The position numbers and the translations under genes were made by a program. Of a stretch of 39,378 nt of DNA, positions 1 to 39,378 are shown one piece after another. Within the stretch, counting starts at the first letter, position 1, and every line of letters begins with the position of its first letter. Origin of the DNA: Oligoflexia bacterium (GTDB lineage Bacteria > Bdellovibrionota > UBA1018). Location of the stretch: positions 1 through 39,378 of the forward strand of contig JACMQW010000008.1 of NCBI GenBank assembly GCA_014376785.1, read 5' to 3'. Below the pieces are notes generated by a model. The model was not told the origin of the DNA. It did no database searches and worked only from the letters and a program-made list of their open reading frames with translations.

Positions 1-2
1 AA

Positions 3-188
3 AAAGGAACGAAGATTCCGGCGACCGAATGGGTTGGAAAACTCGAGCAGCTCGCCTTCACAAAAGGTCTGCTGCTGTTGTCCTGCGGAAAGTCGACGAT
101 TCGGCTCGCTCCTCCGCTCGTCATCGGGAAGCATGAAATTTCGATTTGCCTAAAAATTCTCGAGGAATGCCTCCAGGAACTCGGATAG
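3..188 (+). CDS. Class III PLP aminotransferase, C-terminal fragment (partial)
   Basis: The frame is open from the left edge of the window to a TAG at 186-188 and gives about 61 residues. The stretch GLLLLSCGKSTIRLAPP followed by a closing amphipathic helix (ILEECLQELG) is characteristic of the C-terminus of the 4-aminobutyrate/acetylornithine class III aminotransferases. The catalytic lysine and PLP site lie upstream, outside the window, so the substrate cannot be assigned. It ends 6 bp before the CoA-transferase alpha gene on the same strand, which suggests one operon: the amino group is removed here and the resulting acid is handled as a CoA thioester. Confidence 0.75.
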   Translation, partial: KGTKIPATEWVGKLEQLAFTKGLLLLSCGKSTIRLAPPLVIGKHEISICLKILEECLQELG

Positions 189-194
189 GTCGTC

Positions 195-1133
195 ATGCGG
201 AGAGAACAGAACGCAAAAACGAGGTCAGATAAGCTCTGTTCGATGAACGAGGCGATTAGCGAAAGCGTTTCTTCGGGGAATAGCATTCTGATCGATGGGT
301 TTACGCACCTGATCTGCTTTGCGGCCGGACATGAAATCATCCGCCAGGGAATAAAAGATCTGACCGCGATTCGCCTGACGCCGGACCTCGTTTACGACCA
401 GCTGATCGAAGCCGACTGCGTGAAGAAAATGATCTTTAGCTGGGCGGGGAACCCGGGCGTCGGAAGTCTGCACGCCTTAAGGAGAAGGTCGGAAAAAGCT
501 TCGGTTTCGCGCATCGAACTTGAAGAGTATTCGCATTTCGGAATGGTGGCGCGGCTGCTTGCCGGAAGTTCCGGTCTGCCGTTCTGGCCGCTCAAAAACT
601 ACCGAGGGACGAACATCGCGGACGCTAATCCCCTGATTAAAAAAATTGAGTGTCCTTATACGGGAGAAGAAATCGCGACCGTTCCGGCGATTCATCCCGA
701 CGTCGCGGTTCTCCACTGCCAACGCGCGGATCGCCTGGGTAACGCCCAAGTCTGGGGACTCATGGGAACCCAGAAAGAAACCGCCTTCGCCTCGAAGCGG
801 GTGATCGTAGTGGCCGAAGAAATCGTGGACACTTCCGTGCTGCGCGCCGACCCGAACCGAACCCTGATTCCCTCGATCGTCGTGGACCATGTGGTGCATG
901 AACCGTGGGGTGCCCATCCCAGTTACGTTCAGGGTTTCTACGACCGCGATAATGATTTTTACGTCGCTTGGGAAGACATCTCTAAAAATCCGGAGACCTA
1001 TCAAGCGTATTTGAGTGAGTTCGTTCACGGAGTAGCGGACCGCAAAGCCTACATCCAGAAAATGGGCGCGCCGACTTTTACGCGTCTCACGGCGAAAGCG
1101 CGAATGTCGGCGGGGGTGAACTATGGCTATTGA
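195..1133 (+). CDS. CoA-transferase family I, alpha subunit (glutaconate CoA-transferase GctA-like)
   Basis: A 312-residue protein with the family I CoA-transferase alpha fold: a glycine-rich start (ILIDGFTH), the GNPGVGSLHALRRR segment, and a C-terminal part typical of GctA (EEIVDTSVLRADPNRT, then EPWGAHPSYVQGFYDRDN). Length agrees with GctA (about 320 aa). Family knowledge: alpha and beta subunits together move CoA from acetyl-CoA or succinyl-CoA to a carboxylate; the alpha subunit shapes the CoA and acid pocket. IpdA of steroid-ring degradation is a more distant alternative. It follows the aminotransferase and overlaps the beta-subunit gene by 11 bp. ATG 195 is chosen because it follows the aminotransferase stop closely; the ribosome site is weak, and ATG 243 is an alternative start. 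Confidence 0.85.
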   Translation: MRREQNAKTRSDKLCSMNEAISESVSSGNSILIDGFTHLICFAAGHEIIRQGIKDLTAIRLTPDLVYDQLIEADCVKKMIFSWAGNPGVGSLHALRRRSEKASVSRIELEEYSHFGMVARLLAGSSGLPFWPLKNYRGTNIADANPLIKKIECPYTGEEIATVPAIHPDVAVLHCQRADRLGNAQVWGLMGTQKETAFASKRVIVVAEEIVDTSVLRADPNRTLIPSIVVDHVVHEPWGAHPSYVQGFYDRDNDFYVAWEDISKNPETYQAYLSEFVHGVADRKAYIQKMGAPTFTRLTAKARMSAGVNYGY

Positions 1134-1974
1134 TCAGGCTTCTGAAAAGCCGGAAGAAAAGTCTAGCGGGATGTCGAACGAAACACACACGCCTTCAGAA
1201 ATGATGGTCGTTCGCGCCGCCGAGGAACTCCACGATCATGACGTGGTGTTCGTCGGTATCGGACTGCCGAATCTGGCGTGTAACCTCGCGCGTGCAAGCC
1301 ATGCCCCCGATCTCTTCATGATCTACGAATCCGGCGCGGTCGGCGCCATTCCCGAGCGCCTTCCCGTTTCGATCGGTGATCCAGCCCTAGTGACGGATTC
1401 GCTTTCGATCGCAAGTCAGGCAGATATTTTTCAGAATTACCTCCAAAACGGTTTAATCGAAGTCGGTTTTCTAGGCGGTGCGCAAATCGACCGTTATGGA
1501 AATATCAACACAACCGTCATCGGTGATTATGAAAACCCGAAGGTGAGGCTCCCAGGCAGTGGGGGGGCTTGCGAGATTGCGGTCCATGCAAAGCGAGTGT
1601 TGATCGTCATGCGGATGTCTCCGAAAACTTTCGTCGAGAAATGTGATTTCGTCACCAGCCCGGGTTCGCGGTTTGAATCAAAACGACCGAGCTTAGATCT
1701 GGGTAAAAATCGGGAAGAACTCGGTCTCCCGGGCGGCGGCCCGACCACCGTGATCACCGACGTCGGAGTTTGCGAATTTTTAAATACTCCCGGTTCGCTC
1801 GGAAAAGAAATGGTGCTCACCGAAATTTTCGATGGGGTCGAAGTTTCCGACGTTCTCGCGAAATGCGGATGGGAACTTCAGATCGCACCGAATTTGAAAA
1901 AAATTCCGGCGCCGAAAGCGGAGACACTTAGTTTGATTCGCGACCGTTTAGATCCGCAGAAGCTTTTTCTTTAG
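1123..1974 (+). CDS. CoA-transferase family I, beta subunit (glutaconate CoA-transferase GctB-like)
   Basis: A 283-residue partner of the preceding gene. The motif IYESGAVGA contains Glu69, which matches the catalytic glutamate that forms the glutamyl-CoA thioester in this family. The later segments GGAQIDRYGNINTTVIGDY and GSGGACEIA, and FVTSPGSR, are typical of the beta subunit. The start at 1123 overlaps the alpha gene by 11 bp and has a purine-rich site (CGGGGG) 8 bp upstream; the first 27 residues are hydrophilic and not typical of the family, so ATG 1171 or 1201 may be the real start. The 3' end runs 47 bp into the convergent metallo-hydrolase gene. The substrate (glutaconate, glutarate, 5-hydroxyvalerate or a ketoacid) cannot be decided from sequence. 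Confidence 0.87.
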   Translation: MAIDQASEKPEEKSSGMSNETHTPSEMMVVRAAEELHDHDVVFVGIGLPNLACNLARASHAPDLFMIYESGAVGAIPERLPVSIGDPALVTDSLSIASQADIFQNYLQNGLIEVGFLGGAQIDRYGNINTTVIGDYENPKVRLPGSGGACEIAVHAKRVLIVMRMSPKTFVEKCDFVTSPGSRFESKRPSLDLGKNREELGLPGGGPTTVITDVGVCEFLNTPGSLGKEMVLTEIFDGVEVSDVLAKCGWELQIAPNLKKIPAPKAETLSLIRDRLDPQKLFL

Positions 1975-2941
1975 CGCGTTCTTTTAGGACCCGGTAGGCA
2001 AGTCCTTGCGCATTTAAGTCGAGATCGACTTCGAGGATTTTTTTCGTCGCTCCATCATAGGCGAGGCCCGAAGCAGCCGCATGGGCTCGCATGTTCTCTT
2101 CGCCGTGCTTTAAGCAAAAGTCCTGTAAAGCCTCGCCGTCAATCGGCAGAGAGACGGCGTCTTGCAGGATCTTCTCACTCCGGTCGATTCCAAGTAGGAG
2201 TTGTTCTTTCCCGGCCTCTAAGTCAGTCACGGAACCAAAATGCGTGAGCAATGCTTCTGTGGCGCCAGATGCAAAAATTTTCCGAATGCTCGCCCGTGCC
2301 TCGTCTGCGTCGAAGTCAGTCGGGCTCGTGGAGGGAAAAATGAAGAGGCCGTTTGTCTGAAGATCTGGATAGGCGATGCCGAATGCGTCGCCGGTAAAGA
2401 TCGCAGATTCTTCCCGGTGTTCCTGGCCGGGTTCGCGCGGAGATTCATAGAGGATGCAGAAATGGTGATTTGCGTGGCCCCGAGTGTGGATAAAGCGGAG
2501 CATCCCATCCCCGAAGGGCAAACTCTCATCATCTTCTAGAGACCGGACTCGCGAAGTGGGAATCGGCTCGATCACGCCGTACAATTCCGAGAATTTTTCT
2601 TCGCCGTAGACTTGTTTTGCACTGGTGATGAGTTTGCCTGGATCGATCAGGTGCGGAGCAGCTCTTGGATGGGCAAGGACGGTCGCGTTCGGACACCTCT
2701 TTAAGAGGGCCGAAGTCCCTCCCGCGTGGTCTAAGTGCACATGCGTGATGATGATGAATTCGACGTCACTCGGAGTGAGCCCTGAATTCGCAAGCTCCGC
2801 CATCAGAAGCGGAATGGAGTGCGAAGTGTTGTTATCGACGAAAAGCGCTTTTCCCCGATTCACCGCGAGGTACGCGCCCGCATATCGGGGTAAGTGGTAG
2901 TCACAGTCGATGAGGGAGACGCCGGACATGCGAGGTTGCAT
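1928..2941 (-). CDS. Metallo-beta-lactamase-fold hydrolase
   Basis: A 337-residue MBL-fold protein with the full metal site: THVHLDH (His67, His69, Asp71, His72), a later His in HTRGHANHH, the bridging Asp in FTGDAFG, and a last His in LLTHFGS. No signal peptide is present, so it should be cytoplasmic. Family members include glyoxalase II, quorum-lactonase and thioester hydrolases; the C-terminal 80 residues are helical and may form the substrate lid. It is convergent with the CoA-transferase genes and overlaps the beta subunit by 47 bp, so it is not in their operon. Acyl-CoA or lactone hydrolysis would suit the context but is inference. ATG 2941 is the first start; Met5 is equally possible. 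Confidence 0.85.
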   Translation of the reverse strand: MQPRMSGVSLIDCDYHLPRYAGAYLAVNRGKALFVDNNTSHSIPLLMAELANSGLTPSDVEFIIITHVHLDHAGGTSALLKRCPNATVLAHPRAAPHLIDPGKLITSAKQVYGEEKFSELYGVIEPIPTSRVRSLEDDESLPFGDGMLRFIHTRGHANHHFCILYESPREPGQEHREESAIFTGDAFGIAYPDLQTNGLFIFPSTSPTDFDADEARASIRKIFASGATEALLTHFGSVTDLEAGKEQLLLGIDRSEKILQDAVSLPIDGEALQDFCLKHGEENMRAHAAASGLAYDGATKKILEVDLDLNAQGLAYRVLKERAKEKASADLNGRESN

Positions 2942-2979
2942 CTCTGAGAGTGTCGCTCTCTCTCCTTAAATCAGAAACG

Positions 2980-3011
2980 AAAAAAGGCCGAACCCAAGGG
3001 GTCCGGCCTTT
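2980..3011 (-). terminator. Rho-independent terminator of the minus-strand lipoprotein gene
   Basis: On the minus strand a GC-rich hairpin (arms AAAGGCCGGACCC and GGTTCGGCCTTT, with one G-U pair) is followed by a run of six T (complement of 2980-2985). It lies 20 bp after the stop of the lipoprotein gene and separates it from the metallo-hydrolase gene. Confidence 0.85.
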
Positions 3012-3031
3012 CAAATTAATACGAATGCTTC

Positions 3032-3559
3032 TTACTGATGTTTGAAAGAAACGCCTTGGCCAGCGTTCAATCCGAAGTCTTTCACGTCATTTTCAGTGGG
3101 TTGAACCAAATACGGGCCGGAGTGACCGTCGGTTGCATCCACATCGAAGGAGTAACCTTCGTCAGACAGTGCAAAAGGAATGTACCAAGAAATCACAGCG
3201 TCGTGCTTGAGCTTGAGAACCGAAACTCCGCCGATGAGTTGGACCGAAGTTTCCGTGAAGGAGTAATCAGATGCGTCTTTTTCGGTGGTGCAGGTGTTGT
3301 CAGAGAAGTTGCGGTAACGAACCGATGCGGTGCCGTCTGCGTTCAGAGTCACATCGCCCGTGGAGTAAACGTCGGTCAGGACGCCAGTGAGGGTCGCGCC
3401 GTTTTTGAAGCAACGGGTGCTGACGTAAGTTCCGTGCTGGATCTCTTGCTGTTTGAAAGATTCAGAACGAGCGACGTCTTCGTTGTCGTTGCATCCGAAT
3501 GCCGCGAAAGAGAGGGTTGCGATCGTGAGGGACATGAGGAGGGCTTTGGTCGTTTTCAT
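3032..3559 (-). CDS. Putative lipoprotein of unknown function
   Basis: From ATG 3559 the product is 175 residues and begins with a clear lipoprotein signal: Lys at positions 2 and 5, a hydrophobic core, and AAFGC with Cys23 as the lipidation site, followed by an acidic NDNED stretch. An upstream in-frame ATG at 3604 would place 15 polar residues before the signal peptide and is therefore rejected as the start. The mature part contains two further cysteines (in TRCFKNG and DNTCTTE) that could form a disulfide, and it is rich in Thr, Ser and Asp with alternating hydrophobics, which suggests a beta-sheet domain. I do not recognise the family. It is monocistronic, with its own terminator. Confidence 0.8.
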   Translation of the reverse strand: MKTTKALLMSLTIATLSFAAFGCNDNEDVARSESFKQQEIQHGTYVSTRCFKNGATLTGVLTDVYSTGDVTLNADGTASVRYRNFSDNTCTTEKDASDYSFTETSVQLIGGVSVLKLKHDAVISWYIPFALSDEGYSFDVDATDGHSGPYLVQPTENDVKDFGLNAGQGVSFKHQ

Positions 3560-3848
3560 GAGGGAGTTTCCGGTGCTTCGTAAGGTGTTTAGGGTGGGGC
3601 ACATCTCCGTGCCTGATGATCACTTGGATAATTGAAACTTTAGCAACAGCTGTGCCGGGCAAAATGTCCGCCAAAACTCGGGCTGTAGCGAAATGCACGG
3701 CTTGAGTCTGTTTGCCCCAAAGTGCAGGGTTCTGATTTCAAGATCCAAGAGTATCGGTGACCGGCGAAGTGGGTTGCCGGTAATTATTAAGGTCTAACCG
3801 CATTACGGGCTTTACCCTCTCAGATCTAAGCCTCCTTTGATTTGACGA

Positions 3849-4931
3849 ATGCCTAAAGTTTTCCTGAACGCCATCCGATGGATAAAGGTGAGATTAGTTC
3901 GATTATTTCTAACCACTCTCTTAGGCCTGCCCATCGTTTGTGCCGCATTTGCTGCGAGCACCGATAAAACGCCGGTCGACCTCCGCAAATTCAAAGTCAT
4001 TCAAGCGATGGAAACCCTCTCGCAGATCGCGTCGTCTGAAAGAATGCGTTCTCTTTATCCCGGGACGTCTTTATACGGGCCTGGAGGGCGACTCGATATC
4101 CTCTTAAGTCTGAATCCGAGCGTGGCAGATCCTGATTTTATTTTTCCCGGACAGGCTTTTTTGTTCGTAAACGATTCGAATCCAGCTAATCGCTCGATCG
4201 CAAGCCACGAACCTGCGAGCCAGCAGTCCGATATCGCAAACCCGACTTTCGGGCCGGAGATTACCCAAACCCCTGAAAACATTTACTTTTCTTGGCTAAA
4301 GGTAGACCCAACCGTTGGATTTTACCGATTGGAAGTCACAGACACTTTCACGGGAGTGACGGGAACGTTGGTCTCTAAGCTCTCTCCGGGACTCCATTTA
4401 AATTGGCGCCCTGAATTAGGAGATGGCCTTCATCTCGGACTCGGTTTGGACTTTACCTCTCTTACTTGGCAGGTTCCGCCGAATCGGGCTCTGTCTAACA
4501 GCCGACTCTCTGTTTTTGGCTTCCATGCCGAAGTGGGCCAATCTCTCTTCAGGGGTGGCGAACTCAGTTTAAAGGTCGGAAATTCCGAGCAGGTCTTCCT
4601 GCGTTCCGTCAGCTCCACTGAGTTGGCGGTGGAGAAAGTGCCTCTGATGTATGCAGGGCCGGAGTTTCGTTACTCTTTCTTAAGTCGCGGTCCTTTCGAA
4701 GCTAGCGCGACCCTCGGAGCCGGCATCACATTTTCTGGCCAAAATGGCACAACGGAAATCAAACGCGGACATTACTACCGAAGCGGCCTGGGCTTTTCAC
4801 AAGCCCTCATGCAAGGTGTCATGACGGGCGGACTCGAATTTCAAAGGCACGTCTTCAGCACCTCTTTTTCTGAGAATGCTTTCGAAGAGCTCAAGCTGAG
4901 TTTTGGGTATTCTTTTTCCATTGGCAGGTAG
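3849..4931 (+). CDS. Outer-membrane beta-barrel protein with LysM-like N-terminal segment
   Basis: A 360-residue exported protein. Residues 1-37 form a signal peptide with several Arg/Lys and a core ending in AAFAAS. Residues about 55-105 read like a LysM domain (LYGPGGRLDILLSLNP, then DPDFIFPGQAFLFV), a fold that binds peptidoglycan. From about residue 145 the sequence shows alternating polar and hydrophobic residues with many Gly and aromatics, and ends in a strand (ELKLSFGYSFSIG), as outer-membrane barrels do. The likely role is a barrel anchored to the cell wall, but no specific family is recognised. The start ATG has a poor ribosome site. A hairpin (ACCGGC/GCCGGT) lies about 70 bp upstream. 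Confidence 0.7.
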   Translation: MPKVFLNAIRWIKVRLVRLFLTTLLGLPIVCAAFAASTDKTPVDLRKFKVIQAMETLSQIASSERMRSLYPGTSLYGPGGRLDILLSLNPSVADPDFIFPGQAFLFVNDSNPANRSIASHEPASQQSDIANPTFGPEITQTPENIYFSWLKVDPTVGFYRLEVTDTFTGVTGTLVSKLSPGLHLNWRPELGDGLHLGLGLDFTSLTWQVPPNRALSNSRLSVFGFHAEVGQSLFRGGELSLKVGNSEQVFLRSVSSTELAVEKVPLMYAGPEFRYSFLSRGPFEASATLGAGITFSGQNGTTEIKRGHYYRSGLGFSQALMQGVMTGGLEFQRHVFSTSFSENAFEELKLSFGYSFSIGR

Positions 4932-5119
4932 GGCTATCGCGCTTAGTGGAAACTAAGAAGCCCCCGAAATCGCACTGAAAAAGTTCTTTTAACTCAACGC
5001 ATTATCTCTCAACTCCCCTTATAAAGGTCCTTTTCACTTTTGCGTTAATTCTGGAATCCGCTTTCCGGATACGTGCTATTAACGCGAAGCACAACCAAAA
5101 CCTTTTCAGAGGAGCTTCC

Positions 5120-5851
5120 ATGAAATCCCTTTTTACAGCACTCGCTTTGTCCCTTTTTTCGGCTTCTGCTTTCGCAGGAACTGTCTATGTCGACGCAAAT
5201 GATTTTGCATCCCTTCCAGACTGCGGCGGCGTCGTTCAAACCAAAATTGTAAACGGCCGCACCCAGCTGAACTTAGTTTTCAGCAACGTCGTGAACTGCT
5301 CGAATTTCGATATCCTTTCCGCTAACGGCGGATCGGTCTCTTACCCAAACCAAAAGCTTCAAGGACAAGAGCGCGCTCGCTCAGGATCTTTCACCATCCC
5401 TAGCTCCCTCATCGATTCCGGATCGAACATGCTTCGCGTGGTCATCCAATCGAATTCCAAAAAAACGTCGGATACCCTTTATGTCCGCGTGAAAAAAGAA
5501 ACTTCGAACACGGGATCAACTTCTACCTCTTCCCGTATCTCCATGACTTCGACCGACGTTCGTACGCTGAATTCTTGCGGCGGAGTGGTTCAAACGAAAG
5601 TTTCGAACGGCCAACTGAACGTGATTTTCCAAAACGTTTCGAACTGCTCGAACTTCGACATCGTGTCGGCTAACGGTGACCGCGTGAACTACCCAAACAT
5701 GAAGCTCGGTGGAAACGAAGGCTCACGCTCCGGTTCATTCACCCTTCCTAAGAAAGTCATCGATTTCGGCGGTAACCGCGTGAACGTTCTCCTTAAGTCG
5801 AACTCCGGAAAGACTTCGGAACTCATCTCGATCCGTTTCATCGCTCTCTAA
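5120..5851 (+). CDS. Secreted protein with two tandem copies of a Cys-pair domain
   Basis: A 243-residue protein with a signal peptide ending at AFA (residue 19). The mature part is two homologous domains of about 100 residues, offset by 118: each has CGGVVQTK, then NCSNFDI, then SANG, a YPN-KL segment, RSGSFT(I/L)P and a closing strand (residues about 22-125 and 140-243). The cysteines (35 and 153, each with a partner in NCSNFD) probably form one disulfide per domain. A Ser/Thr-rich linker (residues about 126-140) separates them. The fold looks all-beta and Ig-like. Function is unknown; a surface or periplasmic binding role is inference. A good ribosome site (AGAGGAG) precedes ATG, and a long terminator follows, so the gene is a single unit. 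Confidence 0.85.
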   Translation: MKSLFTALALSLFSASAFAGTVYVDANDFASLPDCGGVVQTKIVNGRTQLNLVFSNVVNCSNFDILSANGGSVSYPNQKLQGQERARSGSFTIPSSLIDSGSNMLRVVIQSNSKKTSDTLYVRVKKETSNTGSTSTSSRISMTSTDVRTLNSCGGVVQTKVSNGQLNVIFQNVSNCSNFDIVSANGDRVNYPNMKLGGNEGSRSGSFTLPKKVIDFGGNRVNVLLKSNSGKTSELISIRFIAL

Positions 5852-5872
5852 TTTCAGATCAAACAAAATTCG

Positions 5873-5905
5873 AAGGGAGGGAGTCCGAGCCGGACTCCCT
5901 CCCTT
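5873..5905 (+). terminator. Strong hairpin terminator
   Basis: A perfect 15-bp inverted repeat (AAGGGAGGGAGTCCG and its complement) with a 3-nt loop starts 21 bp after the stop of the duplicated-domain protein gene. The T-tract after it is poor (CTGCTTTG), so termination may rely on stem stability. Confidence 0.75.
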
Positions 5906-5938
5906 CTGCTTTGCCGCATCTGCGCCGCCGTCGAAAAG

Positions 5939-5967
5939 TTGACGAGAATTCCAGAAGACACTAGTCT
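5939..5967 (+). promoter_or_regulatory. Candidate sigma-70 promoter of the metallopeptidase gene
   Basis: TTGACG (5939-5944) is followed after 17 bp by TAGTCT (5962-5967), about 55 bp before the metallopeptidase ATG and after the previous gene's terminator. The -35 is close to consensus, the -10 only moderate. Confidence 0.4.
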
Positions 5968-6021
5968 TACCCCATTACCAAAACCGATGATTTCTAATCA
6001 AAATCGCAATGGGGGGAAAAA

Positions 6022-6990
6022 ATGAAATTAACTGTTAAAACTGCTCTTTTTTCGATGGCTTTCGCAATGACTGCGACTGCTTTTTCTGGAATCGCGCTCG
6101 CTTGTTCTGAAAATGGTAAGGATGGATTCTTGCCGCCAAACCGCATGTATATCCCACCGCGTAAACTTGTGCTAGACGCACGGGGCAACCCAGTCGGCGG
6201 CGGAATCACTGAAGCCGAATTCAACGGCGTCATTTCTGCTGTGGATAAAGTTTACAATCCCATCGTGAAATCGATGGGCGGAAATCTCGTGTTCCACCGC
6301 AACTGGACCGACGGGACTGTTAACGCGTACGCAGATCGCCAAGATGGCAATTGGAACATCTCGATGTTCGGCGGACTCGCTCGCCACAAGTACACAACGG
6401 TTGATGGATTCCTCCTCGTGGTTTGCCATGAGCTGGGTCACCACATCGGTGGCGCACCTAAAATCGGTGGATCAGGAAACGAATGGGCATCCAATGAAGG
6501 CCAAGCCGATTACTTCTCGACTCTGAAATGCGCTCGCCGCGTGCTTCAGAACCAAGACAGCATTCGCCGCATGCGTTCTCTCGCTGCTCCAGACACTGTC
6601 TTGAAAGCTTGCCGTCACGATTTCCGCGATACGAACCAAGCCGCTCAGTGCGTGCGCAGTTCGATGGCCGGATTTGCTTTGGCTCAGCTTCTCGGCGATT
6701 TGGGCGGAAACGCGAACGTGAGTTTCGATACCCCAGATACTTCGAAAGTGACGCGGACGGATGATGAACATCCAGAAGCCCAGTGCCGTCTGGATACTTA
6801 TTTCGCAGGAGCAACTTGCGATAAGGATTTCATGACTGACGTGAGCGACACGGATCCGACGGTGGGCACCTGCTCCCAAGAAAAGCGTGATCCTTCCAGC
6901 TTCCGTCCTCGCTGCTGGTACGCACCCGCAGATGACAACGGTGGAAAGCGCGTGAACCCACGCACTCCATACCGCGGCCGGGTCATGTAA
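6022..6990 (+). CDS. Secreted zinc metallopeptidase (gluzincin type, HExxH)
   Basis: A 322-residue exported protein with a signal peptide (residues 1 to about 27, core ending GIALA) directly before Cys28. The zinc site is HELGHH (His136, Glu137, His140); the third ligand is probably Glu159 in NEGQADYF, an ExxxD arrangement typical of gluzincins. Several cysteines (for example in LKCARR, KACRHD, AQCVRS, EAQCR and ATCDKD) suggest a disulfide-stabilised extracellular enzyme. An insertion at about residues 235-320 is Cys- and Asp-rich. The specific peptidase family is not certain. The ribosome site (GGGGGGAAAA) is unusually strong, which points to high expression. The gene stands alone between a promoter and a terminator. 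Confidence 0.85.
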   Translation: MKLTVKTALFSMAFAMTATAFSGIALACSENGKDGFLPPNRMYIPPRKLVLDARGNPVGGGITEAEFNGVISAVDKVYNPIVKSMGGNLVFHRNWTDGTVNAYADRQDGNWNISMFGGLARHKYTTVDGFLLVVCHELGHHIGGAPKIGGSGNEWASNEGQADYFSTLKCARRVLQNQDSIRRMRSLAAPDTVLKACRHDFRDTNQAAQCVRSSMAGFALAQLLGDLGGNANVSFDTPDTSKVTRTDDEHPEAQCRLDTYFAGATCDKDFMTDVSDTDPTVGTCSQEKRDPSSFRPRCWYAPADDNGGKRVNPRTPYRGRVM

Positions 6991-7006
6991 TTTAAAGACA
7001 TCAGTC

Positions 7007-7051
7007 AAAAGCAAAACGCCGACGGTCTCTGACCGCCGGCGTTTTGCTTTT
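7007..7051 (+). terminator. Rho-independent terminator of the metallopeptidase gene
   Basis: A 21-bp inverted repeat with one mismatch (outer arms AAAAGCAAAACGCC and GGCGTTTTGCTTTT) and a TCT loop, ending in a short T-run, 16 bp after the stop codon. Confidence 0.85.
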
Positions 7052-7177
7052 GAAGGGAGAGCTTATTCCCCGTTCCTTTGTTCTCCGTCAGACCCTTGGC
7101 ATTCAGTTGGTCTAACATTCCACCGTTTTACGCGGGATATTTAGGTTAACGGAAGGAGGCACACTACTCTTAAAGGA

Positions 7178-8863
7178 ATGAAAAAATTCGCTTACTTATC
7201 GTTGCTGGTCGGATTCAATGCCATGAATTCCTACGCCGCAAGTTCTCTCCCATTCGCATGCACAATCAAAATGAAGCCCGAAGCGGTGCGAGCTCCTGAG
7301 AATGTTACTCCCAAAGAAGCCGCTTATCTCGAAACTCTGAACAACCCTCGGGTTTACCAAGGACCGCCGGAGAGCCGGGCGATTAAACGCATCGGATTCC
7401 CTTTCCTGAGTAAGACAAAATTGAGGGCCGATCGGTTCACATTCGAAAATGGCGATCAAGGCCTCAAGCTGATTCATGAGGGTGCACTCATGGAATATGG
7501 CGGCATCGGTTACCGTGAAATGACGAACATGCCTCTGATGACCATTCGAAATCCGAAGACCGGCGAATATCAAATCTTAATGATGCCGCGGGCGATCCGA
7601 AATTATTATACCGAGGTGAATCTCACGGCAGGTGGAACCATTTCGCCCAAGGATTATGTTTCTGACGTTCCGGTGTTTGTCATGACTCCGAAGTTCGACC
7701 AAAACGGAAAAATGACAGGCAAAATTAAATACATCAATCACGCAATCATGTCGAAACCAGAGGCGGGCTTTTTGTTTGAGGATCCACGCCTCTCCGTCAT
7801 CTATAATCGCGACGGAACTTCTAGAACACTGCTCACGGGAACAGATTACTCCTCTCACGTCCCGGGTAATAAGAATCCCGACGTCATGAATCGTTACACC
7901 GAGCTTGAGTTCGACGAGAACGGTTATCCCAGACCTGCGGATGTGAATGGAAAGATTCATTTTTTCGACTTGAGTCCACCTCCTGCGCGACGCGCAGATG
8001 GAAGCTACTCCTTCATCGACGCAAAAAATGCGGTCATTGCTCTGAATGAACTCGGCGAACTCACGGTGCATACTCGTTTTCGCCCGGACTTCAACGATGC
8101 CGAGATGATTAAACTCTTCAGAGGAAAAATCTCAAAGTATGCCGAACAGATCTTTGTTTTTCCGGGAGGCATCGCTGAGATGCAGGCCTATGAATGGAAA
8201 TACGCGCTCGAAGACTTAAACGATCCTAAAATGGCGGCAGGCTCTAAAAATCGAGTTCGTCCAAAATCGGCTCAAACGATTCTCGTCGATAAAGATTTGA
8301 AAGAACTTTACAACGCGGAAGACACGATTACTGAAAAAGGAAAGGGTCTCGGACCCGGATCCGCTCCCTACCGTCTCGAGCGGCACGGAAATCAGCTTTT
8401 GGTTTCGCGGGGTAAATACGCTCCGTCATTCCCTTACAAAAAAGCACTTCCAGCAAATTTTCCTCTGAAAGATGGAGAGGTCACCTACATCGCGATTAAT
8501 CACGAAGTTCGTTACCTGAAAGACATGCGTAATGGAATGAAGAGCATCAAACGCCATTACTCAGGATCACCGGTCAGATATAACAATGAACTGACGAAGA
8601 TTATCACTTATTACTCAGATGCAATTCAGCCGAAGCTCGCACTGGAAGTGAACTCCGGCACTTCTGGAGTGGGGGATTTGCAGCACCTCTATCCGATGAC
8701 CGGAGATATCGTCCCCGATGAGTCTGGTTTCGCTCACGCTATTCAGCCTTTCGGAGCGAGCGATTCACATGTGGAATGGGCGGAAGTCGATTTCATTAGC
8801 ATGCTGATAGAAATGGAAGATCCCGCTCGCATTGCGAGTGGCCAGATTCGCCATTTTAAATAA
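7178..8863 (+). CDS. Exported protein, possible GH130-like beta-propeller
   Basis: A 561-residue protein with a signal peptide (hydrophobic LSLLVGF, cleavage near SYA-AS, residue 21). A GH130-type signature may be present: GFLFEDPRL (Glu201-Asp-Pro-Arg) followed by a strand and TGTDYSSH, then a KNAV...TVHTRFRPD stretch resembling the KNA-LF...LHRP segment of that five-bladed propeller superfamily. EWAEVDF and MEDPARI close the protein. If real, the role would be hydrolysis or phosphorolysis of mannose-type glycans. The resemblance is by eye and distant, so the function is tentative. AAAGG abuts the ATG. The papain-like protease gene starts 21 bp downstream, so the two may be co-transcribed. 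Confidence 0.6.
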   Translation: MKKFAYLSLLVGFNAMNSYAASSLPFACTIKMKPEAVRAPENVTPKEAAYLETLNNPRVYQGPPESRAIKRIGFPFLSKTKLRADRFTFENGDQGLKLIHEGALMEYGGIGYREMTNMPLMTIRNPKTGEYQILMMPRAIRNYYTEVNLTAGGTISPKDYVSDVPVFVMTPKFDQNGKMTGKIKYINHAIMSKPEAGFLFEDPRLSVIYNRDGTSRTLLTGTDYSSHVPGNKNPDVMNRYTELEFDENGYPRPADVNGKIHFFDLSPPPARRADGSYSFIDAKNAVIALNELGELTVHTRFRPDFNDAEMIKLFRGKISKYAEQIFVFPGGIAEMQAYEWKYALEDLNDPKMAAGSKNRVRPKSAQTILVDKDLKELYNAEDTITEKGKGLGPGSAPYRLERHGNQLLVSRGKYAPSFPYKKALPANFPLKDGEVTYIAINHEVRYLKDMRNGMKSIKRHYSGSPVRYNNELTKIITYYSDAIQPKLALEVNSGTSGVGDLQHLYPMTGDIVPDESGFAHAIQPFGASDSHVEWAEVDFISMLIEMEDPARIASGQIRHFK

Positions 8864-8884
8864 GATTGTCGTCTTTTTTCTGTC

Positions 8885-10216
8885 ATGCGGAGGTCTAAAT
8901 CTGTCGATAGAAAAGGGATGGATTTTCCCTCAAACCAAAAACTGCCGATACTTTCGAAACGCCGGCTGCTTTTCTTCATCGTGGTTGTTGGGTTTTGCTT
9001 CGGTATTCCGCCTGTTCCGAAGTTCACCCGAGACCAGGTGAGGGAGATTCGCAGTCCCGCGTCGTCGAAAGGTTGCTCCGATATCCGTTTGGATGATCTC
9101 GGCGGGGCGATGGAAAAAGTCGCCGTTCGAAACCAGCGCTCTATTGGAAACTGTTACGCCCACACGGCGGCTCAGATGTATGATGCTTGGCGATTTAAGC
9201 ACGACGAAAAGGCCGATCGGCAGCACCAGAGTTCCGGTTTTGAAATTGGGCAGCGCTTTAAGCTCCATGATCCCATCCGATTTCGAGATTCGAGTATCGA
9301 TGGCGGGTTCGTCCAAAAAGTCATTCCGGTGATCTTCGAAAACGAGGCGAAGAAACGCGGCACTTGTTCCGAAGCCGAACTGAACTCGGTCTTTCGAAGT
9401 GGAAATGGACCGATGACCGTCGATGAATTTGCCTCGGGAATCATGGGCCTTTTCAATAAATACCGTTCCGAGTTTTATCGTTCTCGAGGAAGAATCTCGG
9501 ACGATGACATCCGTCATCCGGTCGCGGTGCAAGACCGGACACAGGTCGCTTCGCCCGCCCGTGATCGCCGGAATGCCGACTTCGCCCCCCGAAATTTTGG
9601 TGATTCAGAGGCTGAACTGCGTCGAGATATTCTAGGTCGCGGAATCGTCGAGTTGAAAACCTACCTTTTAAATCATTACACGGTGAATGCGCCCATTCGA
9701 TTCGACTCACTGAAGGCAGACGGTGACACCGTGGATATGTTTGAAACTCTGGGGCTTGCTTTCTGTGACCCGAGTCACCGCCTTTTTTCTCAGGGCGAAT
9801 TTAAAGCGCGAAACCTTTCAACCCGCAAAGCTCTGAACGAAATCGATAGCGAGCTTAATCAAGGGCTAAATGAAGCTTACCCGGTCGGAATCAGTTATTG
9901 CGCGAATATTCTGGGTGAAGGACGGAATGCTTTTCAGCGACTAAAAAATGACGATGAATGTTTGAATCACGCTTCGCTCGTCATCGGTCGCAGAACAAAT
10001 CAGAAGACGAATCGTTGCGAATACGCCATTCGAAATACTTGGGGAGCCGCGCGCAATTTTTCGATCGACTCCCACTCGGGACGGCCTCGGGCCGATGGAA
10101 ATTACCACCCCGACTGGACTGCGGAGCCTGAAAAAGGCGTCGTATGGGTCGAAGGAGAGACTCTCGAGAAATCCGTTTACGAGGTCCAAATCATGGAGCC
10201 GCTCCGGGAACGTTAG
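8885..10216 (+). CDS. Papain-like (C1-type) cysteine protease, exported or membrane-anchored
   Basis: A 443-residue protein with a basic N-terminus and a hydrophobic segment (residues 28-41, LLFFIVVVGFCFGI) that can be a signal peptide or anchor. The papain catalytic set is present in order: Gln84 of the oxyanion hole and Cys90 in NQRSIGNCYAH, His362 in CLNHASLVIG, and Asn384 in IRNTWG. About 270 residues separate Cys and His, against about 130 in papain, so a large insertion is present (residues about 110-340, charged and Arg-rich). The ATG at 8885 lacks a clear ribosome site; ATG 8918 would keep the hydrophobic segment. The gene follows the GH130-like gene by 21 bp and overlaps the convergent outer-membrane protein gene by 4 bp. 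Confidence 0.82.
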   Translation: MRRSKSVDRKGMDFPSNQKLPILSKRRLLFFIVVVGFCFGIPPVPKFTRDQVREIRSPASSKGCSDIRLDDLGGAMEKVAVRNQRSIGNCYAHTAAQMYDAWRFKHDEKADRQHQSSGFEIGQRFKLHDPIRFRDSSIDGGFVQKVIPVIFENEAKKRGTCSEAELNSVFRSGNGPMTVDEFASGIMGLFNKYRSEFYRSRGRISDDDIRHPVAVQDRTQVASPARDRRNADFAPRNFGDSEAELRRDILGRGIVELKTYLLNHYTVNAPIRFDSLKADGDTVDMFETLGLAFCDPSHRLFSQGEFKARNLSTRKALNEIDSELNQGLNEAYPVGISYCANILGEGRNAFQRLKNDDECLNHASLVIGRRTNQKTNRCEYAIRNTWGAARNFSIDSHSGRPRADGNYHPDWTAEPEKGVVWVEGETLEKSVYEVQIMEPLRER

Positions 10217-10755
10217 AAGTAGTAGCGAATCCCGATTCCGCCTTCAAGCAGGCCAGAGGTTTCGGGCACAATCGAAATGCCAGGAACGAGCTCGACAAAA
10301 ACACCGAGCGGAGTACGAGCTGGAATCCACTCGATCCCGAGTGGAACGCGTACGCCAGCGCCTAACGAATCATGTCCCCGTCCAAAAAAACGACGGTCGC
10401 GGTCATAATGCTTATCATTCGCGAATGCCAGCACGAGGCCCACCCCGAAGTAGGGCGAGAGTTCGGAAATGAAGGCAGTAGAGTGGCCCAACGATCCGGG
10501 GTAATGGAGTAGGTAATCCGAGTAAACGAGTGCGTATTCATCAAAAGAAAAGGCCAGTCCGAAATCGACGGCTTTATCGGGGGCTAGCCAAAGTTTGGCG
10601 CTCAGCGCGGTGGGTTCGCCGATCACTATTCCTGCTCCGAAAGAATGTCCTCTGGACACCGCGGATGAGGGTGCTGCAAACGCTGACGAAAAGGGAATCA
10701 GGAGAGCGATCGGCAGCAGAGTCGGGAGAGCGTAGGCGATTTTAATCATCTTCAT
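10213..10755 (-). CDS. Small outer-membrane beta-barrel protein (DUF3996-like)
   Basis: A 180-residue protein with a signal peptide ending AFA-AP (residue 28). The mature N-terminus GHSFGAGIVIGEPTALSAK matches the repeated Gly-x-Gly, GEPT, aliphatic pattern of small barrels of the DUF3996 type. Further strands alternate hydrophobic and small residues, and the protein ends in IRYYF, a C-terminal aromatic typical of outer-membrane barrels recognised by BAM. Function is unknown, probably structural or a small porin. It is monocistronic and convergent with the cysteine protease gene; the two stop codons overlap. Confidence 0.75.
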   Translation of the reverse strand: MKMIKIAYALPTLLPIALLIPFSSAFAAPSSAVSRGHSFGAGIVIGEPTALSAKLWLAPDKAVDFGLAFSFDEYALVYSDYLLHYPGSLGHSTAFISELSPYFGVGLVLAFANDKHYDRDRRFFGRGHDSLGAGVRVPLGIEWIPARTPLGVFVELVPGISIVPETSGLLEGGIGIRYYF

Positions 10756-10891
10756 CTTGTCCTTGAGCGAGAATGTGAAATTTGAGCTTATCTCAGCCTG
10801 ATCTAAAAAGGTTGGCAGCGGAAGTATTTAAAAGAGTCTGAACTGCTCAGGATAGGTTTTCCATAACCGGCGGCCGGACGGGGCTGTTGCA

Positions 10892-10921
10892 TTGACTCAT
10901 TGCATTAACTTGGGGTATAAC
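10892..10921 (+). promoter_or_regulatory. Strong sigma-70 promoter
   Basis: TTGACT (10892-10897) and TATAAC (10916-10921) are separated by 18 bp, the best -35/-10 match seen in the window. The predicted transcription start near 10928 lies about 3 bp before GTG 10931, which would make the transcript almost leaderless. Confidence 0.65.
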
Positions 10922-10930
10922 CCGTTCATC

Positions 10931-11965
10931 GTGACGTTCAACCTGTTAAATTTAAAGGTTATTTGCCTATTCGGAGCGCTGCTGAGCGTTTCGCCGAATG
11001 CAGATGCGTCCTCGATTTCGGACCGCTTGACGGACTACTGTCAGGGGGAAGGGATTTCGATCTGTTTGCGGGGAGTCCTTGCCCTGAAATGCGCCGCTTA
11101 CCACCGCTCGGAGCCTTTCTCGAAGTCGCTGCGCGAATGCGAGTCTACCGCTTCGGACATGATGACTCTTTTAGAGATCGATCCAGAACCGGCAAAGCAA
11201 GGAGAAACAAACCAACTCGTTTTCAAAACCCGACTCAGCCGAGTGATGGCCGAACCAGGGATAGAGCATTATCTCACCGGGGTCACGGAGGGTGCGAAGC
11301 AGGCAATCCAAAGTGAAACGCGGTTCAAACTTTGGGACTACACGCTGAGCGCCGTCCAAGGAAATCGCTTTCGGGCACTCGAGCGCATCGCTGTTCTCTT
11401 CCAAGATACCGACCCAAATTCCATTGTATTCGACTATGCGCGGATTCGCGGAATGAAAGTTTCTCCGAGATTGAAATCGATCTGGCAAGACGCCGTAGAC
11501 TCAGTCGGAATCAAGAGGCTTCAAGCCAACAAAGGTGAGGCAATCGTCTTCATTCGCACCTATCCTGCGGTCGATACCGAGTTTCTCAACGCCGGATTTT
11601 ATCATTTTTATTTCACTGCTTATCTCACCAGTCGGCTGCAAGCCCTCGGGCACGACGCACAAGCGGCGATTTTTCTACCGTTTTTATTGAATGCGCTCTA
11701 TGAATTTTTTGAACTTCCTCGCACGAGCCTTCTGGGGGATGCCAAACCTTTTTCTGAAAAAAGATACCACTATAAACTGACCGATCTTTACGGCGGTTAC
11801 GTGGGCCCACTTTGGTGGATGAGCCAGACAACCGGGATAAAGCCTTTTCCCGTTTTTTCTCGAGAGCTCTCTGCGAACCCCTCTCTGACGATGCACCGAC
11901 TGAGTCAGAAATTTTTCGAAAGTCCCGCTTCCTTTAATTCTCTCAATCCAGGAGTCAACCCATGA
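10931..11965 (+). CDS. Exported protein of unknown function, probably leaderless GTG start
   Basis: The frame opens at TTG 10892, but that codon is the -35 box of the promoter, so translation should begin downstream. GTG 10931 gives 344 residues and a good signal peptide (hydrophobic VICLFGALLSV, cleavage near ADA-SS). The mature part starts with a Cys-containing segment (YCQGEGISICLRG, LKCAAY, LRECEST) and is then largely helical, with aromatic-rich stretches (FYHFYFTAYL, GPLWWMSQ). No family is recognised. No ribosome site precedes GTG 10931. The stop overlaps the next ATG (ATGA), so the two genes are translationally coupled and probably act together. Confidence 0.7.
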   Translation: MTFNLLNLKVICLFGALLSVSPNADASSISDRLTDYCQGEGISICLRGVLALKCAAYHRSEPFSKSLRECESTASDMMTLLEIDPEPAKQGETNQLVFKTRLSRVMAEPGIEHYLTGVTEGAKQAIQSETRFKLWDYTLSAVQGNRFRALERIAVLFQDTDPNSIVFDYARIRGMKVSPRLKSIWQDAVDSVGIKRLQANKGEAIVFIRTYPAVDTEFLNAGFYHFYFTAYLTSRLQALGHDAQAAIFLPFLLNALYEFFELPRTSLLGDAKPFSEKRYHYKLTDLYGGYVGPLWWMSQTTGIKPFPVFSRELSANPSLTMHRLSQKFFESPASFNSLNPGVNP

Positions 11966-13917
11966 ACTTGTCCCCTCTAAAACTAAAACTGTGGACCACC
12001 ACCGTTTTATCATTCTTGATCGGCGCGAGTCCGGCACTCGCCGAGAGCATCAATCTCACCGAATTTAATGGAAACCAAGCCGTGGTCGTCGGTGAAGGTT
12101 TCACCAGTACCGCTGCTCGAAGCTTCCAAGTGAATATCGAAGTGAACGGAAGTTTCATTGCGGATATCAATACGGCAAACGGCGCTTTCAGTTACACCAC
12201 CCCGAGTGGAACCGTTAAAAATGGTGATGTGTTGGGAGTGAAAGTGCTGAACTGGACAGGCAGCGGTGGGCACTACGTTCGCCAATTTAATTTGAGAAGC
12301 TCTTCACCCCCACCGAAGCCAGACTTCAGCATGACGGATAGCCAACTTCGTGAATATGCGAATCAGCAGAGTCGTACGGTCGCAAACCGCGTTGTCAACA
12401 CTTTTGGCAAGCTTGAGCGCTGGAAATATAACTTCGTCGTTGGATATTGGATGGGAATTTCCGGATACCCTGTTTATCCGGGAACCTCAGAATACCGTGA
12501 TGGATCTACTTACGGTACCGGAGAAGGTAGAAGTCGCGGATTCAGCGATGGCTCCTCGATCGGAAATTCGGCTGCGATGACTTCGGGATCAACGGCGGCT
12601 CGCGACCGATTCTATGCGATCGTAAATACGAATCAAGAACCTGACCTTTCGGTTCCCCACGCGCAACGGCCGGCTTTCAACGGACTCAGTGTCCCCGCTA
12701 CGAGCTGTGAAGCGACTAAAACAGAAGTCGGCTCGCTTGATTCCCAACTGGAATCTGAGTTGAGAATGCTTTCTTGGTCTGACGGAAGTCTGGTTGTAAG
12801 TTACGGAAGTTATTCTAACCTCTATGATCTGCGACTGAGTTCGATTTACGAGTCGAGCTCGAACTCCTACTCCTACTCATTTGTTGATAGCTGGTCACGC
12901 AGTGATTACGCCTGGTCGGAGTGGTTAAATAATCATTTAGGCGGCGGTTACGATGCCAATAATTACAATAAACTCTCAGCTAGCCAACAAGCCACTTTCC
13001 GAAGCTACTTCTCGCAGATCTACGACAGCGTGATCGACGAGAAGTACACACGGGTTCGGACTTCGGTAGAGCCGCTCGCCCTGGCTCGCGGACAGTGGTA
13101 CGGGCTTACCATTGCTCGGAAGAAAAACTTCGATCAAGGCTGTTTGGACGGGTTTAACCGCATTTACGGAAATGCATCGATCCAAGGCTTCAATTCTGGG
13201 TTCACCCAGGCTGTTTTCTCCTCCTCATTCCGTTCCTCTGCGAACGGATACATGAACAACCCAGTTCTGCTCTTCGACGGTGTTAAAATCGTCGATGAAA
13301 ACCGAAATGGAGTGTTCGAGCTCGGTGAAGCAGTCGGAATTTTCGTCGCGAAAGAAGCGAATGTCGGTCGGGTGGATGCCCGTTCTATCCCGATCTCACT
13401 GGTGGGCCAGGGTCTCGACCGGATGGCATCTTCTGCATCGGTGAGCGTTCCGCGCTCTAGTTCCCGCGAAGTTAACCAGATAGCGCCCGGTCTAGCGCGA
13501 GTTAGAATGGATGTGATCGCAGATCAGTCGAATGCGGTTCAGGTTTACATCGGCAAATCGTTGGTCGCGAACCTGACGTACGCGGTAAGCTGGAAGTCAG
13601 CAATTCAGGCGCTGGCAACCGCCCGGGCGAGTGATTCTTCCACCGCAACGTTGAAGAACTTCGTGCTGAAAAACATCAGCGACGAGTACACGAAAGCAGA
13701 GGCGGCCGAAAACGACCTCTACTCGTTCAAATCTCCGCAGCGCTCTAAGCTTCGAGACCTCGTTAGCTTTTACGCAACCCTTAAGCCGGTGGAGCGTGAA
13801 GTGATTCGGTCTATGGGACCTACCCTAGTTGCGATGCAGGAAACTCATTCCAAAAATTATTGGAAGACGGGAAAACTGCGGAAGAACTTCAAGGCTCTCG
13901 CTTCCCAAATTCAATAA
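11962..13917 (+). CDS. Large exported multi-domain protein of unknown function
   Basis: A 651-residue protein with a signal peptide (cleavage near ALA-ES, residue 28). Residues about 30-112 look like an Ig-type domain. A Pro linker (SSPPPKPD) follows. Residues about 150-205 contain a Gly ladder (GTGEGRSRGFSDGSSIG), and a second one occurs at about 378-415 (GCLDGF, YGNASIQGFNSGF), which suggests a repeated coil. Residues about 275-330 are rich in Ser, Tyr and Trp. A segment with ENRNGVFELGEAVGI followed by NVG at about 447-475 resembles N-terminal strands of CARDB-like domains. The C-terminus is a basic helix. It is the second gene of a coupled pair and ends at a strong terminator. A surface structural or adhesive role is possible, but this is inference. 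Confidence 0.8.
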   Translation: MNLSPLKLKLWTTTVLSFLIGASPALAESINLTEFNGNQAVVVGEGFTSTAARSFQVNIEVNGSFIADINTANGAFSYTTPSGTVKNGDVLGVKVLNWTGSGGHYVRQFNLRSSSPPPKPDFSMTDSQLREYANQQSRTVANRVVNTFGKLERWKYNFVVGYWMGISGYPVYPGTSEYRDGSTYGTGEGRSRGFSDGSSIGNSAAMTSGSTAARDRFYAIVNTNQEPDLSVPHAQRPAFNGLSVPATSCEATKTEVGSLDSQLESELRMLSWSDGSLVVSYGSYSNLYDLRLSSIYESSSNSYSYSFVDSWSRSDYAWSEWLNNHLGGGYDANNYNKLSASQQATFRSYFSQIYDSVIDEKYTRVRTSVEPLALARGQWYGLTIARKKNFDQGCLDGFNRIYGNASIQGFNSGFTQAVFSSSFRSSANGYMNNPVLLFDGVKIVDENRNGVFELGEAVGIFVAKEANVGRVDARSIPISLVGQGLDRMASSASVSVPRSSSREVNQIAPGLARVRMDVIADQSNAVQVYIGKSLVANLTYAVSWKSAIQALATARASDSSTATLKNFVLKNISDEYTKAEAAENDLYSFKSPQRSKLRDLVSFYATLKPVEREVIRSMGPTLVAMQETHSKNYWKTGKLRKNFKALASQIQ

Positions 13918-13925
13918 CTCAAAAT

Positions 13926-13963
13926 AAAAAGAGTCGGCGCGGATTCCGCGCCGACTCTTTTTT
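13926..13963. terminator. Bidirectional terminator
   Basis: The inverted repeat AAAAAGAGTCGGCGCGG and its complement, with a 3-nt ATT loop, is flanked by A-run and T-run, so it works on both strands. It closes the 651-residue protein gene (+) and the cytochrome b562-like gene (-). Confidence 0.88.
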
Positions 13964-13981
13964 AGTTTTATGGCGCCTACT

Positions 13982-14425
13982 TTATTTGAAGCGCTTATGT
14001 CCGATTTTTTGGAGTTCTTTCATCGCGTCCATTGTCAACTTCGCACTCGCAGAGTCGTTTGCGAGAAGCGCCTTCGCGAGGTCTCCCTCGAGGGTGAAGA
14101 GATGACGCACCATTTTCTGATATTCTAAGTACTCGAGTTCTTTTGCCGCGGGATCAGTGACCTTTTCAAGTTTTCTGACGCAAAGAGAGAGCGCTTCCGT
14201 GGTGAGTTGTTGGAGCTGGATACTTTTCGCAACCGAATCTGGATTCGCCGCCGGGTCAGCAATTTGGGGTTCTAGCTGCTTCCAAATCACATTCATGTCT
14301 TTCATGACTTGCTTGAGTGTCTGCGCACTAGCCACGCAGGCGTCTTCTGGCGAAGAAGATGCGTTCGCTTGAGGCAAAGAAAGAAGGGATAAGAGAGCTA
14401 GGACTAAAATGAACTTTTTCGTCAT
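13982..14425 (-). CDS. Periplasmic four-helix protein, cytochrome b562-like
   Basis: A 147-residue protein with a signal peptide (core LVLALLSLLSLP, cleavage after ANA, residue 22). The mature part is all helical. Two features recall cytochrome b562: methionines near the start of helix 1 (Met41, Met44 in MKDMNVIW) and a C-terminal MKELQKIGHKRFK with His143, which can be laid over the LKTTRNAYHQKYR end of E. coli b562 that supplies the axial histidine. Cys30 and Cys84 may form a disulfide; there is no CxxCH. Haem binding is not proven, as many family members lack it. AGGAG precedes ATG. It follows ribH by 56 bp and may be the last gene of the rib transcript. Confidence 0.6.
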   Translation of the reverse strand: MTKKFILVLALLSLLSLPQANASSSPEDACVASAQTLKQVMKDMNVIWKQLEPQIADPAANPDSVAKSIQLQQLTTEALSLCVRKLEKVTDPAAKELEYLEYQKMVRHLFTLEGDLAKALLANDSASAKLTMDAMKELQKIGHKRFK

Positions 14426-14481
14426 TGATAAACTCCTGCGAAAAGAAACGTTGGCAGTTAGGAAGCCTTTAGCAGAAAAAG

Positions 14482-14919
14482 TTACCCTAAGTTGCGAATT
14501 TCTTTCAGTGCCACCACCGTCTCAAAACAAGCGGCCGCCGCTTCGCGACCCTTGTTCTCCGGGTTTTCTCGACTCCGTGATTCAGCCTGCTCTTCAGTAT
14601 AGGTTGTGAGAATCCCGAAGCTAATCGGCGTTTCTGTCGAAAGCATGCTTTGCATGATCCCTAGCGTCGCGCCGAGACTAATGAATTCAAAATGCGCCGT
14701 ATCGCCTTTGATCACGCATCCGAGGCAGATCACCCCCGCAAATTTCCCGCATTTAGCCAGTTTCTGCGCGATGAGTGGAATTTCGAAGGCACCGGGTGCG
14801 GAGAACTCCTGAATCGAATCGGAAGCCACGCCTTTCTCCGCTAGATAAGCATGCGCTCCTTTTTTCAGACCGGAAGTCACTTCTGAATTAAATTGGCTGG
14901 TTAATATCGCAAACTTCAT
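14482..14919 (-). CDS. ribH: 6,7-dimethyl-8-ribityllumazine synthase
   Basis: A 145-residue protein, slightly short for RibH (about 155). It condenses 5-amino-6-ribitylamino-uracil with 3,4-dihydroxy-2-butanone 4-phosphate, the step before riboflavin. Motifs: SQFNSEVT near the N-terminus (substrate ring stacking), SAPGAFEIP (ribityl binding), [12 protein letters not shown] with the catalytic His, and ENKGREAA at the C-terminal helix. It begins within the ribBA stop (ATGA overlap), so the two are translationally coupled. It is usually assembled as a pentamer or 60-mer capsid. The nusB gene that often follows ribH in proteobacteria is absent here. Confidence 0.97.
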
Positions 14920-16124
14920 TCTAGCTCCGCGTTCAGATGGGTCAAATGGTGACCGAGTTTATCTCTTTTAGTCTTCAGGTAAGCGAGGTTAGGTGCGGTC
15001 GCCGGACTTTCAATTGGAACTCGCTCGACGATTTTAAGCCCGTACCCATCGATCCCGATGACTTTGCGGGGATTGTTCGTCAGGAGCCGAATTTCAGTCA
15101 GGCCTAAGTAGCGGAGGATTTGCGCACCGATGCCGTACTGACGAAGGTCGGCTTCGAATCCGAGATGACGATTCGCTTCCACCGTGTCCATCCCTTGATC
15201 TTGAAGAGCGTAAGCGCGGATTTTATTTCCAAGTCCAATCCCGCGCCCTTCGTGTCTTCGCATGTAAACTAAAACTCCGTTCTCGCTCTCTGCGATTTGG
15301 CGAAGCGCAGTCTGGAGTTGGATGCCGCAATCACAACGAAGTGAACCGAGTGCATCTCCGGTGAGGCACTCCGAATGCACGCGGACCAATGCCGGGCTCT
15401 TTAATTCTCCCCGGACGAGTGCCAGGTGTTCGGTTCCATCGATCTCGCTTCGGAAGGCAAACATTTTAAATTTACCGAACTGGGAGGGAAATTCTGTTTG
15501 CGCAATTTCCTCGATGAGTCGTTCCCTTTGGGTCCTCCAGGAAATGATTTCTTGGATCGAGACGATGGGAAGCCCGTGATCTGCCGCAAAGATTTCCAAA
15601 TCCGGAAGGCGAGCCATCGTTCCATCGTCGTTCATAATTTCGCAAATCACCGCTCCGGGGCTCAGCTCGGCAATTTTCATGAGATCGACCGATCCTTCCG
15701 TATGGCCTGCGCGGACGAGCACGCCGCCCGGTTTTGCACGCAGTGGGAAAATGTGCCCAGGAGAAACGAGGTCGGTCGGTTTTGACTGCGGATCCATCGC
15801 GACCCGAATCGTTCGCGCGCGGTCCGCCGCAGAGATTCCCGTCGTCACGCCTTCGTTTGCTTCAATCGAAATGGTGAACGCTGTTCCACGCGGACTTCGG
15901 TTGCTGGTCGTCATCATGGCCAGTCCGAGCGCGTCGATTCGTTTTTCCTCGAGGGCTAGACAAATAAGGCCCCTCGCATGTTTCGCCATGAAGTTAATTG
16001 TTTCGGGAGTGGCAAACTCCGCCGCGAGAACGAGATCCCCTTCGTTTTCACGGTCTTCGTCATCGGTGAGGATGATCATCTTTCCTAAACGGAGATTTTC
16101 TAGCGCGAGAGGTAAGGATGACAT
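14916..16124 (-). CDS. ribBA: Bifunctional 3,4-dihydroxy-2-butanone 4-phosphate synthase / GTP cyclohydrolase II
   Basis: From ATG 16124 the protein has 402 residues. The N-terminal RibB domain has the Mg2+ and substrate motifs [12 protein letters not shown] and [11 protein letters not shown]. The C-terminal RibA domain has the zinc cysteines in [17 protein letters not shown], the [10 protein letters not shown] nucleotide motif, and [12 protein letters not shown]. It makes both precursors of lumazine: the four-carbon unit from ribulose 5-phosphate and the pyrimidine from GTP. The frame extends to ATG 16211, but that extra part is basic and atypical; GGAG 8 bp before ATG 16124 and homology both support the internal start. 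The start overlaps the end of ribE by 25 bp. Confidence 0.96.
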
Positions 16125-16708
16125 AAGCGCTCCACGTATTTTGCGAGGATATCGACTTCGACATTCGCCGTTTCGCCGAGTTTGAGTTCGGCAAGATTGG
16201 TGTTTTCCCAAGTATGAGGAATGAGGTGCACGGTTACCGTAGATTCCGCGTCGCTCTTCAAGCGGTTACAAGTGAGACTCACGCCGTTCAGGGTGATCGA
16301 ACCTTTTTCTACACAGTATTTCGCGAGTTCGCGAGGAAGAGAGAACTCCATGCGGTGGGTGTTTTCTTCTCGGCCGGTTTCGATCAGCCGAGCTAATCCA
16401 TCGACATGGCCTTGTACCCAGTGACCTGATAGGCGAGTCGACGCGAGCATTGCGCGTTCTAGGTTCACTCGACCGCCGGGTTCCAGCGATCCCAAATTAG
16501 TGCACCGGAGCGTCTCGGATCCAATGAAAAAAAGTGCCATCCCATTTGAATCGAATTCCACTACGGTTAAACACACGCCATTCACAGAAACGCTCTCGCC
16601 CAATTCGAGATCAGGGTAAGCCGTTAAGATGCGAACGCGTGCTCCTTCGAAACCGACTTTTTCGAAAGAATGAATGTGAGCGTGATTCGAAACAATTCCG
16701 GTAAACAC
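16100..16708 (-). CDS. ribE: Riboflavin synthase, alpha subunit
   Basis: From GTG 16708 the product has about 202 residues starting VFTGIV, the diagnostic MFTGIV N-terminus of riboflavin synthase. It has the usual two lumazine-binding domains in tandem: first [13 protein letters not shown] and [15 protein letters not shown], then [14 protein letters not shown] and [15 protein letters not shown]. It dismutates two 6,7-dimethyl-8-ribityllumazine molecules into riboflavin. The longer frame from ATG 16834 overlaps ribD and adds a non-homologous 42 residues, so GTG is preferred. It starts about 11 bp after the ribD stop and overlaps ribBA by 25 bp. Confidence 0.95.
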
Positions 16709-16718
16709 TGGCTTTCTT

Positions 16719-17666
16719 TTACCGGAAAGAAGGACCGTTGTCGTTACGCAGAATGACGATGCGATCGGCTTCATTTTCCAGACCTTGAAAGATTTGCACT
16801 TGCCGGTGCCAAAGCCCCTGAGCCAGCATCTCACCGCTGAGTTCTGGTCCCGCCTCCACTAAGACCTGCAGGACGCCTTGTTCAGAGAGAAACCGAAGCC
16901 CCTCCTGGATCGAAGCTGGAAAAACGACGCGAAGTCCCAGTCGGGACACCGATTCTGTCCATCCAGGCGGAACTCTTCCGCGTCGGTCGAGGACGACCAG
17001 CCAACGGCTCTTACCGGGGTGATCAGGGACGTGCCTCACGGTGAACTGAGGGTTGTCGGCTAAGACGGTTCCACTCCCAGTCAGGACCGCATCCGATTCC
17101 TTTCGAAGTTGGTGAGCGAAACGAAGACTTTCTTCGGAGGTAAACGTTTTCCGTCCGACGGGGGGAATCATCGATCCGTCGAGTTGATGCGCCGTTTTCA
17201 CGGTGATGAAGGGAATTCCGGAGAGAATTCGAGTTCGAAAGGGGAGCAGGAGCTCATCGCACTCGCGCTCGCGAACTGCCGAAGTCACCTGAACTCCATT
17301 CTTCCGTAATCTTTCAGCGCCTCCGCCGGCAATCGGGTTCGGGTCAGTCGAGCCGTAGTAAACACGCGCGATACCGTGGCGCAAGATCGCATCCACGCAA
17401 GGAGGAGTTTTTCCGCTGTGGTTGCAGGGTTCTAGCGTCACAATCAAGGAATGCGCTTTTTGAATGGTTCCTTTTTCGATGCAGATTTCCAGCGCGCGAG
17501 CTTCCGCATGAGCTGTCCCTGAGCGTCGGTGTGCTCCGAATGCGAGTACACTTCCTTCAGAGTCGAGAACGACTGCGCCAACCGGCGGATTCGGGGAAGT
17601 GGCGCCGACGTATTTTCGAGCTTCGTTGAGCGCAAGTCCCATTGCTGAAAAGACGGCGGAATCCAT
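16719..17666 (-). CDS. ribD: Bifunctional pyrimidine deaminase/reductase (RibD), short C-terminus
   Basis: A 315-residue protein with an N-terminal CDA-type deaminase domain: TSPNPPVGAVV, the zinc ligand His53 and the general acid Glu55 (HAE), and PCNHSGKTPPC with Cys81 and Cys90. The C-terminal reductase domain begins near residue 150 (FITVKTAHQLDGSM, TGSGTVLADNP) and carries VLVEAGPELSGEML. It performs the deamination and NADPH-dependent side-chain reduction after RibA. The protein is about 45 residues shorter than E. coli RibD (367): after VEAGPELS only one strand remains. It is the first gene of the rib operon. No FMN riboswitch (RFN) consensus is visible in the 214 bp upstream. Confidence 0.93.
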   Translation of the reverse strand: MDSAVFSAMGLALNEARKYVGATSPNPPVGAVVLDSEGSVLAFGAHRRSGTAHAEARALEICIEKGTIQKAHSLIVTLEPCNHSGKTPPCVDAILRHGIARVYYGSTDPNPIAGGGAERLRKNGVQVTSAVRERECDELLLPFRTRILSGIPFITVKTAHQLDGSMIPPVGRKTFTSEESLRFAHQLRKESDAVLTGSGTVLADNPQFTVRHVPDHPGKSRWLVVLDRRGRVPPGWTESVSRLGLRVVFPASIQEGLRFLSEQGVLQVLVEAGPELSGEMLAQGLWHRQVQIFQGLENEADRIVILRNDNGPSFR

Positions 17667-17880
17667 GCGGTTAGAATTGCACCGAGAGGCGTCGATTGGA
17701 ATGGGATTTTCTAAATCTCACTTTGCTTCCTTCATCTCCCGCCTGAGATATTTTGTCTCGAAAGCGTGACAGATTATCTCAAGAAAACCTGCGTCGGCCT
17801 CATAACCTTCCCCGCAACGAGGTGGGAATATTTTCGGTGGTCTAAGCTTTGCTCTAAGTGAAGTTTAAAGGGTTTCAAAA

Positions 17881-19737
17881 ATGGCATTTCAAATTCCAGA
17901 TTACGTTACGAATCAAAAAGCGCGCACTTGGGTCGAATGGGTTGAGGCTCTTTGCCTGCCAGACCGAGTCGAGTGGTGCGACGGAACGGAATCAGAATAC
18001 GAGCGCCTGTGTGACGAGATGGTTAAAACAGGAACGTTTATAAAACTCGATCCGGTGAGGAGACCCGGGAGTTATCTCGCGTGGTCGGATCCTGAAGATG
18101 TCGCCCGAGTCGAGGCGAGCACCTTCATCTGCAGCGTGAGAAAAGAAGACGCGGGTCCTACGAATAATTGGTGCGATCCTCGCGAAATGAAACCCCGAAT
18201 GGAAAATCTTTTCGCAGGATGCATGCGCGGGAGGACACTTTACGTGGTCCCTTTCTCTATGGGCCCACTCGGCTCCCCGCTTGCTAAAATCGGAATCGAA
18301 ATCACAGACTCTCCCTATGTCGTCGCGAATATGAAGATCATGACCCGAATGGGTCGTAAGATCTGGCCAGTGCTTGGTAATGGTGAGTTCGTTCCTTGTT
18401 TGCATTCCGTCGGAATGCCGCTCTCGCTTGGACAAAAAGATGTGCCATGGCCCTGCAATAACGAGAAAAAATACATCGTTCATTTTCCAGAAGAACGCTC
18501 TATTTGGTCTTACGGCAGTGGTTATGGCGGGAATGCGCTTCTCGGGAAAAAGTGTTTCGCGCTCCGAATTGCTTCTTCCATGGGGCGAGATGAAGGATGG
18601 CTTGCCGAACACATGTTGATTCTAGGAGCCGAATCTCCGGAGGGTGAGAAGACCTATATTACCGGCGCATTTCCGAGCGCCTGTGGAAAAACGAACTTCG
18701 CGATGGTGGTGCCACCTCCGGCACTGAGTGGATGGAAAATAACCACGATCGGTGATGACATTGCCTGGATGAAGCCCGGACAGGATGGCCGACTCTATGC
18801 GATCAACGCGGAGGCCGGCTTTTTCGGGGTTGCGCCGGGGACGTCGGCGCAATCTAATCCGAACGCGCTGGCTTCGGTCTCTAAAAACACGATTTTCACA
18901 AACGTGGCTTTAACGCCGGAAGGTGATATTTGGTGGGAAGGCTTAACCGAAGAAGAGCCCGCTGTGCTCAGGGATTGGCAGGGGAAAGAATGGACTCGTG
19001 GATGTGGCAGAAAGGCCGCACACCCAAACTCACGATTCACGGCCCCGATCAGCCAGTGTCCTTCTCTCGATCCGGAGTGGGATAATCCGGAAGGAGTGCC
19101 GGTGAGTGCCATCATCTTCGGTGGCAGACGACCGACCACCGTGCCACTGCTGGTTGAATCGTTTAATTGGAGTTTCGGTGTCTACTTGGCCGCCACGGTG
19201 GGTTCCGAAACCACTGCCGCCGCGGTTGGTAAAGTAGGCATTGTCCGCCGGGACCCTTTCGCGATGCTTCCATTTTGCGGCTATAATATGGCCGATTATT
19301 TTCGGCATTGGCTCCAAATGGGAAAAACCATCGCGCATCCCCCGAAAATTTTCGGAGTGAACTGGTATTTAAAGAATGAAAGCGGGGAGTATCTTTGGCC
19401 TGGCTTCAGTGAAAACGTTCGCGTTTTAGATTGGATTATTCGGCGAGTGAAGGGGCAGGTCGGTGCAGTGGAGTCCCCGATTGGCTGGATTCCCTCGTTT
19501 AAAGATCTGAATTGGAGCGGCATGCCTGAGATGAGCTCGCTGAAATTTAGCCGACTCACCACAGTTGATCGCGAACTTTGGACTACAGAATTGCAGTCAC
19601 AGGAGCACTTTTTTACAAAATTTCAGGACCGATTGCCCCCCGAATTGGAGCAAATTCGCCGCATCGAACTCGCAAATTTACGGGGTACTGCGAAGTCAGC
19701 TGAGTTGGTCCCAGATGCTTTAGGAGCTGCTGACTGA
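17881..19737 (+). CDS. pckG: Phosphoenolpyruvate carboxykinase, GTP-dependent
   Basis: A 618-residue protein of normal length for the GTP enzyme (EC 4.1.1.32). It converts oxaloacetate and GTP to PEP, GDP and CO2, the first committed step of gluconeogenesis. Motifs: [11 protein letters not shown] (oxaloacetate site), the P-loop FPSACGKTN with the reactive Cys268 that is specific to GTP-type enzymes, IGDDIAWM for metal binding, and GVNWYLK near the end. No signal peptide, so cytosolic. It fits an organism that lives on amino or organic acids rather than sugar, which agrees with the amino-acid-type genes at the left end. It is probably transcribed from its own promoter, as rib genes diverge 214 bp away. 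Confidence 0.97.
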
Positions 19738-19754
19738 GCTTTCAATGGCGGTGA

Positions 19755-19784
19755 TTGACAGGTTCGACCGTTCCTAGGTAAGAC
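19755..19784 (+). promoter_or_regulatory. Weak candidate sigma-70 promoter of the redox cluster
   Basis: TTGACA at 19755-19760 matches the -35 consensus exactly; the best -10 after 17 bp is GTAAGA, which is poor. It lies about 65 bp before the first YceI gene and 18 bp after the pckG stop. Confidence 0.35.
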
Positions 19785-19826
19785 CCTGATCAAGAGGCGA
19801 TTTCGCCGCAATAAAAGGGGGAATGT

Positions 19827-20447
19827 ATGAAAATTTTGTCGTGCTTTTTTTTTGGCGTCCTTATTTCCAGTGCGGCAGTTGCGGCACCTTACCATCCCGT
19901 ATCGATCGGCGAATCGAGTGGAGTGAACTTTGAAATCGGATACACGGCGGGTACCCATGAAGGTCATGCTCAAATTTCTGGAACTGTGGATCTGAATCCA
20001 GAAACCCTCGAAATATTTTCTGCATCTTTTTCCGTTCCCGTTAAGTCGATGGATTCTGGAAATGCAAAACGAGATTGTCACATCCGGGAATCCCTCGGAA
20101 TTAATTACATAGGCTCTGTTTATCCTCAGTCCCACGCCTGCAATGGAAAAAACCAATTACCTACTGATGGTCCAAACTCCGTCGCTTATCCCGAAATGAA
20201 GTTCACTTTTGTTACGGTTACGGCCGGCATCGCGAAGGGTTCATTCGAGATGCACGGTGTGAAAAAAGACATCGAAATTCCTTTGAAGCTCACGAAAGAT
20301 GCAGAAGGACGAGTGATGGTAAAATCTGATTTCGACTTGAAGCTGAACGATTACGGCGTCGTGGTAAAACCTTTTTTAGTGATCACGACGGCTGACGTTG
20401 CGACGGTGCATTTGAATTTGTTATTGATTCCGACCCCTCTGCGCTGA
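19827..20447 (+). CDS. YceI-family periplasmic protein (first copy)
   Basis: A 206-residue protein with a signal peptide (core FFFGVLISSAAVA). The mature part shows the YceI lipocalin-like barrel: paired strands around HAQISGTVDLNPETLE, a SVPVKSMDSGNAKRDCHIRESLG helix region, YPEMKFT, the MHGVKKDIEIPLKL signature and a final strand. Cys84 and Cys105 may pair. YceI proteins are known to bind isoprenoid lipids such as quinones or polyprenyl phosphates in a hydrophobic cavity. It opens a cluster with a di-haem lipoprotein, another YceI and a haem-barrel protein, so a quinone or lipid-carrier role in electron transfer is plausible inference. A good ribosome site (AGGGGG) precedes ATG. Confidence 0.85.
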   Translation: MKILSCFFFGVLISSAAVAAPYHPVSIGESSGVNFEIGYTAGTHEGHAQISGTVDLNPETLEIFSASFSVPVKSMDSGNAKRDCHIRESLGINYIGSVYPQSHACNGKNQLPTDGPNSVAYPEMKFTFVTVTAGIAKGSFEMHGVKKDIEIPLKLTKDAEGRVMVKSDFDLKLNDYGVVVKPFLVITTADVATVHLNLLLIPTPLR

Positions 20448-20478
20448 TTTCGGAAAAGACACTTCAGGGAGGACTCGT

Positions 20479-21189
20479 ATGTTTGGGACCTATTTTAATG
20501 TCCGCAGTGCCCAACTGAGTTCTCTGGCGCGTATGCTCCTTGGGGTCGTTTCGGCGGTTGGAATCTCGAGTTGTAATTTCGATTACCAGAAGTCAGGTTC
20601 GGAAGGGACGAAGCTCGGAGGGTCTCTTTCGGAGAATCCAGGCTTTGAAGACATTCGAGCAAACATCCTACAGCCCGCTTGCCTCAGTTGTCATTCGACT
20701 CGAAGCCCTCAGCTGACCAGCTATGAAGCGGTCATCGCAAATCTCGCAGACATCGAATCAGACGTGCTGGTTCGTCACACGATGCCGAAAAAGGGACCGC
20801 TCTCCCAAGAATTGCAAACTCTGCTTGCAACATGGATTCGCAACGGTGCTCCTCAAGCCGGAGCCGTGAGAGTTCCGGACCCGACCCCATCTCCTGCCCC
20901 GGGCTCAATCCCAAGGCCTTTCACTTACTCGGACTTAAAGTCGCGGGTGATGGAACAGAAATGCATCAGCTGTCATTTTGCCGAGAATCCGGACGGGATC
21001 ACTCCTTTCGACACATATCGAAGTTTGATGTCGGTAGAGACCTTTATTGAGCCTCTGGTAATGGGAATTTCAGGAACGGTGGTTACTCCTCCAGAGGACC
21101 GCATGCCTCCGCCGGAAGCGGCCCAACTCACTCAGGATGAAAGGGCATACTTTCTTCTTTGGCTTAACGACGGAAAACTCGAAAAATGA
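20479..21189 (+). CDS. Di-haem c-type cytochrome lipoprotein
   Basis: A 236-residue protein. Residues 1-32 form a lipoprotein signal (GISSC, lipidated Cys32), so it is membrane-tethered in the periplasm or on the outer membrane. Two haem c motifs are present: Cys68-His72 (CLSCH) and Cys162-His166 (CISCH). Each is followed by a likely distal Met (Met102 in HTMPK, Met209 in DRMPPP) and a Trp/aromatic-containing helix (LATWIRNGAP, FLLWLNDGK). The two halves are therefore an internal duplication of a planctomycete-type cytochrome domain, joined by a PTPSPAPGS linker. AGGGAGG precedes ATG. The stop overlaps the start of the second YceI gene (ATGA). Confidence 0.87.
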   Translation: MFGTYFNVRSAQLSSLARMLLGVVSAVGISSCNFDYQKSGSEGTKLGGSLSENPGFEDIRANILQPACLSCHSTRSPQLTSYEAVIANLADIESDVLVRHTMPKKGPLSQELQTLLATWIRNGAPQAGAVRVPDPTPSPAPGSIPRPFTYSDLKSRVMEQKCISCHFAENPDGITPFDTYRSLMSVETFIEPLVMGISGTVVTPPEDRMPPPEAAQLTQDERAYFLLWLNDGKLEK

Positions 21190-21791
21190 TGAACACGCGG
21201 ACGTTTTTTTTGGTTCTGATGAATGTGACTTTCTTAATCTGTAGGGTGAGCGCAGCGGCCGATGCGCCGGTGAGGTTTTTGGCGCTGGGAAAACCTTCCG
21301 CCATTCGGATTCAAGGAACGGCAAAGACGTTGGAGTCCGAAAAACCGGCGTGGAAAGACGGCAAGTTTTCCGGAACTTACCACGTTTTGTTGAATGAGCT
21401 TGAGACCGGTATTTCGATGCGCGATCGGCACATGAAAGAAAAATACCTCGAGGTCGAGAAATTTCCGAAGGCTGATCTGATGCTGTCGGACTGCCCGGTT
21501 AAACTCGGAGAATCGAAGTGCGAAGGGCAGGTGACACTCCATGGGGTCACTCAGAAAGTTCCGCTGAACGTCGCTTGGAGCCGTGGGTCTTCCTCGGACG
21601 AATGGTTAGCCCATAGCCGCTTTATTTTGAAGCTCTCCGAGTTTGGAATTAAGATTCCGACATTCGCGAACATCACGGTGGCCGAAGATGTCACGGTCGA
21701 AGTCGACTCTTCAGTGAAAGAGCCGAAAGCTCTCGTGTCCGACTCGGCGAAAACGCCTTCGAGCCCAACTCAGCCACAGCTGAAAAATTAA
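21186..21791 (+). CDS. YceI-family periplasmic protein (second copy)
   Basis: A 201-residue exported protein (signal peptide core FLVLMNVTFLI, cleavage near VSA-AA). It has the YceI core: a region with GTYHVLLNELETGISMRDRH, the LEVEKFPKADL strand, VTLHGVTQKVPLNV, a close equivalent of the HGV signature in the first copy, and SEFGIKIP. Two cysteines (in SDCPVKL and SKCEGQ) may form a disulfide. The C-terminal 30 residues are a Ser/Pro/Gln-rich tail that the first copy lacks. It is translationally coupled to the di-haem gene. The two YceI copies differ strongly in sequence, so they are not a recent duplication and may bind different ligands. Confidence 0.85.
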   Translation: MMNTRTFFLVLMNVTFLICRVSAAADAPVRFLALGKPSAIRIQGTAKTLESEKPAWKDGKFSGTYHVLLNELETGISMRDRHMKEKYLEVEKFPKADLMLSDCPVKLGESKCEGQVTLHGVTQKVPLNVAWSRGSSSDEWLAHSRFILKLSEFGIKIPTFANITVAEDVTVEVDSSVKEPKALVSDSAKTPSSPTQPQLKN

Positions 21792-21804
21792 GTCGAAAAA
21801 TTTC

Positions 21805-22956
21805 ATGCAGCGATTCCCTCAATCTCTCTTATTCTCCTTCCTAACATCGGCCATACTCTTGATCGCCCCACTTCGCGCAATGGCTTACCCGCCGAACGTT
21901 CGGCACGGATACCCGAGTTGCACGGCTTGTCACATTAACCCCGGTGGCGGCGGAGTTCTCAGTGCTTATGGACGAGAGCTTTCGCGCGAAGTCCAATCCA
22001 CTTTCGGTGGTGAAAAAGAAACCGCCTTTCTTTACGGAAAGGTGCCGATGCCGAGTTGGCTCGATGCGGGTGGAAATTTTCGGTACCTTCAGATCGTCAC
22101 CGATACCGATCAGTCGATTTCCGGAAGAGGCTTTTGGATGCAGGGCGATCTGGAGGGAGCTGCCCACTTAGGTCCTCGGTGGACAGTCGACGCTACGGTC
22201 GGATGGAAAGGAAATGCTGAGGCCCTCGATTCGGATGCGTTGATTCGCAGTCGTCGCCATTTCATCCTTTATTCGCTGACGGACCCTTTCGCCTCAGGCA
22301 CCCAGTGGGCGATCCGCGGCGGGAAATATTTCCCGGTTTATGGCATCATGCCGGCCGAGCATTCGTATCAAACACGAAAAGGAATCGGATTCGATCAAGG
22401 ACAAGAATCCTACAACCTTGAGATCAGTGAGCAGAATGAAAGCGGATCGACTTTTCTTACGCCGATATTTGGTAAAGCGAGAGATCGGAGTGAATCCGAC
22501 GAGCGAGGTCTGGCCGTAACGAGGTATCAGACCGTTGCTGGAAACTCCCGAATCGGAGCCAGTTTGCTTTTCGGTCGAGGAGTAAGACAGAAAACATACG
22601 ATAAACGTTGGACACTCGGTCCGAATTGGATTGTTGCCGCAACCAAGGAAATCTTCTGGGTCGGTGAGTTTGACTACGTTTTCAAATTAAAAGAGGGCTT
22701 GAAGACTCAAAGAGGTTACGTCTTCACCCACAAGCTCACCTATGAACCTCGACAAGGAATCCAAATCTCCCTCCTGCAAGACCTCTCGAAAACAAATGTT
22801 TTAGACCCAAAAACCCTCGCTTGGACAGTAGGGCCGGTGCTTGATTTCTATCCTCGACCGCACTTTGACATTCAGCTCGCGGCGAATCGGGTGATTCTAC
22901 CGGGAAATAATCCAAATTTTTGGGTCTACAGCGGAGTCCTACACTTCTATCCGTAG
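21805..22956 (+). CDS. Haem c-outer-membrane-barrel fusion (Cyc2-like cytochrome-porin)
   Basis: A 383-residue protein. A signal peptide ends near AMA-YP (residue 27). Only about 12 residues later comes one haem c motif, Cys39-His43 (SCTACH), in the context HGYPSCTACHINPGGGGVL, followed by SAYGREL. From about residue 70 to the end the protein alternates polar and hydrophobic strands with aromatic girdles (GGNFRYLQIV, RHFILYSLTD, EFDYVFKLK), ends in VLHFYP, and looks like an outer-membrane barrel. One haem at the N-terminus of a porin is the architecture of Cyc2, the outer-membrane iron oxidase; the motif differs, so this is a related or analogous family. It is the last gene of the redox cluster, 13 bp after the second YceI gene. 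Confidence 0.8.
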   Translation: MQRFPQSLLFSFLTSAILLIAPLRAMAYPPNVRHGYPSCTACHINPGGGGVLSAYGRELSREVQSTFGGEKETAFLYGKVPMPSWLDAGGNFRYLQIVTDTDQSISGRGFWMQGDLEGAAHLGPRWTVDATVGWKGNAEALDSDALIRSRRHFILYSLTDPFASGTQWAIRGGKYFPVYGIMPAEHSYQTRKGIGFDQGQESYNLEISEQNESGSTFLTPIFGKARDRSESDERGLAVTRYQTVAGNSRIGASLLFGRGVRQKTYDKRWTLGPNWIVAATKEIFWVGEFDYVFKLKEGLKTQRGYVFTHKLTYEPRQGIQISLLQDLSKTNVLDPKTLAWTVGPVLDFYPRPHFDIQLAANRVILPGNNPNFWVYSGVLHFYP

Positions 22957-22958
22957 CT

Positions 22959-23483
22959 TCATCGTAACGGGGCAGTGATTTCGAGCCGATTCACATCGAA
23001 GTGTTTTAAACGAGCGCGTTCGATAATCTCATTGTAGCTCGTTTGGTTCATCTCGGGAGTACGAGACAAAATCCAGAGGTACTCCCGCTTTGGTTCACCA
23101 ACGACCGCGAATTCATAATTCTTTCCAAGATCGATGACCCAGTAATCTCCAGCGGGCGCAAACCAGAAGAATTTTACTTTAAGCTTCGCGTTGGTCGTCG
23201 CATCGATCACTCGTGCGGTTGCTTGAATGGATGAAAGATCGCCATTCTTCTTCCTGCATTCATTTCGAACATCGATCGTTCCATCCGCGCGAGCTGAATA
23301 AATGGCTTTAGTATCACTTGCGCAACTCTTCTGAAAAAAAGCGGGAAAATAAGCAATTTGGTACCAGGTCCCGACGTATCGGTTCAGATCGACCTTCGGG
23401 ACGGTCTCCAAAGGCGGGAGGGATGGGGTGGACGAGCAGGCAATGGGGAATAGGCAAAGCGCCAAAGCAAAAACGGATTTCAT
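22959..23483 (-). CDS. blc: Outer-membrane lipocalin (Blc-type)
   Basis: A 174-residue lipoprotein with a signal ending IAC (Cys16). The lipocalin signature YVGTWYQIAYFP (Gly38-Thr-Trp40) is followed by FFQKSC, Y-AR-DGTIDVRNECR, a GDYWVIDLG strand and YLWILSRTP, the order seen in bacterial Blc. Length matches Blc (177). Known members sit on the inner leaflet of the outer membrane and bind lysophospholipids or fatty acids. It is convergent with the haem-barrel gene, only 2 bp between stops, with no obvious terminator, so each may read into the other's 3' end. Confidence 0.92.
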   Translation of the reverse strand: MKSVFALALCLFPIACSSTPSLPPLETVPKVDLNRYVGTWYQIAYFPAFFQKSCASDTKAIYSARADGTIDVRNECRKKNGDLSSIQATARVIDATTNAKLKVKFFWFAPAGDYWVIDLGKNYEFAVVGEPKREYLWILSRTPEMNQTSYNEIIERARLKHFDVNRLEITAPLR

Positions 23484-23699
23484 TTTTTCACTCTAGAGGA
23501 TCCTGACGGTTTCGTCTGATTTGAATGAGCTTGATTCGGACGTAGGTGAGACAGTTCGACTCATCCCATTTTTAGGCGAATAGGATGCGAAAAACGAAGC
23601 CCAATCATTCCAGGTGATTACGCCGATTCGATCCTCATCGTCAGTGGTCCGCAACCTGCTTTTAAGGCATTGCGCGGACCGCGCGTAGGAGAATTTAAA

Positions 23700-24161
23700 A
23701 TGAAACAAATGCCACCTGTCAGTAAATTCATGACCCCGATGCCTCACACGATTGCTTTCGACGCGACGATATTGAACGCACTTCAGATCATGTCTGAGCA
23801 CCGCATCAGACACCTCCCAGTTCTTGAGGGAAAAACGTTGGTGGGTGTTCTAAGCGACCGAGATGTAAAGCTTGCATCCTCCTTCAGCGGTGCCCTTGGC
23901 GCAGAGGCTCTGACGGTAGGTGCCGTGATGTCGCTAGACCCTTTCGCCGTCCTGCCAGAGGCGAGCCTCGACCAAGTGGCCGCAGACATGGCTGAAAATA
24001 AATACGGGTGCGCAGTCGTCCAGCAGCCTAACGGAAAAATAGTGGGTATTTTTACGGCAAACGATGCACTCGGTGTGTTGGCCCTCGAGTTAGGCGCTTT
24101 TTTCAAACAACCTCTGGGTGATTATGGCGTAAAAACTCATCTCCAATCTCAAGCGATTTAA
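23700..24161 (+). CDS. Two-CBS-domain protein
   Basis: A 153-residue cytoplasmic protein that is almost only a CBS pair (Bateman module): VSKFMTPMPHTI and RIRHLPVLEG...GVLSDRDV in the first, VMSLDPFAVLPEASL and YGCAVVQQPNGKIVGIFTANDAL in the second. Such modules bind adenosine nucleotides and act as energy or redox sensors on a partner. The start is ATG 23700, with AGGAG 9 bp upstream; an ATG at 23670 would add ten unrelated residues. The next gene follows after 9 bp with a perfect ribosome site, so the two are an operon. Confidence 0.9.
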   Translation: MKQMPPVSKFMTPMPHTIAFDATILNALQIMSEHRIRHLPVLEGKTLVGVLSDRDVKLASSFSGALGAEALTVGAVMSLDPFAVLPEASLDQVAADMAENKYGCAVVQQPNGKIVGIFTANDALGVLALELGAFFKQPLGDYGVKTHLQSQAI

Positions 24162-24170
24162 GGAGGGCTG

Positions 24171-24500
24171 ATGTCAGTAAGTATCGTCTGGTTAAATCAG
24201 CAGCACGCTAAGGCTTACCACTTTTCTGATCAGCGAATGTTTAGAGAGGCACTGACGGTCGGCAAGACTTCCGAAAGTCTGCATTTAGAAATCGCGGAGA
24301 GAATAAAGGATTCGAGTAAGGTCTTACTTCTGAGTCCGGATCGTTCGGCAGAAGCGTTCGCGGATTTTTTGAGAAATTTATTTCCCAAGCTTGCGCAGAA
24401 AATTGTGGGGATTGAGACGCTGGCAGTCGCAAGTGATGAGGGGATTGGGAACTTTGCGAGTCATTATTTTCAGAAACCCGTTGGGCGAAACGCACCTTAG
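24171..24500 (+). CDS. Small protein, possibly eRF1-domain-3-like
   Basis: A 109-residue cytoplasmic protein. The N-terminus VSIVWLNQQHAKAYHF resembles the VVWIDHxEAxIF start of small proteins with an eRF1-domain-3 or ribosome-associated fold, and the middle SKVLLLSPDRSAEAFADFL parallels their LL-GP--AK--F--FL segment. The likely fold is alpha/beta; no enzyme motif is visible. It is preceded by a perfect Shine-Dalgarno (TAAGGAGG) that overlaps the stop of the CBS gene, so the two proteins are made together and may interact. The family call is by eye and moderate at best. Confidence 0.6.
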   Translation: MSVSIVWLNQQHAKAYHFSDQRMFREALTVGKTSESLHLEIAERIKDSSKVLLLSPDRSAEAFADFLRNLFPKLAQKIVGIETLAVASDEGIGNFASHYFQKPVGRNAP

Positions 24501-24518
24501 TCGAGCTGGCTGTGGATT

Positions 24519-24534
24519 TGGCATTAAGGGTGCT
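24519..24534 (+). promoter_or_regulatory. Candidate sigma-54 promoter of the two-component operon
   Basis: TGGCAT-N5-GTGCT: the -24 GG (24520-24521) and -12 GC (24532-24533) are separated by exactly 10 bp, as sigma-54 requires, and five of six bases of TGGCAC match. It lies in the 136-bp gap before the NtrC-type activator, giving a leader of about 90 nt. Confidence 0.6.
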
Positions 24535-24636
24535 TTCTCTCATGTGACGACGTTACCTCTTTGAGATCACGAGATCCGAAGTGACGTAAATTCCCATTGT
24601 GGGTTAAAATGTCCGATCATGAACGAAGGCGATTAA

Positions 24637-26055
24637 ATGCTGCAGACAAAGGGTCGAATCCTCATCGTCGACGACGAACTTGAAATGCGTTCTCTTCTCG
24701 ATGATTTTTTTACCAGCCAAGGTTACCTGGTTCATTCTTTCGAACTCGCTTCAGAAGCGCTTGCCGCGCTCGGCGAGGGTGGGAAGCTAGCGGTCACGGA
24801 AGATGAGGGTGACATCGACGCCGTCATTTCCGATATCCGAATGCCCCAGATCGATGGTTTAGATTTTACCCAAAGATTAAAAGTCCTGCGACCCGAGATT
24901 CCGGTGATCTTGATCACTGCATTTGGGAGCATCGACACCGCGATCGATGCAATGAAAAGGGGCGCTTTTCACTACGTGGTGAAGCCATTCAAGTTAGCCG
25001 AGATGCAGGTGAATCTCGAACGTGCAACAGAACATCGAAAATTACTCCGGGATAACACTGTCCTGCGCCAGGAAGTGAAACGTTCATGGGGGATGGCCGG
25101 GGTTCTGGGAAAAAGCCCGGGAATGCGAGCGGTGTTCGATCTCGTAGCGCGAGTTGCGCAAGCCACCGCTAACGTTTTGATCATCGGAGAGAGCGGAACA
25201 GGTAAAGAAATGGTCGCCCGTGCGATTCATGAAACAGGACCGAGAGCTCGCAAACCGTTCGTGGCGATTAATTGTACGGCGATTCCGGAAAGTCTGCTGG
25301 AGAGCGAACTTTTCGGGCATGCAAAAGGTTCTTTCACTGGAGCCATCCAGCGGAAGAGGGGACTTTTTGAAGAAGCGGAAGGAGGCACTCTTTTTCTAGA
25401 TGAGATCGGAGATATGAATGTCGCGCTCCAATCAAAACTCCTGCGGGTTATCCAAGAGCGAAAAGTTCGTGCGGTCGGTGAAAACATTCCTCGAGATGTG
25501 GATGTTCGGATAATTGCTGCCACCCATAAAGATCTAAAGCTCGCGATGAAAGATGAGCGCTTCCGCGAAGATCTCTTTTATCGATTGAGCGTCATCCCTA
25601 TTTCGATTCCTCCTCTGCGGCATCGCCAAGAGGACATTCCGCAACTGGCGGAACATTTTTTAAAAAAATACGCCGCCATGAACCACTCAAACGTTCGTGG
25701 TTTCACGAAGCGAGCGATTTCGAAATTGCTCGGAATGCGCTGGGAAGGAAACGTGCGTGAACTTGAGAACGTTGTTGAGCGTGCGGTCGTGTTGGCGACC
25801 CAACCCCTGCTTGATGAAATGGACATTCCGACCCAAGAGGGTGAAACGATGGACGCTTTTTTCGGTTCCGCTACCAGTGAACTTCCCACGGTTGATGAGC
25901 TGGAAAAGAAATATATTCTGATGGTATTAGAAAAAACTGCGGGCCGAAGAGACAAAGCGGCTCAGATTCTCGGCATGAATCGCCGAACGCTCTACCGAAA
26001 GCTCCATGACTATGGGGTCGTTACTGCAGAGCACCTCGAGAAGGACGAAGTGTAA
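24637..26055 (+). CDS. NtrC-family sigma-54-dependent response regulator
   Basis: A 472-residue protein of three domains. REC (1-125): acidic Asp12/Asp13 in ILIVDDE, phosphoacceptor Asp66 in ISDIRMP, and Lys in VVKPFKLAE. AAA+ (about 160-385): Walker A GESGTGKE (184-191), the sigma-54 contact loop as GSFTGA (231-236, a common variant of GAFTGA), Walker B GGTLFLDEIGDM, and the sensor segment VIIAATHKDL. C-terminal Fis-type HTH (about 430-465, DKAAQILGMNRRTLYRKL). It acts on sigma-54 promoters from upstream sites. Its kinase gene starts 2 bp after its stop. A sigma-54-like site in front of it suggests autoregulation. Confidence 0.96.
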   Translation: MLQTKGRILIVDDELEMRSLLDDFFTSQGYLVHSFELASEALAALGEGGKLAVTEDEGDIDAVISDIRMPQIDGLDFTQRLKVLRPEIPVILITAFGSIDTAIDAMKRGAFHYVVKPFKLAEMQVNLERATEHRKLLRDNTVLRQEVKRSWGMAGVLGKSPGMRAVFDLVARVAQATANVLIIGESGTGKEMVARAIHETGPRARKPFVAINCTAIPESLLESELFGHAKGSFTGAIQRKRGLFEEAEGGTLFLDEIGDMNVALQSKLLRVIQERKVRAVGENIPRDVDVRIIAATHKDLKLAMKDERFREDLFYRLSVIPISIPPLRHRQEDIPQLAEHFLKKYAAMNHSNVRGFTKRAISKLLGMRWEGNVRELENVVERAVVLATQPLLDEMDIPTQEGETMDAFFGSATSELPTVDELEKKYILMVLEKTAGRRDKAAQILGMNRRTLYRKLHDYGVVTAEHLEKDEV

Positions 26056-26057
26056 TC

Positions 26058-27176
26058 ATGGTCCCTTTGGATTTAACCGGGTATGAAAACGTTTTCTTTC
26101 GATGCGTCGAGGATTGCAGCGAAGCCATCATGATTTCCGACCAGTCGGGGAGTCTAGCCTATGTGAATCCCGCTTGGACGACGACTTACGGATATTCATC
26201 GTCAGAGGCGATTGGGCAACACCCGAAAATGATTAATTCCGGCTGCCAGACTTCCGAGTTTTACGAGTCCATGTGGAACGACATTTTGAATCCTGCTAAA
26301 AGACATTGGAAAGGCGAACTCATCAATCGAGCGAAGAACGGGACGTTGGTTCCGGTGCTGTTGACGATCACTCCTGTAAAAAGTCCGGATGGAACCACCA
26401 AAGGTTATATGGGGATCGCCGTAGACATGACGTCTATGAAGGAAATGGAAGCGAAAGTCGCCCATCAAGATCGGTTAGCATCCGTTGGCACATTGGCTAG
26501 TGGACTCGCGCATGAAATCGGTACTCCCTTGGGCGTGATTCGAGGGCGAGCGGAATTTCTGAAGATGAAAACCGGCGATTTCGAAACCCAGCGGGAACTC
26601 ACAGTCGTGATGAATCAAACCGATCGAATCTCCACACTCATTCGGTCCTTGCTCAGAGTGAGTCGGAGTTCGAGTGATGCGTTCATCACAGATGTTTCTC
26701 TGGCCGAGGTCGTTAATGAAGTTTTTTCTCTCGTGGGCGAATTATTTCGCGTGGAGGAGATCGCGTTAGAACTAGATATCGATCCGAAAATGAGTGTGCG
26801 AGCTGATTCGTCCCGGCTGGAGCAAGTTTTTTTAAATCTCATGATGAATTCTTTGCACGCCGTCCAAGAAGCTAAGGGAAGAGGAAAACCAGGACCTCAC
26901 CGCATCCTGATTCGCCTCCAAGAGCAGCATGGACAGAAGAAGATTTCAGTAAAAGATTCCGGATGCGGAATACCTAAGGAAAACCTGAGAAAACTTTTCA
27001 AACCATTTTACACCACGAAAGACGTCGGCAAGGGATCTGGTTTAGGATTAGCAATCGTTTCCCAGCTCTTGTCGGAAATGGACGCCCAAATATCGGCAAA
27101 GTCGGAGCCGGGAGAAGGCGCGACATTTACGATCAGTCTGGAAAAAAATAAAGAAAACGAGACATTCGCGGTTTAA
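26058..27176 (+). CDS. Soluble PAS-domain histidine kinase (partner of the sigma-54 regulator)
   Basis: A 372-residue protein without a signal peptide or membrane segment, so it senses a cytoplasmic signal. Residues about 10-125 form a PAS domain (SGSLAYVNPAW, TYGYSSSEAIGQ, ending GYMGIAVDMTSMKEME). The H-box is LAHEIGTPLGVI (His152), of the NtrB/AtoS type. The ATPase domain has the N box FLNLMMNSLHAV, KDSGCGIPKE (G1), FKPFYTTKDVGKGSGLGLAI (F and G2). It follows the regulator gene by 2 bp, so the two form a cognate pair. The target phosphosite would be Asp66 of the regulator. No Cys or haem-binding pattern is visible in the PAS domain, so the ligand is unknown. Confidence 0.95.
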   Translation: MVPLDLTGYENVFFRCVEDCSEAIMISDQSGSLAYVNPAWTTTYGYSSSEAIGQHPKMINSGCQTSEFYESMWNDILNPAKRHWKGELINRAKNGTLVPVLLTITPVKSPDGTTKGYMGIAVDMTSMKEMEAKVAHQDRLASVGTLASGLAHEIGTPLGVIRGRAEFLKMKTGDFETQRELTVVMNQTDRISTLIRSLLRVSRSSSDAFITDVSLAEVVNEVFSLVGELFRVEEIALELDIDPKMSVRADSSRLEQVFLNLMMNSLHAVQEAKGRGKPGPHRILIRLQEQHGQKKISVKDSGCGIPKENLRKLFKPFYTTKDVGKGSGLGLAIVSQLLSEMDAQISAKSEPGEGATFTISLEKNKENETFAV

Positions 27177-27230
27177 CCGGGATAAATCGTCCCTCATTTT
27201 TCATGGACTCATCCTGATGGGCGTAGAGCC

Positions 27231-27246
27231 TGGCACCTTCTTTGAT
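27231..27246 (+). promoter_or_regulatory. Candidate sigma-54-like promoter before the secreted protein gene
   Basis: TGGCAC-N5-TTGAT: a perfect -24 element and a -12 element in which GC is GA, at exact spacing. The start would fall near 27256, about 28 bp before ATG 27284. Its position directly after the sigma-54 activator and kinase genes makes a functional link plausible, but the -12 deviation is a key weakness. Confidence 0.45.
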
Positions 27247-27283
27247 AGGTGACGTGCACACCATTCATTTTCAAGGAGCAGTC

Positions 27284-28003
27284 ATGAAAAGAAGTTTTCG
27301 CCATTTAGCAACCGTCCCTTTCCTATTATTAGCATCGATCCTCACGGCGAGCACGGCACTCGCTGATCAAATCTTTCTACCTGAACGCGTTTTTGCACCG
27401 GTTGGATTCGATACGAACGATAATTCCGAAGTGGTCCTTTACGGACACTTTCCAGATAGCTGTTACACGGCAGGGCTTGCAAAAGTTGAGGTCCGCGGCC
27501 GAGATATTTTAGTTAGAAATTATGCTTTGCACTGGCAGTCGGGAACTTGCTTGAAGGCATTGGTTCCCTGGACAACGACTGTTAATCTCGGAGCACTCGC
27601 TTCGGGTAATTACACCGTCAGAGTCCAGGACTCAGAAGGGCGAATGCAGCGTTTCACTGAAATAAATATTTTACCCAGTCTGACGCGCAGAGCGGATGAT
27701 TTTCCCTACGCCTACGTGAACGGCGCGATCGTGAACCGAACGAAAGATGGAGTCAGTCTAGTGATGAGCGGGACCTTCAGCCTCACCTGCATGGAAATCG
27801 CAGAAACGCGGCTCCGGGAGACGAACGGGGTTCTCGTCGTCCTGCCGATCCTTCGTCTCCGAAGCGATGTCCCTTGCGGTCATCCTTTCGCACCGATCCC
27901 TTTCACTCGCCAAATGTCGATTCGGGAAAATTCCGGCAACGCGGTCTTGATTCACATTCGTTCGATGAATGGTCAGTCGTTAAACCAAGTAATGGATTTT
28001 TAG
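27284..28003 (+). CDS. Secreted protein with two Cys-pair Ig-like halves
   Basis: From ATG 27284 (AAGGAG 5 bp upstream) the product has 239 residues; a longer frame from 27242 is rejected because it places 14 residues before the signal. Signal peptide residues 1 to about 27 (core FLLLASILTASTALA). The mature part is two similar halves, each with a strand ending in a Cys (PDSCYTAG; FSLTCMEI), then a Cys after a charged strand (SGTCLKA; VPCGHP), then a strand with a hydrophobic ladder (GNYTVRV; VLIHIRS). A disulfide per half is likely. Function unknown. It is the first gene after the sigma-54 two-component operon and carries a sigma-54-like site. Confidence 0.78.
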   Translation: MKRSFRHLATVPFLLLASILTASTALADQIFLPERVFAPVGFDTNDNSEVVLYGHFPDSCYTAGLAKVEVRGRDILVRNYALHWQSGTCLKALVPWTTTVNLGALASGNYTVRVQDSEGRMQRFTEINILPSLTRRADDFPYAYVNGAIVNRTKDGVSLVMSGTFSLTCMEIAETRLRETNGVLVVLPILRLRSDVPCGHPFAPIPFTRQMSIRENSGNAVLIHIRSMNGQSLNQVMDF

Positions 28004-28027
28004 TTCGAGCAGTGAGAAGTCCGATAA

Positions 28028-28768
28028 ATGTTCGAACACCGTTTCGATAGAAATGCCGGCCCTCGCGTTATTTTCCACTGGTACATACTCAGTTTTACTG
28101 GCGGATGTATTAATGCGGGGGGCTTTTTAGCAACGGGGCGTTTTGTGAGCCATGTGACTGGTTTCGCGACCCTCTTCGGTACAACCGCTGTGCAAGTAGA
28201 CTTCGGGCATGCCCTCGGTATTTTATCGGTGCCGTTGTTCTTTTTAACCGGAGCATTCGTAGCCGGAATGTTGATTGAGCGGCCGATATACCGAGGGAAG
28301 AGACCTCGGTTCGACTGGGTCATGGGAATGAGCGCTCTTAGTCTTCTCGCTGCAGCTTTCGGAGGCGAGTTTGAATCCTTTGGTAACTTTGGAGAATCGG
28401 TCCGCCTCCGTCCTGCCTATATTTTACTCGCTTTGCTTTGTTTCGCATGCGGCCTGCAAAACGGCGCAATTTCCTCCTCGTCGGGCAAGACTGTTCGCAC
28501 GACACATCTGACGGGAATGACCACGGACTTAGGACTTGGAATAGCGAAATTGATGACCATTTCTCGTACGGACGAGGGATTTCTCCCTGAACTTCGGGCG
28601 AATCGATTGCGCGGGGGCTCGATCGCAGTATTTATCGTGGGTTCTGCAGCGGGAGCCTGGCTCTTTAAGACGGTGGAATATCGAGGCTTCTTCGTCCCCG
28701 CATTGCTGTCCGCGTATGCGGCGCTGTTAGGTGCGAAAGCGAAAACCAATTTTCAAGCGAGCGCTTAA
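28028..28768 (+). CDS. DUF1275 (YoaK-family) membrane protein
   Basis: A 246-residue integral membrane protein with about six hydrophobic segments (for example YILSFTGGCINAGGFLA, GILSVPLFFLTGAFVAGML, GMSALSLLAAAFGG and GSIAVFIVGSAAGAWL). The family signature is present: CGLQNGAISSSSG followed by RTTHLTGMTTDLGLG. Members are widespread in Gram-negative bacteria and their transported compound is unknown. The N-terminal 17 residues are cytoplasmic and basic. The start ATG has only a weak ribosome site. Spacing to the neighbours (24 bp upstream, 96 bp downstream) allows co-transcription with the secreted protein gene, but there is no proof. Confidence 0.9.
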   Translation: MFEHRFDRNAGPRVIFHWYILSFTGGCINAGGFLATGRFVSHVTGFATLFGTTAVQVDFGHALGILSVPLFFLTGAFVAGMLIERPIYRGKRPRFDWVMGMSALSLLAAAFGGEFESFGNFGESVRLRPAYILLALLCFACGLQNGAISSSSGKTVRTTHLTGMTTDLGLGIAKLMTISRTDEGFLPELRANRLRGGSIAVFIVGSAAGAWLFKTVEYRGFFVPALLSAYAALLGAKAKTNFQASA

Positions 28769-28864
28769 ACTAGGGCGTGCAGCTCAATGGGGAGCAAATT
28801 TCTAGCCTTCGATCATCTGCTAAGGCAGAGTCCACCTGAAATGACGATTCCTAGGGGGAATGAG

Positions 28865-29797
28865 ATGAAATGCATCCGTTTTGCTTTGCTCATTGGCTTG
28901 GTTTTCTGGGGTTCTCGCAGTGGTTTTGCCGCCGTTCAGTCGGGCCGAATGGAAAAAGGCGTTTTTCAAGCCGGAGAGCATCTGAGATTGCGCTATCTGC
29001 TCGCGACACCTCCGCGGCCGAGTCATAGAATTTTTCTATTCGTCCATGGTGATGGCGACACGTGCGCGCCGATGGATGTCGAAGAATCGATGAGAGACCT
29101 GAGTCGGGTGGCCGATCAAGACTACTGGGTTCTTCCCGAAACTGCTCATCAGGCTTTCTGCAATTCGGGTGGGTACCGCAGATTAAACTGGGTCCATCGG
29201 TACGGGGAAACCGTCGGGCTCATCAGGCAATTTCGAAATGATCCTCGATTCGCTCATTTTCAAATTTACATGGTCGGTCATTCCGCCGGAGTTGACGTCG
29301 CGGTTCGCGTCGCGCGCGACCATTCAGAAGAACTTTCCGGAATGGTTCTCATTTCAGGTATGGTTCACGGTCTAAAAGATTCCACCTATCGAAAGCTAGC
29401 GCTGGATGGTGAGCGAAGTGGAGCATCGAAAGAAACCATCGAGAAGCGGATTGAACGCAAAAAACAGCTTTTTTGGCTGATCGAATCTCGCTGCGACGTT
29501 CGGCGCTTCGATTGGCTCGACCGAAATAATCTCTTTTGGTGTCAGTGGTTTCAGGGCGATAATTTAGTCGATTTATTAGATACGCCGCGGGATTTGCCGA
29601 TTTTTCTGATGCATGGAGATGAAGACGGCGTCATCCCTTTCGAAGAATCCAAAATAACTTACGCACGCCTTCGCCGAGAGAAATGGAACGTCGAGTTTCT
29701 TCCCCTCCGCGGAATGGACCATAATGCTTTTCCATTTCCAGAAGGGGTGACGGACCAAATTTCACTGTGGGCAGGTCGGTATTCTCGAGTTCGGTAG
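28865..29797 (+). CDS. Secreted alpha/beta-fold hydrolase
   Basis: From ATG 28865 (AGGGGG 7 bp upstream) the protein has 310 residues with a signal peptide (FALLIGLVFWGSRSGFAA). It has the alpha/beta hydrolase layout: strand RIFLFVHGDGDTC (oxyanion HG), nucleophile elbow VGHSAG with Ser140, acid Asp in LMHGDEDGVIP, and His in GMDHNAFPF. It could be an esterase, lipase or peptidase; the Cys in GDGDTCAPMD and in ESRCDVRR may stabilise it outside the cytoplasm. A longer frame from 28787 adds 26 residues before the signal peptide and is rejected. It is convergent with the 756-residue protein gene, 3 bp between stops. Confidence 0.87.
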   Translation: MKCIRFALLIGLVFWGSRSGFAAVQSGRMEKGVFQAGEHLRLRYLLATPPRPSHRIFLFVHGDGDTCAPMDVEESMRDLSRVADQDYWVLPETAHQAFCNSGGYRRLNWVHRYGETVGLIRQFRNDPRFAHFQIYMVGHSAGVDVAVRVARDHSEELSGMVLISGMVHGLKDSTYRKLALDGERSGASKETIEKRIERKKQLFWLIESRCDVRRFDWLDRNNLFWCQWFQGDNLVDLLDTPRDLPIFLMHGDEDGVIPFEESKITYARLRREKWNVEFLPLRGMDHNAFPFPEGVTDQISLWAGRYSRVR

Positions 29798-29800
29798 ATT

Positions 29801-32071
29801 TCAGGGTTTTCCGAACGGGCGAAGTAGTTCCGGACATGCCTTGGGATTTGCGCTGAGGATTTCCTGGATTTTTTCGAATACCTCGCTGAAGTTTTGTTTA
29901 CCTTCAAGCGATGCAGCAAGGAGCCGGGTTTTCTCTCGGTGTGAATGAAGCTGGATATGAACCAGCGGATCCTCGTCCCAAACCTTCAGTGCGACTCCGC
30001 CATCCGGTCCGAGCAGAGCGCGAAAAATAGACTCTCCATTTTTAATTTTGGCAGACCATTTTTCGAGAACAGCGTCCTGTCCTACCCCTCCATCGATCAA
30101 ATCCTGGACGGTCGCTCGGCTGCTAAAAAGTTTAGAATCTCGGAGTAGATCGCCCATTAAGACGCTAAATTCAGGAGAAGACTCGATCAAACCAGCATGG
30201 GACAGAAGCGGATTTCGGATGAGTGAAAGGTCCTGACGATCATGAGAGAGCCACAGTATATTTCGAATGGTGTCTCTGGCATTTTGGGATTGAAAGGCAT
30301 CGGTCGCCTGGACCGAACCGATCTTCAGGAAGTTCCAGCTTTTATTTCGGAGTTCAGCTGGCGCGATAGCCATTCCATCTGTCTCGAGTTCATGGGCAAC
30401 CGCCTGGTAATATCTTTCTAGAGAGACTCGGTCAGAGTTCAGAAAGATGCGCTCTAGAGTTCTCTGTCTGTTTTCGTCGACTCCTGCCGAACGCAGGATC
30501 CGATCGACCGATTTCGGCCTCCGCGCCACCCGCAGTTTAAATGCAATGATGGAGGCCTCTGCTCTTGTCACTACAGCGGATCCCACCGGTGGCAGGGTCC
30601 ATTCGCTCAGAGTAATTTTCGCAGTGGTATGCGCGTCTGGCTTAGAAACGTAAACATGTCCCATGGAATTGTTTTTCGGAGCGGCATAATGTTTTGAGTA
30701 GGCGTAAGCGTCGAAATAAGGAAAGAGAGTTTCACCTGGGTAATGAATGTCTACCGGAGATTTTCCCGAGATCATTTCGCGAAACGCTCCTTGAACTTGC
30801 CAATCATTGTTCAGGGGTATGATTTGTGACTCAGCTGGAATGACCATCCGCTTGAGCCCTCGTTTCTCTCCGAGCATTTGCATGCCCTTCGCGATGGACT
30901 CCACGTTTTCTTGAGGAAGGTCAGCGCTCAGGACATTAGAGAAATAGAGCGCTTTATTCCCTCCACTTTCGACATCCCAGGTTGTCACATAACCTGATGG
31001 GGCGTTCGATCGGTCAAATAAAAAGTAGGTTCTCGCTTGAGGGTAGTCGACATAGGATGCAGACGTGAGGAACGAACAATCATTGCCGGCACATCCTCTG
31101 AATATTCCTAATTCGGGGGGCACTTCCCGGATCACAATTTGACTGATCGCTTCTCCTGAAGCTGCTTTGGCGGAAATCAACCTGACATGCGTCTCGACGG
31201 TGTGATGAAGTGAACGCAGTCCGGCCTCGGAATCCTTGGGAGCAGCAATGCGAGCTAGCGCGGAATTCAGTTTTTCCAATCGGAGAGAGAGCTCATTTTT
31301 TTCAACGAGAACATCTAAGGGAGCGACTTCGAGGCGGTGGTCCCATTCCGACCGAGTTCCGCCTACCCTTCCATTCGTGTCCTGTAAAAGCACATGAGCT
31401 TCGACGAGCATTCGAAGTTTACCTGTATCGATGGCTTGACGAAGTTCGACGAGTGCTTGCTCGCGGGAGACCGATCTTCTTTTCAGTTTGAGTTCGCCGT
31501 GTGGAAGGATTTCCGCAAGACGTTTCAGTTTCTCTTCGGAGGAGAGTTTGAAAAATGCTCCTCGTTCAGCACGATCAATGAATTCAACAAATTCATTCAT
31601 GACCTTGGCTCCACCTTCGTCACTGGTGAGGGCGGAAATTTCCTTTAGAAGAACGGCTTCGCCATCATTTGGAGAGATTGAGTCGAGTGCTCTTTGGAGT
31701 TCCACGACTAAGGGAGATCTTTTTTCCGTGTCGATTCTGCGGGCCAAGCTGAAAGTTTGGACGCGCATTTCAGCAAGGCTCTGATCCATTTCGCGAGCAA
31801 GTTTCTCGTAGAGCTCATTGCCGGCGATGTCTTTGTGCAAATTGGACTGTTTTTCCAGTTGTTCGAAAATATCTGCGTCCCAGATCATCATCGTCTCGAA
31901 AAGCTTCGGCCAGTGTCGGTGAACATACGCGACGAAAGCGAGTCTCTCGGCATCGTTTCCGATGGGTGGCCAGACGTGCGCTTGGGCGTTCGAAGCCCCA
32001 CTCGCGACGACGATGAGTGAAAGAGCGAAAGTGTGAGTCCACTGTGAGAAGCGAAGGGAAAGGGTGTTCAT
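29801..32071 (-). CDS. Large exported protein of unknown function (756 aa)
   Basis: A signal peptide ends at NAQA-HV (residue 31). The N-terminal third (about 35-280) is charged and helical, with coiled-coil-like heptads (for example LYEKLAREMDQSLAEMRV). The middle (about 315-430) holds a GCAGNDC pair followed by YFLFDRSNAPSGYVT, YFSNVL, and an amphipathic helix with GMQMLGEKRGLKRMVIP; this strand-helix order faintly recalls a GNAT acyltransferase fold, but no acetyl-CoA loop is evident. The C-terminal third is again helical, with many Leu, Asp and Arg. No known family is recognised. It is a single gene with weak ribosome-site sequence (GGA), and a perfect palindrome lies about 68 bp upstream of its ATG. 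Confidence 0.78.
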   Translation of the reverse strand: MNTLSLRFSQWTHTFALSLIVVASGASNAQAHVWPPIGNDAERLAFVAYVHRHWPKLFETMMIWDADIFEQLEKQSNLHKDIAGNELYEKLAREMDQSLAEMRVQTFSLARRIDTEKRSPLVVELQRALDSISPNDGEAVLLKEISALTSDEGGAKVMNEFVEFIDRAERGAFFKLSSEEKLKRLAEILPHGELKLKRRSVSREQALVELRQAIDTGKLRMLVEAHVLLQDTNGRVGGTRSEWDHRLEVAPLDVLVEKNELSLRLEKLNSALARIAAPKDSEAGLRSLHHTVETHVRLISAKAASGEAISQIVIREVPPELGIFRGCAGNDCSFLTSASYVDYPQARTYFLFDRSNAPSGYVTTWDVESGGNKALYFSNVLSADLPQENVESIAKGMQMLGEKRGLKRMVIPAESQIIPLNNDWQVQGAFREMISGKSPVDIHYPGETLFPYFDAYAYSKHYAAPKNNSMGHVYVSKPDAHTTAKITLSEWTLPPVGSAVVTRAEASIIAFKLRVARRPKSVDRILRSAGVDENRQRTLERIFLNSDRVSLERYYQAVAHELETDGMAIAPAELRNKSWNFLKIGSVQATDAFQSQNARDTIRNILWLSHDRQDLSLIRNPLLSHAGLIESSPEFSVLMGDLLRDSKLFSSRATVQDLIDGGVGQDAVLEKWSAKIKNGESIFRALLGPDGGVALKVWDEDPLVHIQLHSHREKTRLLAASLEGKQNFSEVFEKIQEILSANPKACPELLRPFGKP

Positions 32072-32138
32072 GTTTTTCCAGATCCGTGGAAGTTTGGATG
32101 AGCAGTGAAAGAATGCCGTGATTAGTTTTCTACGACCT

Positions 32139-32152
32139 TAAGGTTAACCTTA
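32139..32152. promoter_or_regulatory. 14-bp perfect palindrome, possible operator
   Basis: TAAGGTTAACCTTA is a perfect inverted repeat, 68 bp upstream of the start of the 756-residue protein gene (minus strand). A dimeric repressor or activator site is possible. A partial match (TAGGTTAAC) occurs near 7141-7149 upstream of the GH130-like gene. Confidence 0.35.
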
Positions 32153-32223
32153 GCAATTTTCTGGCGGTTTAAGAGGGAGAAAAGAGAGCGGAAGTATTTT
32201 CAATTGTCACTCAACCGACAAAT

Positions 32224-33746
32224 CTAAATCGATTTTTTGTCAATCAAATGACGTTGATTAGTGGGTCGACGCGAATCGATTGGCAAGGAAACAGTAAAAG
32301 TCGTTCCGAGCTCATCAGAGCTTGCGAGTTCGACGTGTCCACTGTGGGCTTCAACGATGCCTTTCACTAGATTTAGTCCGAGGCAAAGCCCTTTTGGCCT
32401 TCTTTGTGAGCAGAATCGCTCCGCTTGAAAGCGTCAAAAAGTCGTTCCTGATCCTTTGCAGAAATGGCGCGCCCTTCGTTATGAACTCTCAGAATCACAT
32501 CAACGTCATTGCTTTTCATCGTGTGGGTGATGGATTTGTCATTTGCACCGTATTTCACGGCGTTAGAGAGAAGGTTCTCGAGAATTCTCCGAACGTCTTT
32601 CTCATCTCAATAGCCGTGAATTTCCGATGAACCCTCAACTACGAAGCGGTCCCCATAAATGATGACCAAATTTTCCACAGTTTTTGAAACGATCGAGTTT
32701 AAGTGACACTCACTGCTTTCAATGGAGAGCGGTTCACCTGCGTGAATCAAACTCGCGTCTGAAAGGTCGCGAATCATCTGGTCGTCACGGTCGATATTCT
32801 GGGTGATTCGATTTGCGAGAGTGAGCATTGCTTCTGGATCGATGGATTTTCTCGAAAAGAGTTGGGCAGACATTTTCGCTGCGGTGAGTGGGGTTCTCAG
32901 ATCATGCGTCAACATCGCAACAAATCATTCCCGGAGTTTTCGTTCTCCTTCATCTCGTGAATGTCCGAGCAGGTCCCAAACCATTTCACGACACAGCCAT
33001 CGTCATCTAGAAAAGGGCTCCCCCGAACCAATCACCACCGGTACACCTCATCGGCACGACCAAGGCGAAATTCTAGTGAATAGGGACTGAGTCTCTGAAA
33101 CGCTCTTTCCCAAGCATCCGCCGCCCTCTTTTGGTCGTCTGGATGGAAGGGTTTATTCTATCCAGACGCCAGAACTCTCTTCAAGTGTCAGGCCCGTGTA
33201 TTTCACCCACTACTGGCTAGAATAAATATTCCTTCCTTCCGGACGGGGCATCCAGACTATCTGGGGTAAGGTTTCGGCCAACTGACGGAAGAGTCGGCGT
33301 TGGTTATCAAGTTCGTGAACCAGCCCGTACTTTTCGACTGCTCGAAGGACCCCTTCTCGAATGATGGGTTGAGAGATTTGTTCTTTTGAAAGCGTATCGA
33401 TTTTTTCGGTTGGAAAAGCATTCAAGGAGTCTTGATCAAAGGAAGACGGAACCAGCATCGAAAATCCAGACGGAAGTGATTCAAAATGCTTAAAAGTTTT
33501 GCTTAGGATTTCACCATCCCGGTATCCCTTTTTCTCATAGTCGAGAATAACGAGATGAGGATGCCATTAGCTCAAGATGCGAACTAAATCACCTCAGGGT
33601 GGAAGATCGGAAAATTCGTAAATGTATTTCGGGTCCACTTCCAAGGCGCGCATGACCGTTTCCAAGTCGATCGTATAATTCCGCACTTAGAGAATTTTTT
33701 TTAGATTCCCAGTTTGGATGATGGAGTTTTTTTGATCGGCTTTCGT
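32224..33746 (-). pseudogene. Decayed hybrid histidine kinase (REC-PAS-HisKA-HATPase)
   Basis: Pieces in all three minus-strand frames together spell one kinase. REC: PHLVILDYEKKGYRDG; linker with LLPQIVW-type PAS start (TLPQIVWMPRPEG, KYTGLTLEESSG); PAS end FHPDDQKRAADAWERAF, VVKWFGTCSDIHEMKEN; HisKA MLTHDLRTPLTAAK; ATPase RRILENLLSNAVKYG and DELGTTFTVSLP. The frame is broken by at least seven in-frame stops (complements at 33687, 33594, 33567, 33210, 33032, 32925 and 32607) and at least three frameshifts (near 33160, 32940 and 32390). It begins about 20 bp after the kimA stop on the same strand, so it was probably co-transcribed with it. Lesions are mainly C-to-T/G-to-A type (Trp, Arg or Gln to stop). 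Confidence 0.88.
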
Positions 33747-33766
33747 TTAAAGCCTACAGAATGGAA

Positions 33767-35599
33767 TTAATAATCTTCCAGGTGATAGCGAACACTCGTT
33801 ACGACGGTATTTTCCCGACCTCTCAAAACCGCGCGGAGGACGAGCGCCGTCTGATTATGGAGGAACTGGTGATACCATTTTGGTGTGACAAACTCTGGAA
33901 CGATCACAGTGATCGTGTCGTTATGAGTCTCGCTTCGGACTCTTTCGACATATTCGATAATGGGTGCAATCACTGACCGATAAGGAGATTTGATAATGGT
34001 CAGCGGAATATTCGGAACGGTTTTTTCCCAATATCCCTTCAGCCGAAGTGTCGCTTCAGAATCTAAATCGATGTAGCAGGCGCGAACATCTGCCGAGATC
34101 GTGGTGGCGTAGCGCAAAGCTTCGAGCACTCCGGGATGGAGACCCGATACTGGAACGATGGCGGTGTGCCTTACGGGCGCGGTGATGCTGATGCTGTGAG
34201 AGCGCATCGGTGCCGCCAGTTGTTTCCCGATGAGAACGTAATGGCGCTTAATTCTTCGGAATAAAACGACCAAGAGGGGAATGAGCAGGGCGACCATCCA
34301 AGCACCGTGGAGAAATTTCGTTGCTCCGATGACGAGTAAAACCACGAAGGTGCTTAAGCCGCCTAGGGCATTAAAAAAAGTCGACCTAATCCAACCCGGC
34401 TCGCGAATTCGCCAGTGGTGAACCACCATGCCGACTTGGGAGAGGGTGAAGGAAAGAAACACACCGACTGCGTAAAGCGGAATCAAATGGTGAGTGGTTC
34501 CGCCGAAAACAATGATCAGGAAAATCGCGCCGAGCGAAAGGCCGACGATCCCATTTGAGAAAACAAGTCGATCTCCGAGACTAGCCAGTTGCCGGGGGAG
34601 GAAGCGGTCTTTTGCAAGCAACGACGCGAGTCTCGGAAAATCCGCATAACTGGTATTCGCAGCTAAGAAAAGAATGAGCGCTGTTGTGGATGGAATCGCG
34701 TAGTAAAATTTGCTGTTGCCGAAAACTTGTCGAGCGAGGAGTGAAACAGCCGTTTGGCCTTCTCCAGGCACCACCCCGTACACGTGCGCAAGTAAAGTAA
34801 TGCCGAGAAAAAATGCGCCTAGAATCGTCGACATCCAAAGCATGGTGGCCTTCGCATTTTTCTGTGAGGGCTCGGTAAAAATAGGAATTCCATTTGAGAT
34901 AGCCTCCACTCCCGTAAGCGCAGAGCATCCCGAGGAAAAAGCGCGGAGAAGTAAGAAAAGGGGAACCGCCGGGTAGACTTCATGAATGACGGGGGCAGCA
35001 GGTGGCACGTCTCCCGATATAATTCTCCAACCGCCGACCACGATCAGTACGAGAAAGGAACCAATGAAAAGGTAAGTCGGAATCGCGAAAATATTCGACG
35101 ATTCCTTAATGCCTCTTAAATTCAGCAGCATTACGAGGAGAATGACGAGCACGCCGAGAATGACTTTATGGGGGCCGAGAGACGGAAACGCCGAAGCGAT
35201 GTTTTCGACTCCGGCTGCGACAGAAACGGAAACGGTGAGTGTGTAATCGATGAGCAGCGATGCTCCCGCAACCAATCCGGCCGTAATTCCTAAATTCTCT
35301 TTAGCGACCGTGTAAGCGCCACCCCCACCTGGATAGGCATCGATCGTTTGGCGATAGGATACGGTGATGATAAAAAGCAATGCTCCGATTGCGAGGGCAA
35401 TCGGAATGGACCAAGCGACCGCCGCCGCGGCAAAGAGAGAAAGCGGAATCAAAATTTCTTCGGTGGCGTAGGCAACCGAAGAGAGGGCATCTGAAGATAA
35501 AACGGCCAGCGCTTTCCATTTCGGAATTCGCTCGTGATGAGCCATTTCAGTCATCAACGGATTGCCTAGTGCTCGCCGCTTAATCTGCTCGAAAATCAT
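33767..35599 (-). CDS. kimA: KimA-type potassium importer (APC superfamily)
   Basis: A 610-residue protein, close in length to Bacillus KimA (607). The N-terminal APC core has about 12 membrane segments, with WKALAVLSSDALSSVAYATEE, SYRQTIDAYPGGGGAY, LLRAFSSGCSALTGVEAISNG and FGGTTHHLIPLYAVGVF, matching KimA closely, as does the first helix order. The C-terminal 150 residues form a cytosolic alpha/beta domain (TAIVPVSGLHPGVLEALRYA) with the final TPKWYHQFLHNQ segment. KimA is a proton-coupled high-affinity K+ importer, and in Bacillus it is controlled by c-di-AMP. GGAG precedes ATG 35599. No ydaO-type riboswitch is recognisable upstream. A decayed sensor kinase follows on the same strand. Confidence 0.9.
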   Translation of the reverse strand: MIFEQIKRRALGNPLMTEMAHHERIPKWKALAVLSSDALSSVAYATEEILIPLSLFAAAAVAWSIPIALAIGALLFIITVSYRQTIDAYPGGGGAYTVAKENLGITAGLVAGASLLIDYTLTVSVSVAAGVENIASAFPSLGPHKVILGVLVILLVMLLNLRGIKESSNIFAIPTYLFIGSFLVLIVVGGWRIISGDVPPAAPVIHEVYPAVPLFLLLRAFSSGCSALTGVEAISNGIPIFTEPSQKNAKATMLWMSTILGAFFLGITLLAHVYGVVPGEGQTAVSLLARQVFGNSKFYYAIPSTTALILFLAANTSYADFPRLASLLAKDRFLPRQLASLGDRLVFSNGIVGLSLGAIFLIIVFGGTTHHLIPLYAVGVFLSFTLSQVGMVVHHWRIREPGWIRSTFFNALGGLSTFVVLLVIGATKFLHGAWMVALLIPLLVVLFRRIKRHYVLIGKQLAAPMRSHSISITAPVRHTAIVPVSGLHPGVLEALRYATTISADVRACYIDLDSEATLRLKGYWEKTVPNIPLTIIKSPYRSVIAPIIEYVERVRSETHNDTITVIVPEFVTPKWYHQFLHNQTALVLRAVLRGRENTVVTSVRYHLEDY

Positions 35600-36058
35600 A
35601 CCCTGCTCCAGTTTCGGGCACTATGGACCCGGATCAAGAAACTAACAATAGTGGATAGCACGCTCTTCTAATATTTTAAGTATCTGAATTTAAAACGGAA
35701 TATTCTAATTTTCCTCAGTCGAAAGGGCGTTTTTGCTTCCAGTCTAAAGGGTGATAGAGGAGGCTTTAACCATAAGGTTGTTTAATTCGAACGTCGACTT
35801 CATTGAGTGAAAACAGAAAGTTTTCTAAGTGGCATCGCAAATTCGGGTGAGGATTTCATAAGAATTTCTTTTTCAAAAAGACGAATGGAAAATTTTTACG
35901 CTTCAAAATAGCCCAATAAATAGGGTTTTTTTTAAAAATGAAGAAAAGTGAATTCTGATAATAAATAAAATTCCGCGGATTATTCATTAAAGTCACTTCG
36001 GACACATTACGAGTGATTTTGTTTCACGTTATTCTCTGAAAACAGGGGTAACGAAAGC
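35600..36058. other. AT-rich intergenic region between divergent genes
   Basis: 459 bp between the divergent kimA and lipoprotein genes. It is clearly richer in A/T than the coding sequence, with many A- and T-runs (for example around 35860-35990). It must contain both promoters, but no convincing -35/-10 pair, riboswitch or RNA gene is visible. Confidence 0.6.
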
Positions 36059-36637
36059 ATGAAAAAAAAGAAGAACGGTTCGGTTAGCATCGCGCTGAAA
36101 GTGATCACGAGTTCAAGTCTGGTTTTGGCTGGATTGTTCGGTTGTTCTGGGAGTGCATCTCGCTCGGTCGCATCGATTCACGATCTCGCCGAAGTTTATC
36201 CGGATCGACTGGACTATTCGCTCCAAGATCGCGCTGCGAAGGCGGACACGGTCGTGGTTGGTCAGGTAGCTGAGAGTAAGGAAAGCTTCGGTTCGAATGA
36301 GCACGGTGATCAATTAATTTATACCACTCAGACAGTCGCCGTCAGTGAAATGATCAAAGGCGCAAGTTCTTCCGCTTCCAAAGTTGAAGTGAAAATCGAA
36401 GGTGGATGCGTCGGCGAAGGGGAGCAGAAAAAATGCCTCCAGGCTTCCGATCTGAAGCCTTTGCCTAAAGGCCAAAATGTCATGCTCTTTTTGCGTCCTT
36501 CTCAGGAAGCTGGAAAGTTTCTGCCCCAAGGAAGATCGGGCGGAGTTCTGCTGTTAAACGCAAAGGGCGATCTCGCCAGCGGTAATTTAGCGCGAAAGGC
36601 TCTGATGAGCGTCGTCAAATCTGGTGTTTCGAAATAA
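36059..36637 (+). CDS. Putative lipoprotein
   Basis: A 192-residue protein with a very basic start (MKKKKNG), a hydrophobic core (VITSSSLVLAGLF) and lipobox LFGC, Cys29. The mature part begins Ser/Ala-rich and has two closely spaced cysteines in GGCVGEGEQKKCLQ, likely a disulfide loop. The strand-rich core (ADTVVVGQVAES, QTVAVSEMIKG, KVEVKIEGG, QNVMLFLRP) suggests a small beta-barrel or OB-like fold; the pattern VVVGQV followed by a later VMLFL resembles known small periplasmic proteins that bind ligands, but no family is recognised. It precedes the matrixin-type protease gene by 67 bp on the same strand. Confidence 0.75.
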   Translation: MKKKKNGSVSIALKVITSSSLVLAGLFGCSGSASRSVASIHDLAEVYPDRLDYSLQDRAAKADTVVVGQVAESKESFGSNEHGDQLIYTTQTVAVSEMIKGASSSASKVEVKIEGGCVGEGEQKKCLQASDLKPLPKGQNVMLFLRPSQEAGKFLPQGRSGGVLLLNAKGDLASGNLARKALMSVVKSGVSK

Positions 36638-36704
36638 TTTTTAAAGTTCTAAGGGGTTTCGACTTTTCGATCTCACGTTGGTTTTTTTTCTCGGGGGGGA
36701 AAAA

Positions 36705-37949
36705 ATGAAAATTAAAAAACAGGTTTGTTTGATTTTAAAGGCGACGAGCGCAGCCGCTCTCGTAGCAGCCGCAGTACCATCAGCAGAAGCATTTCAGATT
36801 TTCGATGTCTGGGCTAATCCACGGGTTACCTATTATGTCGATGCTACTAACCAAGACATCACGTCCGTTGAAGCGCTTGCAGTCATTCGAGCGGCTGCGG
36901 ATACGTGGAAAACCCAGGGTCATAGCAACTTTGAATTTGTTTATTCGGGAGCCGCTGCCAACACCGCCATCAGCATGGACCGAAAAAATAATGTGTTTTT
37001 TCGGAGTGCAGTGGCCGATTCAGGTCCTTCCACGATTGCGACCACCTACTCGTGGTCAAACGGCAGTGGAAGTTATGCCGAGTTTGATATGGTGTTTTGG
37101 GATGCGTCCTACACTTTCGTAGGGGACGGTGCCTGCTCGCGCGGCATGTATCTCCAAGACGTCGCGACTCATGAATTCGGACATGCATTAGGTCTCGATC
37201 ATACAGCGTTTCCTGGTGCGACGATGTACCCATCCATTTCCTATTGTTCACGTGGTCAGCGTAACTTGAGTTCGGATGATGTGGCGGGAGTTCAAGCAGC
37301 CTATGGAGCTACGGGTGCAACGCCGGCACCGTCTCCTTCGATGCCTGCCCCGCTGCCATCCAGTCCTGCACCGGCTCCATCTTCTCCAGCTCCGGTGCCA
37401 TCGATGCCGGCACCGATCCCGACGTCGTCTGTACCGACGACACCAAAGGGAGGTCCAGCCCCAATTCCAACAGCAACTTCGCCAGCTCCAATCCCTACGT
37501 CTGCACCAGTGCCACCTTCTGGACCAACGAAGTCCATTCCACCTGAGGGCTCATCTGCTCCGGGTGGTTCTGGCTCCGCTCCTTGTCCGAATGTACCCGG
37601 ACCGAACGGATCAGTTCCGATGCCGAACATTCCGGTCTTGCCTCCGTCTGGGAGCACGAAAGCGGCCATTGCCGCAATCGCTCAGCTTCCTTGTTCCACG
37701 GACTTCAATGCTCTCTTTGGGGATGCCAATGCTCAATCGGCGGCTCTCAATGCTGCGGCACAAGCGACCTATGCCTCTAAGGTAACGGCATGTGCAGGTA
37801 GCGGCGTAAATGACGGCGATAAGCCTTGTATGAATGCGGCTTACGTTGAATTTGCAGCGAAAGTTGCTCAAATTCAAGCGGATCAGCAAGAAACCCAGCA
37901 AGCGATTTTAAATCGCATCATGTCTTGCCCCTCCAACGACAAGCACTAA
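36705..37949 (+). CDS. Secreted matrixin-type metalloprotease with Pro-rich linker
   Basis: From ATG 36705 (strong site GGGGGGGAAAA) the protein has 414 residues; signal peptide to about residue 30 (AEA-FQ). The catalytic domain (about 30-205) has HEFGHALGLDH (His156, Glu157, His160, His166), the metzincin zinc motif, and the Met-turn ATMYPS (Met174), as in M10 matrixins. There is no visible cysteine-switch propeptide. Residues about 208-325 are a Pro/Ala/Ser linker built of PAP-P repeats. The C-terminal domain (about 335-414) has four Cys (for example LPCSTDF, VTACAG, KPCMNA, MSCPSN) in an Ala/Gln-rich helical setting. A role in degrading proteins outside the cell is likely. Confidence 0.9.
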   Translation: MKIKKQVCLILKATSAAALVAAAVPSAEAFQIFDVWANPRVTYYVDATNQDITSVEALAVIRAAADTWKTQGHSNFEFVYSGAAANTAISMDRKNNVFFRSAVADSGPSTIATTYSWSNGSGSYAEFDMVFWDASYTFVGDGACSRGMYLQDVATHEFGHALGLDHTAFPGATMYPSISYCSRGQRNLSSDDVAGVQAAYGATGATPAPSPSMPAPLPSSPAPAPSSPAPVPSMPAPIPTSSVPTTPKGGPAPIPTATSPAPIPTSAPVPPSGPTKSIPPEGSSAPGGSGSAPCPNVPGPNGSVPMPNIPVLPPSGSTKAAIAAIAQLPCSTDFNALFGDANAQSAALNAAAQATYASKVTACAGSGVNDGDKPCMNAAYVEFAAKVAQIQADQQETQQAILNRIMSCPSNDKH

Positions 37950-37978
37950 AAAGCTCGAATGAGTCTTCGAATCCCATG

Positions 37979-38023
37979 AATAAACAGCGCCCGCATTTGT
38001 TTCGAATGCGGGCGCTGTTTATT
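37979..38023 (+). terminator. Rho-independent terminator of the matrixin gene
   Basis: A perfect 19-bp stem (arms 37979-37997 and 38005-38023, core CAGCGCCCGCATT) with a 7-nt loop, 30 bp after the stop. It is symmetric with A- and T-rich ends and so could work on both strands. Confidence 0.88.
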
Positions 38024-38319
38024 ATAACGTCGAAGGATCAGAGCTCGTTCGAAGCGTACGAATCGCAGAAGGGGATGCCTACCAATTCGCAATTTCAGAC
38101 GGTGATACCGATAACTAGAAATTGAAAAAGCTGGTTTCGGGTCCGAGCGAGGAGAAAACTATTTGGGTAGCCGAGAAGGCTACTATTCCGTTTTCCTCCC
38201 AGGCTGATTACGTAGACGGCGCATTCTACAGCAGCGCGCCGTATTTGTCTGAGGATTGGCGCGAATTTCTGACAAGAAATAGGACCGCGACGGATATATC
38301 CATTTTCCAGTCGGATTGA
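38020..38319 (+). pseudogene. Remnant of an unidentified gene with an internal stop
   Basis: Downstream of the terminator, one plus-strand frame reads sensibly on both sides of a TAG at 38116-38118: upstream ELVRSVRIAEGDAYQFAIS, downstream KKLVSGPSEEKTIWVAEKA, then YVDGAFYSSAPYLSEDWREF and the stop TGA at 38317-38319. The 5' end runs into the terminator without a start codon or ribosome site. I read it as the 3' part of a truncated gene with a CAG-to-TAG change. TTG 38122 could in principle start a 65-residue protein, but no ribosome site supports it. Function unrecognised. Confidence 0.4.
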
Positions 38320-38830
38320 CGTAACCCATCCGCTTCTAAGAACTTGAATCCGCACGATCGCTCAGTCCGGTTTTTCGGGAAGTTCTCAAAAATACCCAGT
38401 CAATCTGAATTTTAGAGAATAGATTTTGCGCCTATTTTCAATAAAATTTTCTGGCCCATGCATTCGACTGGAAGGTCGGCTTTTTCAGGGCCCATGCAAT
38501 TGAATTAGGCGCGAGCTTAGGAAGCGTAAAAGAAGCATCCCTCAGCTTGGAATTTCAGATGGTAAAAAAATGTTAGTCGGAAAGGTTCCGGTTGTGGCGT
38601 CTTGCTAGACGCTCACAGTGAGCCTAAGCAGCTTCTAAGCATGGAAGACTCTAGGCAAAACCGAATTTCCAAACCTCATGAAAAAGGCTAAAATTTCCGG
38701 GCTGATTAAGCGGAAATTCCTGGTGAAGACGGCATACTCGCGGCACGATTTATCGATCGCTCCGCAAATTTTTAAAGCGGAAGTGGACCGCACCCTTCTA
38801 GTTGGAGGGTTTTCCGGGAAGTTGCATGAC
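38320..38830. other. Non-coding stretch with short hairpins
   Basis: No credible gene is seen. The frames that are open here are short and compositionally poor. The only structure is two adjoining small hairpins at 38597-38623 (GCGTCT/AGACGC and GCTCAC/GTGAGC, sharing GC) and an imperfect 9-bp direct repeat GCCCATGCA near 38455 and 38491. Confidence 0.5.
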
Positions 38831-39173
38831 CGGATTAATGCCGTGTTTTCGCTCCAGCCATTCGTGGATACGGCGGTAACCGTAAAACGCGAACTCGGCC
38901 TGTACTTTTTCGATGAGGTCACGAACGTCGGCGTCGGCTGCCGCCTTCGCTACCGAGTCCCGTTTCGGTTTGTAATACTAGGTGGATTCGGAGATGCCGG
39001 CTGCTTTACAGGCCTCGAGAACTGAGCCAAATTCTTCGCTGTGATGATCGACGAAGTAACTTCGTTTTGCTGCCGTTTCCAAGCCTCCATTTTTTTAGAA
39101 GGTCGATCGTCATCGTCAGTTCGCCGATTTTCGCTTTGAGCTTTTCGTTCGCTCTATCCTTTTTTAGTGGATG
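38831..39173 (-). mobile_element. IS3-family transposase remnant (orfA end and start of orfB)
   Basis: On the minus strand one frame encodes the end of an IS3 orfA, with DRANEKLKAKIGELTMTIDLLKK as two pieces around the leucine-zipper end. At A7 (39090-39096) the reading shifts by -1 to orfB: GSVLEACKAAGISEST, a TAG at 38978-38980 where IS3 has Tyr, then YYKPKR, and FAFYGYRRIHEWLERKHGINP. After INP (38831) the IS3 similarity ends, and the catalytic DDE core is missing. The A7 run is a typical slippery site for programmed -1 frameshifting in IS3. The element is therefore a dead fragment. No terminal inverted repeats are recognised. Confidence 0.78.
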
Positions 39174-39378
39174 CCTGGATCAACCTGGTGGCGGGCTGAT
39201 GGTGAGGAGTGGTTAACCGACGAAGATCCGCATCTTCTCGATTGGTCGTACGACGGACTTGAGAACTGAGTTGACGGGATGGCGGCCGTTTTAATTGGGG
39301 AGGCGAAGGCGTGGGCCGCGGGTTGTTCGGCCGTTCATTGGTTAGTTCGGTCGGTCGGTCGTTCAATGGTGACTTCAA
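39174..39378. other. Right edge, no identifiable gene
   Basis: A 74-residue open frame on the minus strand runs through the edge, but it is Pro/Thr/Arg-rich and does not look like the N-terminal part of an IS3 orfA. A short tandem repeat (CGGT three times, 39348-39362) lies near the edge. I call no gene here. Confidence 0.5.

Follow-up and report, generated by a model that had tools for sequence, protein, structure and literature searches.

A predicted monohaem cytochrome-porin encoded with YceI proteins and a haem lipoprotein: a candidate outer-membrane redox module in the Bdellovibrionota

Fused cytochrome-porins, namely Cyc2, Cyt572 and their homologues, are known from metal oxidisers. In the Oligoflexia bacterium studied here, a gene for a protein with one haem-binding motif in front of a predicted barrel (hereafter BAR) follows the genes for two YceI-family proteins and a di-haem lipoprotein. 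This raises the question whether BAR is another Cyc2 or belongs to a different family, and what such a protein would do in this company. The locus was analysed within a stretch of 39,378 nucleotides (the window; contig JACMQW010000008.1, positions 1 to 39,378) and compared with its relatives in the phylum.

Architecture of the locus and of BAR

All four genes that a first-pass annotation of the window had proposed at 19827-22956 (YceI, di-haem lipoprotein, YceI and a CTACH protein) were recovered at these positions (Table 1). Their close and partly overlapping arrangement was also borne out by the coordinates. The start of YceI2 overlaps the end of the lipoprotein gene via an ATGA at 21186 and BAR begins 13 bases after the YceI2 stop, so that the last three genes (lipoprotein, YceI2 and BAR) are read as one operon.

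Table 1. Positions of the four genes and of selected BAR residues in the window
Feature	Coordinates	Strand	Remarks
YceI-family periplasmic protein 1, 206 aa	19827..20447	+	PF04264 E=1.2e-14, 55.4 bits against a cut-off of 23.7; signal peptide by eye
Di-haem c-type lipoprotein, 236 aa	20479..21189	+	lipobox ISSC; CLSCH and CISCH, MP after each
YceI-family periplasmic protein 2 (YceI2), 201 aa	21186..21791	+	PF04264 E=1.1e-16, 62 bits against a cut-off of 23.7
BAR, 383 aa	21805..22956	+	signal peptide; monohaem module at the N-terminus; outer-membrane barrel of 16(-18) strands predicted
Haem-binding CTACH of BAR, residues 39-43	21919..21933	+	invariant 102/102
Met112 of BAR	22138..22140	+	invariant 102/102; possible distal haem ligand; strand parity looks lipid-facing
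His186 of BAR	22360..22362	+	invariant 102/102; after predicted strand 5; preferred candidate distal haem ligand

Both YceI proteins of the window score above the Pfam cut-off for their family (PF04264), and YceI2 has the PDB relatives 7bwl, 3hpe and 1y0g. In the di-haem lipoprotein, the MP context after the two haem motifs reads HTMPKKG and DRMPPPE; its Pfam matches are sub-threshold only, e.g. Cytochrome_CBB3 with E=0.0015. BAR had no match in Pfam, NCBIfam, PHROGs or the PDB, a PDB profile search included. The Rfam search of the window yielded nothing, the plasmid and viral collections held no match, and promoter and terminator scans did no better than shuffles.

A gene for a Blc-type lipocalin lipoprotein (PF08212, E=5e-46; window 22959-23483, reverse strand) ends two bases from the BAR stop. 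This gene and the flanking PEPCK gene were considered as members of the system and rejected, as neither is a recurrent neighbour and the lipocalin is encoded on the opposite strand.

The signal peptide of BAR ends, by eye, in AMA, and the first cysteine of CTACH is residue 12 of the mature protein, in agreement with the first-pass count of about 12. Across 102 aligned homologues, CXXCH occurs exactly once and at the same position in every sequence, for which reason it is not a chance motif. Invariant in this alignment are Y36, C39, C42, H43, G48, Y55, M112, G173, G180, H186 and G318. Beyond the histidine of CXXCH, M112 and H186 are the only possible haem ligands among them, and both are situated in the predicted barrel, outside the haem module. 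The place of H186 corresponds to that of porin loop L3, the constriction loop of 16-strand porins. M112 is considered the weaker candidate for a distal ligand because of the lipid-facing parity in its predicted strand, and it may not ligate haem.

A barrel fold is likely for BAR, with strand coordinates that are predictions. With 16 strands, a home-made topology score on the BAR alignment reached 40.4, and with 18 strands 44.4; shuffled columns scored no more than 27.2. The same scoring decoded Cyc2-like proteins, published as 16 strands, likewise. Insertions and deletions in BAR are found mostly in predicted turns and loops. Porin_O_P (PF07396), a fold also reported for Cyc2, gave weak matches in eight of 41 BAR members, but the best of these (E=0.0044, 16.7 bits) is below the family cut-off of 20.9, and OprO and OprP are without haem. 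AlphaFold on the single BAR sequence, run with no alignment, was uninformative (pLDDT 33).

The first-pass reading had been made dependent on cytochrome c maturation genes in the genome. For haem-c attachment, the source genome encodes CcsA (identified by PF01578) and ResB (identified by reading the neighbouring frame); it also has one COX1 oxidase. No cytochrome b561 was found by Pfam in the four-gene set. The only PF01292 cytochrome b561 of the genome is encoded on a different contig, and the ORFs of its 3.6-kb locus include no YceI.

Distribution and neighbours of BAR in the phylum

Relatives of BAR were present in 35 of 58 near genomes and, using a profile from 41 sequences, in 231 of the 369 genomes of the phylum (63%). 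Neighbourhoods were compared for 102 BAR copies in 101 loci, all within the phylum, where genes were called by a simple ORF picker that may miss short neighbours. Within four genes of BAR, YceI was found for 87 of the 102 copies, a haem protein for 87, both for 76 and neither for 4. In 40 control stretches from the same contigs, at a distance of 100-200 kb, YceI and the haem lipoprotein were each found once. BAR, YceI and the haem protein therefore constitute a three-part operon that is probably ancient, and the company of YceI and cytochrome genes, on which the first-pass proposal had also been staked, is a regular feature of these barrels.

In 66 copies, YceI immediately precedes BAR in the same orientation, with a median gap of -2.5 nt. 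The distance matrices of BAR and YceI correlate with r=0.76 (permutation maximum 0.13), a value that still includes shared species history. Beside BAR, 92 relatives of the di-haem lipoprotein were counted, 89 of them with a Met motif after each CXXCH; for some BAR copies the lipoprotein is absent or undetected. A quick tree splits BAR into two old clades. The association is probably ancestral, since YceI and haem genes are kept in both clades, with a different gene order.

Several other genes were observed at BAR loci. At 16 loci of the second BAR clade, BAR is followed by a gene for a repeat-like protein, possibly a barrel (L152:6119-7300 and relatives). Proteins of about 195 residues that form a family with no Pfam match (L123:3088-3678 and relatives) are encoded at 16 BAR loci, at most of these ahead of the haem lipoprotein gene and often in the company of copper genes. 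In genome G019, a 560-residue lipoprotein with 21 CXXCH motifs (L042:8108-9790, reverse strand) is encoded convergently to the BAR gene, the only such case among the fetched BARs. When BAR was used as a query against the genome contigs collection, the sole match was a Chloroflexi cytochrome (L004:2776-3366), which has the GGG haem stretch in common with BAR (40% over 43 residues) and whose gene adjoins a molybdopterin oxidoreductase-like gene. The open-access literature yielded no paper on a YceI and cytochrome-porin pairing of this type, and nothing joining Bdellovibrio with YceI or with cytochrome-porins.

Copper genes were located near BAR at 16 of 101 loci and at none of the 40 controls (Fisher p=0.006), and in several relatives the operon is embedded in a copper island. 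The families concerned are a CsoR-type repressor (11 BAR loci), a P-type ATPase (8) and multicopper oxidases (8), with CopC, CopD and Csp (Csp-like protein) at single loci; one counted ATPase, at L050, is not of the heavy-metal type. The link is concentrated in one 14-row clade, with 5 changes on the tree against 11.3 when shuffled, and at least three of the about five changes are forced by well-supported branches. Genomes G268 and G305, from different families, have a 6.8-kb stretch with the operon and an ATPase in common at 83% DNA identity (BAR 93% identical), which suggests that the copper island has moved between families. The 39-kb window itself yielded no copper gene family, and copper may be the substrate or stressor in one clade only.

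Relation to Cyc2 and to other haem and barrel systems

The Fe(II) oxidase Cyc2 is defined by the motifs AXPXFAR[Q/K][T/Y] and PXL around CXXCH, and has a 16-strand porin (PMC8406198). A comparison set was assembled by means of a DNA pattern of the motif, which gave two genes of the phylum, and of their profile, which gave nine distinct proteins with P-x-FAR and PxL. Cyc2-motif cytochrome-porins do exist in the phylum, with profile matches in 23 of 369 genomes (e.g. L166:1426-2715 and L167:370-1614); in the source genome, the profile search found no Cyc2 relative.

BAR resembles Cyc2 in its signal peptide, its single CXXCH near the N-terminus, at about residue 12 of the mature protein, and its predicted porin barrel, and an A-x-P...R...C register is common to both. 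In hhalign comparisons of BAR with Cyc2, the haem module aligned at 92% (E=7.7e-7) and the full length collinearly at 65% (E=5.9e-5), while the barrel alone gave a weak 27%. The defining motifs are nevertheless absent. P.FAR[QK][TY] was matched by none of the 102 BARs and by two of the nine Cyc2-motif proteins, P.FAR by two of the 102 against all nine, and PXL downstream of CXXCH by no BAR against all nine. BAR carries its own signature instead, CHxSPxGGGxLTxYGR. It also differs in the His186 and Met112 of its barrel, whereas the nine Cyc2-motif proteins have no invariant His or Met in theirs, in its operon with YceI and the haem lipoprotein, and in its length of 383 residues, where most Cyc2 have at least 400. 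Because the haem modules align and yet the full motif and PxL are missing from 102 copies, we conclude from these alignments that BAR is distant kin of Cyc2, at least in the haem module, and not a member. The first-pass suggestion of a separate cytochrome-porin family, unlike classical Cyc2, holds with regard to the motifs but overstated the distance.

Haem and barrel are also combined for outer-membrane electron passage in MtrAB, PioAB and MtoAB, in which the decahaem cytochrome is a protein of its own and the barrel has 26 strands. In contrast, a single haem is here fused to a small predicted barrel, BAR having one haem motif and the lipoprotein two. As in BcnA-LcoA, a YceI protein is genetically tied to a haem protein (PMC9113575), but where LcoA is a cytochrome b561 of the inner membrane, the partners here are a monohaem barrel of outer-membrane type and a c-type lipoprotein. 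In the BcnA-LcoA system the YceI-type lipocalin and cytochrome b561 jointly counter lipid peroxyl radicals, and binding of ubiquinone-8 has been reported for a homologue (PMC9113575).

Proposed function and alternative readings

The reading preferred here is that of a conserved outer-membrane redox module, made up of BAR as a monohaem cytochrome-porin, the haem lipoprotein and YceI, and we would give it an even chance. BAR would be a monohaem cytochrome fused to a barrel of about 16 strands. Its haem would form a plug at the N-terminus, fixed by CXXCH and probably also by one of the invariant barrel residues (preferably His186, possibly Met112). Single electrons would pass through it between a small substrate that reaches the lumen of the barrel and the haem lipoprotein anchored in the outer membrane, and the latter would hand electrons to, or take them from, soluble carriers and the respiratory chain. 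At the outer membrane, on its inner face, the YceI proteins would supply or remove a lipid-soluble partner, e.g. a quinone, and in one clade the substrate or stressor would probably be copper. Gene content, conserved synteny, the haem motif, the invariant residues, the resemblance of the haem module to that of Cyc2 and the association with copper islands are observations, while in this scheme we infer the barrel fold, the distal ligand, the direction of electron flow, the role of YceI and the substrate. For the quinone role proposed for YceI, we rely on work in other bacteria (PMC9113575 and papers cited there). A fuller version remains tentative, namely a novel phylum-wide electron-transfer system with a distal ligand supplied by the barrel, a haem lipoprotein and YceI ferrying quinone or lipid across the periplasm, recruited to copper defence in one clade.

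The constancy of YceI and a haem protein as partners of BAR could also point to an antioxidant relay at the outer membrane, similar to that proposed for BcnA-LcoA. In it, a quinol carried by YceI would quench lipid peroxyl radicals; BAR and the haem lipoprotein would regenerate the quinol or dispose of the radicals. BcnA-LcoA provides a precedent for joining YceI to a redox protein (PMC9113575), the genome's sole PF01292 cytochrome b561 is not beside YceI, and the copper islands would fit copper-driven lipid damage. A lipid antioxidant, however, has no need of a haem-fused pore, and BAR keeps its invariant His and Met. In peroxide-reducing haem centres the sixth position is usually free or labile, and we consider the relay rather doubtful. 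Were the operon primarily a copper tolerance device, BAR would oxidise Cu(I) to Cu(II) or gate copper at the outer membrane, with electrons leaving via the haem lipoprotein. The copper markers at BAR loci, absent from the controls, and the operon and ATPase stretch that is 83% identical between families argue for this, as does the fact that Met and His are copper ligands. Yet most BAR loci, the window included, are without a nearby copper gene family, the link is concentrated in one clade and the L050 ATPase should not be counted as a heavy-metal pump, which leaves copper handling as the main purpose unlikely.

A true Cyc2-type Fe(II) oxidase feeding respiration would account for the single N-terminal haem in front of a barrel, the alignment of the haem module and the common register. 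It is very improbable given that neither the full motif nor PxL is found in any BAR while the Cyc2-motif proteins of the same phylum all have P-x-FAR and PxL, that BAR is present in 63% of the phylum's genomes and that the source genome yielded no Cyc2 relative. Hardly any weight is given to a haem-free reading, in which an ordinary outer-membrane barrel uses its CXXCH to bind a metal or to form a disulphide. No Pfam haem family matches BAR and the haem is predicted from its motif, but CXXCH with its histidine is invariant, the protein has an export signal, the genome has haem-c maturation genes, haem lipoproteins are frequent neighbours and the module resembles that of Cyc2.

With the redox module as the preferred reading, BAR represents a Cyc2-related family that is a common component across a phylum in which we know of no iron oxidisers, usually with a haem lipoprotein and YceI. 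For YceI, the operon offers a concrete set of partners for testing its cargo. The invariant His and Met suggest how haem can be fixed within a barrel, and the copper link provides an easy first phenotype. The three-part set looks like a route, so far little known, by which electrons are moved at the outer membrane.
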